From Bacteroides pyogenes (GTDB lineage Bacteria; Bacteroidota; Bacteroidia; Bacteroidales; Bacteroidaceae), in contig NZ_JACIDI010000010.1 in NCBI RefSeq assembly GCF_014196225.1, forward strand, positions 1-64,000: a DNA stretch of 64,000 nucleotides, read 5' to 3'. Positions 1 through 64,000 of the stretch are shown in pieces; the stretch's first letter is position 1, and each line of letters starts with the position of its first letter. A model generated the notes under the pieces. That model did not search any database, was not told the origin of the DNA, and saw only the letters and a program-made list of their open reading frames with translations. The position numbers and the translations under genes are program-made.

Positions 1-29
1 AACATTTCAATGACCTCTTTAGTGTTTTC

Positions 30-88
30 GAACCGACTTTTGCCGGTTCTATTGTTTGACTTTTAATTTTTCGGTAAAAATTTACCGA
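30..88. repeat. two short inverted repeats upstream of hsdS
   Basis: GAACCG (30-35) pairs with CGGTTC (44-49). TCGGTAAA (71-78) pairs with TTTACCGA (81-88) across a 2-nt spacer. The second is a perfect 8-bp palindrome of operator type. A related TTCGGTGA/TCACCGAA pair sits before the Fic gene at 1978-2006, so one DNA-binding protein might see both. This is inference from sequence only. Confidence 0.4.
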
Positions 89-203
89 AGTATTGACATA
101 CATATAACATTAAGGAAAATCTTTTGTCTCAATCATAATTGCACTCTCAAAAACACCATTTGTACCCCCTCTGAGATTTCCGGAGTTTAGTGGGGAGTGG
201 GAA

Positions 204-1325
204 ATGGTATCGCTCCAAGACATAGCCACTATAAATCCAAAATCAGACTCACTTCAAAATACTTTTATTTATATAGACTTAGAGGCTGTTGAAAAAGGAG
301 AATTGAGAAAAATACAAGAAATAATGCGCGAAGAAGCACCAAGTAGAGCACAACGTGTTATAGATAACAATGACATTCTGTTTCAATGTGTGCGTCCCTA
401 TCAGAAAAATAACTATATTCATAAAACTCAAAATACGAGTAATCAACAATGGGTTGCTTCAACTGGATATGCCCAAATTAGAACGACAGAATCACCAAAC
501 TATATTTATCATCTATTGAATACAGACGGATTCAATAGAAAAGTAATGGTTCGTTGCACAGGATCAAGTTACCCGGCTATTAATAGTGAGGATTTAGCAA
601 CAATTCGCTTTTATTTTACGATCGACAAAAAAGAGCAACTTAAAATATCTCGATTATTAGATTTACTTGACGAGCGCATCGCTACCCAAAACAAAATCAT
701 TGATAGACTGGAATCCTTAATTAGGGGAATTAATCAATATGCATTCACAAGCAAAGGTGTCAATTACAAATTGGGAGAACTTTGCGAAATTAGAAGCGGT
801 TACTCTGGTAATCAACTTACGTCAAAGAATGGTTTAAAGGTATCTCGTATAGAAACAATTTCAGGACATAAGGTCAACATGGAACGTGTAGGATATGTCG
901 CTCCTTTTGAATCTTCAGGCAATTACAGACTGCAAATTGGGGACATTTTATTCAGCAATATAAATAGCGTTGAATATATTGGTAATACAGCATTCATTGA
1001 TAAAGATTATAACCTGTATCATGGAATGAATCTACTTAGATTGACACCTAACAAAAAGGTAGTTATGCCATTCTATTTGTACTTGCTGCTGAATACGAAT
1101 AGGATGCTCAATCACTTTAAGACAGTCTGTAACAAAGCGGTATCACAGGCAAGCATAAATCAAACAGAATTGGGGAAGACGGTTATTCGGATTCCAGACT
1201 TAAAGGCTCAGAAACAAATATGTGAGTTGTTCCAAGCATTGTATGCAAAATTAGAATCAGAGAGTTATGCTATTTCACTTTTACAAAATCAAAAACAGCA
1301 TCTGCTTCGCCAAATGTTCATATAA
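204..1325 (+). CDS. hsdS: type I restriction-modification specificity subunit (HsdS), N-terminus incomplete
   Basis: HsdS gives a type I restriction enzyme its DNA target through two target-recognition domains separated by conserved helices. The ORF holds TRD1 (about residues 1-140), a conserved helical stretch ending in the ESLIRGI block (about 169-175), TRD2, and a distal repeat ending LLRQMFI. The first ATG is at 204, but the frame stays open back to a TAA at 111-113. The upstream codons read VPPLRFPEFSGEWE, a typical HsdS N-terminal stretch, yet no ATG, GTG or TTG lies there. The true start therefore seems lost, which fits a silent recombination cassette or a gene cut by recombination. 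HsdM and HsdR are not in the window. The 3' end overlaps the opposing half-gene by 8 bp. Confidence 0.85.
   Translation: MVSLQDIATINPKSDSLQNTFIYIDLEAVEKGELRKIQEIMREEAPSRAQRVIDNNDILFQCVRPYQKNNYIHKTQNTSNQQWVASTGYAQIRTTESPNYIYHLLNTDGFNRKVMVRCTGSSYPAINSEDLATIRFYFTIDKKEQLKISRLLDLLDERIATQNKIIDRLESLIRGINQYAFTSKGVNYKLGELCEIRSGYSGNQLTSKNGLKVSRIETISGHKVNMERVGYVAPFESSGNYRLQIGDILFSNINSVEYIGNTAFIDKDYNLYHGMNLLRLTPNKKVVMPFYLYLLLNTNRMLNHFKTVCNKAVSQASINQTELGKTVIRIPDLKAQKQICELFQALYAKLESESYAISLLQNQKQHLLRQMFI
714..732 (+). repeat. 19-bp inverted repeat, left copy (hsdS inversion site)
   Basis: The 19 bases at 714-732 are identical to the reverse complement of 1920-1938. They encode the SLIRGI block at the junction between the conserved helix and TRD2. 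Position and exact identity match the site-specific inversion sites of phase-variable hsdS genes. Confidence 0.85.
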
Positions 1326-1944
1326 ACATCTGGCGGAGCAAATATTGCTTCTGTTTGTGATATTCTTGTAGTATGTTTTGCACGTGTTTCATCTTGTCGC
1401 TCAAGGAACGCAATAACTTTGAAATCAGCAATAATTGATTAGAATCTATAGGCATAGGAACTCTATTTTCCAAGAAACGTTGATTTGTTATATTGATGGT
1501 GTTCTTTGCTCCTTTCTGGATCAGTGAATGCAAATAGTTATGTGTATTTATTTCACTCATAAAATATTCATGAAGATATACTCCGATTGCAAGACTATTG
1601 GGTACATAAACACCATACAATGGTGAAACCGCAACACTTTCATGATTAAGACTTTGCTTTACAATGCCATAAGGAAATGATCCAGTAGGACTTTTGGTAT
1701 AAACTAAGTCTCCATAATGCACTACATTATATTTAGATGTATCTTTGGCTGAAAATGAACGTCCGAGGTAATCTACTTGATTGATAACACCTTGACTGAC
1801 AGAAACAGAAAATACTTGATACAAGTTAGAATTGCGTTCATTTCTTTCTGTGAGAATATCACTTAGAAACACTTTCTTCCAAGTACCTCTTTTTAACCCT
1901 TGCTTTTGCAACTCAACCATAATTCCCCTAATTAAGGACTGCAT
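1318..1944 (-). CDS. inverted HsdS half-gene (alternative TRD2 cassette)
   Basis: This 208-residue ORF starts at the SLIRGI block, then carries a TRD (about residues 15-150) unlike TRD2 of the opposing gene, and ends with a helix and LLRQMFI as that gene does. TRD1 is missing, so the product alone should not be a functional specificity subunit. It faces hsdS tail to tail and shares the 19-bp inverted repeat at its start. Inversion between the repeats would fuse this TRD2 to TRD1 of 204-713 and so change the recognition sequence. It is most likely a silent cassette. No recombinase gene lies in the window. Confidence 0.8.
   Translation of the reverse strand: MQSLIRGIMVELQKQGLKRGTWKKVFLSDILTERNERNSNLYQVFSVSVSQGVINQVDYLGRSFSAKDTSKYNVVHYGDLVYTKSPTGSFPYGIVKQSLNHESVAVSPLYGVYVPNSLAIGVYLHEYFMSEINTHNYLHSLIQKGAKNTINITNQRFLENRVPMPIDSNQLLLISKLLRSLSDKMKHVQNILQEYHKQKQYLLRQMFI
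1920..1938 (-). repeat. 19-bp inverted repeat, right copy (hsdS inversion site)
   Basis: Exact reverse complement of 714-732. It covers codons 3-9 of the inverted half-gene. Identity stops on both sides (713 differs from its partner, and 733 onward differs), so the crossover region is well bounded. Confidence 0.85.
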
Positions 1945-1946
1945 TT

Positions 1947-2006
1947 CGGAGAATAGCCATCCTATTCGCCGAAATTTTTCGGTGAATAATTTGTCTAATC
2001 ACCGAA
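1947..2006. promoter_or_regulatory. paired palindromes in the hsdS-fic spacer
   Basis: Two inverted repeats lie side by side. GAATAG (1951-1956) pairs with CTATTC (1962-1967), flanked by CGG and CCG. TTCGGTGA (1978-1985) pairs with TCACCGAA (1999-2006). Both lie just upstream of the Fic start at 2040, where operators would be expected. The binding protein is unknown. No clear TAnnTTTG promoter box was found here. Confidence 0.4.
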
Positions 2007-2039
2007 TAGTGCCTATTTTTGTATAAAACTCAGTGCTCT

Positions 2040-3251
2040 ATGTTATATATTCGTGATTATGATAATTGGTGGCAATTCCGCTACGATAGCCTACGGATAA
2101 TGAATGAGTTGGGGCGCGTGCGCTCTAAACAAGGAATGATAATAGGGAGAATGCTGTCGCTCGGATTCGATTCTCAAGATGAAGCAGTGTTGTCAAATAT
2201 TTCTATGGAACTCGTTCGCTCGTCAGAAATTGAAGGAGAGAAACTTAATCTCGAAGAGGTACGATCATCGTTGGCACGCAGACTTGGGATTGCAATGGCG
2301 GGAATGGTTTCTGCCTCACGTTATGTGGAAGGAGTTGTAGAAATGCAGTTGGATGCCACGCAAAATTATAATCGTCCACTTTCGTCTGACCGTCTTTTTG
2401 GCTGGCACAATGTGCTGTTCCCAACAGGAATAAGCGGATTGTACCGTATTGAAGTGGGTAAATACCGCAGTGGTGAAATGCAGGTAGTATCTGGAGCCAT
2501 GGGCAAGGAAAGAATACACTACCAAGCCCCTTCGGCAGAGAGGGTTCCTATTGAAATGGAGCGATTCATTTCGTGGGTAAACAGCGACGAGCCTATCGAT
2601 GCAGTACTGAAAGCAGCTATAGCCCACCTGTGGTTTGTATCCATTCACCCTTTTGATGATGGAAACGGACGTATAGCCCGGGCCTTGACTGATATGTTAC
2701 TTGCTCGTTCCGAAAATACAGGCAAGCGTTTTTACTCTATATCTGCAGAGATGAAGCTGCTGCAAAAAGAGTATTACGAAGTGCTAGAACGTACACAGCA
2801 TGGTGACGGTGATATTACTGAATGGATTTTATGGTTCTTGCATTGTTTTGAACAGGCATTAAATTCCGCTGAAAACACTTTGTCATCAGTGCTTCGCAAA
2901 GCCGAATTTTGGGAACGCAATCGAAATATTTCATTCAACGAGAGACAAAGGAAGTTGATCAATCTACAATTTGATGGATTTTTTGGCAAACTCTCTACTG
3001 GTAAATGGGCAAAAATTGCAAAATGTTCTACAGATACGGCACTCAATGACATTCGTGACCTAGTTGAGAAAAGAGTATTAAAGAAAGCCGAAGAGGGTGG
3101 ACGTAGTACAAACTATGTCTTGGTAGAAAATCCTGAATGTCTTTTTTTGCAAAAATATAAAACATTTCACAATAAAAAAACAAAAGAGAATCGTTTACGC
3201 CCTTACAAAATGAAATATATAACAAATACAGTTTTTCGCCTCAGTAAATAA
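2040..3251 (+). CDS. Fic family protein (probable AMPylase) with N-terminal inhibitory motif
   Basis: Fic enzymes usually transfer AMP from ATP to a hydroxyl of a target protein. The catalytic loop HPFDDGNGRIAR (His about residue 203) is complete. An SSEIEG motif (about 61-66) matches the inhibitory (S/T)xxxE(G/N) helix, here N-terminal to the Fic core as in class II proteins. The first 50 residues resemble the DUF4172 N-terminal domain, and the C-terminal 100 look like a winged helix. I chose ATG at 2040 because the in-frame codon further upstream (2019) is TTG and adds only seven residues. It lies next to the hsdS cassettes, a common place for accessory genes. No separate antitoxin is visible, which fits intramolecular inhibition. 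The target is unknown. Confidence 0.85.
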   Translation: MLYIRDYDNWWQFRYDSLRIMNELGRVRSKQGMIIGRMLSLGFDSQDEAVLSNISMELVRSSEIEGEKLNLEEVRSSLARRLGIAMAGMVSASRYVEGVVEMQLDATQNYNRPLSSDRLFGWHNVLFPTGISGLYRIEVGKYRSGEMQVVSGAMGKERIHYQAPSAERVPIEMERFISWVNSDEPIDAVLKAAIAHLWFVSIHPFDDGNGRIARALTDMLLARSENTGKRFYSISAEMKLLQKEYYEVLERTQHGDGDITEWILWFLHCFEQALNSAENTLSSVLRKAEFWERNRNISFNERQRKLINLQFDGFFGKLSTGKWAKIAKCSTDTALNDIRDLVEKRVLKKAEEGGRSTNYVLVENPECLFLQKYKTFHNKKTKENRLRPYKMKYITNTVFRLSK

Positions 3252-3261
3252 TAGCGACTTT

Positions 3262-3864
3262 TTATCCTCCCCTCACATACACCGTAAGCCGTCCGGCTCC
3301 CTCTCGTTTCAACATTCCGCGTTCTACCCAGGTGTTCAGTTCTTCCAATGCCAGGAGGCGCTTCCGGCCTGTCAGTTCGGCATATTGCGGGCGGGTGATG
3401 AAGGCGTGCTTCAGCAAATAGTTTTCGAGAAGGGCTTTGCATTCTTTCTCGGGCAAAGGGGGAGCTTCCGCCCCACGGGGAGCCTCTCTGCGTTGCAGCC
3501 TCATCTTTTCCTTTATCTCCCGCTTAATCTGGCTGCTTGCCCGGTAATTGACACCTTTCGGCTCGACAGAGGCGGCACGGATCTCGCTTTTATCGCTCAC
3601 GGCAGGACAGCTCAGCGAAGCGGAGAAGTAACCCAAGCTGCCCACCTCCACCGTCCATCCTTCGGCGAGCAGATCGCGCGCTTCGCTGCAAAAGGCTTCC
3701 AGCGCCCCAGCCAACAAGCTGCGGCTGATTCCGGTAAATCGATGGACACGGTCGAGAAACTCCTCCCGCCCCACCGTTCCTTTCGACACGATGCGGGCAT
3801 GCAGGCGCGTGGCCTCTTTTTTACTGCGTTTCGGGGTTGCGAACAGATCGTATATGGCACTCAT
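3262..3864 (-). CDS. HU/IHF-like DNA-binding protein with C-terminal extension
   Basis: Residues 1-110 resemble the HU-like fold of Bacteroidota: N-terminal helices with RSKKEATRLHARIV, then LLAEGWTVEVGSLGYFSASL and VNYRASSQIKREIKEK. Residues 115-200 form an extension that looks like a small winged helix (ITRPQYAELTGRKRLLALEELNTWVERGMLKREG). Normal HU has about 90 residues, so this is twice as long. It probably binds DNA as a nucleoid-associated protein. A TATTTTTG box (minus strand, 3907-3914) lies 43 bp upstream of the ATG and could be its -7 element. It converges on fic with 10 bp between the stops. Confidence 0.7.
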   Translation of the reverse strand: MSAIYDLFATPKRSKKEATRLHARIVSKGTVGREEFLDRVHRFTGISRSLLAGALEAFCSEARDLLAEGWTVEVGSLGYFSASLSCPAVSDKSEIRAASVEPKGVNYRASSQIKREIKEKMRLQRREAPRGAEAPPLPEKECKALLENYLLKHAFITRPQYAELTGRKRLLALEELNTWVERGMLKREGAGRLTVYVRGG

Positions 3865-3987
3865 ATTTTTATGGTTTTAGATTGTTATCAAAAAGTTTGT
3901 TTGCTGCAAAAATAAGAAGTTTATTTTCCCCGATAGCGAAAATCAAACCGTTAGTCTTAATAAAATTATTAATCACTCGCCCGCGTT

Positions 3988-4060
3988 TCATTCGTCTCCC
4001 GTTCGGCAGACGAATGAGTCTCAAGCGAAAGACGAATGGGACACGGCCGGCAGACGAATT
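3988..4060 (+). repeat. dispersed palindromic repeat, copy A
   Basis: TCATTCGTCT (3988-3997) pairs with AGACGAATGA (4008-4017) around a CCCGTTCGGC loop. A second module, AGACGAAT...ACACGG.CGGCAGACGAA (4030-4060), follows. The whole block aligns without gaps to the reverse complement of 62401-62472, including the 14-nt spacing between AGACGAAT modules. It looks like a REP- or MITE-type element. From 4061 to 4318 I see no gene. Confidence 0.6.
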
Positions 4061-4318
4061 ACTTTTACTACAAAACGAGCAAGTTGTTGCGATGCAGGGA
4101 AATAAAAAGCAGATGAAAACCGAAGCGAAAAATTAGCTCAGGAATTATTCGAGGAAAGGGCATTAGCGATAGGGGCACTTGTGAGAGTTACGAACCACAA
4201 CGCAACTTGCCAAACCGGAAATGGCTTTCAGTGAAAAAGAAGGAGTATAACAACAACTATTGTTTTCGTTATTGCTATTACTGTCATAACCAATATTTTC
4301 ATCGCACGCTCCGCACGC

Positions 4319-4806
4319 TCAATGTATGTATGGGGCGCACAGTCCCCTATATTCCTGTGACTTGCTGGCAAGGTGCTTCTCTACAATGGTATACTTCCCC
4401 TTACTATAGTCTCTTAGGTGGAAGTCTGTATATGAGACAATCTCAAAGTCCCGTTCCGGCAATGGCATCAGGTTAGGCTTGTCTATGGCCAAAAACGCTC
4501 TTCACGGGTATAGGGATGTTTCTGCATACGTTTTTGATTGTGCGCTTTCATCTTCAGGGCAGCTGCTCGGTTCAGTTCATCGATGAAATAAAAGGTCTCG
4601 TTACGGAGTTCTGCAAACACACGCATATAGACAAGTTTGACATCTGTTTCCACATTGGATTTATCCTTGGGGTGTACAGGTCGGGCAGGTACCATCACGC
4701 TTCCGTAATGGTTGGCCATATCCTCCATGACCCGGTTGAGCGACGGTTCGTAACGGTCGGTCTTGACAAAGGCAGCCTTCAGGTTGTCGGGAACAAGCAT
4801 TTTAGG
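4319..4806 (-). mobile_element. decayed IS21-family transposase (IstA) fragment
   Basis: Minus-strand translation gives the DDE core of IstA: LVPDNLKAA with the second catalytic Asp, HPKDKSNVE with the catalytic Glu, and HNQKRMQKHPYTREERF. At about 4485-4495 a one-base loss in a T run breaks the frame, ending the ORF in FWP. In the next frame FLAIDKPNLMPLPERDFEI continues to a stop at 4319-4321. The later part (SKGKYTIVEKHLASKSQEYRG) joins too early, so an internal deletion is likely. No IstB and no terminal repeats were seen. This is a dead remnant. Confidence 0.75.
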
Positions 4807-5211
4807 ATAGCTACTCTTTGTAGAATTTGTCCAATCACAATCGAGCTGAATCTCGCTAATCTTGCCACACTCATTGTAGGAACTCATGGCCAACAATCTT
4901 TCGACGATAAGTGATGCAGATTCTACTTCTCTGCCAATCATAGCACGAAGAGCATCGATCGTAATGTATGCTACAGGGACAATCTCTACGTTTTTGGGAA
5001 CAGACGAAACCAACTCGGTAGTAGCAATTGGCACAATATCCGTACTTCCGGTTTGGTAGTTTTGCTCAATGGCAACATCAAACATTCGTAAATAAACACG
5101 GGAAATGTTGCGCCTTTGTAGGAAGGACATCTCAGTTAAATCAATGTCAAAAGAGGTTTTCCAATAATAGATAGAATTCCTACCTACAGCGTCCATCGTC
5201 TCTCCATTCAC
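4807..5211 (-). pseudogene. 5' part of an unknown gene, fused in frame to IS21 transposase debris
   Basis: About 135 codons precede the IS21-derived part without a stop, giving a 242-codon chimeric ORF (4483-5211). The N-terminal part (residues 1-135) contains SIYYWKTSFDID, VPVAYITIDALRAM and IQLDCDWTNSTKSSYP. It has no signal peptide and ends abruptly where transposase sequence begins. The natural reading is a host gene broken by IS insertion and deletion. I do not recognise the family; the spacing of DCDWT after a beta-strand-like segment would suit a TIM-barrel protein, but this is a guess. Confidence 0.55.
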
Positions 5212-5510
5212 AGGATTATTCGTGTGACCACAGCAAATAAGAAAAGTAACTTATCTCTGATAGACAGAACTTTTTTTATAACTAAACCTTTTCATGAATT
5301 TCAATATACAACTGTAACAATGACTTCATTCTCTTTTTGCTCCCTATTATCTCATTGAGACTATTTTCGTCATATATGTATGAACGAAAAATTATAAGAA
5401 GAATATAAAAATAAAATTATTCAAAATAACCCAATTATATGCATAGCCCCACAAAAACTACTGAGCCAAGAAGAGAGAGTCGATGCCATCTGCAAATATG
5501 AGGGAAAAGA

Positions 5511-5541
5511 TTTGAGAAAAAAGAAATAAGGCTTATATTTG
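5511..5541 (+). promoter_or_regulatory. promoter of the XylR-like regulator
   Basis: TTTG (5511-5514), 19 bp, then TATATTTG (5534-5541) matches the Bacteroides -33/-7 consensus exactly. The ATG is 36 bp downstream of the -7 box. The rest of the intergenic stretch from 5212 is AT-rich and shows no gene. Confidence 0.7.
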
Positions 5542-5577
5542 TGTCGCAGAGATGAATTTTCTTTTTATTCCACCGTC

Positions 5578-6768
5578 ATGATTCGATTGATACTACTGAC
5601 TGATTTTACAGAGTCCTTTTCCTATAATCTGCTGAAGGGAGTGCTGGCCTACTCCAAAAGTCATGAGCCGTGGGTGGTATGCCGGATGCCGCCTTCCTAC
5701 AAGAACAGCTACGGCATAGAAGGTGTGCTGAAATGGGCAAAAACATGGCATGCGGATGCAATCATCGGCCGGTTCGACAACGATGACAACGTAGAACTGT
5801 TTCGCGAAAACGGTATCATTGCATTGGCACAGGACTACAAGTCAAGATTCGACAACATTCCTAACATCACCGGCGATTATCGCAAAACCGGGAAAATGGC
5901 GGCGGAATTCTTCCTGAGCAAAGGTTTTCAGAACTTCGCCTTTTACGGTTATCGAGACACAGTGTGGTCGCAAGAGCGCTGTGAAGGTTTCTACGAATGT
6001 GTAGCAGCACAAGGCTTCGGCAACAATTTTCACTCTTACCAACACCAATCTTTAGACGACCTATGGTTTTACGAGGCCCCTCCGCTGCTCAACTGGCTGA
6101 AATCATTGCCTCAACCCACAGCTCTGATGGCCTGCGACGACAATCAAGGCAACCGCATCACAGAAATCTGCAAAGTAAACAACATCAGGGTGCCGGACAA
6201 GATCGCCATTTTAGGCGTAGACAACGATGAGATCATCTGCAATCTATCCGATCCTCCCTTGTCCAGCATCAGCCAAAACATCGTAAGAGGAGGATTTGAA
6301 GCGGCGGCTCTCATCGATTTTCTAATAAACGATGAAGAAGCTGCCTATCAGGATGTAGTGATTCAGCCGGTCAATATCGTCAATCGTTTATCCACAGACT
6401 TTTACTCCACTACCGATGCCCATATTCAGACAGCCCTAAAATACATCCACCAGAACATCGCGGCCGACATCACCGTATCGGATATCGTCAAGCAAGTGCC
6501 ATTGTCGCGCCGCCTTTTGGAGATGCGCTTCAAGCAGGTCACCCAGCAATCCATTCATAAATATATCTTCAACCTGCGTATGGAACGTTTTGCCCAACTG
6601 CTGCTAGCGGACGACGCCCCCATTGCCGACGTGGCTGCACAAGTAGGCATCAACAACCTGAAAAACCTGTCTCGCCAATTCAAAGCCTTGAAGAATGTCT
6701 CTCCCCATGAATACAGGAAAGCGCACTGCACGGAAGGTTGCATCATCGGCAATAAATCAATCAGGTAA
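5578..6768 (+). CDS. XylR-like transcriptional regulator (LacI-type sensor domain plus AraC HTH)
   Basis: Residues 1-280 form a periplasmic-binding-protein-like sensor of the LacI type (IRLILLTDFTESFSYNLLKGV; LMACDDNQGNRITEICK; VPDKIAILGVDNDEIIC; PPLSSISQN). Residues 285-385 form two AraC helix-turn-helix motifs (ADITVSDIVKQVPLSRRLLEMRFK and APIADVAAQVGINNLKNLSRQFK). This layout matches the XylR type, which binds a sugar in the cytoplasm and activates catabolic genes. The ATG at 5578 is preferred over an upstream TTG at 5539, which lies inside the promoter box. It converges on the phosphoesterase gene with a 12-bp overlap and is the only regulator by the sugar locus, so it is the likely controller. 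The ligand may be mannose or a mannoside (inference). Confidence 0.85.
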   Translation: MIRLILLTDFTESFSYNLLKGVLAYSKSHEPWVVCRMPPSYKNSYGIEGVLKWAKTWHADAIIGRFDNDDNVELFRENGIIALAQDYKSRFDNIPNITGDYRKTGKMAAEFFLSKGFQNFAFYGYRDTVWSQERCEGFYECVAAQGFGNNFHSYQHQSLDDLWFYEAPPLLNWLKSLPQPTALMACDDNQGNRITEICKVNNIRVPDKIAILGVDNDEIICNLSDPPLSSISQNIVRGGFEAAALIDFLINDEEAAYQDVVIQPVNIVNRLSTDFYSTTDAHIQTALKYIHQNIAADITVSDIVKQVPLSRRLLEMRFKQVTQQSIHKYIFNLRMERFAQLLLADDAPIADVAAQVGINNLKNLSRQFKALKNVSPHEYRKAHCTEGCIIGNKSIR

Positions 6769-8205
6769 GAACAACATAGTGTCCGGCAAGACGGTTTCCT
6801 CAATGTTGCGGCCGGAGTATCCCACTTCCAATTCCTGCCCCATGTAATCCTCGAAATACAGCAAGCGCAATTCATGTAAGCCTTTTTCAAGCGCCACTTT
6901 CCCCTCGGCCCGTCGCCCACTATGTCCGCCGTCATTGTCTACAATCTGCTCACCATCTATATAAAGCACCGATCCGTCATCCGAGAAAGTATAGAAGCGA
7001 TATACCCCCCTTTCGGGAATCCGGATCAACGTGCGAAACTCATAAGCGAAATGGTCTGCCGCAAGAGATTCCTCAATGGTAATGTTGCGCATCGTACCTT
7101 CCTTTATTTTCTTGCAAGAGGCGATATCGGAAATCCGTTTACATTTCCCTTCATAGTAGGCATATGCAACACCCTGCTTACTCGGAGAAGCCTCTTGGGC
7201 CGGCAGGTAAGTCATGGTACACTCCTCCTCCGAGTTCAAGCCCGAAGGATAATAGTAGGCTGCTTCACGCCCTGCAGGCGTAGAAATCCAAGTGTCGAAC
7301 TTCCATTGTCCCTCATACAATTCGATGATACGGGCTCCTCTCGTTAACGAACCGTAAGCATCTGCGCCGGTCACTCGCCCGTAGCCAAGGGCAATGCCTT
7401 TATTTATCCCGATATAATCGTTATCATGGTCGTGCCCTACAAATGCTCCCATCACATCCTTCATATCGACAAACGAGGCGAATATACCTGAGTTTATGCG
7501 GGAAGAAGCCACTCCGCCCTCCCTACTGTTACCATAGGTTTTTCCGTCGCCGGGCAACTCATTATACTCAAGCAGCGGTATGTGGAAGAAAGCCAATGCC
7601 GGTACAGGTTTTCCCCCATTCCGATTCGTATAACAAGCGCTTTGCGCACGATACCATGCAATCTGATCAAAATGAATCCAATCATACGGGCCATAAAGTT
7701 TATTCGGCTGATAGTCGTTGGAGTCGATGCAATAGAGCAAAGCTTTCACCGCTTTCTCCTTTGTCGAACCATAAACCGGAAGCACACAATTGCCGCATCC
7801 GGCAAGTTCTTCCGGACCTTTAGTGCCGACATAGAAAGGTGATTTCAGCAGAAGGTCATAAATAGCCTCTTTACCCATAGGTTCGGCATCATGATTGCCC
7901 ATTGTCACAACAAAAGGAATCTTGGCCTCATCAAAAATGCCAATTACAGCTTGCCAACCTTCCCGGGCAGGGACTTCCGTCACTACATCTCCACTCAGCA
8001 CTACCATATCGGGACGTTCCGCTTTCAACACAGCCCGGATGACGGCAGCCGTTTCGGCGCACCTCGCCGACTTGGGCGTCCAGTGCAAATCTGTGAACTG
8101 TGCTATCACAAATCGCCCGTCTTTAAAAGCAAGCCGTTGCTGTGCCGATGAAAAAGCGGCAGACAAGCAAAATAAAAACGATAAAATCACAACATTTTTT
8201 TTCAT
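6757..8205 (-). CDS. secreted calcineurin-like metallophosphoesterase with C-terminal PA14-like domain
   Basis: A signal peptide (about residues 1-21) precedes a calcineurin-like phosphoesterase with all metal-site motifs: FTDLH (D39, H41), LSGDVV (D73), MGNHD (N104, H105), FFHIP (H208) and VGHDHD (H258, H260). Residues about 340-482 form a PA14-like beta module (YYEG; FSDDGSVLYIDGEQIVDNDGGH; LHELRLLYFEDY) that closely resembles the C-terminus of the GH92 protein in the same locus. It probably removes phosphate, or cuts a phosphodiester, on a glycan in the periplasm or at the cell surface. It is the last gene of the minus-strand series, after a 330-bp gap. The exact substrate cannot be read from sequence. 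Confidence 0.85.
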   Translation of the reverse strand: MKKNVVILSFLFCLSAAFSSAQQRLAFKDGRFVIAQFTDLHWTPKSARCAETAAVIRAVLKAERPDMVVLSGDVVTEVPAREGWQAVIGIFDEAKIPFVVTMGNHDAEPMGKEAIYDLLLKSPFYVGTKGPEELAGCGNCVLPVYGSTKEKAVKALLYCIDSNDYQPNKLYGPYDWIHFDQIAWYRAQSACYTNRNGGKPVPALAFFHIPLLEYNELPGDGKTYGNSREGGVASSRINSGIFASFVDMKDVMGAFVGHDHDNDYIGINKGIALGYGRVTGADAYGSLTRGARIIELYEGQWKFDTWISTPAGREAAYYYPSGLNSEEECTMTYLPAQEASPSKQGVAYAYYEGKCKRISDIASCKKIKEGTMRNITIEESLAADHFAYEFRTLIRIPERGVYRFYTFSDDGSVLYIDGEQIVDNDGGHSGRRAEGKVALEKGLHELRLLYFEDYMGQELEVGYSGRNIEETVLPDTMLFLPD

Positions 8206-8535
8206 GGTATCACGTATTTTCTTAATTAATTCATATCATTGTTGTTCGGAGACCTCTTACCATAAAGTAAATTGTCTGCAAAGCAGATGTTCGCCTGCGT
8301 TGTTTCGGGCATCCTCGCTAAAACAACGGATGTATTCTTCAGCACCTTTTGCAAATAATAAAAACCCCTCATAGAAGCCTCATCGGAAAGCGCTGCCATC
8401 TTTTGTCCCCTTGCATGATACAGTGTCCCTGCCCTGACATCGCTTTCACCGACAGAGATATGACGTCATAGGCGACAACCTGCTTCCGGACGTTTTGACA
8501 GGTAGACAGCGCAGCAAGCAACGGATATATCACTT
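8206..8535. other. spacer inside the sugar locus
   Basis: This 330-bp gap separates the GH125 stop from the phosphoesterase start, whereas the other gaps in the lower half of the series are 16-54 bp. I see no convincing ORF or promoter. It may hold a processing site or a separate promoter for the phosphoesterase. Confidence 0.3.
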
Positions 8536-9987
8536 TCATAACGGTTGAGATAAAAGACTGGGATATTTCCTGACCGTATGAAGAATCAGTTCGCCGAATA
8601 ATGTGTTTGCCCAAGCAAACCATGGACGGGTGAAAATCGCCGCATCATCCTCGTGAAAAGACTCGTGCATAAAGCCGGTGTCTCCATCCGTATCGCGCAG
8701 TTGCCTCAGGCAAGCACGAACTTCTTCAGGCTCATCCGTTGTAAAGGCTTTCATGATGATACTCATCGGCCAGATATACTTCAGCCCCACATGGGGACCT
8801 CCCACCCCTTCACCCGCTTTTCCTTTAAAGAAGTAAGGATTGTCATCGCTCCATATCATCTTGCGGGTATTCCGATAGACAACATCGTTAAAGGAGCAAT
8901 AGCCAAGATAGGGAGTAGCCAGCAAACTCGGCACATTGGCATCGTCCATGCAGAGGGCGTTGCCGAAACCGTCTACCTCAAAAGCATAGATACGCCCGCA
9001 CACGGGATGATTCACAATTCCGTATTTATGAATCGCTGCATCCACCTCATCTGCCAGAGCAGTACACTCTTTAGCAAATGAGTCGTTTCTAAGAACCTGC
9101 CGCTCTATCTCCGCCAACTGCCGCAACGAAACTACCGCAAACATGTTGGAAGGGATAAAGAAACCGTATTGTGTGGCGTCGTCCGAAGGGCGGAAAGACG
9201 AGACAATCAAGCCTACCGGCTTCACCGGCGCTCCCCACCCGCCGTTTATTTGCGAATCCGTCGGGCGGTCGCAGTTGCGCGTGAAGCTATAAGGTCCCAA
9301 GTTTTGCTTGCGTTGCTGTTCTTTGAAGGTTTTTACCACCAGCTTCATCGCTTCGTGCCACTCTTCACCGAACACTGACACGTCCTGGGTATGCCTCCAA
9401 TAATGATATGCCAACCGAATGGGGTAACACAAAGAGTCCACCTCCCATTTGCGTTCGTGCAGTTCTTTCACCATATGCTGTGTGTGGTCGGTCTCCCAAT
9501 AACTTCCCACCGGTCCGTCATTAAACGCATTGGCATATGGATCTATAAGTATACATTTCGTCTGTCTGTTAATAAGTCCCGCCACCATAAGTCGCAATGG
9601 TTCGTCGTGCTTCATCAAAGGCAGATAGGGCCATACTTGCGCCGAAGAATCGCGCAACCACATGGCGTCAATATCACCCGTGATGACAAAAGTGTCCGGC
9701 TTCCCGTCCTTCAGTTTATACCTGACCGTAGTGTCGAGCGTATTGGGCAGGCAGTTCTCGAACATCCATCTCAACTTTTCATCCTTGATATGAGACTTGA
9801 TCTTTTCAATTACCGCATCCACGGTTTTAGACACAAAGTTCCTTTTCTCTGCTACCGGTCGCAACGAAACATAGTTCAAGCCGGTCTTTTCCGTCGAAGG
9901 CCATACAAGCGAGGGATGGACGGCCATGGCAGCCAAAGCAAGTCCGCCTGTTTTCAGGAACTGACGTCTGGATATTCTATTCTTCAT
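8536..9987 (-). CDS. GH125 exo-alpha-1,6-mannosidase, Tat-type signal
   Basis: GH125 enzymes (formerly DUF1237) release single alpha-1,6-linked mannose with inversion. Conserved blocks are visible in order: [98 protein letters not shown] and [13 protein letters not shown], which should carry the acid and base residues. The length of 483 matches the family. The N-terminus has a twin-arginine motif (SRRQFLK) and a hydrophobic stretch, so export is likely. Together with GH92 it points to an alpha-mannoside substrate such as a high-mannose N-glycan or yeast mannan. Confidence 0.9.
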
Positions 9988-10003
9988 AATTAAAACCTCC
10001 TTC

Positions 10004-11608
10004 TCAATAGATGTGTTTACCCTTTACAACATTTATCTTTTTCTCTTTATCGCCATAGCGCACAAGCAGTTCGAAATCTCCATCGGACTCTACTGTAATA
10101 CGCGGCTCATCGTGCACCGAACGGCGAGGTCCGGCCTTCAGGCTGATGCTTCCTCCAAGCCCAAACGGATAGCGCTCTATCCCGTTCGCTTCCAACAGGT
10201 TCATATCCCAAACAATTTGTTTCTTGGTATAATCTCCGCGAATACCGATGACAAACTCGATGAGACCGGCAATAGGTGGTAGCCCCGTCCACCCCACAAA
10301 ATGGTCTCTTGCCATAAATCCCGGTTCTGCGGCCTCAGGCGCATAATACTCCCAGAAAGTGCCCGTTTTCTTATAAACGTCCAACACCTGCGCATAATGA
10401 TTCAGACAGATTTCTCGCGCCAGCTTTCCGTATCCTTTGCGCACCAGCCCCTGCATCACCATATAATTGGTGCCCGGCCATATGCCGCCTTGCCAGTAGC
10501 GTCCGTTACCCTTGTACTTAGGATGGTCGGCAGACAGAGAAGGCACACGATGTTTACGCTTGAAAGTGGCAGGATTATCCAGTTCTTTTACCATACGCTC
10601 TATCTGTGCCGCGTCCAACACATTGGTGAACAAAGCCCAGTATGCGCCTATCCCTTTGGTTTGGCACAACGTGCCGTCGGCATATTGGTCGTACAGGAAC
10701 CCCGTTTCGTCGTCCCAAAGGTTATCCCGAATATATTGGCTCAACATTTTAGCCTCATCTTCAAGGTCTTCTATCTCTTGCCAGCGCTCCAAATAAAACC
10801 CCATTTCGAGCAATAAGTTAGCCGTAAACAGTTGTTGCAGGTTCGTATCCAACCAAATCATATGTCCGTGACTGTAGATAGGGCTGTACTCCGCCGGAAC
10901 ACGGGGCATGTTATCCATACCAGTACCCCATCCACTTGACCAATACGTGCCATTTCTCCACGTTCTATTCAGCTTGAGCCACCTGTAATAGGCACAAAGT
11001 ACAGGAAATACTTTATGCAGGCGTTCGAGATCGCCAAACTGATGGAAATAGACCATTTCGCACCACGGCATCAGATTAGGTCCTGTGCTCACCGGGTCAT
11101 AGCGTTCGAAGCAATCGGCACCATCGGCTTTTATCTCACGACAAATAAACCCGTCGGGATGCTGCTTTACATAAAAATTATCCAACGTCCGCTGGAAAGG
11201 GAAAAAGAGTGTACCGTAACGGGCAAACATCAATATAAAGGAAGAATCCCACATAAAGATATTGCCGTTATAAGCCGTATCCAAATAACTCGAAACAAAG
11301 CCCGAACCAGGTTGAGGGGCACAAATATGCCCGATAGCCGTTTCCCATGCCTTCCAATACATCTCCAATTCTTTGTCATGCCCCTCCCAAATAGGATTGG
11401 GTAATATACGCCGGGCTTCCTCAAAGCTTTTCGGCTCAATGGTTTCAGGTTTTGCCACACGATACTCGTTCTCAGAGACCAAGGGTTCTTTCACATACGT
11501 ATTCTTATAGGGTAAATGATATTTTTCATTATTACCGCTACTTTGAGCTTTCAGCGCAAAGCTTGCAGCCAAAGGTAGCAAGCTTGCCAACAAAACACGT
11601 TTCAACAT
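10004..11608 (-). CDS. GH63-like (alpha/alpha)6-barrel glycoside hydrolase
   Basis: A signal peptide (about 1-21) precedes a glucosidase-I/trehalase-type barrel. The block [13 protein letters not shown] (Asp about 232) fits the general acid, and [10 protein letters not shown] (Glu about 420) fits the general base of this clan. Other blocks are [30 protein letters not shown] and [18 protein letters not shown]63 members remove terminal alpha-linked glucose or act on mannosylglycerate and related glycosides. In this locus it may trim a glucose cap or another alpha-linked sugar from a mannose-rich glycan. The assignment to GH63 rather than a neighbouring clan-G family is by eye. It starts 16 bp upstream of the GH125 gene's start side, so the two are surely cotranscribed. 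Confidence 0.75.
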
Positions 11609-11630
11609 TGTAGGTTCTTTTTTAAAAATT

Positions 11631-12767
11631 CTACAGATCGAGTAAACTCTTTATCTTATCGAAAATGGCCGTATTCTCATAAATTCCGGTAAATACTTCC
11701 GCACCGGGACCAAACGCATAGACGGGAACCATGACGCCGCTATGCCCGCCCGTGGAGAAATTGCACACTATCTTTCCCGCTTTTAGGTCTCCGTCTACCA
11801 ACGTCAGTCCGCCCGTTTCATGGTCAGCAGTGACCACGACCAATGTTTCCCCATCTTTAGCAGCCCATTCATATACTGCACCAATCGTTCGGTCGAAATC
11901 GTGTGTCTCCTGCATCAGCAAGTCAAGATCGTTGAAATGGGCGTAATCGTCCAACTGCGAGCCTTCTATCATCATAAAGAATCCCTTCTTATTGCGGTTC
12001 AACAGTTCAATGCCTTTTAACGACGCGCGAGCCAGCAGGTCGCTGCGTTCGGCCGGAAGGGGGGTGTCCACCGGATAAGGGACGGCAAACACTTTCCCCT
12101 TGGTCACAGCGGCCAGCTCGTCCCAACTGCGAGGTGTCTGAAAACCTTTGGCACGCAACTCGTCGAACAAATTCCTCCCGTCTTCTCGATTCTCGAAGAG
12201 CTGGGCACCGCCGCCAAACACATAGTCGATGTTGCAGTTTACATAGTCCGCCACAATCTCCGCCTCCGCATTCCTGTCGGTATTATGGCAACAGAAATCG
12301 GCAGGTGTGGCATCCCACAGACGACAAGTTACGGCCATGCCGGTTGCCTTTCCTTTGGCGGAGGCCAATTCAATCAACGACTTCAACGGACGTCCCAGCA
12401 TATCCACCCCCACATAATGATAGTTTGTTTTTTGTCCCGTGGCTATGGCCGTGCCGCCTGCTCCCGAATCAGTAATCAGCCGATCGGCACAATATGTTTT
12501 CGACAACCCCACAGCCTTGCTGTTGTCCAAGAAAAGCTTTCCTCGATTGGCTGTCCATGCAGAATATACGTGCATCAGGCTCATGCCATCACCAATCATC
12601 AGAATCACGTTTTTTATCTTCTTCCCTTGAGGAGAGACTATTTTTGCTACTTCATACGGTTGTTCCAATACATATGTCTGCTCCTTGTCCCGGCATTCTT
12701 GACCAGATACAGGCAAACATGCCATAACCGAAAGAGCAAAAATACAGATTCGTACTAATTTACTCAT
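11631..12767 (-). CDS. secreted alkaline phosphatase (PhoA family)
   Basis: The enzyme removes phosphate from monoesters with a two-zinc, one-magnesium site and a serine nucleophile. Motifs in order: ILMIGDGM (D60), ITDSGAGGTAIATG (nucleophile S101), MMIEGSQLDDYAH (E268, D273, H277), VVTADHETGG (D315, H316) and STGGHSGVMVPVYAFG (H342). The nucleophile block has GAGG where the E. coli enzyme has AASA, as seen in other PhoA subgroups. An N-terminal hydrophobic segment (about 1-22) marks export. Its place between the EEP phosphatase and the GH63-like gene suggests it dephosphorylates sugars or glycan ends released by the locus. Confidence 0.9.
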   Translation of the reverse strand: MSKLVRICIFALSVMACLPVSGQECRDKEQTYVLEQPYEVAKIVSPQGKKIKNVILMIGDGMSLMHVYSAWTANRGKLFLDNSKAVGLSKTYCADRLITDSGAGGTAIATGQKTNYHYVGVDMLGRPLKSLIELASAKGKATGMAVTCRLWDATPADFCCHNTDRNAEAEIVADYVNCNIDYVFGGGAQLFENREDGRNLFDELRAKGFQTPRSWDELAAVTKGKVFAVPYPVDTPLPAERSDLLARASLKGIELLNRNKKGFFMMIEGSQLDDYAHFNDLDLLMQETHDFDRTIGAVYEWAAKDGETLVVVTADHETGGLTLVDGDLKAGKIVCNFSTGGHSGVMVPVYAFGPGAEVFTGIYENTAIFDKIKSLLDL

Positions 12768-12821
12768 AGTAAAAAAACATTTATATAATAGATTATCTAC
12801 ATTTTACTCAAGCGTCACCTA

Positions 12822-13685
12822 TCATTCGACAGTGACCAATACGGGAGCATGGTCAGACAGAAAAGCTCCGTTCTCGGTTTCGGCCAGCACACCATACCTC
12901 AGCACCTTCAAGCCATTGCGCACAAACACGTAATCAATCAAAGGACGGTCGTTATAGGGTATTTCTCCAAAATCATGAAAACTCCATGCTGGACCATACA
13001 CTACGGGAGATAACCGTCGTGCATCGTCCAAATGCTTGGGATTGTCAACATCGGTCACATGACGGATAACGTCCGAATCAGGCACGGAGTTGAAATCTCC
13101 AGTCACAACGACAGGCCATCCACCACTCAATTCACTCACCCTATCTAAGATAAGCTTTATTCCTTCGCGGCGTGCAACCACTCCCACATGGTCCAAATGT
13201 GTATTCAGTATAAAATATCCCCTGCCCGTCACTTTGTCTTGTAGTTTCACCCACGAAGCCATGCGCTCACAAGCCCCGTCCCAGCCTTTGGAACCAGGTG
13301 TCTCGGGTGCTTCGCTCAGCCAGAAGTGCCCGACGTCGAGCAGCGCAAACCGACTTTTCCTATACCAAAGCGCTGCATATTCGCCTTTTTCTTTCCCATC
13401 TTCACGGCCAACACCTACCGCTTCATAGTCAGGCAGATGTTGTTTCAGGTCCTCTAACTGATTGTGTAGCACCTCCTGTGTGCCCAGCACGTCCACATCG
13501 TAAAAGCGAACGGCATTTGCCACACGGTCCTTCCGATATTTCCAGTTGTTCAAACTATCATTCGGATTGTCATACCGGATATTGAAAGACATTATATTGA
13601 CAGGTTCCGAATCAGACGCTTGCTGCTTCACTTGTCCGCACGAAGCGAAGAGGAATGGTAACAGTAATAATTTTTTTTTCATCAT
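12822..13685 (-). CDS. EEP-superfamily phosphatase, probable lipoprotein
   Basis: The endonuclease/exonuclease/phosphatase fold is clear: IMSFNIRYD (Asn), VLGTQEV (Glu), NTHLDHVG (Asp and His), VTGDFNSVP (Asp, Asn), IDYVFV and LSDHAPVLV (Asp, His). LLLLPFLFASCG looks like a lipobox with Cys16, so the protein is probably tethered to the periplasmic or outer membrane. Secreted proteins of this type in Bacteroides sugar loci are poorly characterised; relatives cleave phosphomonoesters and phosphodiesters, including lipid and sugar phosphates. It lies between GH92 (19 bp) and the alkaline phosphatase (54 bp). Confidence 0.85.
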   Translation of the reverse strand: MMKKKLLLLPFLFASCGQVKQQASDSEPVNIMSFNIRYDNPNDSLNNWKYRKDRVANAVRFYDVDVLGTQEVLHNQLEDLKQHLPDYEAVGVGREDGKEKGEYAALWYRKSRFALLDVGHFWLSEAPETPGSKGWDGACERMASWVKLQDKVTGRGYFILNTHLDHVGVVARREGIKLILDRVSELSGGWPVVVTGDFNSVPDSDVIRHVTDVDNPKHLDDARRLSPVVYGPAWSFHDFGEIPYNDRPLIDYVFVRNGLKVLRYGVLAETENGAFLSDHAPVLVTVE

Positions 13686-13704
13686 GACAATCTATTTTTA
13701 CGCG

Positions 13705-16638
13705 TTATTCCACAAACAAGACAGAAGCGGGAACAGGCTCCATTTCCTTTGCCGAAGGTCGCTTCCAAGCCCAACTGAAATGTTCCCCTTCATAATCTTC
13801 AAAATAATAAATCCGGAACGAATGGAATCCCTTTTTCAAAGCTATCCATCCGTCGGCAGTGATGGCCGCATGCGAGCCGTCGTTATTCACCACCAACTTG
13901 CCATTGATATACAGCACACTGCCATCGTCCGAAGACGTACGAAAAGCATAAACCCCGTCTTCAGGCACATTAATCAGCCCCGTGAAGACATATCCGAAAT
14001 GGTCTTCCCGTTTGGCATTTGCAATGGAAGGCTTCGCCATGACTCCCTGTTCCAACAACGGTGTTTTTTCAATATCTTCCACCGTCCGGTAGTTTCCTTC
14101 ATAGTATCTATAGGTTGTGCCGTTCTTTGCGGGCGATACGGAAAGCGGCTTTTTCAGTTCGGCTTTAACGGCCGCTATCCACAGCGTTCTGCTCGGTAAA
14201 TAGCCGTCTTTAAATCCTTTCGCTTTTATTTGCAAGCTCTTATCCACCTCAAAAGGCCTTTCATAGAGTGGAGCATCTCTAGTGGGTTCGCTTCCGTCCA
14301 AGGTATATCTGATTTCTGCCCCGCGGGTGGTTGTGGCAAGCGTCACCATTATTCTATCCGAAAACAGATTCAGGTCCTTATCAACATAAGGAACAGATAC
14401 CACATTCTCTTTGGTATAAGAGTAGGGAGCGGCTTCCGCCGAAATCCCTCTTTTTTTATCAGGCTTGTCAGACAGCGTAAAGCGCAACTCTCCCCCACCT
14501 ATCAATTGTTCATAAGTGATAAAATTCTGTTCTATCGCTTCACCGTTCAGTTCCACCTTGCTGATATACCTATTTCCTTCGGGATTATTGGCCGAAACAG
14601 TCAGCGTCTTTCCGTTGGCCAATGTGATGACGGCTTTCTCAAACAAGGGAGACGTCAACGCAAACTCATTGCTTCCAGGACATACGGCATAAAAGCCCAA
14701 AGCGGAAAAAATATACCATGCCGACATCTGCCCGCAATCTTCGTTGCCGCTGATCCCCTCCGGGGTAGAACGATACATCTCGCGCAGCAAGCGACGCGTT
14801 AGCTCCTGCGTTTTCCACGGTTGCCCCACGTAGTTGTACAGATAAGCGATGTGGTGGCTCGGCTCATTTCCGTGGGCATATTGCCCTATCAGCCCTGTAA
14901 TATCTGACAGTTCACCTTCCACTTTGGAGTCAGCCGTGAATATTGAATCAAGCGCGGTGATAAAGTCGTCCTTGCCTCCGAACAATTGCACCATACCGTT
15001 CACATCATGGGGCACAAAAAAGCGGTATTGCCAGGCAGTAGCCTCTGTGTAGGCACGCCCCACCTCGAACGGATTGAACGGTGTTTCCCAGTTGCCGTCC
15101 ATCCGCTTGCCGCGAAAAAATCCACTACCTCCGTCAAACACATGGATATAATTTTGAGAACGTTCGATGTACTTTTCATAAATATCCTTTCTCCCCATCT
15201 CTTGAGCCATGCGCGCAATGCACCAATCGTCATAGGCGAACTCAAGCAGGCAAGAAACAGACTCTTTCTTGATATTCGAAGGAATAAAACCGTATTTGAT
15301 ATAATAATCCGCTCCTTTCTTATTCTTTTCGGAGGAAACCATCATAGCTTCCAATGCTTTTTCGACGTCAAAGCCTCTTATTCCTTTCAAATAAGCGTCG
15401 GCTATGACAGAAACTGCATGATAGCCTATCATCGTCTCCGTTTCTCCCGCAGAAAGCGGCCAAATAGGCAGCTCACCCGAAGCATCGTATATATCCAGAA
15501 AAGAATGAATCATATCATTGACCAGTGTAGTGTCTATCAATGTCATCAAAGGGTTCCATGCGCGAAAGGTGTCCCAAAGGGAAAAAGTAGAGTAGTGCAC
15601 CTTGCCTTTAGGAAGTTGCCCTATCTGCATGTTGTGGCGGCGATATTCGCCGTTGACATCGCTCACCGTATTGGGCACAACCATGGCATGATACATGGCA
15701 GTGTAAAAATTTCTCTGTTCATCCGCACTACCTCCCTCCACCACAATGGACGAAAGTACCCGCTCCCACTCTTTCCGGGCAGCGGCACACACGGCATCAA
15801 AATCAAAGCCTTTCACCTCGTGTTCCAGATTAGCACGCGCATTTTCCACGCTAACCAAGGATAATCCCACTTTAGCTATGACGGGTTCTTTGTCTTCAGT
15901 GTCAAATGTCAACACCGCTTGAAGATGGGTGCCTTCGGACTTCGTGCCGACACTTACTGGCTTACCATCCTGCACCAATACCACCGTTCGGAAAGGTTTG
16001 GAGAACCGGGCTGCAAAATACACGTATTGGTTATCTGTCCATCCCCTAGTTCTTCGCATGCCCGTAATTTCGTTAACGGCAGTTTGTTCCAGCACAGCTT
16101 CATAAATGCGTTCGTTATCAAGCAAGTGGGCTAAATCTATTATGACAACAGTCGGTTTGCCCAAAGGAAATGTATAACGGTGCATGCCCACACGTGCGGT
16201 AGCTGTCAGCTCAGCCTTTATACCCTCGTCTTTCAGCACCACGGAGTAGTAACCCGCCGATGCTTTTTCATCGCGGTGGGAAAAGGCTGCAGGCCGATAA
16301 AGCGCTTTCTCGTCAGTCAAATCGGGTTCTTGCGTGGTGGGGCGAAACAACACATCGCCCAAGTCGATGCAGCCGGTTCCGCTAAGGTGGGTGTGCGAAA
16401 AGCCTTTCAAGGAGGTATCGTCATAATGATATCCCGAGCAGGCGTCCCAATTTCCCGCACGAGTGTCAGGGCTCAGTTGCACCGCGCCGAAAGGCACCGT
16501 GGCTCCCGGATAGGTATGCCCGTGAAACCCTGTTCCGATAAAGGGATCCACATAGTCAACGGGAGACAGCTTGCCGGTGGTGCAAGATTCACATCCGAGC
16601 CATGCAGTAAGAAGACATATCAGGTATCTCTGTTTCAT
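13705..16638 (-). CDS. GH92 alpha-mannosidase with CHB_HEX_C-like and PA14-like C-terminal domains
   Basis: GH92 enzymes are calcium-dependent inverting exo-alpha-mannosidases. Visible blocks are YVDPFIGTGFHGHTYPGATVPFGAVQLSPD, GYHYDD...GFSHTHLSGTG, SLWDTFRAWNPLMTLID, SAGETETMIGYHAVSV, AYTEATAWQYRFFVPHD (acid Glu kept), GNEPSHHIAYLYNYVGQPWKT and GNEDCGQMSAWYIFSALGFY (base region). The core ends near residue 740. A domain with ATTTRGAEIRYTLDGSEPT follows, and then a PA14-like module (SSDDGSVLYINGKLVVNNDGSH). ATG at 16638 gives MKQRYLICLLTAWLGC, a signal sequence; the ORF is open to 16680. The 303 bp between this gene and SusD show no ORF. EATAWQY replaces the common EGNAWQY, which may affect linkage choice. 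Confidence 0.9.
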   Translation of the reverse strand: MKQRYLICLLTAWLGCESCTTGKLSPVDYVDPFIGTGFHGHTYPGATVPFGAVQLSPDTRAGNWDACSGYHYDDTSLKGFSHTHLSGTGCIDLGDVLFRPTTQEPDLTDEKALYRPAAFSHRDEKASAGYYSVVLKDEGIKAELTATARVGMHRYTFPLGKPTVVIIDLAHLLDNERIYEAVLEQTAVNEITGMRRTRGWTDNQYVYFAARFSKPFRTVVLVQDGKPVSVGTKSEGTHLQAVLTFDTEDKEPVIAKVGLSLVSVENARANLEHEVKGFDFDAVCAAARKEWERVLSSIVVEGGSADEQRNFYTAMYHAMVVPNTVSDVNGEYRRHNMQIGQLPKGKVHYSTFSLWDTFRAWNPLMTLIDTTLVNDMIHSFLDIYDASGELPIWPLSAGETETMIGYHAVSVIADAYLKGIRGFDVEKALEAMMVSSEKNKKGADYYIKYGFIPSNIKKESVSCLLEFAYDDWCIARMAQEMGRKDIYEKYIERSQNYIHVFDGGSGFFRGKRMDGNWETPFNPFEVGRAYTEATAWQYRFFVPHDVNGMVQLFGGKDDFITALDSIFTADSKVEGELSDITGLIGQYAHGNEPSHHIAYLYNYVGQPWKTQELTRRLLREMYRSTPEGISGNEDCGQMSAWYIFSALGFYAVCPGSNEFALTSPLFEKAVITLANGKTLTVSANNPEGNRYISKVELNGEAIEQNFITYEQLIGGGELRFTLSDKPDKKRGISAEAAPYSYTKENVVSVPYVDKDLNLFSDRIMVTLATTTRGAEIRYTLDGSEPTRDAPLYERPFEVDKSLQIKAKGFKDGYLPSRTLWIAAVKAELKKPLSVSPAKNGTTYRYYEGNYRTVEDIEKTPLLEQGVMAKPSIANAKREDHFGYVFTGLINVPEDGVYAFRTSSDDGSVLYINGKLVVNNDGSHAAITADGWIALKKGFHSFRIYYFEDYEGEHFSWAWKRPSAKEMEPVPASVLFVE

Positions 16639-16941
16639 TTTAACAAACATTAAAAATACAAAAAATATCGTTGGCCTCATTATCCGTCAAAGCTAATATC
16701 TGCCGTATTAATTTCTATCAAAAAACGGAAACGGGCACCTCTGCCCTCTGTGACATGTGGAAAGTACATGAACCGTACCTTCGTCATATCAGCAGAAAAG
16801 GCAATAATCGAGGAGAACAGATAAAATTGACGAGAAAAACTGCAAGAGCCAATACTAACAGATATATCGACCCTTGCAGACAAGCCCAATGGCAATGATC
16901 TGTTTCTCTCTATTTCATATTAAAGACTCCAATGGAGCACA

Positions 16942-18582
16942 TCAATTATAACCTTCATTTTGTTTTAACCTGCCGTTCGAGTTTACCACCTGTTGGGAAG
17001 GATAAGGAAACACAATCATGTAATCTTTATAGGCTACCTTGTCTTTGTAATCCTTATAATCCTCCACCTTGTATGAGGAGGTGGGGTCCTGACGATTCTC
17101 GTAATGACGAGCTTTCGGGTGGGCATTCAGTTCGGCCGCCGCCAAGGCTTTGATTTCCGCATTGCCGGAACGATGCCAACGCTTCAAGTCGAACAAATGA
17201 TCAGTAAACTCAAAAGCCAGTTCACAACGGCGTTCATGATACAAATCGGCCATGGTAGCCTCGCCTGCCAGCAAGATAAGCTTGGAACGCTTGCGAATGC
17301 GATTCAAATCGGTAGTTGCCTTACCTGCTTGTCCGGTCATCAAATAAGCCTCGGCACGGAACAGCAGCATTTCCGCAAAACGAATGATGGGGAAATTAAT
17401 GCGGGCGGTGGGCCAGTCTCCGTTGGTGTTGATATATCCCTGTTCGGCGGCATCTGCATGTTTGAAAGGATCCATGTACTTATTGATCATAAATCCCGAC
17501 TCGATATCCGAAGTCGACCAGAACACGCGAGTTTCCCCTAACAACTGAAACTCTTGTCCGTACTCCAGAATGGTGCGCACTAATCGGTCGTTTCCCTCAC
17601 CATCCTTCAGCATCTCGGCATAGATATCATAAGAAGGCTTGTTCTGTCCCCATCCGTTGTATTTTCCCCAAGCCTTATTTTCAAGAATCACACCCGGGAA
17701 TTCAGAACCTCCGCCGGTGGATCCGCCATTCCCGGGAATGGTCCACAGATATTCCTTGTTCCAAAAGTCGGCAAAATCAGAAGAGAATACTTGTGCAAAT
17801 GTGTCAGCCAAATCACGACTATAGGTACTTTCAAGCTCGTTTACCTGGGCAATTACATTGTTCCACTGCGTGGCATCCCATGTAGCCCAGTAGGCATACA
17901 CTTTTGCCTTGAAAGCCACCGCGGCAGCATCGTGGGCGCGTCCTTTGTCATCGACACCGTATTCTTCGAATCTCGGGAGATTCTCCATGGCCTTATCCAT
18001 GTCTTCGATAATGTATTTATAGTTGTCGATAACGGATTTTTGCTGTGGCGGAATGGAATAATATTCGCTTTGAGTATTATAATCTTCGTAGCGAATGAAC
18101 GGTACGCCCTGCTTGTCCGTTCCGTAACGATAGGCTATCAAAAAGTGTGCCCAACCGCGGGTAAAATAGGCTTCGCCCAGACTGCGCTTCTCAATGGCGC
18201 TCAAGCCGGTGCCGGCCGATTTGTCCAGCAACTGCTTGATGACATAATTGGAACGTGCCATCACTATATATAATCTTTCAAAAACCGTTTTCAACGGTGA
18301 CTCGTCTCCCGTATATTTCAGCGTGGCAAGAGAGGGATACCCGCGCGTCTTTCCCCAAACCACATCACATGCCGCTCCTTGCTCCCAGAACAGCTCACGG
18401 CCGTACACCGCCTCTTGATGAAACCTCTCGTACAAAGCGTCGATTGCATCGATAGATTGCTGGTCGCTGGTAAAATAAGTATTGACGGTAGCGTCTCCCT
18501 CGGGTTGCACATCCAGAAAATTGCTGCATGAGCCCAACAGTAATGCCAAGGGTATCATTATGTAAAAAATATATTTTTTCAT
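16942..18582 (-). CDS. susD-like: SusD-like glycan-binding lipoprotein
   Basis: SusD-like proteins sit over SusC transporters and capture oligosaccharides at the cell surface. ATG at 18582 gives MKKYIFYIMIPLALLLGSC with a clear lipobox (Cys about 19). The start 93 bp upstream would place codons before the signal and overlap SusC, so it is rejected. TPR-type segments follow (SLGEAYFTRGWAHFLIAYRYG; HDAAAVAFKAKVYAYWA; RFAEMLLFRAEAYLMTGQAGKATTDLNRIRKRS), with the typical late ERRCELAFEFTDHLFDLKRW block. Length 546 is normal. It lies 20 bp after SusC and should be coexpressed with it. Confidence 0.93.
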   Translation of the reverse strand: MKKYIFYIMIPLALLLGSCSNFLDVQPEGDATVNTYFTSDQQSIDAIDALYERFHQEAVYGRELFWEQGAACDVVWGKTRGYPSLATLKYTGDESPLKTVFERLYIVMARSNYVIKQLLDKSAGTGLSAIEKRSLGEAYFTRGWAHFLIAYRYGTDKQGVPFIRYEDYNTQSEYYSIPPQQKSVIDNYKYIIEDMDKAMENLPRFEEYGVDDKGRAHDAAAVAFKAKVYAYWATWDATQWNNVIAQVNELESTYSRDLADTFAQVFSSDFADFWNKEYLWTIPGNGGSTGGGSEFPGVILENKAWGKYNGWGQNKPSYDIYAEMLKDGEGNDRLVRTILEYGQEFQLLGETRVFWSTSDIESGFMINKYMDPFKHADAAEQGYINTNGDWPTARINFPIIRFAEMLLFRAEAYLMTGQAGKATTDLNRIRKRSKLILLAGEATMADLYHERRCELAFEFTDHLFDLKRWHRSGNAEIKALAAAELNAHPKARHYENRQDPTSSYKVEDYKDYKDKVAYKDYMIVFPYPSQQVVNSNGRLKQNEGYN

Positions 18583-18602
18583 ATTTATTTCGCTTTTGAT
18601 GA

Positions 18603-21600
18603 TTAGTAAATCAATTTCACACCTACGGAGAATACCCTTGATACAGGATATTTCATAGCATCCCAGCCACCGCACTCAGGATCCATGCCTGAATAGCCGG
18701 TCAGAGTGATAAGATTCTCTCCGCTGAGGTAGACGGACATACGGCTGTTGCGGTCATTGAGATGAGCGCATTTGCGAAGCACATCCGTCAAGTCGTAAGA
18801 GAAGGTTACGTTCTTCAAACGAAGATAAGAGGCATTTTCCAAATACCAGTCTGAAGCAGTGCTAAAGTTTCCGTTCGGATCGTTCTTTGATAAACGAGGA
18901 ATGTCGGAACCGGTATTCGAAGGACTCCACGCATTCAATATTTCGGCAGAGCGATTAAAGTTGCCTTCTACATCGCCCAACAGCATGTATTTGCCTATAT
19001 ATGCAGCCTGCGCACCGCCCACACCTTGGAGCATGGCACTGAAAGACAGCTTTCGGTAGTTGAAGCCCAACGTCAGAGCAAATGTCGTTTCAGGAGTGGC
19101 ATTGCCCATATATTGGCGGTCGGCATCCGTAATCTTGCCGTCGCCATTGACATCTACAAATTTCAAATCACCTGCCACGGCATTGGGCTGAATGCGTTCT
19201 CCTTCTTTATTCACATAGGCTGCTGCTTCCGCATTGCTTTGGAAAATACCATCTGTCTTAATCAGATAGTAAGAGTTCAGAGGTTCGCCTTCAGCCGTCT
19301 GATAGATATAGGAACCGCCACGGAAATGTTTGCTATTGGTCCATACCCCCGAAGTACCATCAGAATTCTTTATACCAATGTCAGTTACTTTATTATTCAG
19401 ATAAGCAAAGTTGCCCGATACGAAATAAGAGAAGTTTCTGCCGACTTTGTCTCTCCAAGTAAATTGTGCTTCGAAGCCACGATTACGCACTTCACCTTGA
19501 TTGACATACAAAGGTTCCAATCCAATAGTGTTAGGCCACTCCATCTCACGGGTTTGAATTAAATTGTAGGTGCGCTTATCGAAATAATCCAATGACAAGG
19601 ACAAACGGTCTTTAAACATTTCCAAATCCAATCCCAAGTCATATTGCTCGGAAGTCTCCCATGTCAGGTTGGAATTCAAAGCTCTGCTGTTGTATACAAA
19701 GTTACCCCAAGTCTTGCCCGATTCCACACCGTATTGCGCTTGTTCTGACCAAGATTTTTTGGCAAGCAAAGGCGATTTGTAATTGAAAGGTATGGAGCTT
19801 AAATTGCCTATGCGTCCCCAAGAAGCACGCAATTTCAGCAGGCTGATAAAGTCGCTCTTCTTAAAGAATCGCTCGTTAGAGATTTTCCATCCCAACGTCA
19901 AAGCGGGGAAATCACCATGATTGCTCTCTTTGGGCAAGCGGCCGGCATAGTCGCGACGCCAAGAGGCAGTGGCGAAATAGCGGTCATTATACGAATAGGC
20001 CAAACGGGCTATCAAGGACACATTGGCATCGGGACCATACAAATAATCCTCAGCTTGGGTAGTTCCGGCATAAGCCAAGTATTGCAAGTTTGCAGCCTCT
20101 TCGGCAAAGTCGTGTCCTGTGACTTCCAAACCTCGACGATTGTAGCGGTCGGCAGTGGTAGAGAATAAAGCTCCCACGGTATGCTCGCCGAATGTTCTAT
20201 CGTAGGTCAGCGTGTTTTCCGTTTTCCACGCATCGGCACGGTAGGCACTTTCATTCAACGAGTTAGACAAAGTCGGCTTACCCACTTCATCACGAATAGG
20301 ATTGAAGTTTTTATACAAGTTACTACTCAGATTGTATGTAAAGCGGCTGGTGAATTTCAAACCTTGAATTACATTTGCAATCTCCAATGCGGTTGTGCTC
20401 CAGATATCGCTAGTTTTGTTGTACCTGTTTTCAGCTTCCAGCAAACGGACCGGGTTCACAGCATCTCCATGAATATCGGCGAAGTTCGAACCGTATTTGG
20501 TGATATAGGCAGGGTCTTCGGTGGTAGTTCCACCGTAGCTTCCATCAAGCGCATTATATACAGAGGCGCTGGCCGGCATATAGATGGCGGAGATGATGGG
20601 GCCAGTGTAACCGTCGTTATCCGTATTCTTGGATCGAGACTCTATATTCTTCCAAACAAAGTCTTCGCTGATGGTGATCCACTTGTTCAGCTTCATCTTT
20701 CCATTATAGCGCAAAGACATGTTTTTGTTAAAGGTGTTTATCAGTACACCTTCATCATTGTCATAAGCAAAAGAGATGCGGCTGTTATAGTTGTCCGTAC
20801 CTACATTCAAAGCCACGTTATGGCGTTGGTAGAAAGCCGTACGGAAGATGGTGTCCATCCAGTCTGTGCGAGTGATTCCCACCCATGGATTTTTAGTTAC
20901 ATCCCAACCGGTGGGCAAAGTAAGCCCAGCATTGGCATGAGACTGCTTGCGCATCTCAATTTGCTGCTCGGCATTCAAAGGTTTAATCAAATTAGTGGCT
21001 TGACGAATGCCGAAAGTGCCGTCATAAGATAAGGTAGGAGCTCCTTCCTTAGCCTTCTTGGTAGTAATCAGTACAACACCTCCTGCACCTGACTGTGCGC
21101 CGTAGATAGCTGCCGAAGCTGCATCTTTCAGCACAACGATGCTTTCAATATCATTCATGGAAGCGATGGGAGCACCTGGAACGCCATCTACCACCCACAG
21201 AACATCGTCTTTAGCCGAGCCTTGTCCACGAATCACAATGCTCGGAGAGGAGGTGGGATCACCACCGTCCGCCTGAATGGTAACACCCGGCAACTGCCCT
21301 TGCAACATACTTTCAGTAGATGTCACGGGACGCACAGTCAGTTCATCGGCATTGCTCACCACCCCCACTGCAGCCGAAAGGTCTTGCTTACGGGCACTGG
21401 CACCGTAGCCCAATACCACCACTTCTTCCAACAGTTCGGCGTCTTCTTTCAAAATCACCGTCAACGGTTTTCCCGTAACCACAACTTCCTGATTCGTGAA
21501 ACCCACGAAACTAATGATCAATACGGCATTCTTGGCAGCCGGCAATTCAAACTTTCCCTCAATATCCGTAACACCCCCCACAGTCATTCCTTTCACTAAG

Positions 21601-21746
21601 ACATTGGCTCCGATGATGGGATCACCAGTTTGGTCTTTCACCGTTCCCTTTACTGAAATTTGCTGCGCAAAAACAGTGACCGACAATAACAGCCCCAAAA
21701 GTAAGGGAGGAATCATTCGATAGATTCTAAGATTTGTTCGTTTCAT
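18603..21746 (-). CDS. susC-like: SusC-like TonB-dependent outer membrane transporter
   Basis: A 22-strand TonB-dependent barrel that imports oligosaccharides with energy from TonB. After a signal peptide there is a carboxypeptidase-regulatory-like domain (ISVKGTVKDQTGDPIIGANVLVKG), a TonB box region (EEVVVLGYG), the plug (STESMLQGQLPGVTI; SIVIRGQGS; VLWVVDGVPG; ESIVVLKDAASAAIYGAQSGAGGVVLITTKK) and the barrel, ending RVFSVGVKLIY. ATG at 21746 (MKRTNLRIYRMIPPLLLG) is chosen because the signal sequence follows; the upstream 11 codons are unlikely. No N-terminal anti-sigma-interaction extension is seen, so control by an ECF sigma factor is unlikely. The 133 bp upstream hold a TTTG-like repeat but no exact consensus promoter. 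Confidence 0.95.
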   Translation of the reverse strand: MKRTNLRIYRMIPPLLLGLLLSVTVFAQQISVKGTVKDQTGDPIIGANVLVKGMTVGGVTDIEGKFELPAAKNAVLIISFVGFTNQEVVVTGKPLTVILKEDAELLEEVVVLGYGASARKQDLSAAVGVVSNADELTVRPVTSTESMLQGQLPGVTIQADGGDPTSSPSIVIRGQGSAKDDVLWVVDGVPGAPIASMNDIESIVVLKDAASAAIYGAQSGAGGVVLITTKKAKEGAPTLSYDGTFGIRQATNLIKPLNAEQQIEMRKQSHANAGLTLPTGWDVTKNPWVGITRTDWMDTIFRTAFYQRHNVALNVGTDNYNSRISFAYDNDEGVLINTFNKNMSLRYNGKMKLNKWITISEDFVWKNIESRSKNTDNDGYTGPIISAIYMPASASVYNALDGSYGGTTTEDPAYITKYGSNFADIHGDAVNPVRLLEAENRYNKTSDIWSTTALEIANVIQGLKFTSRFTYNLSSNLYKNFNPIRDEVGKPTLSNSLNESAYRADAWKTENTLTYDRTFGEHTVGALFSTTADRYNRRGLEVTGHDFAEEAANLQYLAYAGTTQAEDYLYGPDANVSLIARLAYSYNDRYFATASWRRDYAGRLPKESNHGDFPALTLGWKISNERFFKKSDFISLLKLRASWGRIGNLSSIPFNYKSPLLAKKSWSEQAQYGVESGKTWGNFVYNSRALNSNLTWETSEQYDLGLDLEMFKDRLSLSLDYFDKRTYNLIQTREMEWPNTIGLEPLYVNQGEVRNRGFEAQFTWRDKVGRNFSYFVSGNFAYLNNKVTDIGIKNSDGTSGVWTNSKHFRGGSYIYQTAEGEPLNSYYLIKTDGIFQSNAEAAAYVNKEGERIQPNAVAGDLKFVDVNGDGKITDADRQYMGNATPETTFALTLGFNYRKLSFSAMLQGVGGAQAAYIGKYMLLGDVEGNFNRSAEILNAWSPSNTGSDIPRLSKNDPNGNFSTASDWYLENASYLRLKNVTFSYDLTDVLRKCAHLNDRNSRMSVYLSGENLITLTGYSGMDPECGGWDAMKYPVSRVFSVGVKLIY

Positions 21747-21879
21747 GCATTTAAATTTTAAGTTTATGATACTATGCAATTACATAATAGCAAAACTGGA
21801 GCAAAGCTCGTCAAACTATATTACAACTGCATTACAAAGGTTTATCATTTAGTTTACTTATCGAAAAATTTTTACCGAA

Positions 21880-22707
21880 TCAGGTGTTCGGTAGAACGGA
21901 AGCTCCCAGCAAACTCGCATCTTCCTCTTGCGAAGCCACTATCTCCACAGCCTCTGCTATCACTTTATAAGGAAAATCCCGCATGCCTTCTTTCATTGCG
22001 CTCTCAAACAGCGGAAAAGACGACGCAATGCCTCCTCCCAATACAATTGCCTGAGGCGCATAGGCATAGAGAATCACTTTCATCAGATTGCCCAGATGAA
22101 GGCCGAATTCGTACCAGAGCTGCAACGAGGAGGTGTCACCCTGATTTGCCTTTTCGGCCACTTCCATACTCGTCGTGTTATGCCGTTTGAAAAAGAAACT
22201 ACTGCAATAGTGCTCAAAGTCGGCATCCAAATAGGGGAATGAGCCTATTTCCCCAACTCCCATATATCGGCCACCATACAAGCGATGATTGACAATGACC
22301 CCCGCACCGATGCCCGTACCAATGGTAATACCCACCATGTCAGAATAAGGCCTGCCTTTACCGAACCGACTTTCGCCCAAGGCAAAACAGTTTGAGTCGT
22401 TATTGACGGCAACCGATACGCCAAACTCTTTCTGCAAAACGTCTTTCAAATGCACTTTTCTCCAAGAAGGAATATTCGCCACATTATATACAATTCCGTT
22501 TTCAGGATGAACAATGGAGGGAACTCCTATGCCAATGCCGTCTACCTGCTCACTCATCATGTCCCCAATAAGCCGGACCAATTGTCCAAGCACCACCGAG
22601 GCTTCTGCTTGCGCAAGACAAGGCACCGATATTTTTTTCAGACACCGTCCGTTTTCCACCCAGGCGATTCTTATATTCGTTCCTCCCAAATCAATTGTTA
22701 ATCTCAT
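21880..22707 (-). CDS. ROK-family sugar kinase
   Basis: ROK kinases phosphorylate glucose, mannose, fructose or amino sugars with ATP. LTIDLGGTNIRIA (phosphate loop), GIGIGVPSIV, VAVNNDSNCFALGE (catalytic Asp region), GITIGTGIGAGVIVN and VLGGGIAS are present. The usual zinc motif (His plus CxCGxxGC) is absent: the region reads GEIGSFPYLDADFEHYCSSFFFKRH, so zinc binding is probably lost. ATG at 22707 (MRLTIDLGG) is preferred to 22752. It precedes SusC on the same strand, so it may phosphorylate the mannose or glucose released by the locus (inference). Length 275 is slightly short for the family. Confidence 0.8.
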   Translation of the reverse strand: MRLTIDLGGTNIRIAWVENGRCLKKISVPCLAQAEASVVLGQLVRLIGDMMSEQVDGIGIGVPSIVHPENGIVYNVANIPSWRKVHLKDVLQKEFGVSVAVNNDSNCFALGESRFGKGRPYSDMVGITIGTGIGAGVIVNHRLYGGRYMGVGEIGSFPYLDADFEHYCSSFFFKRHNTTSMEVAEKANQGDTSSLQLWYEFGLHLGNLMKVILYAYAPQAIVLGGGIASSFPLFESAMKEGMRDFPYKVIAEAVEIVASQEEDASLLGASVLPNT

Positions 22708-23242
22708 GGTATCTCGTTTTAAAGGTTTCGGTAAGTGCAAAATTAAAAACATCCGCCTCCTTTTATATTACCAATTGCGCATATAAATCCTCATTTTGCG
22801 CAAAAGTAGACAGTAAACCGGATTTGAATCTGCATTATTTTACAGACAAACGATGCAAATTTATCTAAAATGAGGTCAATGACACCGACGGTCGAGGTAT
22901 TGAAACAGGCCAACAAAGGCTCAGTAATTTTTTATGGAAATAAATTTTTCATATATATTACCCGCTCTCAGAATTAAAAAGCAAGAATAGATGCGTTAAA
23001 AAATATTATTACTGTCGTACATTTGCGTTATTATTGATTTTAAACTAACATTGTCTTTATACATTCAGGAAAACCAAACATGGAACAAGGCCGAATTGCT
23101 ATTGGGATTAAAACCTAAAGCGGACGTTAAGCCCCCCCATGTTTTTACATCTAAAGACCGGATAGTTCGTTGGGGCTGTAAGCAAGACCCCGAGTTTGCG
23201 ACGAGAATGCAAAAGATGTTACTCCTGATTAAAATTTGAGAT
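22708..23242. other. intergenic region between ROK kinase and IS110 remnant
   Basis: Two minus-strand TAnnTTTG-like boxes are present (RC of 22738-22745 and of 22801-22808), but neither has a TTTG partner at 19-21 bp, so the start of the sugar operon is unclear. An ORF of 62 codons (23051-23239) ends just before the IS110 gene; I do not recognise it and give it low weight. It may be part of the inserted DNA. Confidence 0.35.
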
Positions 23243-24230
23243 ATGACATACATTGGAATCGACATCAGCAAATCCACATTTGTGGCGGCATTTCCATCGG
23301 GAAACAGCTATCGCACTGAAACATTCACGAATGAAGCTAAAGGCATTCGCAAGTTTATTGGCAAGTTATCGGCAGACACACATCATTGTGTGATGGAGGC
23401 TACCGGCAATTACGGTTTCCTGCTCCTCTGCTTCCTTGATTGAGCAGGCATAACAGCAAGCCTTGTCACCCCCAAAAGGATAAAGAATTATTCACGGGTT
23501 ATGATGTCGGTAACAAAAACCGATGAAATGGATGCGCGTCTAATCGCTGACTACGGATAAAAGATGAAGCCGGCTGCGTACGAACTGCCTTCAGAAAGTC
23601 TGATGCTGTTAAAACAGAAGAAAACTGTTATCCGTCAGCTTCAGAAACAACTCACTATGACCAAGAATCTTCAGTCATCGCTTGATCCACTGCCTGTTAA
23701 AGACAAGAAGTGTTTCTCTTCCATAAGGCAGACCATTTTGTTTTTAGAAAAACAAATTAAGCATCTTGAGGCAGAGCTTATGCAAACTGCGGAGTCTGTC
23801 TTTGAGAACCAACTCAAAGCATTGACTTCCATAAGAAGGAATCAGTGTCACTTTGACAACAGCATTGATTATTGCTACCGGAGAATTCACTTACTTTGAC
23901 AACGCTAAGCAATTATCTCGGTATATAGGGATATGTCCAACCATTGAAAGAAGCCGAGGGAAATCCGGAAAACCAGCGATCATAGCTGTGGCAAATGAAC
24001 TGGTGAGACAGGCGTTTGCGGTTGTTATTTCCAATATCCGTATATCAACGGCTTCGTTTCGGAGAAGCCTAATATCTCCGTCTGAAAAACAGTTTTATCT
24101 CTCTTTGGGGAGGTGGAAATCTAAGCCTCACAGACCTAAAACGACTCAAGAGCGGACAGCAGCAGAATATTTCTCAAATAATTTAAGGTGGATAAAACTT
24201 TTTCCTCATTTTATTGGGTTTGTAATATAG
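23243..24230 (+). pseudogene. IS110-family transposase, inactivated
   Basis: The N-terminal DEDD part reads MTYIGIDISKSTFVAAFPSG and HCVMEATGNYG. A TGA follows at about 23441, then the same frame continues (AGITASLVTPKRIKNYSRV; MMSVTKTDEMDARLIADYG) to a TAA at about 23558, then ELPSESLMLLKQKKTVIRQLQKQL. A frameshift near 23838 moves to TLTTALIIATGEFTYFDNAKQLSRYIGICPT, and an internal deletion removes part of the serine-containing C-terminal domain before GKPAIIAVANELVRQAFAVV. Two stops, a frameshift and a deletion make it dead. IS110 elements lack strong terminal repeats, so the element ends cannot be set. Confidence 0.85.
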
Positions 24231-24266
24231 TTCGTCCGCTAAAACTCAAAAGAGCCTAAATATCTT

Positions 24267-24306
24267 GCCCGAAGCCCTACAGAATCGAACTTCGGGCTTT
24301 CTTTTT
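24267..24306 (+). terminator. intrinsic terminator
   Basis: GCCCGAAG (24267-24274) pairs with CTTCGGGC (24290-24297), followed by TTTCTTTTT on the plus strand. It lies after the IS110 remnant and before the remnant on the minus strand. Confidence 0.7.
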
Positions 24307-24322
24307 CAAAAAGTAAGCCCTC

Positions 24323-24463
24323 CTAATCGAAAAGGGTCTGTTCCGGTGATCCTTTTTGTTTCTCTTTAGCAAGGATGTTGTCCCATTTTTGTCCGGGTTC
24401 TCCATAAACGCGATAAAATCGATGTAGTACATAAGCGTAAGACGCGCTACCAATGGGAAGGCC
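24323..24463 (-). pseudogene. C-terminal remnant of an unknown protein
   Basis: A 47-codon frame, entered right after a TAA and without a start codon, reads like a true protein end: SASYAYVLHRFYRVYGEP, then GQKWDNILAKEKQKGSPEQ and TLFD before TAG. Nothing upstream continues it. A small stem, CTGTCT (24493-24498) with AGACAG (24509-24514), lies just outside and could be an IS end. I cannot name the family. The rest of the gap to 24723 shows nothing else. Confidence 0.4.
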
Positions 24464-24723
24464 TTATTTTTTGCTATCTACAACAAAAGAGACTGTCTAA
24501 AACTTGTCAGACAGCCCTATTCTTATTTAAAAGAAAACCAATAATTTTTGAACAAAGAAAGATTAAAATGTAAATGATACTTCAAACCGAATTATTCTAT
24601 CCGAAGTGTATTGCATTCATCATTGTCCCGAATTGAAGCATATATAAAGGGAAAACGGTAAAACCGGAACATGTCTGGAAAAATCCTTTTCTATTTGTCT
24701 CTATTTAAAAAAGGCTAATTTTT

Positions 24724-24754
24724 TTTGCAGTTCAACAGAAAGTAGATACTTTTG
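24724..24754 (+). promoter_or_regulatory. promoter of the efflux operon
   Basis: TTTG (24724-24727), 19 bp, then TACTTTTG (24747-24754) is an exact match to the Bacteroides -33/-7 consensus. The leader to the ATG at 24826 is about 65 nt. Confidence 0.75.
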
Positions 24755-24825
24755 CATCGTTGTTTATGCAATTATTCTTTATAAAAGAAGTATTAATCAA
24801 TCCCATTTTTAAGACGCTACACACA

Positions 24826-26313
24826 ATGAAAAAAGTACTGATTCTAACCGCTCTATGCTGCTTGACATCTATGGCTGAAAGCCAAAGTGTTCTCAACTTA
24901 GATAGTTGTCGTGCATTGGCTCTTGCTAATAATAAGGATCTGCTGATCAGTAATGAAAAAATAAACGCCGCATATAACCAGAGAAAGGCCGCATTTACCA
25001 ATTACTTGCCCGACATAACAGCTACAGGGGCTTATATGCGGAATCAGAAAGAGTTTTCGATCCTGAACAACGATCAGAAAGCGGCGCTTTCAGGATTGGG
25101 TACCAACATGGCGAACGGTATATCCGGTCCTTTTCAACAAGCCGCTCAGGCCATCGTTGCCGCCCATCCGGAGTTGGCTCCGCTAATTTCGTCTCTCGGA
25201 AGTCTGGGAAATCAGTTAGGCTCCTCCCTTGTTCCCGCCCTTAACAATGCAGGAAACTCGGTAATCGACGCATTCCGTACAGATACCCGTAACGTATATG
25301 CCGGCGCCCTTACCCTTACCCAACCTATCTACATGGGAGGAAAAATCCGCGCTTACAACAGGATTACCCGATATGCGGAAGAATTGGCACGCCAACAGCA
25401 CCATTCGGGCATGCAAGAAGTAATCTTGAGTACCGATCAGGCTTATTGGCAAGTGGTATCGCTCGCCAACAAAAAGAAACTTGCGGAAGGCTACCTGAAA
25501 CTTTTGCAACAGCTCGACAGCGATGTGGAAAAGATGATTGCCGAAGGGGTGGCAACAAAAGCCGACGGATTATCGGTACGAGTAAAAGTGAACGAAGCAG
25601 AAATGACACTCACCAAAGTTGAAGACGGGCTAAGCCTTGCACGGATGCTGCTGTGCCAACTTTGCGGAATCGACCTGAGCACTCCCGTCCGGCTGGCGGA
25701 CGAAGAGATGGACAACCTGCCCGTACTTACGCCGGACACTTACTTCGATATAGCCACTGCTTATGCCAACCGCCCGGAAATACGCAGCTTGGAGCTGGCA
25801 AGCAAGATATATCGGCAGAAAGTAAACGTAACGCGCGCGGAGCACCTTCCTTCGCTTGCTCTTATTGGCAACTACGTAGTTACGAACCCTTCGATGTTCA
25901 ATGGATTTGAGAACAAATTCAAAGGAATGTGGAATGTGGGAGTCATGCTGCAAGTTCCCATTTGGCATTGGGGAGAAGGGACTTACAAAACCAGGGCTGC
26001 CAAAGCGGAAGCACGCATTGCCGAATACCGGCTTCAGGATGCCAAAGAAAAAATCGAACTACAGGTAAACCAGGCAGCGTTCAAGGTGAACGAGGCCGGA
26101 AAGAAGCTGGTGATGGCAACCAAGAACATGGAAAAAGCGGAAGAAAACCTGCGGTATGCCACGCTCGGCTTCAAAGAAGGAGTAATTGCCACGAGCAACG
26201 TACTCGAAGCGCAAACGGCTTGGCTGTCGGCACAATCGGAGAAAATCGACTCTCAAATAGACGTAAAGCTGACAGAAATCTACTTGAAGAAAGCGCTCGG
26301 AACCCTAAAGTAA
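24826..26313 (+). CDS. TolC-like outer membrane efflux protein
   Basis: The outer membrane channel of a tripartite exporter. A signal peptide (MKKVLILTALCCLTSMAES) precedes two repeated OEP units rich in coiled-coil (for example LQDAKEKIELQVNQAAFKVNEAGKKLVMATKNMEKAEENLRYA). An extra loop at about residues 75-150, rich in Ala, Gly and Leu, lies between the first helices. ATG at 24826 begins the signal; the ORF is open from 24760, which overlaps the likely transcription start. First gene of the operon with the HlyD-like adaptor and two ABC-2 permeases. Confidence 0.88.
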   Translation: MKKVLILTALCCLTSMAESQSVLNLDSCRALALANNKDLLISNEKINAAYNQRKAAFTNYLPDITATGAYMRNQKEFSILNNDQKAALSGLGTNMANGISGPFQQAAQAIVAAHPELAPLISSLGSLGNQLGSSLVPALNNAGNSVIDAFRTDTRNVYAGALTLTQPIYMGGKIRAYNRITRYAEELARQQHHSGMQEVILSTDQAYWQVVSLANKKKLAEGYLKLLQQLDSDVEKMIAEGVATKADGLSVRVKVNEAEMTLTKVEDGLSLARMLLCQLCGIDLSTPVRLADEEMDNLPVLTPDTYFDIATAYANRPEIRSLELASKIYRQKVNVTRAEHLPSLALIGNYVVTNPSMFNGFENKFKGMWNVGVMLQVPIWHWGEGTYKTRAAKAEARIAEYRLQDAKEKIELQVNQAAFKVNEAGKKLVMATKNMEKAEENLRYATLGFKEGVIATSNVLEAQTAWLSAQSEKIDSQIDVKLTEIYLKKALGTLK

Positions 26314-26419
26314 GACAAGAAGGCGGAAGACAAGTTGACAACGGAACTACCCCATCTGCACTGTCAACTTACCCCTGCTTGTCGAATCAAAGAATATAAA
26401 AAACTTAAAAAACTAAAAT

Positions 26420-27412
26420 ATGACACCTACAAAATCACAAAACAGCAATATGCTGCTTGCATTCCTTACTTTATTAGGAGTTATCGCAATTGTTGCAATC
26501 GTCGGTTTTTTCATGCTTCGCAAGGGTCCGGAGATTATTCAGGGGCAGGCCGAAGCAACCGAATATCGCGTTTCGAGCAAAGTGCCGGGACGTATTCTGG
26601 AGTTTCGTGTAAAAGAGGGGCAGAAAGTAAACGCCGGAGATACGCTGGCAATACTGGAAGCACCCGATGTAATGGCAAAGATGGAACAGGCGCGCGCAGC
26701 CCAAGCTGCCGCACAGGCTCAAAATGAAAAAGCAATCAGAGGAACCCGGCAGGAGCAAATTCAAGCGGCATACGAAATGTGGCAAAAAGCTCAAGCAGGC
26801 GTCACCATTGCCGAAAAATCGTACACTCGTGTCAAAAACCTGTATGAACAAGGTGTGATGCCCGCACAGAAACTGGATGAAGTAACTGCACAACGCGATG
26901 CCGCAATTGCTACGGAAAAAGCAGCCAAATCTCAATACACAATGGCTAAGAACGGTGCTCAACGTGAAGACAAAATGGCTGCGGAGGCCCTGGTAAACCG
27001 TGCCAAAGGAGCCGTAGCCGAAGTGGAGTCGTATATCAAAGAGATGTATCTGATAGCCCAAGCAGCCGGAGAAGTATCCGAGATCTTTCCCAAAGTCGGC
27101 GAATTGGTAGGTACAGGTGCTCCCATCATGAACATCGCCGAACTCGATGATATGTGGGTGACATTCAATGTACGCGAAGATCTGCTGAAAAACCTGACGA
27201 TGGGAGCGGAATTCGAGGCTATAGTCCCTGCTCTGGAAAATAAAACCGTCAAACTGAAGGTATACTATCTGCAGGACTTAGGAACTTATGCAGCCTGGAA
27301 AGCCACCAAGACAACCGGACAGTTCGACCTGAAGACGTTCAGAGTAAAGGCTTCTCCGATGGAAAAAACAGAAAATCTCCGTCCGGGCATGTCTGTCATT
27401 ATCAACAAATAA
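26420..27412 (+). CDS. HlyD/EmrA-type membrane fusion protein
   Basis: A single N-terminal transmembrane helix (about 11-33, LLAFLTLLGVIAIVAIVGFFML) precedes a biotinyl-lipoyl-like half (ATEYRVSSKVPGRILEFRVKEGQKVNAGDTLAIL), a long coiled-coil hairpin (about 80-215), the second lipoyl half (LIAQAAGEVSEIFPKVGELVGTGAPIMNI) and a beta-barrel domain. It should bridge the permeases and the TolC channel. It lies 106 bp after tolC and 23 bp before the first permease. Confidence 0.88.
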   Translation: MTPTKSQNSNMLLAFLTLLGVIAIVAIVGFFMLRKGPEIIQGQAEATEYRVSSKVPGRILEFRVKEGQKVNAGDTLAILEAPDVMAKMEQARAAQAAAQAQNEKAIRGTRQEQIQAAYEMWQKAQAGVTIAEKSYTRVKNLYEQGVMPAQKLDEVTAQRDAAIATEKAAKSQYTMAKNGAQREDKMAAEALVNRAKGAVAEVESYIKEMYLIAQAAGEVSEIFPKVGELVGTGAPIMNIAELDDMWVTFNVREDLLKNLTMGAEFEAIVPALENKTVKLKVYYLQDLGTYAAWKATKTTGQFDLKTFRVKASPMEKTENLRPGMSVIINK

Positions 27413-27435
27413 TATTCCTTAGATTCGCAACGTAA

Positions 27436-28617
27436 ATGAAAGAGAAAGAAAAGAAATATATAGCTTTGTGGCAAGTCATGCTGCGAGAGTGCCGCCGGCT
27501 CGTATCCCGCCCGCTCTACCTTTTCTGCATGGTGATAGCTCCTCTGTTCTGTTATATATTCTTTACCACCTTGATGAGCTCCGGACTTCCGGAAGGCCTG
27601 CCCGCAGGTGTGGTCGACATGGACTGTTCGGCTAACTCCCGCAACATCATCCGTAATCTCGATGCCTTCACCCAAACGGATATTACGGCCCATTACAGCA
27701 ACATAGCAGATGCCCGCATCGCCTTGCAGAAAGGAGAGATATACGGTTTCTTCTATATACCCGAAGGTTTGTCGGCAGAGACGCAAAGCCAACGGCAGCC
27801 TAAGGTCTCTTTCTATACAAACAACTCTTATCTCATTGCCGGCTCTTTGCTTTTCAGAGATATGAAGATGATGGGAGAACTTGTTTCGGGGGCCGCAGCC
27901 AGAAGCATGCTGTATGCCAGAGGAGCGACGGAGAAGCAGGCGATGGGCTTTTTACAACCGATCGTTATCGACACGCACCCGCTGAACAATCCGTGGTTGA
28001 ACTACTCGGTATATTTATGCAACACATTGTTACCGGGCGTATTGATGTTGCTTATATTCATGGTGACGGTTTATTCCATCGGCGTGGAAATCAAGGCCCG
28101 CACAGCACGTGAATGGCTGCGGATGAGCAATAATTCCATCTACATTGCGCTGGCAGGGAAGCTGATACCGCATACGGTTGTCTTTTTCATCATGGGAGCA
28201 TTCTATAATGTGTATTTATACGGCTTCCTGCATTTCCCCTGCAACAGCGGAATCTTTCCCATGCTGCTCGCCACGCTTTGCCTCGTACTGGCTTCGCAAT
28301 GTTGCGGAGTGCTTATGATAGGAATATTGTCCACCCTGCGTCTCGGATTGAGTTTCGCTTCGTTGTGGGGAATGATCTCCTTCTCCATTTCGGGCTTTAC
28401 ATTTCCGGTAATGGCGATGCACCCGGTTTTGCAGGCATTAAGTTATTTGTTCCCGCTGCGGCATTACTTTCTCATCTATGTCGATCAGGCGCTCAACGGA
28501 TACAGCATGGCTTACTCGTGGCCTAACTATACGGCCTTGTTAATATTCATGATGCTTCCTTTCTTCGTAATATATCGACTGAAAAAAGCATTGATTCACT
28601 ATAAATACATACCGTAA
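27436..28617 (+). CDS. ABC-2 type transporter permease
   Basis: One N-terminal transmembrane helix (about 25-47), a periplasmic region of about 150 residues with PEGLPAGVVDMDCSANSRNIIRNLDAF, and five C-terminal helices typical of ABC2_membrane_3 (LPGVLMLLIFMVTVYSIGVEIK; GKLIPHTVVFFIMGAFYN; SGFTFPVMAMHP). The next gene starts at the base after its stop. No ATPase domain is fused to it. Confidence 0.85.
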   Translation: MKEKEKKYIALWQVMLRECRRLVSRPLYLFCMVIAPLFCYIFFTTLMSSGLPEGLPAGVVDMDCSANSRNIIRNLDAFTQTDITAHYSNIADARIALQKGEIYGFFYIPEGLSAETQSQRQPKVSFYTNNSYLIAGSLLFRDMKMMGELVSGAAARSMLYARGATEKQAMGFLQPIVIDTHPLNNPWLNYSVYLCNTLLPGVLMLLIFMVTVYSIGVEIKARTAREWLRMSNNSIYIALAGKLIPHTVVFFIMGAFYNVYLYGFLHFPCNSGIFPMLLATLCLVLASQCCGVLMIGILSTLRLGLSFASLWGMISFSISGFTFPVMAMHPVLQALSYLFPLRHYFLIYVDQALNGYSMAYSWPNYTALLIFMMLPFFVIYRLKKALIHYKYIP

Positions 28618-29868
28618 ATGAAAGATATAAAGTTAAAAGACAAGATAGCTCAGGGCATCAACGACCTGTTTTATATCTGGAAACGGGAGTTCCGAATCAC
28701 TTTCCGCGACCAAGGGGTACTGATATTCTTCATTCTCGTGCCTTTGGGTTATCCTCTGCTATATGCCTTCATTTATAACAATGAAGTGGTACGCGAAGTA
28801 CCGGCGGTGGTAGTGGATGATTCCCGCTCATCGTTCAGTCGCAAATACCTTCAGAACATCGACGCCACTCCCGATGTGGATATCGTTGCCTACTGCGCCG
28901 ACATGAAAGAAGCGCAGCAGATGCTGAAAGAGCGGAAAGCTTACGGTATCATATATATGCCCGCCGATTTCAACGACAAAATCGTAAGAGGAGAGCAATC
29001 GCAGGTACAGATTTTCTGCGACATGAGCGGTTTACTGTATTATAAGTCACTGCTACTGGCCAATACATCGGTCTCTCTCAAGATGAATAAAGACATCAAG
29101 ATTGCACGCAGCGGAAATACCACCGGCAGGCAAGATGAAATTACGGCTTATCCGATAGAATATGAGGATGTAGCCATGTTCAACCCTACGACGGGATTCG
29201 CGGCTTTCCTCATTCCGGCCGTATTGATACTGATTATCCAACAAACTCTGCTTCTGGGGATCGGCCTTTCTGCCGGTACGGCCCGCGAGCACAACCGCTT
29301 CAGAGATCTTGTGCCCATCAACCGGCATTACGAGGGAACGCTGCGAATCGTATTGGGTAAAGGGTTGAGCTATTTTCTGGTCTATTCTTTGGTTTCCGTC
29401 TATGTGCTTTGCGTAGTACCGAGAATATTCAGCCTCAACCAAATCGGGCAGTTTTCAACTCTGACGTTGTTTACACTTCCATACTTAGCGGCGTGTATTT
29501 TCTTTGCAATGACTGCTTCGATCGCCATCCGCAACCGCGAGACCTGCATGCTGCTTTTCGTGTTCACTTCGGTTCCGTTACTGTTTATCTCGGGCATTTC
29601 ATGGCCCGGTTCCGCCATTCCGCCATTCTGGAGGTATGTTTCTTACATATTTCCGTCTACATTCGGCATCAACGGATTTGTACGGATCAACAATATGGGA
29701 GCCACACTAAGCGAAGTCTCCTTCGAATACAAAGCCTTGTGGCTGCAAGCCGGCATTTACTTCCTTACCACCTTTTGGGTGTATCGCTGGCAGATTCTGA
29801 TGAGTCGTAAGCACGCCATTGAAAGATACAGGGAACTAAAAGAAAAGAGAGAGTTTCAGAGGGCCTAA
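28618..29868 (+). CDS. ABC-2 type transporter permease
   Basis: A paralogue of the preceding gene with the same layout: N-terminal helix, periplasmic loop (VPAVVVDDSRSSFSRKYLQNI) and C-terminal helix bundle (PAVLILIIQQTLLLGIGLSAGT; LFISGISWPGSAIPPFWRYVSYIFPST). The two permeases probably form a heterodimer. The operon ends at a strong hairpin (29966-30008) with no ATPase gene, so the nucleotide-binding subunit must come from elsewhere in the genome. Confidence 0.85.
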   Translation: MKDIKLKDKIAQGINDLFYIWKREFRITFRDQGVLIFFILVPLGYPLLYAFIYNNEVVREVPAVVVDDSRSSFSRKYLQNIDATPDVDIVAYCADMKEAQQMLKERKAYGIIYMPADFNDKIVRGEQSQVQIFCDMSGLLYYKSLLLANTSVSLKMNKDIKIARSGNTTGRQDEITAYPIEYEDVAMFNPTTGFAAFLIPAVLILIIQQTLLLGIGLSAGTAREHNRFRDLVPINRHYEGTLRIVLGKGLSYFLVYSLVSVYVLCVVPRIFSLNQIGQFSTLTLFTLPYLAACIFFAMTASIAIRNRETCMLLFVFTSVPLLFISGISWPGSAIPPFWRYVSYIFPSTFGINGFVRINNMGATLSEVSFEYKALWLQAGIYFLTTFWVYRWQILMSRKHAIERYRELKEKREFQRA

Positions 29869-29965
29869 ACCGCAGGATATAAGGGCATGTATCCCTACTG
29901 CCGATCGCAGAGAAGTGAAGTCGAACAACTCTCAATCTAAACTTACTACTCTTGTTAACAATAAA

Positions 29966-30008
29966 AAGAGCCGTATCTTTACTCCGAACAGAGTTTGATA
30001 CGGCTCTT
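29966..30008. terminator. bidirectional intrinsic terminator
   Basis: A 12-bp perfect stem, AAGAGCCGTATC (29966-29977) and GATACGGCTCTT (29997-30008), lies between the plus-strand efflux operon and the minus-strand PorT-like gene. On the minus strand it ends in five T, so it suits both. Confidence 0.85.
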
Positions 30009-30100
30009 CTTATGTCTTCGAGTTATAGCTTATAGCCTTCTCGGGTTGTCATTCTTAATTCGACACCTTCTCATTGAACTTTTATCTCAAGCAGGACTTA

Positions 30101-30697
30101 TCAGAATTTGTAACCTACACCTACTGAGAAGTTCATGTTCTTCGGCGATTTTTCAGCGTCATACAGTTTAGTCAAACCGATTTCTCCGGTCAAATCGATA
30201 AAAATACGGTTTATTTCATAAGCAACGCCTACACCTAAACCTGCATCGAATTTATCCGCACCTTTTATAACAGTAATACCGGCAACCTTTGTATCTCCAA
30301 AAAAGTCGACCTTTTCACCGGCAAATTTATACTTGCCTCCCAGACCATAAGCAATGTACGGACCGGCCTTTATCACAACATTCTGTCCGTCTGCCACAGC
30401 AAAACGAACGGCAGCCATTATAGGCAATTCGAGATACATAGGATTGGCAGTCAGAGTTTTTCCGGCTGCATCCAGCTTAAATCCTTTGGTTGTAAACAAC
30501 AGAGAAGGTTGGATAGACCATAATTCATTGAAAGCATATTCCATACCTACACCGGCTTGAAACCCTGCTTTTACCTTAGAGTCGTCAATCTGTGTAACGT
30601 TGCTCAGATTCATACCTACTTTGGCATTCCAAGATACCTGCGAATAAGAAACAATTGAAACCAGTGCAAATAGCACAAAAATCAAACCTTTTTTCAT
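30101..30697 (-). CDS. PorT-like outer membrane beta-barrel protein
   Basis: A signal peptide (MKKGLIFVLFALVSIVSYS) precedes about eight amphipathic beta strands of the PorT/OmpW-like type: SWNAKVGMNLSNV, FQAGVGMEYAFNELWSIQPSLLF, VIKAGPYIAYGLGGKY, FDAGLGVGVAYEINRIFIDLTGEIGL, ending with NFSVGVGYKF and a terminal Phe needed for barrel assembly. The function of these small barrels is mostly unknown. A TATCTTTG box (minus strand, 30833-30840) may be its -7 element, giving a leader of about 130 nt. Confidence 0.8.
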   Translation of the reverse strand: MKKGLIFVLFALVSIVSYSQVSWNAKVGMNLSNVTQIDDSKVKAGFQAGVGMEYAFNELWSIQPSLLFTTKGFKLDAAGKTLTANPMYLELPIMAAVRFAVADGQNVVIKAGPYIAYGLGGKYKFAGEKVDFFGDTKVAGITVIKGADKFDAGLGVGVAYEINRIFIDLTGEIGLTKLYDAEKSPKNMNFSVGVGYKF

Positions 30698-31091
30698 ATT
30701 ATTCTTAATTTTATTCTGCTGCCCTCATCCCATGAACAGCTTATGTGAAACAAATGAAAGTACGGGGAATTCTCCGAAACATATTCAGTAACCGAGCGTA
30801 CATTTTTCACTAAAGTGTTTAGATTACAGCCGCAAAGATATTCAAATTCTTTTGATGTGTAGCTTTTAAGAGGCTTTTTTTGCAGAAACATGTGAAAAGC
30901 AAACTCTTGGCTGACTATAAAAAAGAATAAGGCCATTACCGGCAATACCCGCCTGCACAGATGAAAACAGGGGCATAAAGTGAATTTCCCCGAATGGTAA
31001 CCGCACAGTATCTCTACCGGAAAAACGACAAAAGAGACAGAAAGCACCACGCGGACAAAGAATCACCCGGTCTTCAAAAAAAACCTCATCC

Positions 31092-31530
31092 GGTTATAGG
31101 AAAGGATTTGTTCCACGACAATAAAGATTCCGTAAAGCCATAGAAAAGGGATTTGTCCAACTACCTAAAGACCCCGTAAAGCCATGGGAAGGACTACGTT
31201 TCACTACAAGAAAGATTCCGTAAAATCATGGAAGAGGATTTGTCCGACTACAAGAAAGACCCCGTAAAATCATGGAAAGGACTCCGCTTCACTACAAGAA
31301 AAAACCCGTAAAGCCATAGAAAAGGATTTGTCCGACTACAAGAAAGATCCCGTAAAATCATGGAAAGGACTCCGCTTCACTACAAGAAAGATTCCGTAAA
31401 ATCATGGAGGAGGATTTGTCCGACTACAAGAAAAACCCCGTAAAATCATGGAAAGGACTCCGCTTCACTACAAGAAAAAAACCGTAAAGCCATAGAAAAG
31501 GATTTGTCCGACTACAAGAAAAACCGGATA
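31092..31530. repeat. 44-bp tandem repeat array
   Basis: The word CCGTAAA begins at 31130, 31174, 31218, 31262, 31306, 31350, 31394, 31438 and 31482, always 44 bp apart. Two unit types roughly alternate: one with GGATTTGTCCGACTACAAG, one with GGACTCCGCTTCACTACAAG, giving an 88-bp higher-order repeat. Both ends share CCGG...AGGAAA (31090-31103 and 31524-31543). Units contain stops and the period is not a multiple of three, so it is not coding. From 30841 to 31091 I see no gene. Confidence 0.9.
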
Positions 31531-31544
31531 AAGTTACAGGAAAT

Positions 31545-31667
31545 CTCTGTTCAACCGTAACAAAGCCTCTGCCCGATTCCAACAGAGCCTCTATTCAGTC
31601 CCAACAGCGACTCTGTTCAACCGTAACAAACCCTCTGTTATTTCAAAACAGCGACTCTGTTCAACCC
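31545..31667. repeat. 22-bp tandem array of imperfect palindromes
   Basis: Five full units start at 31545, 31567, 31589, 31611 and 31633, and a partial sixth at 31655. Each starts CTCT(G/A) and most end in a partial complement, for example CTCTG...CAGAG in unit 2 and CTCTGTT...AACAAAG in units 1 and 4. The array follows the 44-bp array directly. From 31668 to 31856 I see no gene. Confidence 0.85.
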
Positions 31668-31856
31668 AAAGGCAGTACACTTCCGTGAAAGACACAGGCA
31701 GGAAATCCGGAGGGATACGGACGGACAGGTGGAAAAGGCAGTATCCCAACGTGACACACACAATGGCGAAAGAGGAAACAACGAGCTGAGAGAAAAAGAA
31801 AAATCAGCCGGAAGAAGCGCGGATTTCAGCAATTCACATGATTTAACCTACTAACT

Positions 31857-31900
31857 ATTGGATTATTACGAAAACTTCGTAGATTTGCGAAAGATTCGTA
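31857..31900 (+). promoter_or_regulatory. promoter with two BlaI-type operators
   Basis: ATTG (31857-31860), 19 bp, then TAGATTTG (31880-31887) forms the promoter. TACGAA-AAC-TTCGTA (31867-31881) is a perfect palindrome between the boxes. TGCGAA-AGA-TTCGTA (31886-31900) is a second copy with one mismatch, reaching from the -7 box past the start. Centres are 19 bp apart. BlaI/MecI dimers bind such TAC...GTA dyads, so autorepression is likely. Confidence 0.75.
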
Positions 31901-31915
31901 ATCAGACTACAGAAC

Positions 31916-32281
31916 ATGGAAAAATTAACGATACAAGAAGAAGAAGTAATGATTTACATCTGGGAGATGGGAGATTGTTTCATAAAAGATATCCTGGGAA
32001 GATACGCTCCGCCGGCGCCTCCTTACACCACCGTGGCTTCCATCGTGAAGAATCTCGAGCGGAAAGGGTATGTGTCTTCGAAACGCATGGGAAATACCTA
32101 TCAATACTCTCCCGCTATCCGCGAAAGCGAGTATAAACGCCATTTCATGAGCGGCGTGGTGCGTAACTATTTTGAGAACTCTTACAAAGAGATGGTTTCT
32201 TTCTTTGCTAAAGACCGGAAAATATCCGCCGACGACCTGAAAGAGATTATCGAACTGATAGAAAAAGGAAAAGAATCGTAG
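31916..32281 (+). CDS. blaI-like: BlaI/MecI-family repressor
   Basis: A winged-helix repressor of 121 residues: EKLTIQEEEVMIYIWEMG (helix 1), PPAPPYTTVASIVKNLERKGYVSSKRMGNTYQYSPAI (recognition helix and wing) and a C-terminal dimer domain (FMSGVVRNYFENSYKEMVSFFAKD; ISADDLKEIIELIEKG). In the classical pair the repressor is cleaved when the membrane sensor BlaR1 is activated. Here the following gene encodes an M56 protease. Two matching operators lie in its own promoter. No beta-lactamase gene is near, so the signal may be envelope stress rather than antibiotic (inference). Confidence 0.92.
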   Translation: MEKLTIQEEEVMIYIWEMGDCFIKDILGRYAPPAPPYTTVASIVKNLERKGYVSSKRMGNTYQYSPAIRESEYKRHFMSGVVRNYFENSYKEMVSFFAKDRKISADDLKEIIELIEKGKES

Positions 32282-32299
32282 GACAAACCCCTTACTGCC

Positions 32300-34195
32300 A
32301 TGACTCCGGAACTCGTATATTTTTTTAAAGTCAACATAGCCATTGCCTTGTTTTATGCTTTCTACAGGCTGTTTTTCTACAAAGACACATTCTTTTCGTG
32401 GCGCCGCACGGCTTTGCTATGCTTCTTTGCCGTATCTCTGCTCTATCCGTTACTCAACATTCAGCAATGGGTGAAAGAGCAGGAACCTATCGCCGCCATG
32501 GCAGATCTGTACGCAAACGCCATACTTCCGGAATTTACGGTCGGCACGGACCCGTCTTCCGGCCATTGGCAGGAATGGCTCAAGCAGCTTTCAACATTTC
32601 TCTACCTGAGCGGAGTACTGTTGCTCACCATCCGCTTTTTCATCCGGTTGGGAAGCATCATACGCTTGCGCATCCACAGTCCGAAAGCCGAAATGCAAGG
32701 AATACGCGTGCACCTGCTGAAGAAAGAAGCAAGTCCGTTCTCCTTCTTCCACTGGATATTCATTCACCCCGAATCGCATACGGATAGCGAAATCAGCGAG
32801 ATCATTACGCACGAGCAGACGCATGTCCGTCAGTACCACTCGATAGACGTACTCATCAGCGAGGTGATGTGCATCGCCTGCTGGTTCAATCCGTTCGTCT
32901 GGCTGATGAAACGCGAAGTGAGAGGAAACCTCGAATATTTGGCAGATTATCGCGTATTGGAAGCGGGACACGACAGTAAATCATACCAGTACCATTTGTT
33001 GGGACTGACTCACCATAAGGCTGCAGCAAAATTATCCAATAATTTCAATGTTTTACCATTAAAAAACCGTATTAAAATGATGAATAAACGACGCACCGGA
33101 AAAATAGGAAGAACAAAATACCTGTTGTTTCTTCCGTTGGCTGCCCTGTTGCTGATTGTAAGCAACATCGAAACAGTGGCGCGAACCACGAAAGAGTTTG
33201 CCAAAGAGATGATGGGAGAAGCGCTTGTAAAAGATGCCGTATCCCCCGAAACTGCGAATCTTCCGGAACAACCAACCGGAACAACGACTCTGCAAGATAA
33301 GAAAACACCTCCCCCTCCTCCGCCGCCAACTACCAAAAAGCAAGCGGACAAGAAGGAAAAGGTTGCTCCTCCACCTCCACCCGCACCGAAGAAACAGACT
33401 GATCAGGACGATCCTGTATTCGAAGTAGTGGAAGTAATGCCGGTATTTCCCGGAGGAACAAAAGAATTGATGTCATATCTGGGCAATAACATTCAATATC
33501 CGAAAGAAGCGAAAGACAAAGGCTTAGAAGGACGCGTGATCGTCTCCTTTGTAGTAGACAAGCAAGGGAATGTACTGAATCCGAAGATTGTACGCAATGA
33601 TGTGGTAGTAACCGCTTATGCGCCGAAGGACGGGAAAGGCGAACCAGCCAAAGTGAAACCCGACGAAAGCGCTTTGCTTGAAAAAGAGGCCCTGCGGGTA
33701 GTTTCTGCCATGCCGAAATGGACGCCGGGCAAACAGAGAGGAAAAGAAGTCAACGTACGCTATACGCTGCCGATTATGTTCCGCCTGTCTAAACCGAAGC
33801 CTACAGCAGTACCGGAGGTAGCGGGAGCCAAATTGGAGGACAAGCCGGAAAACGGTGTTTATCAAGTAGTGGAACAATTGCCCGAATTTCCCGGCGGACA
33901 ATCCAAGTTGATGGGGTTTCTCGCTCAAAACATGAAATATCCCGTAGAGGCGCAGAAGAATAATGAGCAAGGGCGGGTGATCGTACAAATGGTGGTAGAA
34001 GCGGACGGAAGCATATCCAACATCAAAGTACTCAGGAGCGTATCGCCCTCATTGGATGCCGAAGCCATGCGAGTAGTCGGCAGCATGCCGAAATGGAAGC
34101 CGGGCATGCACAAAGGGAAAGCCGTGGCCGTGAAATACACGCTGCCTATCAGCTTCAAGCTACAAGATCCTCCGGTAGAACCGCAGAAGAAATAG
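32300..34195 (+). CDS. BlaR1-like M56 membrane metallopeptidase with two TonB C-terminal domains
   Basis: Transmembrane helices lie near residues 7-27, 37-52, 100-118 and 275-293. The M56 zinc site HEQTH is at 171-175, followed by LEYLADYRVLEAG. After the last helix a proline-rich linker (about 340-385, PPPPPPP and PPPPPAP) leads to two TonB C-terminal domains (about 400-508 and 525-623), each with MPVFPGG or LPEFPGG, Y(P)xEA, GRVIV and MPKW.PG. No penicillin-binding domain is present, unlike BlaR1. It probably senses the envelope and inactivates the BlaI-like repressor. The gene starts 18 bp after blaI. Confidence 0.88.
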   Translation: MTPELVYFFKVNIAIALFYAFYRLFFYKDTFFSWRRTALLCFFAVSLLYPLLNIQQWVKEQEPIAAMADLYANAILPEFTVGTDPSSGHWQEWLKQLSTFLYLSGVLLLTIRFFIRLGSIIRLRIHSPKAEMQGIRVHLLKKEASPFSFFHWIFIHPESHTDSEISEIITHEQTHVRQYHSIDVLISEVMCIACWFNPFVWLMKREVRGNLEYLADYRVLEAGHDSKSYQYHLLGLTHHKAAAKLSNNFNVLPLKNRIKMMNKRRTGKIGRTKYLLFLPLAALLLIVSNIETVARTTKEFAKEMMGEALVKDAVSPETANLPEQPTGTTTLQDKKTPPPPPPPTTKKQADKKEKVAPPPPPAPKKQTDQDDPVFEVVEVMPVFPGGTKELMSYLGNNIQYPKEAKDKGLEGRVIVSFVVDKQGNVLNPKIVRNDVVVTAYAPKDGKGEPAKVKPDESALLEKEALRVVSAMPKWTPGKQRGKEVNVRYTLPIMFRLSKPKPTAVPEVAGAKLEDKPENGVYQVVEQLPEFPGGQSKLMGFLAQNMKYPVEAQKNNEQGRVIVQMVVEADGSISNIKVLRSVSPSLDAEAMRVVGSMPKWKPGMHKGKAVAVKYTLPISFKLQDPPVEPQKK

Positions 34196-34203
34196 AACTC
34201 TGC

Positions 34204-34241
34204 GAGGAAGGAGCCACCGACGTACCGTTGCCTCCTTCCTC
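34204..34241 (+). terminator. hairpin after the BlaI-M56 operon
   Basis: GAGGAAGGAG (34204-34213) pairs with CTCCTTCCTC (34232-34241), starting 8 bp after the M56 stop. No T run follows, so this may be a weak or factor-assisted terminator. Confidence 0.5.
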
Positions 34242-34643
34242 ACAGAACCGCAAAAGAGATAAATTGCCGGAGTGATTTTTATTCTCCGCATACAAAGAAA
34301 CGCTTTAAGAGTGAAGCGAGAAAAGCATCAGAACGGGGCAAACACTTGCAAATGTGAAATCGGAGAAAGCAAAACGAGATGTAAAAGACACGGCATCTCA
34401 AGGGAAAAACCCCAAGTTAGCGCCCCGAAGCAAATGTGCCAAAACTCAAAAAAACTCTCAAAGAACCAAGCTTCGGAATCGTCTCTTAAGCAGAAACGCG
34501 AATAAAGACTTCTGAGGAAGAGTCGTTCCTAAGCTTTGCCACATTTTCTTTTTCAACGCTATTCCACGCATAATTCAATCCTTATAATATAAGGAACAAC
34601 AAAATTTTACTATTTTTGTACGAAACCAAAGAATAGTATACAC
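34242..34643. other. intergenic region before the thioredoxin-like gene
   Basis: No gene seen. TATTTTTG at 34611-34618 fits a -7 box for the next gene, without a clear TTTG at 19-21 bp. A TACGAA half of the BlaI-type operator follows at 34619-34624. Confidence 0.35.
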
Positions 34644-36536
34644 ATGAAAAAAAACACATGGATTATCTGCTTGCTGCTGTGCGCCGCCTGCGCCATGCGA
34701 GCCAAAGAGAGAGTAATAGAGCGTCCGCCTTTCATCGCGTGGAACAGTATGAGCATCGAAATAGACAAACTGGTGATCAGCGATACGGCTACCGTAGCCT
34801 ATATTAAAGCATTCTACCGGCCGAAGTTCTGGATCAAAATAGCTAAAGGAAGTTTCCTTGCCGATCCCGACGGACAACTGTATCCCATCCGCAGAGGAAT
34901 CGGCATTACGCTCGATGAGGAGTTCTGGATGCCCGAATCCGGCGAAGCCGAGTTCCAACTGGTATTCCCTCCGTTGCCGGAAAACGTGACTTGGGTAGAC
35001 TTTTCCGAAGGAGACACGGAGGGGGCATTCAAGATATGGGGCATCCAATTGGATAAAAAGGCGTTTTACAAACGTGATTTGCCTAAAGAAGCCATCGTTC
35101 ATAAAATACATAAAGAGGCTGCGCTGCCCGTTCCGGAGTTCGCTTACGGGAAAGCGACCGTTAAAGGAAAAATCATGGACTATCGGGAAGGAATGCCACA
35201 AGCAGGCAGACTGCATTTGCTGGAACCGCTCAGATGGACAAGCTCTTTACAGGAGATAAATATACACGAAGACGGTACATTCGAGGTGGAAACCGATGTG
35301 ATTACCACTACTCCCGCCATCTTCTCCTTTCCATTTGCCCAAGTCTCGTGCTTGCTGGCTCCGGGTAAAGAGACAAAAGTGCTCATTAATCCGGCGGAGT
35401 ATTGCCGACAACAGTCGCAATTACATAAGAATGCCAAACCTTACGGGAAGAAAGCTTATTTCGAAGGTTATCTGGCAGCGCTTCAACAAGAGTTGTCGGA
35501 CAATACCATCAAAACAAACCTGGCGGCCAATCCGCGCAGCCACTTCGACCGAATAGCGGATAAAGACGTCAATAGTGTAAAAGAGTATTTCACCGAACTA
35601 CGCCGGAATACTCTTCAGGAGATAGAAAAGGCAGATATGAGCAGGGCTGCCAAAGAAGTTCTTGCAGCCAACACGGATAACACCACGGCCATCAACATTC
35701 TCATGGCTGACGATATGATGAAGCAAGCACATATCATCACACAGAAACTAAACAGAGAGCAGGCGAACGAATATTACAGAGATACCCGCATCGAGATGCC
35801 CGAAGACTTCTACAGCGTACTGAAAGAACTCTCGATAAATACGCCTGCAAATCTGTATACACCGGAATTTGCTTACATAGCGCTCGTGGCCCGTCGTTAT
35901 CAGGAGTTGCTGGAAAAGACTCTCGGAACCTCCGAAGGGGTGTTGTTCCAAACAATGGAAGCGCTGAAGTACTATCGCTCCATCGAAGACTTCACTCCGC
36001 TGACGGCGGAACAGAAAGCGACCCTCGACGCATTGCCCGAACCCGCTTATAAAGAATTGCTCACCGCTCTCAACAACGAGTTGCTCCGAAAGATAGAGGA
36101 GAACAAAAAGAAAAGCGGATTCACCGTAAACGAAGTACGAGAAGTGAGCAACGAAGATTTGTTTTCTTCTATCCTTGCCAAATACAAAGGGCATGTATTG
36201 CTGGTTGACTTCTGGGCTACCTGGTGCGGACCCTGCCGCATGGCCAACAAAACGATGATTCCGATGAAAGAAGAACTGAAAGACAAAGACATCATCTACG
36301 TCTACATTACAGGAGAAACTTCGCCTAAAGGCGTATGGGAAAATATGATTCCGGATATACACGGGGAGCACTTCCGCTTGACTAACGAACAATATAATTA
36401 CTTGAGAACGAACCTCAAGATTGAAGGAGTGCCTACTTATTTCGTTGTCGACCGCGAAGGAAAGACTACGTACAGGTCAACCGGATTCCCCGGAACGGGC
36501 ACGATGAAAGAGCAATTGCTGAAAGTGCTGAATTAA
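34644..36536 (+). CDS. TlpA-like thioredoxin-fold protein with long N-terminal region
   Basis: A signal sequence (about 1-20, with a possible lipobox ICLLLCAAC) leads into about 480 residues that lack a known motif, including a beta-rich part (about 40-240) and a helical part (about 260-480). The C-terminal 130 residues are a TlpA/ResA-type thioredoxin fold: VLLVDFWATWCGPC (Cys 528 and 531) and the cis-Pro segment IEGVPTYFVVDREG. Such proteins reduce or exchange disulfides in the periplasm. Close to the BlaI-M56 operon on the same strand, but with its own spacer. Confidence 0.8.
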   Translation: MKKNTWIICLLLCAACAMRAKERVIERPPFIAWNSMSIEIDKLVISDTATVAYIKAFYRPKFWIKIAKGSFLADPDGQLYPIRRGIGITLDEEFWMPESGEAEFQLVFPPLPENVTWVDFSEGDTEGAFKIWGIQLDKKAFYKRDLPKEAIVHKIHKEAALPVPEFAYGKATVKGKIMDYREGMPQAGRLHLLEPLRWTSSLQEINIHEDGTFEVETDVITTTPAIFSFPFAQVSCLLAPGKETKVLINPAEYCRQQSQLHKNAKPYGKKAYFEGYLAALQQELSDNTIKTNLAANPRSHFDRIADKDVNSVKEYFTELRRNTLQEIEKADMSRAAKEVLAANTDNTTAINILMADDMMKQAHIITQKLNREQANEYYRDTRIEMPEDFYSVLKELSINTPANLYTPEFAYIALVARRYQELLEKTLGTSEGVLFQTMEALKYYRSIEDFTPLTAEQKATLDALPEPAYKELLTALNNELLRKIEENKKKSGFTVNEVREVSNEDLFSSILAKYKGHVLLVDFWATWCGPCRMANKTMIPMKEELKDKDIIYVYITGETSPKGVWENMIPDIHGEHFRLTNEQYNYLRTNLKIEGVPTYFVVDREGKTTYRSTGFPGTGTMKEQLLKVLN

Positions 36537-36687
36537 CCGATGAATCACGAAAAGGCGAACTCCGAATCGCCAAGAAAGCACTGGATAGAATCTTGAGGGG
36601 GACATATAAGCATGACAGCCGGAAGAAGATATTCTGCGGCACGAACCCCAAGCCCCGCAAGCAACTGACATGCAGATAATAACAAAT

Positions 36688-36743
36688 AAAAAACATTGGG
36701 AGCCCCATACCGGCGGATTGGTATGGGGCTCCCAATGTTTTTT
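36688..36743. terminator. 24-bp perfect hairpin terminator
   Basis: Arms at 36688-36711 and 36720-36743 are perfectly complementary with an 8-nt loop. The left arm starts with A6 and the right ends with T6, so the hairpin should terminate transcription in both directions between the convergent thioredoxin-like and mrp genes. Confidence 0.9.
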
Positions 36744-36979
36744 ATCACGCTCTCAGTTGTATTTCTGCGAAAAACCTCCAGCTCCGATTTCGCTCCAATG
36801 GATCCAGTACATCGGCAAAGGAAAGCCAATAAACCGGCGTAGTTCTTGTTCAGCTCCACTTCCTCCGGACACAGTAACTGAAGCACTACCACAGACTCCC
36901 GGCACATCCGTAAAGGGTAATCAACAAACCGGACAAAAGATCGGCACCATTTCAGTACCCGCAACCGTTCGCTCCGAAT

Positions 36980-37041
36980 ATAGCAAAACCTAACAAGGGA
37001 ATCAAAAGACAACTAATGATTCCCTTGTTAGGTTTTGCTAT
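36980..37041. repeat. 25-bp perfect inverted repeat
   Basis: Arms 36980-37004 and 37017-37041 are fully complementary with a 12-nt loop. Right-arm core: AGGTTTTGCTAT. No long T run follows. It lies 65 bp after the mrp stop on the minus strand and could stop mrp transcription. Between this and the previous hairpin (36744-36979) I see no gene. Confidence 0.85.
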
Positions 37042-37105
37042 CGGGCACTGAAACACCAAAATCTGCCGTTTCGGCAGAAATAACTGAACTTGAAAGCAAC
37101 TGAAC

Positions 37106-38206
37106 TTATTTGTTCATTTCCACAATCTTCGTTGGGGCCATCTCGATGTTCCGGCGGTCGACCTGGCGAACCACGCTTGCAGCCAACGACAAGAAAGCGC
37201 GCCCGGTTACCGTGTCTTCATCCAAAGCCACCGGTGTACCGTTGTCCCCTCCCTCGCAGATGCTCTGCACAATAGGAATTTGCCCCAGTAAAGGCACGTT
37301 CATCTCTTCCGCCAGTTTCTTCGCCCCTTCTTTCCCAAAAAGAAAATATTTGTTTTCCGGCAACTCGGCGGGAGTAAACCAAGCCATATTTTCCACCAAA
37401 CCGAGGATAGGTACATTAACCTTATCGTTCGTAAACATGTTGATCCCCTTACGGGCATCTGCCAGTGCCACCGCCTGCGGCGTACTGACAACGATAGCTC
37501 CGTTGAGGGCCAGCGTCTGAACTACCGTCAGATGGATGTCACTTGTTCCGGGAGGAAGGTCGATCAGGAAATAATCGAGTTCTCCCCACGCTGCATCGGC
37601 AATGAGTTGTTTCAAGGCATTACTCGCCATACCTCCCCTCCAAAGCGTTGCCTGATCGGGATCGACAAAAAATCCGATAGAGAGCAGTTTCACTCCGTAT
37701 TTTTCTACCGGAATAATCAAATCGCGTCCTTCTAAACGCTCTAAATAAGGACGCGCATCTTCCACCTGAAACATTTTGGGTATAGAAGGACCGAATATAT
37801 CAGCATCGAGCAAACCGACCTTGTGCCCCAACTTAGCCAAAGCTACAGCCAGATTGGCTGAAACGGTAGACTTACCCACTCCTCCCTTGCCGGAAGAGAT
37901 ACCGATAATGTTCTTCACTTCCGGTAGAAGTTTACCTACTTCAGGACGGGCAGCCTGTTTACTTTCCGTTGCTATCGTCACTTTCACATCGGGAGAAATA
38001 TAAGTATGTATGGCTGTTTCCGCTGCCTTCAACATCGATTTCATAAAAGGATCGGTAGGCTTCTCAAAAATCAGCGAAAAACTAACTGACATACCGTCTA
38101 TACGGAGATTATCGGCAACCATCTCCGCTTCCACTAAGTTTTTCCCGGTACCGGGATAACGCACCGTTGCCAATGCATCCAATATTAATTTCGGATAAAG
38201 AGTCAT
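37106..38206 (-). CDS. mrp: Mrp/NBP35-family Fe-S cluster carrier ATPase
   Basis: Mrp/ApbC proteins carry iron-sulfur clusters to target enzymes. Residues 1-85 form a MIP18-like (DUF59) domain. The deviant Walker A is ISSGKGGVGKST, followed by VGLLDADIFGPSIPKMF, DYFLIDLPPGTSDIHLTVVQT and STPQAVALADARKG. The usual ENMxxFxCPxC motif with the cluster-binding cysteines reads ENMAWFTPAELPENKYFLFG, so that CxxC pair is absent. ATG at 38206 (MTLYPKLILDALATV) is chosen over 38221. Same strand as trmB, from which it is separated by 2.8 kb. Confidence 0.9.
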   Translation of the reverse strand: MTLYPKLILDALATVRYPGTGKNLVEAEMVADNLRIDGMSVSFSLIFEKPTDPFMKSMLKAAETAIHTYISPDVKVTIATESKQAARPEVGKLLPEVKNIIGISSGKGGVGKSTVSANLAVALAKLGHKVGLLDADIFGPSIPKMFQVEDARPYLERLEGRDLIIPVEKYGVKLLSIGFFVDPDQATLWRGGMASNALKQLIADAAWGELDYFLIDLPPGTSDIHLTVVQTLALNGAIVVSTPQAVALADARKGINMFTNDKVNVPILGLVENMAWFTPAELPENKYFLFGKEGAKKLAEEMNVPLLGQIPIVQSICEGGDNGTPVALDEDTVTGRAFLSLAASVVRQVDRRNIEMAPTKIVEMNK

Positions 38207-39437
38207 TTTATTTAATATCAATTCGACAATTATATTTTCATACTATTTATTGCACCATAACAGAAAAGTCGTGAATTTATCTATCCAGATATTCACAAAC
38301 ACCTATCACTATTATCCTTACAACTACCTCGCGACTGACTTAAAGCGCATACGAATCTACTGGAAGTAATGTGTGCCCGCAGTTTCATTCCAATAAACGA
38401 ATTATCTCGGCTGCTTGTCCTTTTTAAATGATTTCTATACACTCGCAAGCATGTCTTTGAAAGGCTCTGTAACGATTTATCCCTGTTGTCTACGTGTCAG
38501 ATCCGCCATTCTTTCCATATGATATTCAAAGTACAACATGGTTGCAATAAAGAATGAGCCCCACCGTTATCGGTCACTAACGCCTTTTATTAGGCTATTA
38601 TTGAAACAACAATAGGCCCAGACATGGTACGAAACAATCACTTATAATATTTGCGTCTCTACTACTACCGTGAGCAAAGTTATTGAAATATTCTGTTTGA
38701 CAGATGGTTTTTGCAAGTTTTTCGATTCTCTTTAGAAAAACAATCCACAAAGTCAAACATTTTTCTACAAGAAAATCGTTATTACAGAAACCCTATAATA
38801 TCTGAAGTTAAATATATGCTGATTCTGATTTTATTCTGTTTCATTAGTCTGACCACAGATATTTAAGAGACTATTACTTCAACATGCCTGTGTATATTTG
38901 AAACATCTGTTTCCTAATTCTGTTTGATATAATCATTCAGTATGCCCGGCAAAACACCTCTTTTTTAACACATATCCACTAAGACAATGAGATATTAAAA
39001 CAAAAGAATGTTGCAGAAGTCTATATAAAAATCCCTACAACACCCTTCTTTTGCGATTCGCTTTTCCTTAAGAAAACTATTTTATCTGATAAGAATATAC
39101 AGTGGAATAAACATACTGTGTATTTCTTACTAAAAACTTAAATACCCAGACATTCATTTAAGTTGATTCAGATAAGACACCTCCCCTCATGCATAAATGT
39201 AAACGATTGCTTCTGTTCTGTTTCTAATAGCAATCAGGCAGGAGACCATAAAATCTCTTCTGCCGAGTTCTTGGGATAAACAAATTTCCGTGAACATTTT
39301 TAGATTTAAGCTCAGAGCAAAAAGTATGATTATTTGTTTCTATCATATAGCCTATAATAAGATTTATAAATAATCTTCCAGGCCAAAAAAGTATCAAAAC
39401 AAAATGATGTTAGTTAAATACAAAGGTTAAGATTGAA
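38207..39437. other. 1.2-kb AT-rich region without a gene
   Basis: No ORF of 60 codons or more on either strand and no tRNA or strong hairpin seen by eye. Composition is clearly more AT-rich than the flanking mrp gene. It may be foreign DNA or hold a small RNA that I cannot detect. Confidence 0.5.
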
Positions 39438-39728
39438 TTAGTCAAGTTGCTTTTTAACCTCCTTTTTAGCTTTGTTGTAATCTTCCTTCACTGCCTTCTT
39501 TACCTTGCCATAATCTTCTTTAACATCCTTTTTAGCCTCATCCCAAGCATCTTTAACTTTATCTGCACCTTCCTCCATTTTATCGGAAGCTTTATCCATA
39601 GCACCCTCCACAGACTCTTTTGCGTTTTCAATTCTTTGTTCAGTCTTATTCTGCTCTTTCTTGTTCCGACAAGATGACATGAATAATACAAAGCAACACG
39701 CTAATGTCATAAATACAATCTTTTTCAT
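39438..39728 (-). CDS. small charged lipoprotein with coiled-coil repeats
   Basis: A lipoprotein signal ends at about Cys20 (LFMSSC). The rest (about 76 residues) is very rich in Lys, Glu, Asp and Ala with 11-residue-like repeats (AMDKASDKMEEGADKVKDAWDEAKKDVKEDYGKVKKAVKEDYNKAKKEVKKQ). This resembles LEA-type and apolipoprotein-like helices found in envelope-stress proteins. No defined family recognised. It shares strand and region with the YtxH-like and GlsB-like genes. Confidence 0.7.
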   Translation of the reverse strand: MKKIVFMTLACCFVLFMSSCRNKKEQNKTEQRIENAKESVEGAMDKASDKMEEGADKVKDAWDEAKKDVKEDYGKVKKAVKEDYNKAKKEVKKQLD

Positions 39729-40137
39729 AATGTTTTTTTTGATTTGTTATACAATAATCCATCCCAGATTCTGAGTGGATAAAAGTAGTTATACCTTTAT
39801 ATCTCTTACTTTGCATCTTTTTGAAAAGTAATCCACCGCTTTGCTATTCAGTAAGCTCTCAGGAATTGGAACATTTACTCTTTCACAAGTTCATCGCTTC
39901 GAGTGAGTACCGCAGCAACCAGTCAATACTTAACTACTTCTTACGCATATAAGCAAATTCATAAGCCTGTAGAAATCTTTATGAATGTTCCTGTGCCAGA
40001 AAGCAGAGCTCTAACGATATTTTTATCTATACTTGCCAAGGATGTTCTCTGGCACATTCTTTAGCCAGAGGACTATAGACTGAGAAAAAAGAGAGAGCCA
40101 CAGTAATCCACCCAATTCAGCTATCTGAGTTAACACC
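39729..40137. other. intergenic region between stress genes
   Basis: 409 bp with no supported gene. AT-rich, no strong hairpin or consensus promoter seen. Confidence 0.4.
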
Positions 40138-40434
40138 TTATTTTTTAGCTTGCGAAACGGCAGTATGAATCTTGTCTTTCAGAGTGTCTGCTTTTTCAAC
40201 AACATTAAGAGTCACATCAAGGATCTTCTCCGCAGTTTTAGTGCCTACGTCTATCACTTTATCTTTAGCGTTTTCAGCGACATCTTCTGCACAGTCAGTC
40301 ACATTCTCAATCACACGATATATTTTCTTTTTCAATCTTTTAGCTTTTACCGTACGTGAAAAACGGTAAGCAAATGCTCCGATGGCCGAACCTACGACAA
40401 GGCCAATAAAAAACTTAGAATTGTTAGTTCCCAT
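40138..40434 (-). CDS. YtxH-like small membrane protein
   Basis: One N-terminal transmembrane helix with glycine spacing (FFIGLVVGSAIGAFAYRFS, about 8-26) is followed by Lys-rich and amphipathic helices (AEDVAENAKDKVIDVGTKTAEKILDVTLNVVEKADTLKDKI). This matches the YtxH/gas-vesicle-like stress family of about 100 residues. ATG at 40434 is used; another ATG at 40440 is two codons earlier. It lies 11 bp after the GlsB-like gene, so the two are one operon. Confidence 0.72.
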   Translation of the reverse strand: MGTNNSKFFIGLVVGSAIGAFAYRFSRTVKAKRLKKKIYRVIENVTDCAEDVAENAKDKVIDVGTKTAEKILDVTLNVVEKADTLKDKIHTAVSQAKK

Positions 40435-40445
40435 AATCAAAAGTT

Positions 40446-40721
40446 TTAAGCTAATAAATAATTAAAGATCAGTTTTCTTGGATTTATTAAAAAAGATAGA
40501 ATCCATAATAAGAAGATAGCCCCAATAACAGAGGTAAAAAGGCTCCCTAGCAAACCTGTCGTGGCAATTCCAAGCAGACCGAATACCCTGCCGTCCAATA
40601 CACCACCGACAATTCCTACTAGCAAATTAACGAGAAGTCCAAAACCGCCTCCTCTCATCATAATTTTGCCGGCTATAAAACCTGAAACAATTCCGATGAT
40701 AATGTACCAAATAAAATACAT
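40446..40721 (-). CDS. GlsB/YeaQ/YmgE-family stress membrane protein
   Basis: A 91-residue membrane protein with three hydrophobic helices: YFIWYIIIGIVSGFIAGKIM, GGGFGLLVNLLVGIVGGVLDGRVFGLLG and GLLGSLFTSVIGAIFLLWILSFL. The glycine pattern GFIAGKIMxxGGGFGxLxNLxVGIVGxxxGG matches the transglycosylase-associated family. Members are induced by stress in several bacteria; the role is unknown. Confidence 0.88.
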   Translation of the reverse strand: MYFIWYIIIGIVSGFIAGKIMMRGGGFGLLVNLLVGIVGGVLDGRVFGLLGIATTGLLGSLFTSVIGAIFLLWILSFLINPRKLIFNYLLA

Positions 40722-41039
40722 AAACTAAGTTTTAGCAAATGAAACTTATTGAAGCTCATGATTCGAAGAGTCGTAATAGAAAAGGTACCGACTCATCTCT
40801 ATAAGAGAAACACAGCATTCAAACAAATAGTTTGTTCGGGAACCTCAATTTAACAACTATTCCCATTCTTGAGATGAACTAAAAAGAGTATCTCCGAATG
40901 AATTAAAAACCACTACTTATAAATAGGAGATATGGGAAATTTGTTTGGAGAGTAATCAAAACAAATGATTACCCCATTAAATTCGGTGAATTGCATCAAT
41001 TATTTTAAAAATCCTCCGACAGCATATCGACAACACTTT
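40722..41039. other. AT-rich intergenic region upstream of the stress genes
   Basis: 318 bp with no ORF, tRNA or exact -33/-7 pair. It should contain the promoter of the GlsB-YtxH pair. Confidence 0.4.
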
Positions 41040-41798
41040 CTATTTGCTTGAGCTTAGTCCGCTCCGCTTGCTACGATTATAGCTACGATACGAATCGAGT
41101 TCTATCTCCACGTCCGGCTCCTTCAAATCTCCTTCTTGCGGAAGCCGGAACTTGATATATTTAATACTTAAACCGCGGTCGAGCCACTGTTGTTCATAAT
41201 ACGTCTTGATACCCAGAATATCATCTACCAGCCCCGAATGATATAAATCTTCGGTGATAAACTCAACAGGAAGACGGTTGGTCTCTATCATGTACTTCGT
41301 ATAAGTGAACATAAACTTGCTATCTGTCTTCAGGTGAATGATTCCGTTGGGCTTCAGGAACTTGCGATACCTGTTCATAAAGTATGTAGAAGTCAGTCGC
41401 TTGGTAGCTTTTTTCATCTGGGGGTCGGAGAAAGTCAGCCATATCTCACTCACTTCGTCTACAGCAAAGAAACGGTCGATGATTTCGATATTCGTTCGCA
41501 GAAAAGCCACATTCTTCATGCCTGCCTGCAACGACTCAGTAGCTCCCGTCCACATCCGAGCTCCCTTAATATCGACCGCTATAAAATTCTTTTCGGGAAA
41601 CATCTTGCCCAAACCTACCGTATACTCTCCGCGTCCACAGCCCAGTTCGAGCACAATCGGTCGGTCGTTCTTAAAGAACTCACTATGCCACTTTCCTTTC
41701 ATCTCAAACGGCACATTATCCACAGCCGAGTAAGGGTATTCAAACACATGCGGATAACCCGCCATATCGGCAAACTTCTCTAATTTATTCTTCCCCAT
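41040..41798 (-). CDS. trmB: tRNA (guanine-N7-)-methyltransferase TrmB
   Basis: Uses SAM to methylate G46 of tRNA variable loops. Motif I is [21 protein letters not shown]; the acidic end of strand 2 is [13 protein letters not shown]; then [10 protein letters not shown], and the family signature [26 protein letters not shown], where most TrmB proteins have FPDPWPKKRH; this variant is seen in Bacteroidota. [19 protein letters not shown] follows. 252 residues is normal. The exact promoter lies at 41818-41849. Confidence 0.9.
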
Positions 41799-41817
41799 AT
41801 CATTACTGATTAAGACG

Positions 41818-41849
41818 CAAAGGTACTTACTTTTGGCGTAACCAACAAA
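41818..41849 (-). promoter_or_regulatory. promoter of trmB
   Basis: On the minus strand TTTG (41849-41846), 20 bp, then TACCTTTG (41825-41818) matches the Bacteroides consensus. The -7 box ends 20 bp before the ATG. The remaining spacer to the ilvE stop at 42129 shows nothing else. Confidence 0.65.
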
Positions 41850-42128
41850 AATAAATGGAGCACAGATGAGACTCCGTACCCCATTCTTTTGCTTAATAGT
41901 AATTATCTGCTTATCTGTGTGGTTATATCAAATTCGATAAACATATACAGCCTTACCCTACATAGCTTCCAATGGCTTTCCTGCCACAACTCCAGGCCTC
42001 TGAAGGAAACAAATACAGACATTTGCACAAACGTCAGTTGTGTGTAATGCTTTCGCTGACACACCGGCAGGCAGTACATCCGCTTGAATCGACGACAACC
42101 TAAAGAGATTCGAAATCAGTAATCTACA

Positions 42129-43148
42129 TTATTCCACGATTGTCACCCAACCGTACGTATCGGGTTCATCGCCATACTGAATGGCACGCAGCTTATTGTA
42201 TAGCTTTGTACAAACAGGGCCCGGTTCTCCGTCCTTCGAGATTACGTATGATTTGCCATTATCCAAATCGTCGATCCGCTGGATAGGACTGATTACGGCA
42301 GCCGTTCCACAAGCACCCGCCTCTTCAAACGTAGCAAGTTCTTCTTCCGGTATCGGACGGCGTTCTACTTTCAACCCCATATCTTGGGCAAGTTGCATCA
42401 AGCTCTTGTTGGTAATAGAAGGAAGAATGGAAGAAGATTTGGGAGTAATATACGTGTTGTCTTTGATTCCGAAGAAATTGGCAGCACCGCATTCGTCGAT
42501 ATATTTCTTTTCTTTTGCGTCCAGATAGAACTCGCAAGAGTAGCCAAGATCGTGTGCTTTCTTGTTGGCACGCAGACTGGCAGCATAATTCCCCCCCACT
42601 TTGAAAGTACCGGTTCCATGCGGAGCAGCACGGTCATACTCACGAATAATAACGTACGGGTTGGTAGAAAAACCGCCTTTGAAGTAAGGGCCTACAGGGG
42701 TTACAAATACCACAAACATATATTCGGTTGCCGGACGCACACCTACTTGTGCTCCGGTTCCTATGAGCAACGGGCGAATGTAAAGAGATGCGCCGGTGCC
42801 GTAAGGAGGGATGAACCGATCGTTCAGCTTCACTACTTTCAATATCGCTTCCTTAAAGCGTTCTGTAGGCAATTCCGCCATCATGATTCCTTGGCAGGTA
42901 GCTTGCAGACGTGCTGCGTTCTCTTCGAGGCGAAAGATGCGTACTTTACCATCTTTGCCGCGGAAAGCTTTCAACCCTTCGAAGGCTTCCTGCCCATAGT
43001 GCAGACACGTAGCCGCTATGTGAAGATTGAGATACTCGCTGCTGCTAACTTCCAGTTCTCCCCACGCACCATCGCGGAAATTGATTCTCACATTGTAATC
43101 TGTCTTCATATATCCGAAAGACAAATTCGACCAGTCTATTTCTTTCAT
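42129..43148 (-). CDS. ilvE: branched-chain amino acid aminotransferase
   Basis: A PLP fold-type IV transaminase for Leu, Ile and Val. GTFKVGGNYAAS carries the PLP lysine in the form seen in the eukaryotic-like BCAT class. Also present are LHYGQEAFEGLKAFRG, SLYIRPLLIGTGAQVGVRPA, FVTPVGPYFKGGFSTNPYVI and GACGTAAVISPIQRI. Length 339. A TACTTTTG box on the minus strand (43197-43190) sits 42 bp upstream, without a clear -33 partner. A promoter inside the end of xseB is possible. Confidence 0.95.
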   Translation of the reverse strand: MKEIDWSNLSFGYMKTDYNVRINFRDGAWGELEVSSSEYLNLHIAATCLHYGQEAFEGLKAFRGKDGKVRIFRLEENAARLQATCQGIMMAELPTERFKEAILKVVKLNDRFIPPYGTGASLYIRPLLIGTGAQVGVRPATEYMFVVFVTPVGPYFKGGFSTNPYVIIREYDRAAPHGTGTFKVGGNYAASLRANKKAHDLGYSCEFYLDAKEKKYIDECGAANFFGIKDNTYITPKSSSILPSITNKSLMQLAQDMGLKVERRPIPEEELATFEEAGACGTAAVISPIQRIDDLDNGKSYVISKDGEPGPVCTKLYNKLRAIQYGDEPDTYGWVTIVE

Positions 43149-43203
43149 ATCATTAGGTATTAGTAAGTATGTCCTACATCTGATGAATATACAAAAGTAG
43201 ATG

Positions 43204-43413
43204 TTATTCTTCAGATTCCCTCTTTTCCCGCAATATTTTTTCTACCTCCCGATCGGCTTTCGTCAGTTTCTCTGTGCAAAAAGAGATAATCCGGTTGGCC
43301 TCTTTGATTTTATCGCTCAGCACGTCAATATCCAGCTCGTTATTATCAATCTGGCGGACTATCTCTTCGAGACGTTCCATCGCCTGCGTATAAGTTTCTT
43401 TTTTTGTTGCCAT
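43204..43413 (-). CDS. xseB: exodeoxyribonuclease VII small subunit
   Basis: A 69-residue helical protein: TYTQAMERLEEIVRQIDNNELDIDVLSDKIKEANRIISFCTEKL matches XseB, which binds XseA to cut single-stranded DNA. ATG at 43413 (MATKKETYTQ) is chosen; the ORF extends to 43473 but the extra 20 codons have no family counterpart. It follows xseA by 140 bp on the same strand. Confidence 0.9.
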   Translation of the reverse strand: MATKKETYTQAMERLEEIVRQIDNNELDIDVLSDKIKEANRIISFCTEKLTKADREVEKILREKRESEE

Positions 43414-43553
43414 TTTCCTAAAGTTTAGTAATTGTACATTTGCCGCACACAAGTATAGCTTCAAGGTTATCAAACAACCGCCATCGTGAGTCTACATTAT
43501 CGATGTTCGGTAGAAGTGGATCGTACTTATATACTTTGCATCCACACCACCTT

Positions 43554-44828
43554 TCAGTGATTCTTCGAACGGTTATTTACTAAATTTGCTCCTTCTATGA
43601 CTGTAGACTGCACATTGCCTTTTGCCAATCGCGTGGTCAAGCAATCTCCTGCTTCCAGTTGCGAGGCATCCGTGACAGCTTTCCCGTCTTTCATAGTGAT
43701 GCTGTAACCGCGCCTCAGAACTTTCTCGGGCGAAGCGTCTACAATACGTTGTTTTAAAAGCTCCAACCGATGCCGATGATGTGCCAGTAACGCTGATATG
43801 CCTTGCGATAAGTCCTTACGTACAGAAAAGAGAGCGAAACGTTCTTCCGTTAGTTTACGACGGATAACTGCAGGAATACGGCTCCTGATATCGATCAACC
43901 GACGCCACTCCATATCAAGAAGCGCGGTCGCTCCTTGCCGGACATGTTCCGACAGCTCAAACAAGCGATCGGCCGCTTCCGCCATGCGGGATATTAAAAA
44001 CTCGGCGGCAGCCGTAGGTGTTTTCACACGGGTATGAGCCACGGAATCGAGCACGGTATCGTCCCGTTCATGTCCGATGCCCGTAATGACAGGCAAAGGA
44101 AACTGCGCGCAGGCGGCCGCCAACAGATAAGTATCGAAGCCTGACAAATCGGAAGTGGCTCCTCCTCCCCGGATGATAACCACAACGTCGAACTCACCCA
44201 CTCGGCTGTATACCTTATCCAGAGCCGACAATACAGACTGTTCCACCTGATTCCCCTGCATCAACGCCGGAAAAAGTTCGGTATGAAAGAAGAAGCCGCG
44301 CGCATTGTGATGCAAATGGTGGCAAAAATCGCCGTAACCCGCTGCCGTCGCGGAAGAAACCACAGCCACACGTTGTGGAAGAACAGGCATTGCCAGCTCT
44401 TTATTGAGTGTCAACACCCCTTCTTCCTGCAATTGTGCCAAAATTTCACGGCGACGCAAGGCCATATCTCCCAACGTGTACGCAGGATCGATGTCAAGAA
44501 CCGTCAGGCTGTAACCGTAAAGTTCGTGAAACTGTACCGTCACCTTAACCCGAACTTTGATACCGGAAGTAAACAACCGGCCGGTGCTCTCTTCAAAGTA
44601 TGGCTTCAACAGTCGGAAAACGTAGTTCCAAATCATCCCCCGGGCTTTGGCAATGAGGTTATTGCTTCTCGGATCTTTCTGTACAAACTCAAGGTAGCAA
44701 TGTCCCGTGGCATTAGTGTGTACATCGCTCAACTCCGCCTGTACCCAATACTCGTCCGGCATCGACTGTTCAAGGGTTTCCCTGACCAGTGAGTTCAGCT
44801 CTACAAGTTCCATTGCCATCATTTCCAT
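43554..44828 (-). CDS. xseA: exodeoxyribonuclease VII large subunit
   Basis: The N-terminal OB fold (about 8-105, LVRETLEQSMPDEYWVQAELSDVH; GHCYLEFVQKD) is followed by the catalytic domain: RVAVVSSATAAGYGDFCHHL, DVVVIIRGGGATSDLSGFDTYLLA, FPLPVITGIGHERDDTVLDSVAHTRVKTPTAAAEFLI. Coiled-coil and LRRGYSITMKDGKAV follow. The length of 424 is normal. It lies 73 bp after the subtilase gene and forms an operon with xseB. Confidence 0.95.
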   Translation of the reverse strand: MEMMAMELVELNSLVRETLEQSMPDEYWVQAELSDVHTNATGHCYLEFVQKDPRSNNLIAKARGMIWNYVFRLLKPYFEESTGRLFTSGIKVRVKVTVQFHELYGYSLTVLDIDPAYTLGDMALRRREILAQLQEEGVLTLNKELAMPVLPQRVAVVSSATAAGYGDFCHHLHHNARGFFFHTELFPALMQGNQVEQSVLSALDKVYSRVGEFDVVVIIRGGGATSDLSGFDTYLLAAACAQFPLPVITGIGHERDDTVLDSVAHTRVKTPTAAAEFLISRMAEAADRLFELSEHVRQGATALLDMEWRRLIDIRSRIPAVIRRKLTEERFALFSVRKDLSQGISALLAHHRHRLELLKQRIVDASPEKVLRRGYSITMKDGKAVTDASQLEAGDCLTTRLAKGNVQSTVIEGANLVNNRSKNH

Positions 44829-44901
44829 TCCCGTACTCCTTGTCTGTCTTTTAAATGCTGTTCAGCAGTGAAACGCTTCCTCCGCCGGTACACCTTTTAT
44901 C

Positions 44902-46266
44902 TTATTTGTTGCTGACTTTCAGGTACGCTTTCCACAAATCGGGCACTCCGTAACCGTAGATGTTGTCCGGAAAATCGGCCCGATCTCCAGAACGGCGTAC
45001 CAACTCGATCACTTCCTTTGCCGTAAGTTCCGGGCAAGCCTGCCACAGGCAAGCCACCATACCGCAAACGATGGGCGAAGCGAAAGAAGTTCCGTTGGCG
45101 CGGCGAAGATTGCCATTCGTTCCCATGACGTCAGAAGCCAGGCCGACAGCCACTACATCGGGCTTCACACGCCCGTCGGTCGTATTCCCGATGGAAGAGA
45201 AAGGCGCCAATACACCTTTTTTATCAACCGCCCCTACGGTCAGTACGTTTTCCGCATCGGCCGGAGGGGTAATCTTCTTCCAAGGGCCCGCTCCTGAGTT
45301 ACCGGCACTGCAAACCATAACAATTCCCTTATCGGCTGCACGGGACGCCTGGCGGGACATCAGCGCGTATTGTCCGTCCAAATCACGAAAACGATAGTTT
45401 TTCGAAACATCATCGAACTTATAGTATCCCAGCGACGTATTCACCAAATCAACCCCTACGCTGTCGGCAAATTCGATGGCGGCTGCCCAATAATCCTGCT
45501 CCACCAGATGCTCCGAATATTCATCTTCACTCCGAATCAGCCAGTAGGAGGCCTCGGGAGCCGTACCGACCATAACGTTCGGAAGATTCATCGCCATGCA
45601 AGAAAGCACACACATTCCGTGGTCGCTCTCCGCATAAATATCGGCATCGGGATAAACGAAATCGCGCGTTCCCAGAATGCGAAGATTCTTCATGGCTTCT
45701 ATACGGTCGACGTTGTGAAACCCCGCATCGATAACACCAATCGTCATGCCTTGTCCTTTGAATCCCGCTTCGTGAAGCAAATGGGCACGGCTCATCTCTA
45801 TCTGAGTGATGGCTTTGCCGTACAGACTGTCCGAGCGAGCCGGTGCATTCACCAAAGAATCGCGCTTGGTGGCTTTTTCCATCTTGCCTGTCCATACTTT
45901 CTCGGCAGAACGGACAAAAGGCAGGTCGACAATCGCCTTTATAAGAGTACTGTCGCTGCAGGAAACGGTCACAAAATTATCCCATTTACCGGTCACCACC
46001 ACATGAACTCCTTTTTTACGTATGGCATCGACATATTTCTTGCATACGGGTAGATCGGTGGAATCGAGCGGTAGCCCCTGCCTCTTCCTTCGCTCGATGG
46101 ACTTGCGCGAAAGGAACTTCTCAGGCCTACGCAGCGAATATTCCGTAGCCGCTTTATCTTTCAAGCCAATGCGATACTTCAATGTGTCGGTGGGCACGAA
46201 TTGGGCAGAAGCGCCCAAAGCCACAATCAAAGCTCCGAAGAGCCATAGAATTTTCTTCATCATCAT
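44902..46266 (-). CDS. secreted subtilisin-like serine protease (S8)
   Basis: A signal peptide (MMMKKILWLFGALIVALGASA) precedes a propeptide-like region (about 25-140), then the S8 domain with the triad: IGVIDAGFHN (Asp), ESDHGMCVLS (His) and NGTSFASPIVCGMVA (Ser), with CSAGNSGAGPW carrying the oxyanion Asn. ATG at 46266 begins three Met codons in a row; the ORF is open to 46464, but the upstream part has no signal and overlaps the mnmA end. No C-terminal sorting domain is seen. Substrates are unknown; close homologues are conserved in Bacteroides beside mnmA and xseA (from memory, not checked). Confidence 0.88.
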   Translation of the reverse strand: MMMKKILWLFGALIVALGASAQFVPTDTLKYRIGLKDKAATEYSLRRPEKFLSRKSIERRKRQGLPLDSTDLPVCKKYVDAIRKKGVHVVVTGKWDNFVTVSCSDSTLIKAIVDLPFVRSAEKVWTGKMEKATKRDSLVNAPARSDSLYGKAITQIEMSRAHLLHEAGFKGQGMTIGVIDAGFHNVDRIEAMKNLRILGTRDFVYPDADIYAESDHGMCVLSCMAMNLPNVMVGTAPEASYWLIRSEDEYSEHLVEQDYWAAAIEFADSVGVDLVNTSLGYYKFDDVSKNYRFRDLDGQYALMSRQASRAADKGIVMVCSAGNSGAGPWKKITPPADAENVLTVGAVDKKGVLAPFSSIGNTTDGRVKPDVVAVGLASDVMGTNGNLRRANGTSFASPIVCGMVACLWQACPELTAKEVIELVRRSGDRADFPDNIYGYGVPDLWKAYLKVSNK

Positions 46267-46280
46267 ATAATATTTATACG

Positions 46281-47372
46281 TTATTTTATATCCGAAGCAA
46301 GAGTTTGAATCACCAGCCCGATTCCACGCTGTGAAGCTATGAAAGCTCCGCCGAGCACTCGTTTCCCATCGTAGAACACAGCCGATTGTCCGGGAGCTAT
46401 GGCCGAAGCTGGCTCGAGAAACCTGACGAGCAGGCGACCGTCTTCCAACCGTTTCACCCTGCAAGGAAGCGGACGGCTGCGGTAGCGAATGCGTACAGTG
46501 AGATTGTCACAGCCGAAAAGCTTTTCTTCACTCACCAGTTTATCCCGTTCCACGAGCATATATTCGGTTTTCAGCTGATCGGCGTCTCCCAACATCACGG
46601 TATTCTTCTCCGGATTGATCTTCAGTACATAAACAGGTTTTCCCAAAGCAATATCCAACCCCTTCCGCTGACCGATGGTGTAATAAGGCGCACCTTTATG
46701 TTGTCCCAATTTCACACCCTCGGGACTGACAAACCAGCCGGGTCCGATCTCACGATCGATCTCGGGACACTGCTCACGCAGAAAGTCGCGATAGTCTCCT
46801 TTGATAAAGCAAACCTCCATACTCTCGCCTTCTTTCGACTTGGCTTCATATCCACGGGCAGCCAGATATTCGCGGACTTCCGACTTGGTATAGTCACCCA
46901 ACGGAAATATACATCGCCTGATCACCTCCTGCCCGACTTGCCAGAGAAAGTACGACTGGTCTTTTTTTTCATCATCTCCCGCAACGATATAAATCCGCCC
47001 GCTACATTCTTCCAGACGAGAATAATGCCCGGTCGCAATCCAATCGCACTCAAGCCGATCTGCCCATTCCGTCAATACACGAAACTTGAAAAGAGGGTTG
47101 CACATCACACACGGATTGGGTGTACGTCCTTGCCTGTACTCTTCTACGAAGTTCCTGACAATGGTATCTTTAAAAGGGATGCGCTCATCCGCCACGAAAT
47201 GTTCGATACCCATGCGTGTCGCCAATTCCGCGGCATCTTGCGGTTCGTCTCCCCATACACGCATGGTGACACCCACAATCTCATATCCCTGTTCCATCAG
47301 CATCAGGCAAGTAGCGGTACTGTCTATTCCGCCGCTCATGCCCACCAGCACTCTTTTATTCCGTTCTCTCAT
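46281..47372 (-). CDS. mnmA: tRNA-specific 2-thiouridylase MnmA
   Basis: Thiolates U34 of tRNA for Lys, Glu and Gln. The PP-loop is [12 protein letters not shown]. The catalytic Cys pair lies in [13 protein letters not shown] and [33 protein letters not shown] is a family signature. The ATG at 47372 starts just before the PP-loop as in homologues. A TACCTTTG box (minus strand, 47402-47395) 22 bp upstream may be the -7 element. It is the first gene of the mnmA-subtilase-xseA-xseB series. Confidence 0.93.
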
Positions 47373-47487
47373 CCAAAATCGAATTGTATTCGTGCAAAGG
47401 TAATAGATATACAGTTAATTACCTAACGGAGAATCCATAAAAAGGATGTTAACGCACTCCACAGCAAAGGTTCTTGTTTGCCGGAAA

Positions 47488-47519
47488 GTTGCTTTTCTCA
47501 AATAAAATTCATACATTTG
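47488..47519 (+). promoter_or_regulatory. promoter of the ExoX_C-like gene
   Basis: GTTG (47488-47491), 20 bp, then TACATTTG (47512-47519). The -7 box is an exact consensus, the -33 box is a partial match. The ATG is at 47547. Confidence 0.5.
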
Positions 47520-47546
47520 AGATATATACTAAAAGAGCAAGCAACA

Positions 47547-48428
47547 ATGGCTAATCCGAACATACCGGGAGTTTCCGAAAGCGAGCAGGCCTTATTGTAT
47601 GCCAAACTGAATGAATACAACCGAGGCAGGGCCTCTTTCAAGGAGGCAGGAGTTTATCTGGTCGTACTGCCCCGACCGGAAAAACCCCGGTACTCGCTCT
47701 GGCTTTATTCGCCGCTCCCCGAAAGACAGACAATTCTTTATATCCGTGATCTGACCGCCGATGTACACACATCGCTACGCATGGCAAGCAGTATGCTTTA
47801 TTATTCGCGCCGCTGCCTCATCCTCATGGAATACAACGAAAAAAGGATGCAGAGTCGCGGAGAAGATCTGATATTCTTCGGCAAGTATCGGGGACATTTT
47901 CTGCACGAAATCCTGGAGGTAGACCCCAACTATTTGAGCTGGATAGCCTATAAGTTCGTGCCTCAAATTCCGAAGCAGGAGAGGTTTGTCAAAATTGCCC
48001 GGGCTTATCACTCGGTGCATCTCGACCTGATGTTACGCAAAACGAAGGAGATGCGGAGAAGCAGCCGTTTTTTAGGAGAAGAAGGAGAAACAGTCACCGA
48101 TTTACGGCTGAAAGTCATGAAGGTGAAATTGGAAGATGATCCTTACAAGACAAGGGTCATCGACGGCAGAACCCCGGAGTTTTATGTCACGCAACGGATC
48201 ACCCTGCATGACGCAAGCGGAAACCTCGTCGTATTGGCTATTCGATCCAAACACCCCAGTCCGGCATCATGCACCCTGCCCGCCATGGTTCACAAATATC
48301 GTCCGGGAGAAATCATCTACGTGGCGTCGGCACGGATTGCCCGTACTTTCCAACGCTACGGTTCGAAGTTCACCCGACTGAGCCACGTAAAGCTTATCAA
48401 CCTTAATCTTTCTCAATCAACACAGTAG
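47547..48428 (+). CDS. unknown protein with ExoX C-terminal-like segment
   Basis: 293 residues from ATG at 47547 (MANPNIPGVSESEQALLYAKLNEYN). No signal peptide. Residues about 108-140 read IFFGKYRGHFLHEILEVDPNYLSWIAYKFVP, matching the FGKYKGxxLxEIxxxDPxYLxWL pattern of the ExoX-like C-terminal domain found in nucleases and other DNA-related proteins. The N-terminal region (RPEKPRYSLWLYSPLPERQTILYIRDLT) and the C-terminal region (YRPGEIIYVASARIARTFQRYGSKFTRLSHVKLI) may form beta-rich domains. A DNA-linked role is possible but not shown. It overlaps the 3' end of ispF by 26 bp, tail to tail. Confidence 0.65.
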   Translation: MANPNIPGVSESEQALLYAKLNEYNRGRASFKEAGVYLVVLPRPEKPRYSLWLYSPLPERQTILYIRDLTADVHTSLRMASSMLYYSRRCLILMEYNEKRMQSRGEDLIFFGKYRGHFLHEILEVDPNYLSWIAYKFVPQIPKQERFVKIARAYHSVHLDLMLRKTKEMRRSSRFLGEEGETVTDLRLKVMKVKLEDDPYKTRVIDGRTPEFYVTQRITLHDASGNLVVLAIRSKHPSPASCTLPAMVHKYRPGEIIYVASARIARTFQRYGSKFTRLSHVKLINLNLSQSTQ

Positions 48429-48882
48429 CATAAGCAGACATTCCCTCTTCGCGTCCTGTAAAGCCGAGTTTTTCAGAGGTGGTGGCTTTGATGGCGATTT
48501 CATCCGGGGTGATGCCCATCACATTCGCCAAAGTTTCCTGCATCAGAGGGATATGCGGTTTCAACTTCGGCTGTTCGGCACAGACCGTAGCATCCACATT
48601 TCCCACGCGATACCCTTTTCCGGCAATCAACCCGACCGTCTTCTTCAATAGAATCTTACTGTCTACATTCTTGAACTCTCCCGCCGTATCGGGGAAATGA
48701 AAGCCGATATCGCGCATATTGGCAGCACCCAGCAGGGCATCGCAAATAGCATGCACCAGTACATCGGCGTCCGAATGTCCCAACAGTCCTTTGGTATGTT
48801 GCAAAAGGACTCCTCCCAACCATAACTCACGACCTTCGACCAAGCGGTGGACATCGTAACCAAACCCAACTCTTATCTTCAT
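48403..48882 (-). CDS. ispF: 2-C-methyl-D-erythritol 2,4-cyclodiphosphate synthase
   Basis: Fifth step of the MEP isoprenoid pathway. GYDVHRLVEGRELWLGGV holds the zinc residues Asp and His, then GLLGHSDADVLVHAICDALLGAA (His), DIGFHFPDT, and the signature KATTSEKLGFTGREEG. Length 159 is normal for this trimeric enzyme. The ATG opens at the first residue of the conserved domain. Confidence 0.95.
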   Translation of the reverse strand: MKIRVGFGYDVHRLVEGRELWLGGVLLQHTKGLLGHSDADVLVHAICDALLGAANMRDIGFHFPDTAGEFKNVDSKILLKKTVGLIAGKGYRVGNVDATVCAEQPKLKPHIPLMQETLANVMGITPDEIAIKATTSEKLGFTGREEGMSAYATVLIEKD

Positions 48883-49027
48883 AACTGTTCTTATTTTACC
48901 GTATTAAATCCGATTAAACCCGCAGCTTTGCAGGCAGGTTTCGATGAATCAAGCTGAAAATGTTCTTTTTCTGTTCTTTAAAACGATCCATTCGGCTATC
49001 TTTGCAAAAGTACAAACAATTATTGAA

Positions 49028-49534
49028 ATGAGTAAGAAAATAGCTCGGTTAGTTATCCTTTTCTTATGGGTAGGCATTTGCCGGATGTCTGCACAGATGG
49101 AAACTCTTTCCAATGGTTCTGACAGTCGCCCGTATCCCACCATTCAATTCGATGAAAGTCATGGAAGTCTACAGTCGGCATGGACGACTACGTTCAGCAA
49201 CCTCCCTATTCAACCGGACGAAAGGCTCTGTCCACCAACGATAAAATACGAAATCCGACGAGTGGGCAATTATTGTTTTCTGATTAAACAGACAAGCCGG
49301 CGACCGCTCTCCTTCGCCTCAGGGTCAGAGGCTGAAAAGGGAAGGCCCCGATATTCGCTGTCAGTCCCGGCAACCTTCAATATAAAAAAACTGAATCTGC
49401 CCAAACTGCACGACCCGTATGCCGAAGAAAAGGTAACAGCGTTCGACTTATTCATGAACGTCCTTTTCGAGAGTATATTTTTTCCCGACAATAACAATTA
49501 CTTCCGGTACGGCAGAAGCACCATCGACAACTGA
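49028..49534 (+). CDS. secreted hypothetical protein
   Basis: 168 residues from ATG at 49028 (MSKKIARLVILFLWVGICRMSAQ), a signal peptide. The rest is a short domain with YEIRRVGNYCFLIKQTSRRPLS and PKLHDPYAEEKVTAFDLFMNVLFESIFFPDNNN. I do not recognise the family. The 48944 start is rejected because it overlaps a probable -7 box TATCTTTG (48997-49004). The plus-strand gene is isolated between ispF and the FAH-like gene. Confidence 0.55.
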   Translation: MSKKIARLVILFLWVGICRMSAQMETLSNGSDSRPYPTIQFDESHGSLQSAWTTTFSNLPIQPDERLCPPTIKYEIRRVGNYCFLIKQTSRRPLSFASGSEAEKGRPRYSLSVPATFNIKKLNLPKLHDPYAEEKVTAFDLFMNVLFESIFFPDNNNYFRYGRSTIDN

Positions 49535-49648
49535 AAAATCGCTCCGGACAATGAGAATATTTGGGGTAGCTGCGAACAAAACCCTGTCCGGAAGTGAAAG
49601 GTAACGCAGAATTGCAATGCAATGACGCATGCAGCACGAAAATACACC

Positions 49649-50263
49649 TTAACGAATGTAGAAGTCGAGCAGCTTTTCCTCCTCGAGGTATCCTTGCAGA
49701 TGCTGACCTACACTGACAGGCCCTACTCCCGCCGGAGTACCCGTAAACAGCAGGTCGCCGATTTTCAGCGTCACGAAACGGCTGACATAAGCAATCAGGT
49801 CATCGATTTTGAAAAGCATATCCGCCGTGCATCCGCGTTGTACCTCCTTCCCGTCTACGGTCAGGTAAAAATTCAGCGATTGGACATCCCCATAACGCGC
49901 CACAGGCACAAACGTCCCGATAGCCGCCGAAAAGTCGAATCCCTTGCAAAGTTCCCACGGATGCCCCGATTTGCGGAACTTCCGTTGAAGGTCGCGCGCA
50001 GTAAAGTCGATTCCTACTGTCACAGCGTCATAGTACCGGTGCGCAAAACGGGAGGAAATGTTTTTGCCCAACCGGTTGATGCGCACCACCAATTCCGTTT
50101 CGTAATGAACCTCTTCGGAAAAGTCGGGAATAAAGAACGGTTTCCCGTCTTTCAGTATAGCCGAATCAGGCTTCATAAAAATCACCGGTTCCGTATTCAC
50201 CTCCGTATGCCCCAGTTCTTCGTTGTGCTGGGCATAGTTCATTCCCACAGCTATAATCTTCAT
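49649..50263 (-). CDS. fumarylacetoacetate hydrolase-family protein
   Basis: 204 residues with the FAH fold: FMKPDSAILKDGKPFFIPDFSEEVHYETELVVRINRLGKNI (metal-binding Glu pair EVHYETE), YYDAVTVGIDFTARDLQ, GFDFSAAIGTFVPV and GDLLFTGTPAGVGPVSVGQ. Members hydrolyse or decarboxylate acylpyruvates and similar diketo acids, and the YcgM group includes oxaloacetate tautomerases. Which one applies cannot be read here. The ATG overlaps the rex stop by 4 bp, so the two are translationally coupled. Confidence 0.88.
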   Translation of the reverse strand: MKIIAVGMNYAQHNEELGHTEVNTEPVIFMKPDSAILKDGKPFFIPDFSEEVHYETELVVRINRLGKNISSRFAHRYYDAVTVGIDFTARDLQRKFRKSGHPWELCKGFDFSAAIGTFVPVARYGDVQSLNFYLTVDGKEVQRGCTADMLFKIDDLIAYVSRFVTLKIGDLLFTGTPAGVGPVSVGQHLQGYLEEEKLLDFYIR

Positions 50264-50916
50264 CCTTTGATTTCGTTAAAATTCAACCGATTGAACATCA
50301 CCGCCAGATGCGCATAAAGAGAAGTGTTCTGCACCACTATGTTCTCGGGTACACGAATGCGGAAAGGGGTAAAGTTCCATACCGCCTTGATGCCTCCATC
50401 CACCATCTTGTCGGTGATATCCTGAGCGATACTGATAGGCACGGTAAGCACTCCAATGTTTACGTCATACTCTTTCATCTTCGCTTCGAACTCATCGGAG
50501 TGGAAGATAGGAATACCGTTCAAGTCTTTTCCTACCAAGTCGGGCTTTACGTCGAAAGCTGCCACAATCTCCAGTCCGAAATGACGCAGTCCCGAATCGC
50601 CGAGCAATGCGCCGCCCAGACTACCTACCCCGAACAAGAAAGCCTTGTGCATATCCGTAAATCCGAGAAAGCTCTCGAGCACCTCAATCAGCGCATCAAT
50701 ACTGTATCCCACTCTTGTACGTCCCGAAATGTTTACATACGACAAATCCTTGGCGATCTGCGAAGCGTCAATATTTATTTGTTTGGATATTTGTGTAGAA
50801 GAGACATATTGCTCTCCTTTTTCTTTCATCAGCTTTATATTCGACAGATACCAGGGAAGTCTCCGCAAGGTAGGCTCCGGCACTTTATCCGCCTCTTTCC
50901 GTACACAAGTGCTCAT
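50260..50916 (-). CDS. rex: redox-sensing transcriptional repressor Rex
   Basis: Rex binds NADH and NAD+ and represses fermentation and respiration genes when NAD+ dominates. The N-terminal winged helix is VPEPTLRRLPWYLSNIKLMKEKGEQYVSSTQISKQINIDASQIAKDLSYV. The Rossmann motif is AFLFGVGSLGGALLGDSGL, and LEIVAAFDV carries the NADH-binding acid. It ends with IVVQNTSLYAHLAVMFNRL. ATG at 50916 (MSTCVRKEADKVPEP) is used instead of 50943, which lies in the promoter. Rex in this operon with the FAH-like gene may indicate redox control of that enzyme. Confidence 0.92.
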   Translation of the reverse strand: MSTCVRKEADKVPEPTLRRLPWYLSNIKLMKEKGEQYVSSTQISKQINIDASQIAKDLSYVNISGRTRVGYSIDALIEVLESFLGFTDMHKAFLFGVGSLGGALLGDSGLRHFGLEIVAAFDVKPDLVGKDLNGIPIFHSDEFEAKMKEYDVNIGVLTVPISIAQDITDKMVDGGIKAVWNFTPFRIRVPENIVVQNTSLYAHLAVMFNRLNFNEIKG

Positions 50917-50940
50917 ACTGCTTACTAAAATTGGTATATG

Positions 50941-50971
50941 CAAAAATACACTATTTTTTTATACTGACAAT
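50941..50971 (-). promoter_or_regulatory. promoter of rex
   Basis: On the minus strand ATTG (50971-50968), 19 bp, then TATTTTTG (50948-50941). The -7 box is exact, the -33 box has three of four bases. It ends 24 bp before the ATG at 50916. Confidence 0.6.
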
Positions 50972-51028
50972 CTAAGTAGTCGAAAACCTTAATAGAGATT
51001 AAACAAAACGACGAAAACTCCGCCTTAT

Positions 51029-51059
51029 TTTGCTCTTTCCGACAAGTTTCATACTTTTG
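51029..51059 (+). promoter_or_regulatory. promoter of the SUI1 gene
   Basis: TTTG (51029-51032), 19 bp, then TACTTTTG (51052-51059), an exact consensus match. The ATG at 51084 follows 24 bp later, so the leader is short. Confidence 0.75.
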
Positions 51060-51083
51060 GAAAGAGAATAAAGATGACAATTT

Positions 51084-51431
51084 ATGAAAAGGAACGATTG
51101 GAAAGACAGACTCAATGTGGTATATTCTACTAATCCGGACTTCAGCTACGAAACCGAACCCTCCGAAGAGACAACCACTCTCGAAAAAAACCGCCAAAAG
51201 CTGCGCGTGTCGCTCGACCGTAAGAACAGAGGGGGAAAAATTGTGACGCTGGTAAACGGATTTGTGGGCAGCGACGAAGACCTGAAAGAGCTTGGCAAAC
51301 TGCTGAAAAGCAAATGCGGAGTGGGCGGATCGGCAAAAGACGGGGAAATCATCGTACAGGGGGACTTCAAGACGAAAGTTACGGAACTGTTGATAAAAGA
51401 GGGATACACACAAACAAAGATGAAAGGATAA
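51084..51431 (+). CDS. SUI1/eIF1-like translation factor (YciH)
   Basis: A 115-residue protein. Residues about 35-110 form the SUI1 fold: RKNRGGKIVTLVNGFVGSDEDLKELGKLLKSKCGVGGSAKDGEIIVQGDFKTKVTELLIKEGY. The motif KCGVGGSAKDGEIIVQGD matches YciH and eIF1. Bacterial members affect start-codon choice and stringency of initiation. A promoter and a terminator (51483-51522) frame this single-gene unit. Confidence 0.92.
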   Translation: MKRNDWKDRLNVVYSTNPDFSYETEPSEETTTLEKNRQKLRVSLDRKNRGGKIVTLVNGFVGSDEDLKELGKLLKSKCGVGGSAKDGEIIVQGDFKTKVTELLIKEGYTQTKMKG

Positions 51432-51482
51432 AGGAAGTGCTCCCTGAAAGTGAACTTTCGAGTATACCCCAAGATACCTGAG

Positions 51483-51522
51483 AAGCCATATCTTACCTCA
51501 GCATAGAGTTCAGATATGGCTT
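51483..51522 (+). terminator. terminator of the SUI1 gene
   Basis: AAGCCATATCT (51483-51493) pairs with AGATATGGCTT (51512-51522), followed by TCTTATTGTTTT. It lies 51 bp after the SUI1 stop and before the convergent tsf stop. Confidence 0.8.
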
Positions 51523-51645
51523 TCTTATTGTTTTAGCAATTACGATTCGTTATTTTTTCGAGAACGCATTTTAGTCTCAACACTATTCTCTTTATTGTTA
51601 CTCACGCAGATTGTGAATATCTAACGGAATCATCCGACAGCCGCA

Positions 51646-52470
51646 TTATTCAGCTCTCAAAGTGAAACGTTTGAATGCAGTTACAGTCAGGTCCTTATCC
51701 TGAGTTTTCAAAAAATCGGCTACAGTCATTTTGGCGTCCTGAATATACTCTTGCTTCAACAGGCATACCTCTTTATAGAACTTACCGATACGCCCCATAG
51801 CAATCTTTTCGATCATGTTCTCAGGTTTGCCTTCCTGGCGAGCCTTGTCGGCAGCGATCTCTTTTTCTTTTTCCAATACATCGGCGGGAACATCGTTCTC
51901 GTCGATAGCGATCGGATTCATGGCGGCAATCTGCATAGCCACTTCGTGGCCTACTTTCGCGTCTGTTTCTTTATTCAGCACCACCATCGTGCAAAGGAAG
52001 TTCTTGCCTTGGTGATTGTATACTGAGATAGAAGGACCTTCAACAGTTGCATAACCGTCCAGTTCCATCTTTTCACCCGTAATACCGCTTCTGCCTGTCA
52101 CAGCGTCGGCTACCGTACCGTTACCCATCGGAAGAGCTTTCACTTCGTCCAAAGTCTGGCATTTGTTAGCAATAGCGGCATCCAGAATATCTTGAGTCAA
52201 CTTCACGAAATCTTCGTTTTTAGCAACGAAGTCGGTTTCGCACTTCAAAGCAATCATAGCGCCAAACCCGTTCTCAGCCTTAGCCAATACACAGCCTTCG
52301 GAAGCTTCGCGATCAGAACGTTTTGCGGCAACAGCCTGTCCTTTCTCACGGATAATCTTCATTGCTTGATCGAAGTCGCCATTCGCTTCAGTCAACGCGT
52401 TTTTGCAATCCATCATACCAGCTCCGGTCATCTTACGCAGCTTGGTAATATCAGCCATAGTTACAGCCAT
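51646..52470 (-). CDS. tsf: elongation factor Ts
   Basis: Nucleotide exchange factor for EF-Tu. N-terminal: MADITKLRKMTGAGMMDCKNALTEANGDFDQAMKIIREKG (UBA-like). Core: FGAMIALKCETDFVAKNEDFVKL, then VGHEVAMQIAAMNP, ending in KFYKEVCLLKQEYIQDAKMTVADFL. The ATG at 52470 (MAVTMAD) has an AGGAGATAT element just upstream and is chosen over 52536, which lies in the upstream hairpin region. It follows rpsB after a terminator-like hairpin (52519-52589). Confidence 0.97.
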   Translation of the reverse strand: MAVTMADITKLRKMTGAGMMDCKNALTEANGDFDQAMKIIREKGQAVAAKRSDREASEGCVLAKAENGFGAMIALKCETDFVAKNEDFVKLTQDILDAAIANKCQTLDEVKALPMGNGTVADAVTGRSGITGEKMELDGYATVEGPSISVYNHQGKNFLCTMVVLNKETDAKVGHEVAMQIAAMNPIAIDENDVPADVLEKEKEIAADKARQEGKPENMIEKIAMGRIGKFYKEVCLLKQEYIQDAKMTVADFLKTQDKDLTVTAFKRFTLRAE

Positions 52471-52518
52471 AATATCTCCTTTTATTTTATTTAATGAATA
52501 ATAATTTCGAAACAAAAA

Positions 52519-52589
52519 AATGTGCCAATCTGCCAATCAAAAGCCGGATGTACGCGAATACATCCCAACCATTAGCAAATTGGCACATT
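52519..52589 (-). terminator. attenuator-like hairpin between rpsB and tsf
   Basis: Outer arms 52519-52529 and 52579-52589 pair over 11 bp. An inner stem pairs 52546-52552 with 52559-52565 around a 6-nt loop. On the minus strand the outer stem is followed by seven T. This would end part of the rpsB transcripts before tsf, as is known for the E. coli rpsB-tsf pair. Confidence 0.8.
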
Positions 52590-52598
52590 ATATTCTAA

Positions 52599-53435
52599 TT
52601 AAGCCTCTTCGTCTTCCTTCATGAAAGCAGCAGCCTTAGCCGCATTGATAGCTTCCTCGTCAGACTTATCGAGTCTTGCTTTGGCCGATTTCTTCTTGCC
52701 TCTGTTGGCAGGAGCTTCACCGGCAGCTTCCATATCTATTTTTTCAGCTTTTCTTTCTTCCAAACCTTCTTGCATTGCAGCGCAGCAAGCTTCCAGAATA
52801 ACTTCTACAGATTTTGTAGCGTCATCGTTGGCAGGAATTACGAAATCGATGTTCGAAGGATCGGAGTTTGTATCTACGATACCGAAAACAGGGATACCCA
52901 GACGGTTGGCTTCACGCACTGCGATGTTCTCTTTCATTACATCGATTACGAACAAAGCGGAGGGCAAGCGGGTCAAATCTGCGATTGACCCCAAAGTCTT
53001 ATCCAACTTTGCGCGTTGACGAGAAATCTGAAGGATTTCTCTTTTAGAAAGATTGGCATACGTTCCGTCGTTAGTCAGCTTGTCGATCGTAGCCATTTTC
53101 TTCACAGCCTTACGGATAGTCGGGAAGTTAGTCAACATACCGCCCGGCCAACGCTCGATTACATAAGGCATATTTACAGACTGGGCCTTCTCGGCAACAA
53201 CCTGTTTCGCTTGTTTTTTAGTAGCAACAAAAAGAACTTTTTTGCCCGATTTGGCAATCTGTTTCAAAGCTTCGGCAGCTTCGTCTACTTTTGCAACTGT
53301 TTTGTGGAGGTCGATGATATGAATACCATTGCGTTCCATGAAAATATAAGGAGCCATTGAAGGGTTCCACTTTCTCTTAAGGTGTCCGAAGTGGCAACCG
53401 GCTTCCAATAATGTATCAAAATTTGTTCTTGACAT
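52599..53435 (-). CDS. rpsB: 30S ribosomal protein S2
   Basis: MSRTNFDTLLEAGCHFGHLKRKWNPSMAPYIF, GIHIIDLHKTVAKVDEAAEAL, VLFVATKKQAKQVV, MPYVIERWPGGMLTNFPTIRKAVKKM and IPVFGIVDTNSDPSNIDFVIPANDDATKSVEVI are S2 hallmarks. A C-terminal tail of about 45 residues, rich in Lys, Ala and Glu (KAEKIDMEAAGEAPANRGKKKSAKARLDKSDEE), is longer than in E. coli, as is usual in Bacteroidota. Third gene of the rplM-rpsI-rpsB-tsf series; 185 bp separate it from rpsI. Confidence 0.97.
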   Translation of the reverse strand: MSRTNFDTLLEAGCHFGHLKRKWNPSMAPYIFMERNGIHIIDLHKTVAKVDEAAEALKQIAKSGKKVLFVATKKQAKQVVAEKAQSVNMPYVIERWPGGMLTNFPTIRKAVKKMATIDKLTNDGTYANLSKREILQISRQRAKLDKTLGSIADLTRLPSALFVIDVMKENIAVREANRLGIPVFGIVDTNSDPSNIDFVIPANDDATKSVEVILEACCAAMQEGLEERKAEKIDMEAAGEAPANRGKKKSAKARLDKSDEEAINAAKAAAFMKEDEEA

Positions 53436-53620
53436 TTCTTTTTTCTTTTTAATCGTTTACTTTCTTTTTTGTTTTTCTAAACCAACCGCCGGGTAGTCTT
53501 TACCGAGTCCCGGTAGTTTAGATACTAAACGTAATTCAGTCTACGAGCCAATCAGGCCGACAGGAAACAAGGAGAGAATCCTCGCTCGTGAATTTCTTCG
53601 TTTGCGAACCTATCAACCGA

Positions 53621-54007
53621 TTAACGTTTACTGAACTGGAATCTTCTGCGAGCTTTCGGTTGCCCCGGTTTCTTACGTTCAACAGAACGTGGGTCGCGGG
53701 TCATAAAGCCTTCAGCGCGAAGGGCCGCTTTGTCTTCAGCATTGATCTTAACCAAAGCGCGGGCGATAGCCAAGCGCAAAGCCTGAGACTGGCCTGTAAA
53801 ACCGCCGCCGCACAGATTCACCTTGATGTCGTACTTCTCAGCAGCACCCAGTTTGTTCAATGGCTGTTTTACTACATACTGAAGAATAGTTGATGGAAAG
53901 TACTCTGCAAGGTCTCTCTTGTTAATAGTAATCTTTCCTGTACCTTCGCTAACGAATATGCGCGCGATCGCGCGTTTACGTCTGCCTAATGCATTTACTA
54001 CTTCCAT
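53621..54007 (-). CDS. rpsI: 30S ribosomal protein S9
   Basis: MEVVNALGRRKRAIARIFVSEGTGKITIN, DLAEYFPST, VNLCGGGFTGQSQALRLAIARAL and the basic end DPRSVERKKPGQPKARRRFQFSKR define S9. It starts 6 bp after the rplM stop and is surely cotranscribed with it. Confidence 0.97.
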   Translation of the reverse strand: MEVVNALGRRKRAIARIFVSEGTGKITINKRDLAEYFPSTILQYVVKQPLNKLGAAEKYDIKVNLCGGGFTGQSQALRLAIARALVKINAEDKAALRAEGFMTRDPRSVERKKPGQPKARRRFQFSKR

Positions 54008-54013
54008 TATTTC

Positions 54014-54475
54014 TTATTTATATGAATTAATATCGATCTTTTTAGGGCTCTGAGCAGCATGTTTGTGTTCGCTTCCCGCGTAAACATACAGGTTCTTCAG
54101 CAATTTTGCTCCCAGAATATTCTTGGGAAGCATGCCCTTCACTACTTTTTTCAACAATCTCTCTTCACCGTTCGGTTTGGCCATCAAACGCGCGGGTGTC
54201 ATTTCTCTCTGACCGCCGGGATAGCCGGTATGCGACAAATATACTCTGTCATTCCATTTGTTTCCGGTCAATTTAACTTTGTCTGCATTGATGATGATTA
54301 CGTTATCACCGCAGTCAACATGAGGAGTAAAGTTCGGTTTGTACTTTCCTCTCAACAATTTTGCAACTTTCGCTCCCAGACGTCCCAATGTTTGGTCGGT
54401 AGCGTCAACAACAACCCATTCTTTGGTTACTGTCGCTTTGTTTGCAGAAATGGTCTTGTAACTTAAAGTATCCAC
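54014..54475 (-). CDS. rplM: 50S ribosomal protein L13
   Basis: TKEWVVVDATDQTLGRLGAKVAKLLRGKYKPNFTPHVDCGDNVIIINADKVKLTGNKW and MLPKNILGAKLLKNLYVYAGSEHKHAAQSP are L13 signatures. The start codon is GTG at 54475. First gene of the ribosomal operon; an exact promoter lies at 54603-54633, giving a leader of about 120 nt. A small stem (TTATCA/TGATAA) near 54580 could serve in autoregulation, but this is inference. Confidence 0.97.
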   Translation of the reverse strand: MDTLSYKTISANKATVTKEWVVVDATDQTLGRLGAKVAKLLRGKYKPNFTPHVDCGDNVIIINADKVKLTGNKWNDRVYLSHTGYPGGQREMTPARLMAKPNGEERLLKKVVKGMLPKNILGAKLLKNLYVYAGSEHKHAAQSPKKIDINSYK

Positions 54476-54602
54476 TCTTAATTTTCTTTTTTAAATGTTA
54501 CTACTAAAAATATTCTTCACCACTCATCAACCCTCCCCGGACAAAGGAAGACTAATGTGCTATGAATTAATCTCTTATCATTATGTGATAATAATCGGCT
54601 TG

Positions 54603-54633
54603 CAAAAGTACGGCTTTTCTTTGAAACAGCAAA
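54603..54633 (-). promoter_or_regulatory. promoter of the rplM-rpsI-rpsB-tsf operon
   Basis: On the minus strand TTTG (54633-54630), 19 bp, then TACTTTTG (54610-54603), exact consensus. Transcription should start near 54597. Confidence 0.75.
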
Positions 54634-54923
54634 CTATTTCTCTCTTTTTTTGGATTTATACGGTTGATTGACAGCACAAATTGAAACAAAAAACACCTTA
54701 TTCCACGCAAAGCCCGCAGTGATGAATATACTCACAGCTTTAACGTAGAACCCGGCAGAGGAAGACGGTCGAGACAATTACTTCTCGCTATTCCGCTCAC
54801 TACTTTAACGTGAAACGCCGATGGCAAACACCTTCAACACAGATCACACTAGCCTGCTCACTACTCTGAGGCAGGGCCTCGCGGAAGTGCCAACAAGCGT
54901 CACTGCTTTTGACAGAAGTATCA
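54634..54923. other. intergenic region with a pair of imperfect direct repeats
   Basis: CTCAC(A/T)(G/A)CTTTAACGT occurs at 54731 and 54796. Further CTCACTAC words occur at 54857 and nearby. No gene or consensus promoter found. Confidence 0.35.
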
Positions 54924-55415
54924 CTACCTGACTATATCCTCAGGAAATTTGGCAGGCATAGTGAGCCTTTTCCATGTCTCATGATACCAAGCGTTCAGCT
55001 CGTGCCCATACAAATCTTTTTTGATAAAATACTTTAAGTACAAGAGTGTATTATCCACAATCTCAAAGATCAGTACATTATCTTTGTTATCCAGCATCGG
55101 AAGGTGAATATTTTTCTCAATGCTTTCTTTATAAGTAGTGTCGCTCAGTTGGACATACGCACCATATCCGGTAATAATAGCATCCGAACCGGGTATAAGA
55201 GTAAAATTAACAATACGCCCGTCTTCCGACAATACTTTAAATGTATTACTGGGTTTCAATTTTCCCGGCAAGTCTGCGGCTTCTGAAACGTAATGGCAGA
55301 GCTGCCATATTCCCTTTAGTTCGGCCGGTTTGAAATCTTTCTTTTCTTGGGCCTTCCCACCTGCTACCGCCAACAGCATCACTGAAAGCATGGTAAAAAA
55401 AATCTTTTTTTTCAT
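54924..55415 (-). CDS. secreted DUF4488-like protein
   Basis: 163 residues with a signal peptide ([23 protein letters not shown]), then [55 protein letters not shown] and [12 protein letters not shown]. The opening 'GIWQLC' and beta-rich pattern fit a small lipocalin-like domain such as DUF4488, which is common in Bacteroides. Function unknown. No operon partner on either side. Confidence 0.65.
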
Positions 55416-55862
55416 AGCAATATGATTTAAAAATTACCGATAGCTAATCCATATGGCCAAATATATACATTTTTTTCGAGAAAACCGCTATTATGCGCTA
55501 CAAAAGATCACATATTCTTCAACAATCTTCATTATTAGGTAAATATATCATTTATGACCTTTCTTCCCCCATCTCCGCCACCCGGTTCGCATATTCATTT
55601 ACAACCGTTATTTTCATCTAACCAAACAAAGTTTCAACAACAGAATAAAGGCGGCGATTATTGCACAATCGAAAAAAGGAGAAAATAAAATGACTCAAAA
55701 CGAGCCTTTAGTGATTCCACCGATACTCGTTCCGCTGCCATTGAAATTCCCATGGAAATAAGAGAGTGAACATAGTACATCATGCTCCAAGAAAGCAATT
55801 AATTCGAAAGTTTTACCCCTAATTATAGGCGAATCATATAGCTATTTCTCCGACTCAGTGAA

Positions 55863-55972
55863 TATATATAGCCAGCACGGTAAGTATATATGGACAGCAT
55901 GGTAGACATATATGTCTACCACGGTGGGTATATATGCCTACCACGGTGAGTATATATGGATAGCAAGCCTAT
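55863..55972. repeat. 22-bp tandem array of palindromic units
   Basis: Five units begin at 55863, 55885, 55907, 55929 and 55951, exactly 22 bp apart. The shared form is (T/C)ATATAT(G/A) plus a variable part, often CTACCACGGTG. A perfect 20-bp palindrome, GGTAGACATATATGTCTACC, spans 55901-55920 across units 2 and 3. The array ends 22 bp before the stop of the next gene. From 55416 to 55862 I see no gene. Confidence 0.85.
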
Positions 55973-55993
55973 CTATTTATGCTATTATATAAG

Positions 55994-56980
55994 CTATAAA
56001 TTTCTGCTTTCCGTCCAAACTTTGTCGATCAAATACCCCTTTCCTTTCTTTACAACACCAATATTGACAGATTTGACCGATTTTCCCCAATATGTATAAG
56101 TCATTCGATAAGAACCTGTCGCCATAGGAGTGCAAATTATGGATGGAATCCAAAGCTGATCGAAGTCGAAATAATCAATTAGCAAATCATAACCGGGAAA
56201 GTCCTCATTCTCATTTGCCGATCGAATTTGCCTCAAAGCATTTTGAGAACAATATTTCGCACGCAAAGAATCCAAACGAGACGACAAGTCTACAGGCATG
56301 TCGCAATACGCTTGTACATAGGCATCATAGAATGTCTTTACAAAAGAAAGATGAGTAGAGTTATCAACAATCACTTGATGCTCTGTCCGACATAGCAGAC
56401 TATCACCGTATAAGGAACCGTGCCATTCGGGAGTGATATAATCAATCAACAACCTGCCGCCTGTTTCTCTCAGTCTTATAGGGATATTAGTGCGATCCAC
56501 AGAACCAGATGCATAACTAACCATATACCAGTTACCTTCCAGCTGTCTCACGTTGAATGTATTTGCGAAAACTTTGTCGAAATCCTGAGCACGGATGATT
56601 GGATCACTGTTTGTGGCGGAAGTCACTCTTCGTATCTTAGCTATTAAATCAGGCGTTAAGTTTGTCCGTACAAGCGTATCGTTTCTATCGTCTGCCGAAT
56701 CAGAAACGTTTATGGCATAAGAGATATAAAAATCCTTAATCATTTTTATTTCCTTCCCTTCGTGTTGCTCAACTGGCTTTGACAGATCGCCTTCAGTGAC
56801 AGACTGCCCGTAAGAAATACCGCATAAAAAGACAAACATCAAAAAGAGAGTTGCTTTTGCAGTATTGCTTTTTGTTTGCTTTGTCTTAAAAACAGCAATG
56901 CGATGATTAGATAAAAATTCCAGCAATCTCAAAGCAATGCTGGCAATTAAAAAGAATAAAAGGTTACTTAAGGCACTCAT
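55994..56980 (-). CDS. hypothetical membrane or secreted protein with DUF3828-like repeats
   Basis: 328 residues. Two hydrophobic segments lie near the N-terminus (about 5-20 and 42-57); the second (ATLFLMFVFLCGISYGQ) looks like a signal peptide, so the true start could be further downstream. Two related halves follow: FYISYAINVSDSADDRNDTLVRTNLTPDLIAKIRR and FVKTFYDAYVQAYCDMPVDLSSRLDSLRAKYCSQ, each then 'DPIIRAQDFD' or 'YDLLIDYFDFDQLW' and a beta-rich end (NWYMVSYAS; SYRMTYTYW). This duplicated pattern suits DUF3828. Function unknown. The 273 bp upstream hold no clear promoter. Confidence 0.6.
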   Translation of the reverse strand: MSALSNLLFFLIASIALRLLEFLSNHRIAVFKTKQTKSNTAKATLFLMFVFLCGISYGQSVTEGDLSKPVEQHEGKEIKMIKDFYISYAINVSDSADDRNDTLVRTNLTPDLIAKIRRVTSATNSDPIIRAQDFDKVFANTFNVRQLEGNWYMVSYASGSVDRTNIPIRLRETGGRLLIDYITPEWHGSLYGDSLLCRTEHQVIVDNSTHLSFVKTFYDAYVQAYCDMPVDLSSRLDSLRAKYCSQNALRQIRSANENEDFPGYDLLIDYFDFDQLWIPSIICTPMATGSYRMTYTYWGKSVKSVNIGVVKKGKGYLIDKVWTESRNL

Positions 56981-57254
56981 ATTGAAGAAAGATATTTATT
57001 AAAATAAGATAATCCTTAAGCCGGTTTTACGGCAACTATACTTTGTTATAAGCACGGCATACAACATATAAAAAACATCCCGCTTCGAAACAAATGAATC
57101 CTAATATAATATGTTGGCGAATAAACAATGGCTATAAAATTCAACCATATCTATCCGCAAGGATTGTTTCGTGGCGGGATAGCTATAAGTGGCCTATCAT
57201 CACGACTCCAAAGTTCGTTCAAAAAGATTACTCCGTACCGGAATAATCTTTTCT

Positions 57255-58658
57255 TTAAAATTCCGCGTTTCTCGGAGTACGTGGGAACGGTATCACGTCA
57301 CGGATATTCGCCATACCCGTAACAAAAAGCAGCAGACGCTCGAAGCCGAGTCCGAAACCGGAATGCGGGCAAGTGCCGAACTTACGTGTATCTAAATACC
57401 ACCACATATCTTTCATCGGGATATCCATCTCCTTGATACGTGCCTGTAGCTTCTGGTAATCGGCTTCACGCTCGGAACCTCCGATAATTTCTCCGATTTT
57501 CGGAAACAGCACGTCCATTGCGCGCACCGTTTTTCCGTCTTCGTTCTGCTTCATATAGAAAGCCTTGATTTCTCTCGGATAGTCGGTCAGAATAACCGGG
57601 CGTTTAAAATGTACTTCCACCAGATAACGCTCATGCTCAGAAGCCAAATCGGCTCCCCAATATACGGGAAACTCGAATTTATGCCCATTGGCCACTGCGT
57701 CTTCCAAAATCTTAATGCCTTCGGTATATGACAGACGAACGAAATCATCTTTCAGTACTCCCTGTAAACGCTCTACCAATCCCTTATCGAACATGTCGTT
57801 CAGGAATTTCACGTCATCGGCACAGTTGTCCAACGCCCATTGCACACAATATTTAATGAATTCTTCCGCCAAATCCATATTGTCGGTGATATCATTGAAA
57901 GCCACTTCGGGTTCGATCATCCAGAACTCTGCCAAGTGGCGGGGAGTGTTAGAATTTTCCGCGCGGAAGGTCGGACCGAACGTATAGATAGCCCCTAACG
58001 CCGTAGCCGCCAATTCACCTTCGAGCTGGCCTGACACTGTCAAACTTGCCTGCTTACCGAAAAAGTCATCATCATACTTTACAGCCCCCTCTTCCGTCTT
58101 TTCCAAATGTCCCATATCCAATGTCGTCACCTGAAACATCTGTCCAGCTCCCTCGGCATCGGAAGCCGTAATAATAGGCGTATGAAAATAGTAAAAACCT
58201 TTCTCGTGAAAGAATTTGTGAATAGCAATCGCCATATGGTGACGAATACGGAATACAGCTCCAAACGTATTGGTACGAGGGCGCAAATGAGCTATTTCGC
58301 GCAAGAACTCCATAGAGTGCCCTTTCTTTTGCAAAGGATAAGTATTGTCGCAAATACCCAGTACCTCAATTTCCCGGGCTTGCACTTCCACCTTCTGACC
58401 GGAACCTACAGACTCCACCATCTCCCCGTTCACACTCAAGCAAGCCCCCGTAGTGATCTGTTTCAGCATCTCTTCATCGAAAGAGGCCAAATCGACTACA
58501 ATCTGCACATTATTTATTGTAGAACCGTCATTCAGTGCAATAAAGTTGACTTGTTTACTACCTCTGCGGGTGCGAACCCACCCTTTTACGTTGACTTTAG
58601 CCCCGAAATCATCACGTTTCAGCAAGTCAACAATTTTTGTTCTACTGATTTTTTCCAT
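57255..58658 (-). CDS. asnS: asparaginyl-tRNA synthetase
   Basis: Class IIb synthetase: an N-terminal OB fold ([33 protein letters not shown]), motif 2 [22 protein letters not shown] and motif 3 [31 protein letters not shown]. Residues in the active site match Asn rather than Asp enzymes. Length 467 is normal. Third gene of the purB, RluB-like, asnS series on the minus strand, 102 bp after the RluB-like gene. Confidence 0.97.
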
Positions 58659-58760
58659 AACTATTTCTTATATTAGACACGAGTTGGAAGGCTTCAGATA
58701 CAAAGCGAAAAGCATTCCGCCGTATCTTCACCCACCAACTCAGAAACTTTAAAATCTTGT

Positions 58761-60173
58761 TTATTCAAACGACCCCATACGGAGATAGTTTACTTCGGCT
58801 TCGGTCAAATAGCGCCAATCGCCGCGACGCAAACCTTTCTTTGTCAAACCGGCAAAGAAAACGCGATCGAGCTTTGTTACTTTATACCCAAGCGATTCGA
58901 AAATACGGCGAACGATGCGATTCTTTCCGGAATGAATCTCGATGCCCACCTGATCTTTCTTTACTTCATCCGCATAGCTGATAGCATCGGCATGAATTTC
59001 ACCATCCTCCAGCTGGATTCCGGCTGCAATCTGTTCCATGTCGGCTTTCGTCAGATTCTTGTCGAGATGAACGTGATAGATTTTCTTTTTCAAGAACTTC
59101 GGATGCGTGAGCTTCGAGGCCAAATCACCGTCGTTTGTCAACAGCAACACTCCTGTCGTATTCCGGTCGAGACGTCCCACTGGATAAATACGTTCATTGC
59201 AAGCCCCCTTTACAAGATCCATCACCGTCCGGCGCTCCTGAGGGTCATCCGAAGTAGTAACCGTATCTTTCGGCTTGTTGAGCAATACATACACTTTCCG
59301 TTCGATGCTTACCGGCTCATCGTGGAATTTCACCACATCCGAACGTTTAATCTTTGTTCCCAATTCCGTCACTACCTCACCGTTCACAGACACGACTCCC
59401 GCAGTGATAAACTCATCTGCCTCACGACGAGAGCATATTCCAGCATTGGCAAGAAACTTGTTCAAACGAATCGGTTCGTTAGGATCGACATACTGTTCCT
59501 TATACTCGATCTGTTTTTTCTTGCTATATTTCGCATTCGGATCATAATCCGCCGTACGAGGACGCGGACGGTATCCGCCTTGCGAACGATCGTTGTTGAA
59601 ACGCGGACGACTGCCGCTCTCACCGTAGTTATTATTAAACCGGGGACGACGTGAACGATCGCTGCCTTCACCATAATTATTATTACCACTCAATCGCGGA
59701 CGATACGGACGGTCGCCACCCTCACGATTGAAAGAAGGACGTTGAGGACGATCGCCATACGAGCGTTGCGAACGGTCGGCCGATTCTTCATTGTTGAATC
59801 GCGGACGATACGGGCGGTCGCCACCTTCACGATTGAAGGAGGAACGTTGAGGACGATCGCCATACGAGCGTTGCGAACGGTCGTAGTCTCCTTCGCGGTT
59901 TGCATTAAACCGCGGACGATACGGGCGGTCTCCACCCTCACGATTGAAAGAGGAACGCTGAGGACGATCGCCATATGAGCGTTGCGGACGGTCGTAGCTA
60001 TCTTCGCGGTTTGCATTAAATCGCGGACGATACGGGCGGTCGCCGCTTTCGCGGTTATACGAAGGACGATTGTACCCTCCTTCTCTATTATAAGCTCTGT
60101 TACCATCACGGCCGGCGCCTTCATTCTCTTGATTAAAAGAGTCGTCGCGCCATTCTTCATTTCCTGTGTTCAT
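58761..60173 (-). CDS. RluB-type pseudouridine synthase with Arg/Gly/Tyr-rich repeat N-terminus
   Basis: The C-terminal 240 residues are an S4 domain (IRLNKFLANAGICSRREADEFITAGVVSVNGEVV) and a pseudouridine synthase with the catalytic GRLDRNTTGVLLLTNDGD. This group modifies U2605 of 23S rRNA or related uridines. The first 220 residues are a low-complexity region made of repeats of about 35 residues, each with YGDRPQR, SFNREGGDRPYRPRFN and NREGDYDR. It is strongly basic, disordered and resembles RGG-type RNA-binding tails. Typical RluB lacks such a tail. The DNA repeats are near-identical, so length may vary between strains. Confidence 0.9.
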   Translation of the reverse strand: MNTGNEEWRDDSFNQENEGAGRDGNRAYNREGGYNRPSYNRESGDRPYRPRFNANREDSYDRPQRSYGDRPQRSSFNREGGDRPYRPRFNANREGDYDRSQRSYGDRPQRSSFNREGGDRPYRPRFNNEESADRSQRSYGDRPQRPSFNREGGDRPYRPRLSGNNNYGEGSDRSRRPRFNNNYGESGSRPRFNNDRSQGGYRPRPRTADYDPNAKYSKKKQIEYKEQYVDPNEPIRLNKFLANAGICSRREADEFITAGVVSVNGEVVTELGTKIKRSDVVKFHDEPVSIERKVYVLLNKPKDTVTTSDDPQERRTVMDLVKGACNERIYPVGRLDRNTTGVLLLTNDGDLASKLTHPKFLKKKIYHVHLDKNLTKADMEQIAAGIQLEDGEIHADAISYADEVKKDQVGIEIHSGKNRIVRRIFESLGYKVTKLDRVFFAGLTKKGLRRGDWRYLTEAEVNYLRMGSFE

Positions 60174-60239
60174 TGTTTTTTATTCGAATAAAATTAAACT
60201 TTGGCCTCACGGCCGGAATTCTCAATGTTATATGTAACG

Positions 60240-61586
60240 TTACACTCCCGTATATGTGTGCGGAGTGATTGTTCTTAATTCATCTTTTATATGCTCGTTC
60301 ACATCCAGAGTTTCGATAAACTCCCTGATAGACTTCTCGGTAATGGCTTCATTCGTACGCGTCAAGGCTTTCAATGCTTCGTACGGATTCGGATAAGCTT
60401 CTCTGCGTAAAATGGTTTGAATAGCTTCGGCAACCACACTCCAGCAATCATCCAAATCACGGTAGATGGCCGATTCGTTAAGCAGAAGCTTTCGCAGTCC
60501 TTTCAACGAGCTTTGAATAGCAATAACAATATGCCCGAAAGGCACGCCCACATTGCGCAGCACGGTCGAATCGGTCAAGTCACGCTGCAAGCGCGAAACC
60601 GGAAGTTTTACCGCCAAGTGCTCAAGAAGAGCGTTCGCCAGTCCGAGGTTTCCTTCGGCATTCTCAAAGTCTATCGGATTCACCTTATGAGGCATAGCGC
60701 TCGAACCTACCTCTCCGGCTTTAATTTTTTGCTTGAAGTATTCCATCGAGATATACTGCCAGAAGTCACGATTCATGTCCACCATCACCGTGTTGATGCG
60801 TTTCATTGCATCGAAAACAGCCGACAGGTTATCGTAATTGGAAATTTGGGTGGTATATTCTTCACGTTCCAACCCCAGTTTAGCGGCAACAAAACGGTTG
60901 CCGAACTGCTTCCAGTCATATTGCGGATACGCCACATGGTGCGCGTTGTAGTTTCCGGTAGCCCCGCCGAATTTTGCCGTCAACGGGCAAGACTTCAAGA
61001 TTGCAAGTTGACGTTGCAAACGATAGGCGAACACTTTCACTTCTTTCCCCAAACGCGTGGGAGATGCCGGCTGACCGTGAGTCTTGGCCAACATCGGGAT
61101 ATGTTCCCATTCGGCAGCGTAAGTCTCCAACTGAGCAATCAGCTCTTCCAGCAACGGATAATACACTCTTTCCAAAGCTTCCTTGACAGAAAGAGGAACA
61201 GACGTATTGTTGATATCTTGCGAAGTAAGGCCGAAATGGACAAACTCTTTATACGCTTCCATGCTGCCCAGTTTGTCGAACTTTTCCTTAATGAAATATT
61301 CCACAGCTTTCACATCGTGGTTCGTCACACTTTCAATATCTTTTACCCGTTGGGCATCAGCTTCGGAAAAGTTCAAATAAATGTCGCGCAGTTTATCGAA
61401 TACACCTTTTCTCACTCCTTGCAGCTGGGGCAAAGGCAGTTCGCACAAAGCGATAAAGTATTCGATCTCCACCTGTACACGATATTTAATCAGCGCAAAC
61501 TCGGAAAAATAAGCTGCCAAAGCTTTCGTTTTTCCTCTATATCGGCCGTCCACCGGTGAGACAGCCGTCAACACGTCCAGTTTCAT
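60240..61586 (-). CDS. purB: adenylosuccinate lyase
   Basis: Catalyses two fumarate-releasing steps of purine synthesis. AVSPVDGRYRGKTKALAAYFSEFALIKYRVQVEIEYF, FVHFGLTSQDINNTSVPLSVKEAL, PMLAKTHGQPASPTRLGKEV, and the signature GEVGSSAMPHKVNPIDFENAEGNL with catalytic Ser are all present. ATG at 61586 (MKLDVLTAVSPVDGRY) is used; the frame reaches a TTG at 61598. Length 448 fits the E. coli-like group. First gene of the purB-RluB-asnS series. Confidence 0.96.
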   Translation of the reverse strand: MKLDVLTAVSPVDGRYRGKTKALAAYFSEFALIKYRVQVEIEYFIALCELPLPQLQGVRKGVFDKLRDIYLNFSEADAQRVKDIESVTNHDVKAVEYFIKEKFDKLGSMEAYKEFVHFGLTSQDINNTSVPLSVKEALERVYYPLLEELIAQLETYAAEWEHIPMLAKTHGQPASPTRLGKEVKVFAYRLQRQLAILKSCPLTAKFGGATGNYNAHHVAYPQYDWKQFGNRFVAAKLGLEREEYTTQISNYDNLSAVFDAMKRINTVMVDMNRDFWQYISMEYFKQKIKAGEVGSSAMPHKVNPIDFENAEGNLGLANALLEHLAVKLPVSRLQRDLTDSTVLRNVGVPFGHIVIAIQSSLKGLRKLLLNESAIYRDLDDCWSVVAEAIQTILRREAYPNPYEALKALTRTNEAITEKSIREFIETLDVNEHIKDELRTITPHTYTGV

Positions 61587-61933
61587 ACGTCTTATCAAGA
61601 TAATTATCAGGTTGCAAAATTAATTCTTTTTATTGACTTATCCGCTCAAAGGAAAGAGAAAGTTTGCATAAAAACAGTAAGAAACAAAAAAGCTTTCAAA
61701 AAAACAATAAAGCGAAAGCAGAAACGCATTCTTCTCAAAGAGAAAGCTTGTCAGAAAAGAAGACTTTCAACAGACGAAAACCGAATGGAGTTATAAAATA
61801 GTTATAAGAAATAGTTTCTTATTTGCCTCTTTTTAGGGGCAAATAAGCCCTATTCGTACAAAAAAGAGAGCCGACATGAATCGTATGCCAGCTCACAGAC
61901 AATGTAAAACACGTATTTTCAACCATTTAGGCT
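61587..61933. other. intergenic region between purB and tRNA-Val
   Basis: AT-rich. A TAATTTTG box (minus strand, 61622-61615) may be the -7 element of purB, but its nearest TTTG is 24 bp away. A perfect palindrome TAAGAAA-TAG-TTTCTTA lies at 61805-61821. No gene seen. Confidence 0.4.
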
Positions 61934-62011
61934 TGGTGGGCGTTGACGGATTCGAACCGCCGACCCTCTGCTTGTAAGGCAGATGCTCTGAACCAGCTGA
62001 GCTAAACGCCC
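61934..62011 (-). tRNA. tRNA-Val (TAC)
   Basis: 78 nt including an encoded CCA. The acceptor stem starts GGGCGTT and ends AACGCCC. The anticodon arm is TCTGC-CTTACAA-GCAGA, giving anticodon TAC, and the T arm has GGTTCGAATCC. It is identical to the next tRNA. Confidence 0.95.
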
Positions 62012-62048
62012 GTCTTTTATATGATTCGGAAGTGCATCAGGATTTTCT

Positions 62049-62126
62049 TGGTGGGCGTTGACGGATTCGAACCGCCGACCCTCTGCTTGTAAGGCAGATG
62101 CTCTGAACCAGCTGAGCTAAACGCCC
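62049..62126 (-). tRNA. tRNA-Val (TAC), second copy
   Basis: Identical in all 78 positions to the preceding tRNA, including CCA, and 37 bp away on the same strand. The two are probably cut from one transcript. The flank 62127-62400 has no gene; it is A/T- and A/G-rich. Confidence 0.95.
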
Positions 62127-62400
62127 GTACACTTCCGTTTCAAAAGCGATGCAAAGGTACGGCATTTTTTGGATCCTGCAAGTATTTTACTTATTATTTT
62201 TTCTATTTTTTTGTTTCAAGAAAAAACAGTGTTGATTTTCAGCAGAAAACAAAGTTCTTTTTTTTTGCAAGTCAATAAAGAAGTAAAATGCCACAGCAAG
62301 AAGCAGAGTGCCCACAAAGCGAAGCGCAGGTGTTTACAAAACAAAAGCATTTAAAATAAGGCTTTGCTTCGCAATAGCTAACGGATTTGTTTAATGTTTT

Positions 62401-62492
62401 ATTTCGTCTGCCGACCGTGTTTTATTCGTCTCTCGTCTGTGTTTTATTCGTCTGCCGTTCGGGAGACGAATAAAACACAGACGAGAGACGAA
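62401..62492 (-). repeat. dispersed palindromic repeat, copy B, with 29-bp perfect hairpin
   Basis: Arms 62425-62453 and 62464-62492 are perfectly complementary over 29 bp with a 10-nt loop, GCCGTTCGGG. The part 62401-62472 in reverse complement aligns to copy A at 3988-4060. It lies 37 bp after the acetyltransferase stop and may also act as a terminator for it. Confidence 0.7.
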
Positions 62493-62529
62493 TTGATTCT
62501 TGCAACAAAAGCAATTAAGTATCGTTATT

Positions 62530-63084
62530 TTAAGGAGTATTCTTGCGAATGACACGGGCAGGGTTTCCTACCGCTACGCTGTCGGAGGGAATGTCTTTCG
62601 TCACTACACTTCCCGCACCGATCACGCAACGGTCGCCGATGGTCACTCCGGGACAAATGATCGCTCCTCCCCCAATCCAGCAATCCGCTCCTATGGTTAC
62701 CGGGAAAGCGTATTCACCGGAGGTTCTCCGTTGCAAATGATCCATCGGATGATGTGGCGTGTAGATTTGTACCGAAGGGCCTATCAGGGTATAACTGCCG
62801 ACAGTGATGTACGCACCGTCTAAAAAAGTACAATTAGCATTGACGAACACATGTTCGCCCAACTTGATTCCATCTCCATGATCGCAGTAGAAAGGCGGAA
62901 AGATAACCGAAGTGGCGGGAATGCCGGGAACCAATTCTTCCAACAGACCGCGATAAGCCTCATCATACGTACTCAGTCCGCGCATTCGTGCCAATAGTTT
63001 TTTGGCACGTTCAAAACGTCGCTGCAGTTCCGGGTCGGACATATCCGCCAACTCCCCATTGCGCATTTTCTCCGGTTCAGTCAT
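62530..63084 (-). CDS. maltose/galactoside-type O-acetyltransferase
   Basis: A left-handed beta-helix acetyltransferase using acetyl-CoA. An N-terminal Mac domain (LADMSDPELQRRFERAKKLLARMRGL) is followed by hexapeptide repeats: VFVNANCTFLDGAYITVGSYTLIGPSVQIYTPHHPMD (catalytic His), CWIGGGAIICPGVTIGDRCVIGAGSVVTKDIP and VAVGNPARVIR. ATG at 63084 follows a GGAGGATGAAGGT ribosome-binding stretch that also ends yaaA, so the two are coupled. Acceptor sugar unknown. Confidence 0.9.
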   Translation of the reverse strand: MTEPEKMRNGELADMSDPELQRRFERAKKLLARMRGLSTYDEAYRGLLEELVPGIPATSVIFPPFYCDHGDGIKLGEHVFVNANCTFLDGAYITVGSYTLIGPSVQIYTPHHPMDHLQRRTSGEYAFPVTIGADCWIGGGAIICPGVTIGDRCVIGAGSVVTKDIPSDSVAVGNPARVIRKNTP

Positions 63085-63088
63085 ACCT

Positions 63089-63862
63089 TCATCCTCCATA
63101 TCCATTAGTAAATACAAATTCTCGCTCCGACGACAAACGTTCATTATATTCAAAGCCCTCCCAGACGAAACGTTTCAATTCTTCGGGCGATTCAATCCGG
63201 TTCTTTAAGATGTAGCGGGCCATTTCACCCCTCGACATTTTGGTATACACCACTACAGTAGCCAACTTGCCGTTTTTCCAGACATGAAACTCGGGAGTGA
63301 CGACACGCACTTCGCTTTCTACGCGCTTCCAGTCGAACAAGCCTCGCATCTCGTCGCTCGCCAGATTGCAGAGCACCCCTCCCACCCGCTTGATGTCGTC
63401 GATAAACACATCAGTCAGACGCTCCCGCCAATAGGCAAACAACGTCCGATTGCCCAACTCAGGCAACACTGCGTCCCCCTCCAACCGGTAAAGCCTGATA
63501 GCATCCAGCGGACGAAGCAATCCGTAGCAGAAAGAAGTCAGCCGCAAATGCTCTTGCACATATTCGAAATCATCCGCCGAGAAATCTCTCGGATTCAACC
63601 TTTTGAAAACAATCCCCGTATATGCCAGCAAGGCAGGAAGTTCGCGCACTCCCTCGGCATGAAACTGTTGATAACGTTTGTAATTTTCGACAGCAATTTT
63701 GGCATTCACCCGCAACAACCGCTCCAGCTCTTGCACGGAAAGCTGCGACATCTGCAGGGCGACTGCGGCAGCCTCTTTCCGAAAGCGGGGCGTGGTGATG
63801 AAAGGAGTCTTTTGCTTCGAAGCATCGCTCATCGTTTTGGCGCAAGATAATAGTATCAGCAT
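63089..63862 (-). CDS. yaaA: YaaA/DUF328 peroxide stress protein
   Basis: YaaA limits intracellular free iron during oxidative stress in E. coli; the biochemical activity is not fully known. The family signature is clear: MLILLSCAKTM, LSVQELERLLRVNAKIAVENYKRY, LLAYTGIVFKRL, LRLTSFCYGLLRPLDAIRLYRLEGD, WRERLTDVFIDDIK, LCNLASDEM, and KMSRGEMARYIL. Length 257 is typical. The downstream acetyltransferase starts 4 bp after its stop. Confidence 0.93.
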   Translation of the reverse strand: MLILLSCAKTMSDASKQKTPFITTPRFRKEAAAVALQMSQLSVQELERLLRVNAKIAVENYKRYQQFHAEGVRELPALLAYTGIVFKRLNPRDFSADDFEYVQEHLRLTSFCYGLLRPLDAIRLYRLEGDAVLPELGNRTLFAYWRERLTDVFIDDIKRVGGVLCNLASDEMRGLFDWKRVESEVRVVTPEFHVWKNGKLATVVVYTKMSRGEMARYILKNRIESPEELKRFVWEGFEYNERLSSEREFVFTNGYGG

Positions 63863-63891
63863 GATTGGCTATGTTTAAAAAGTTTGAATAG

Positions 63892-63921
63892 CAAAAATAA
63901 GCTAATAATTTCAGCTTCAAA
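63892..63921 (-). promoter_or_regulatory. promoter of yaaA
   Basis: On the minus strand TTTG (63921-63918), 18 bp, then TATTTTTG (63899-63892). The spacing is one short of the consensus. The remaining bases to 64000 show no gene. Confidence 0.5.
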
Positions 63922-64000
63922 TGGCAAGTACCGGAATTATGCCTATTTTAGCCGCTTAATTAATAACAAATAACATTATTCGTTGATTACATGAAAAACC

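Follow-up and report, generated by a model that had tools for sequence, protein, structure and literature searches.

The unit length of tandem repeats normally differs between families. Plasmid iterons and tandem operator sites are examples of tandem sites placed about two helical turns apart. The closest described case that we found to the repeats reported here is BrickBuilt of Porphyromonas gingivalis, a minisatellite within a MITE that has a 23-nt unit, a single sequence family, leader and tail segments, and IS5-like terminal inverted repeats (GAGACC...) (PMC4596501). The same paper mentions 22- and 41-nt repeats for P. gingivalis strain W83 (PMC4596501). Arrays of 22-bp units in Bacteroides were not found described in open-licence papers.

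The window, which is the whole 64,000-bp stretch of Bacteroides pyogenes DNA that was analysed, carries an array of this kind. The features at the locus are listed by their coordinates in the window.

55863 to 55972, no strand: 22-bp tandem array of family F1, about five units, the outer ones degenerate, consensus near TATATATGGCTACCACGGTGAG
55900 to 55921, no strand: 22-bp perfect palindrome at the array's centre, TGGTAGACATATATGTCTACCA
55994 to 56980, minus strand: upstream gene, 328 aa, weak DUF3828 match below the cut-off
54924 to 55415, minus strand: downstream gene, 163 aa, DUF4488, start about 450 bp beyond the array

TRF reported the array at 55863-55959 with a period of 22, 4.4 copies, 77% matches and 0% indels. 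Stacked in register, its units are TATATATAGCCAGCACGGTAAG, TATATATGGACAGCATGGTAGA, CATATATGTCTACCACGGTGGG, TATATATGCCTACCACGGTGAG and TATATATGGATAGCAAGCCTAT, the fifth (TATATATGGATAGCAAGCCTAT) being degenerate at its 3' end, and the five 22-bp units described in the first-pass annotation were borne out by both approaches. The perfect palindrome that it had placed at 55901-55920 and measured at 20 bp is present and is 22 bp long; no other palindrome in the window exceeds 16 bp, which is 6 bp shorter. The dyad pattern of the F1 unit had four matches in the window, all of them inside this array, with 0.03 expected from shuffles. The stop codon of the 55994-56980 gene lies ~20 bp from the array, which sits just 3' of that gene. 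The terminator scan found no site resembling an intrinsic terminator (GC-rich stem-loop and T run) at the array, and an Rfam search of the window returned two tRNAs only. A phage origin of the array was rejected, with 0 matches in 50,697 phage records.

The locus was compared with its orthologue in strain DSM 20611, whose genome matches this one at about 97% identity over aligned stretches (mostly 93-99%), the basis for assigning it to B. pyogenes. The orthologue is a 145-bp segment of equal length with near-identical unit sequences. The palindrome is imperfect in DSM 20611, where one arm differs, and the perfection of that unit is therefore probably incidental.

Three further repeats of related period were found in the window.

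31545 to 31651, no strand: second 22-bp array, with units resembling AACAGAGCCTCTGTT and no sequence relationship to the 55863-55972 array
31101 to 31525, no strand: noncoding tandem repeat adjoining the 31545 array, 44-bp period (2 x 22), with 88 and 176 as higher orders
62395 to 62457, no strand: third 22-bp array, TGTTTTATTCGTCTGCCGACCG, non-palindromic units, then a partial inverted copy to about 62491

The period scan of the window marked period 22 at three loci (31552, 55839 and 62391); apart from these it gave 44-bp loci and one locus each at periods 33, 48 and 54. The array at 62395-62457 and the 44/88-bp repeat at 31101-31525 are additions to the first-pass annotation, whose statement that the arrays at 31545 and 55863 are unrelated agrees with their falling into separate families. 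A 111-bp repeat, a period divisible by three, was also seen at 59692-60044 within a 470-aa ORF (58761-60173), and is probably a coding repeat.

The genome scan covered 1.25 Mb, representing 37% of the 3.39-Mb genome. A first period scan at a threshold of 28 of 44 gave 67 loci at period 22, whereas nearly every other period under 60 had only a few; 21, 23 and 42-46 stood out, and these partly mark the same arrays as period 22. The best-period histogram was made with a better gene caller, and loci less than half covered by called genes were classed as noncoding. It showed 56 noncoding loci at period 22, 10 at period 21, 10 at period 23 and no more than 2 at every other tested period (14-34), and all 56 period-22 loci belonged to the noncoding class. 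The idea of a shared unit length survived this check, which the first-pass annotation had named, for an excess of period 22 over other periods. Repeats of 23 bp (CATCGGCAAGGCGATGGTTCCGT-like) were observed at the contig ends C12:1-164 and C18:1-261, and the assembly probably breaks within them.

Unit consensuses were compared in all rotations and on both strands at a threshold of 16 of 22, which exceeds the maximum of 15 reached by 1,500 null pairs. The 56 arrays in 1.25 Mb formed 13 groups (sizes 17, 13, 8, 6, 3 and 2, plus seven singletons); the number of groups depends on the threshold (11 at 15, 18 at 17), and at least about 11 families share period 22. F1, to which the 55863-55972 array belongs, is the largest, and BLAST of this array against its own genome gave 61 matches at ~40 separate places.

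Self-complementarity of the unit was significant in 12 of the 56 arrays. The mean folding z was -3.4 in the arrays versus -1.2 in intergenic controls, a result driven mainly by families F1-F3. These are palindromic or structured and several others are neither; the CGGTCCGTCACTGAGG, GGCAAGCACAACATTCC and GGTAAACTTGTACGCGG families gave folding z values near or above zero (about 0 to +1.7). A common palindrome or hairpin design is thus not general. The first-pass annotation had ascribed the same period and the same palindromic design to the two arrays it compared, and of these the period holds while the design, as a general rule, does not.

The F1 consensus is symmetric (GGT...YATATATR...ACC). 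Spacings between F1 cores are not exact, with 68 at 22 bp, 38 at 23 bp and 13 at 21 bp. Complementarity at most dyad positions of the F1 units was not above column shuffles. Dyad distance 7 was a clear exception, covarying in both test versions, and a value at distance 3 in one version was an artefact produced by the pattern itself. With a symmetric consensus but few compensating base changes, the F1 sequences favour, though not decisively, a duplex, dimer-binding DNA site rather than a hairpin.

In co-directional gaps, 31 of the 40 arrays lay nearer the 3' end of the upstream gene (roughly p = 0.0005 versus an even split, estimated by normal approximation). Divergent gaps held 10 of 68 arrays compared with about 15 predicted by length, so that arrays there are fewer, yet present. 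The 3' bias could reflect promoter avoidance instead of a 3' function. An exclusive terminator role was unsupported by either gene orientation or the terminator scan.

DSM 20611 had a density of 50 period-22 loci per Mb, the same as this genome. The two strains differed by one unit at C2:304760 and C4:21919, by three units at C2:240338 and by roughly six at C4:113856. The 22-bp period and the unit-step copy differences are those of a minisatellite, the differences being at other loci and the 55863 locus being equal in length in both strains. Unit copy-number differences of this kind are usable as strain-typing markers.

Six genomes of other species were sampled at 62-200 kb each, three from Bacteroides (200 kb each) and three from other Bacteroidales families. 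The Bacteroides samples contained 5, 8 and 2 period-22 loci (25, 40 and 10 per Mb), with a mean of 0.14-0.19 loci for each of the other periods per 200 kb, and their cores were mostly different (GTTTATAATAAAC, GAAAC...GTTTC and others). Period 22 was the commonest in these samples; in the weakest, G026, it shared first place with 23 or was surpassed by coding periods alone. The sample with 2 period-22 loci also carries 23-bp loci. No period-22 locus occurred in 262 kb (100, 100 and 62 kb) from the three other families, against an expectation of about 6-7 from the Bacteroides average of ~25 per Mb; this absence is suggestive, the sample being small. BLAST found F1 in 4 of the 36 other Bacteroides genomes searched and in 0 of 24 genomes of other families, and F1-like 22-bp arrays recur in other Bacteroides. 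From the excess of period 22 over ~13 unrelated families and in other Bacteroides, a shared length constraint can fairly be inferred. This much stands of the length-setting mechanism proposed in the first-pass annotation; no specific protein, replication or recombination step emerged from the analysis.

A different set of repeats was observed near three times this length, comprising 49 intergenic direct-repeat loci 64-67 bp apart in 1.25 Mb (e.g. C4:12285-12380, C2:255329-255420 and C2:84414-84500). The excess near period 66 was only partly harmonic, since 27 of the 38 loci at 65 and 32 of the 55 at 66 were not near a 22-bp array. In each, two copies of a block, typically 25-38 bp long, flank a unique segment of about 27-41 bp; block length varies and the total stays near 65-66. 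These repeats are strain-polymorphic and dominate among the longer indels between the strains. The change may be an insertion in one strain or a deletion in the other, since slight differences between the two copies of a block are frequent. The three other Bacteroides samples showed no 64-67-bp peak, and the set appears to be specific to B. pyogenes.

Six of the 49 unique segments matched elsewhere in the scanned 37% of the genome, compared with 4 of 400 control 35-mers. The insert events yielded a seventh source, and all seven lay inside called genes. A whole-genome pattern search of four further segments gave a second copy for one. By analogy, these loci would resemble integration of self DNA in the CRISPR manner at sites outside CRISPR loci; against this reading, the sole cas1 found adjoins an array of period 77, not 66, and block length varies. 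No link between the 64-67-bp repeats and the 22-bp arrays is claimed. The cas1 gene (L174, C8 near 142026) and a likely cas2 adjoin a CRISPR array whose repeats are 47 nt long and whose period is 76-77; the end of a large protein that may be Cas9 lies next to them. A second CRISPR array, C2:936-2244, has a 36-bp repeat (GTTGTCTATACCACTCAAACTAGTGGCATCCACAAC) and period 66, the genome's only cas1 found being on the other contig (C8). Cas13b is known from B. pyogenes and would fit the C2:936-2244 array.

One length over many unrelated families, in several species of one genus, would point to a physical or enzymatic ruler on intergenic DNA. The mechanism we prefer is helical phasing, in which two turns per unit would set tandem sites on one face of the DNA. 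AA/TT autocorrelation with the arrays masked peaked at 10.7-11.3 bp, a broad estimate, and 22 bp is therefore close to two turns. We tentatively propose, at a little below an even chance, that the 55863-55972 array is a member of a large intergenic minisatellite class in the sampled Bacteroides, with a unit near 22 bp under a functional two-turn constraint. The unit-step differences between strains suggest that slippage or unequal recombination would lengthen and shorten the arrays. A functional constraint would hold the unit at two helical turns, with successive dyads on one DNA face, and its most likely purpose would be the cooperative binding of dimeric proteins or of a nucleoid factor. For F1, binding would be to duplex DNA and not to a hairpin. 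If the ruler is the helix, the arrays would mark places on the chromosome of a major gut genus that are built for assembling proteins on a single DNA face. That Bacteroides have a sequence-independent mechanism, structural or enzymatic, which sets or maintains 22-bp intergenic repeats of two turns across unrelated families is possible, though we lean against it.

Several points count against helical phasing. The unrelated sequences would need several proteins or a reader of DNA shape. Spacings of 21 and 23 bp are common in F1, units in several families have no dyad, and F1 distance 7 covaries. The helical period is known from a broad estimate, the scan took in 37% of the genome, and the outgroups were sampled on a small scale.

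An unlikely alternative, to be taken seriously nonetheless, is that the arrays are functionless and that Bacteroides replication or repair makes tandem duplications preferentially of 22 bp. Length is all that the unrelated families and the non-palindromic units have in common, and the second preferred spacing in B. pyogenes, 64-67 bp, appears in the strain-to-strain indel spectrum as well. However, an alignment of two strains over 258 kb showed clear enrichment for indels of 64-67 bp (16 of 183) but not for indels of 21-23 bp lying outside existing arrays. No present-day bias to 22-bp duplication was therefore seen, which weakens a mutational origin.

Common descent from one ancestral 22-bp array, with local homogenisation letting the sequence drift while the period stays, appears quite doubtful. 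Neutral indels should widen the period during drift, and F1 already has many 21- and 23-bp spacings. Intermediate forms are absent for most families, although an F2-like stretch does grade in register into a diverged variant (C12:12340-12612) and F1 is present in further Bacteroides species.

A role in RNA, with transcribed arrays forming 3' hairpins (terminators or mRNA stabilisers) and hairpin geometry giving the 22 nt, is very unlikely. It would agree with folding more stable than in the intergenic controls and with the tendency of arrays to lie 3' of genes, but not with the unstructured families, the lack of general covariation in F1, the 10 arrays of 68 in divergent gaps or the lack of an intrinsic-terminator match at 55863-55972. 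Transposase-driven spread of a REP- or MITE-like element, which the occurrence of F1 at ~40 genomic places might call to mind, is hardly credible, as no Y1_Tnp gene was found in the genome, the inspected F1 array flanks have no common terminal element and a clean empty site was seen in 0 of 15 orthologous loci compared.

Like REP and BIME sequences with RAYT transposases, the 22-bp arrays include short palindromic intergenic repeats in many copies; they differ in their strict tandem period, in having no Y1 transposase and in the many non-palindromic families (PMC3733652). The search of the genome with PF01797 (Y1/RAYT transposase) gave no match, the control being positive in 5 of 14 genomes, and a RAYT-associated REP origin was rejected because no such gene was found. 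The REP tag (GTAG or CGTC) was not consistent, some F1 units having GGTAG/CTACC and others GGTGA, and in most families the unit is not significantly palindromic. No BrickBuilt-type end (GAGACCWTTGCA, at most 2 mismatches) was found near 55863-55972, and the count in the window was at chance level. BrickBuilt is likewise an intergenic short-unit tandem array with many loci per genome, in the same order, whereas the arrays described here have a 22-bp unit and about 13 families, and IS5-like termini were not seen (PMC4596501). CRISPR arrays share regular spacing and partly palindromic units, but the 22-bp units are contiguous and have no spacers, and the genome's true CRISPR arrays have periods of 66 and 77. 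Unlike plasmid iterons and tandem operators, the 22-bp arrays have no known initiator or repressor, occupy many chromosomal loci and comprise many unrelated sequences.
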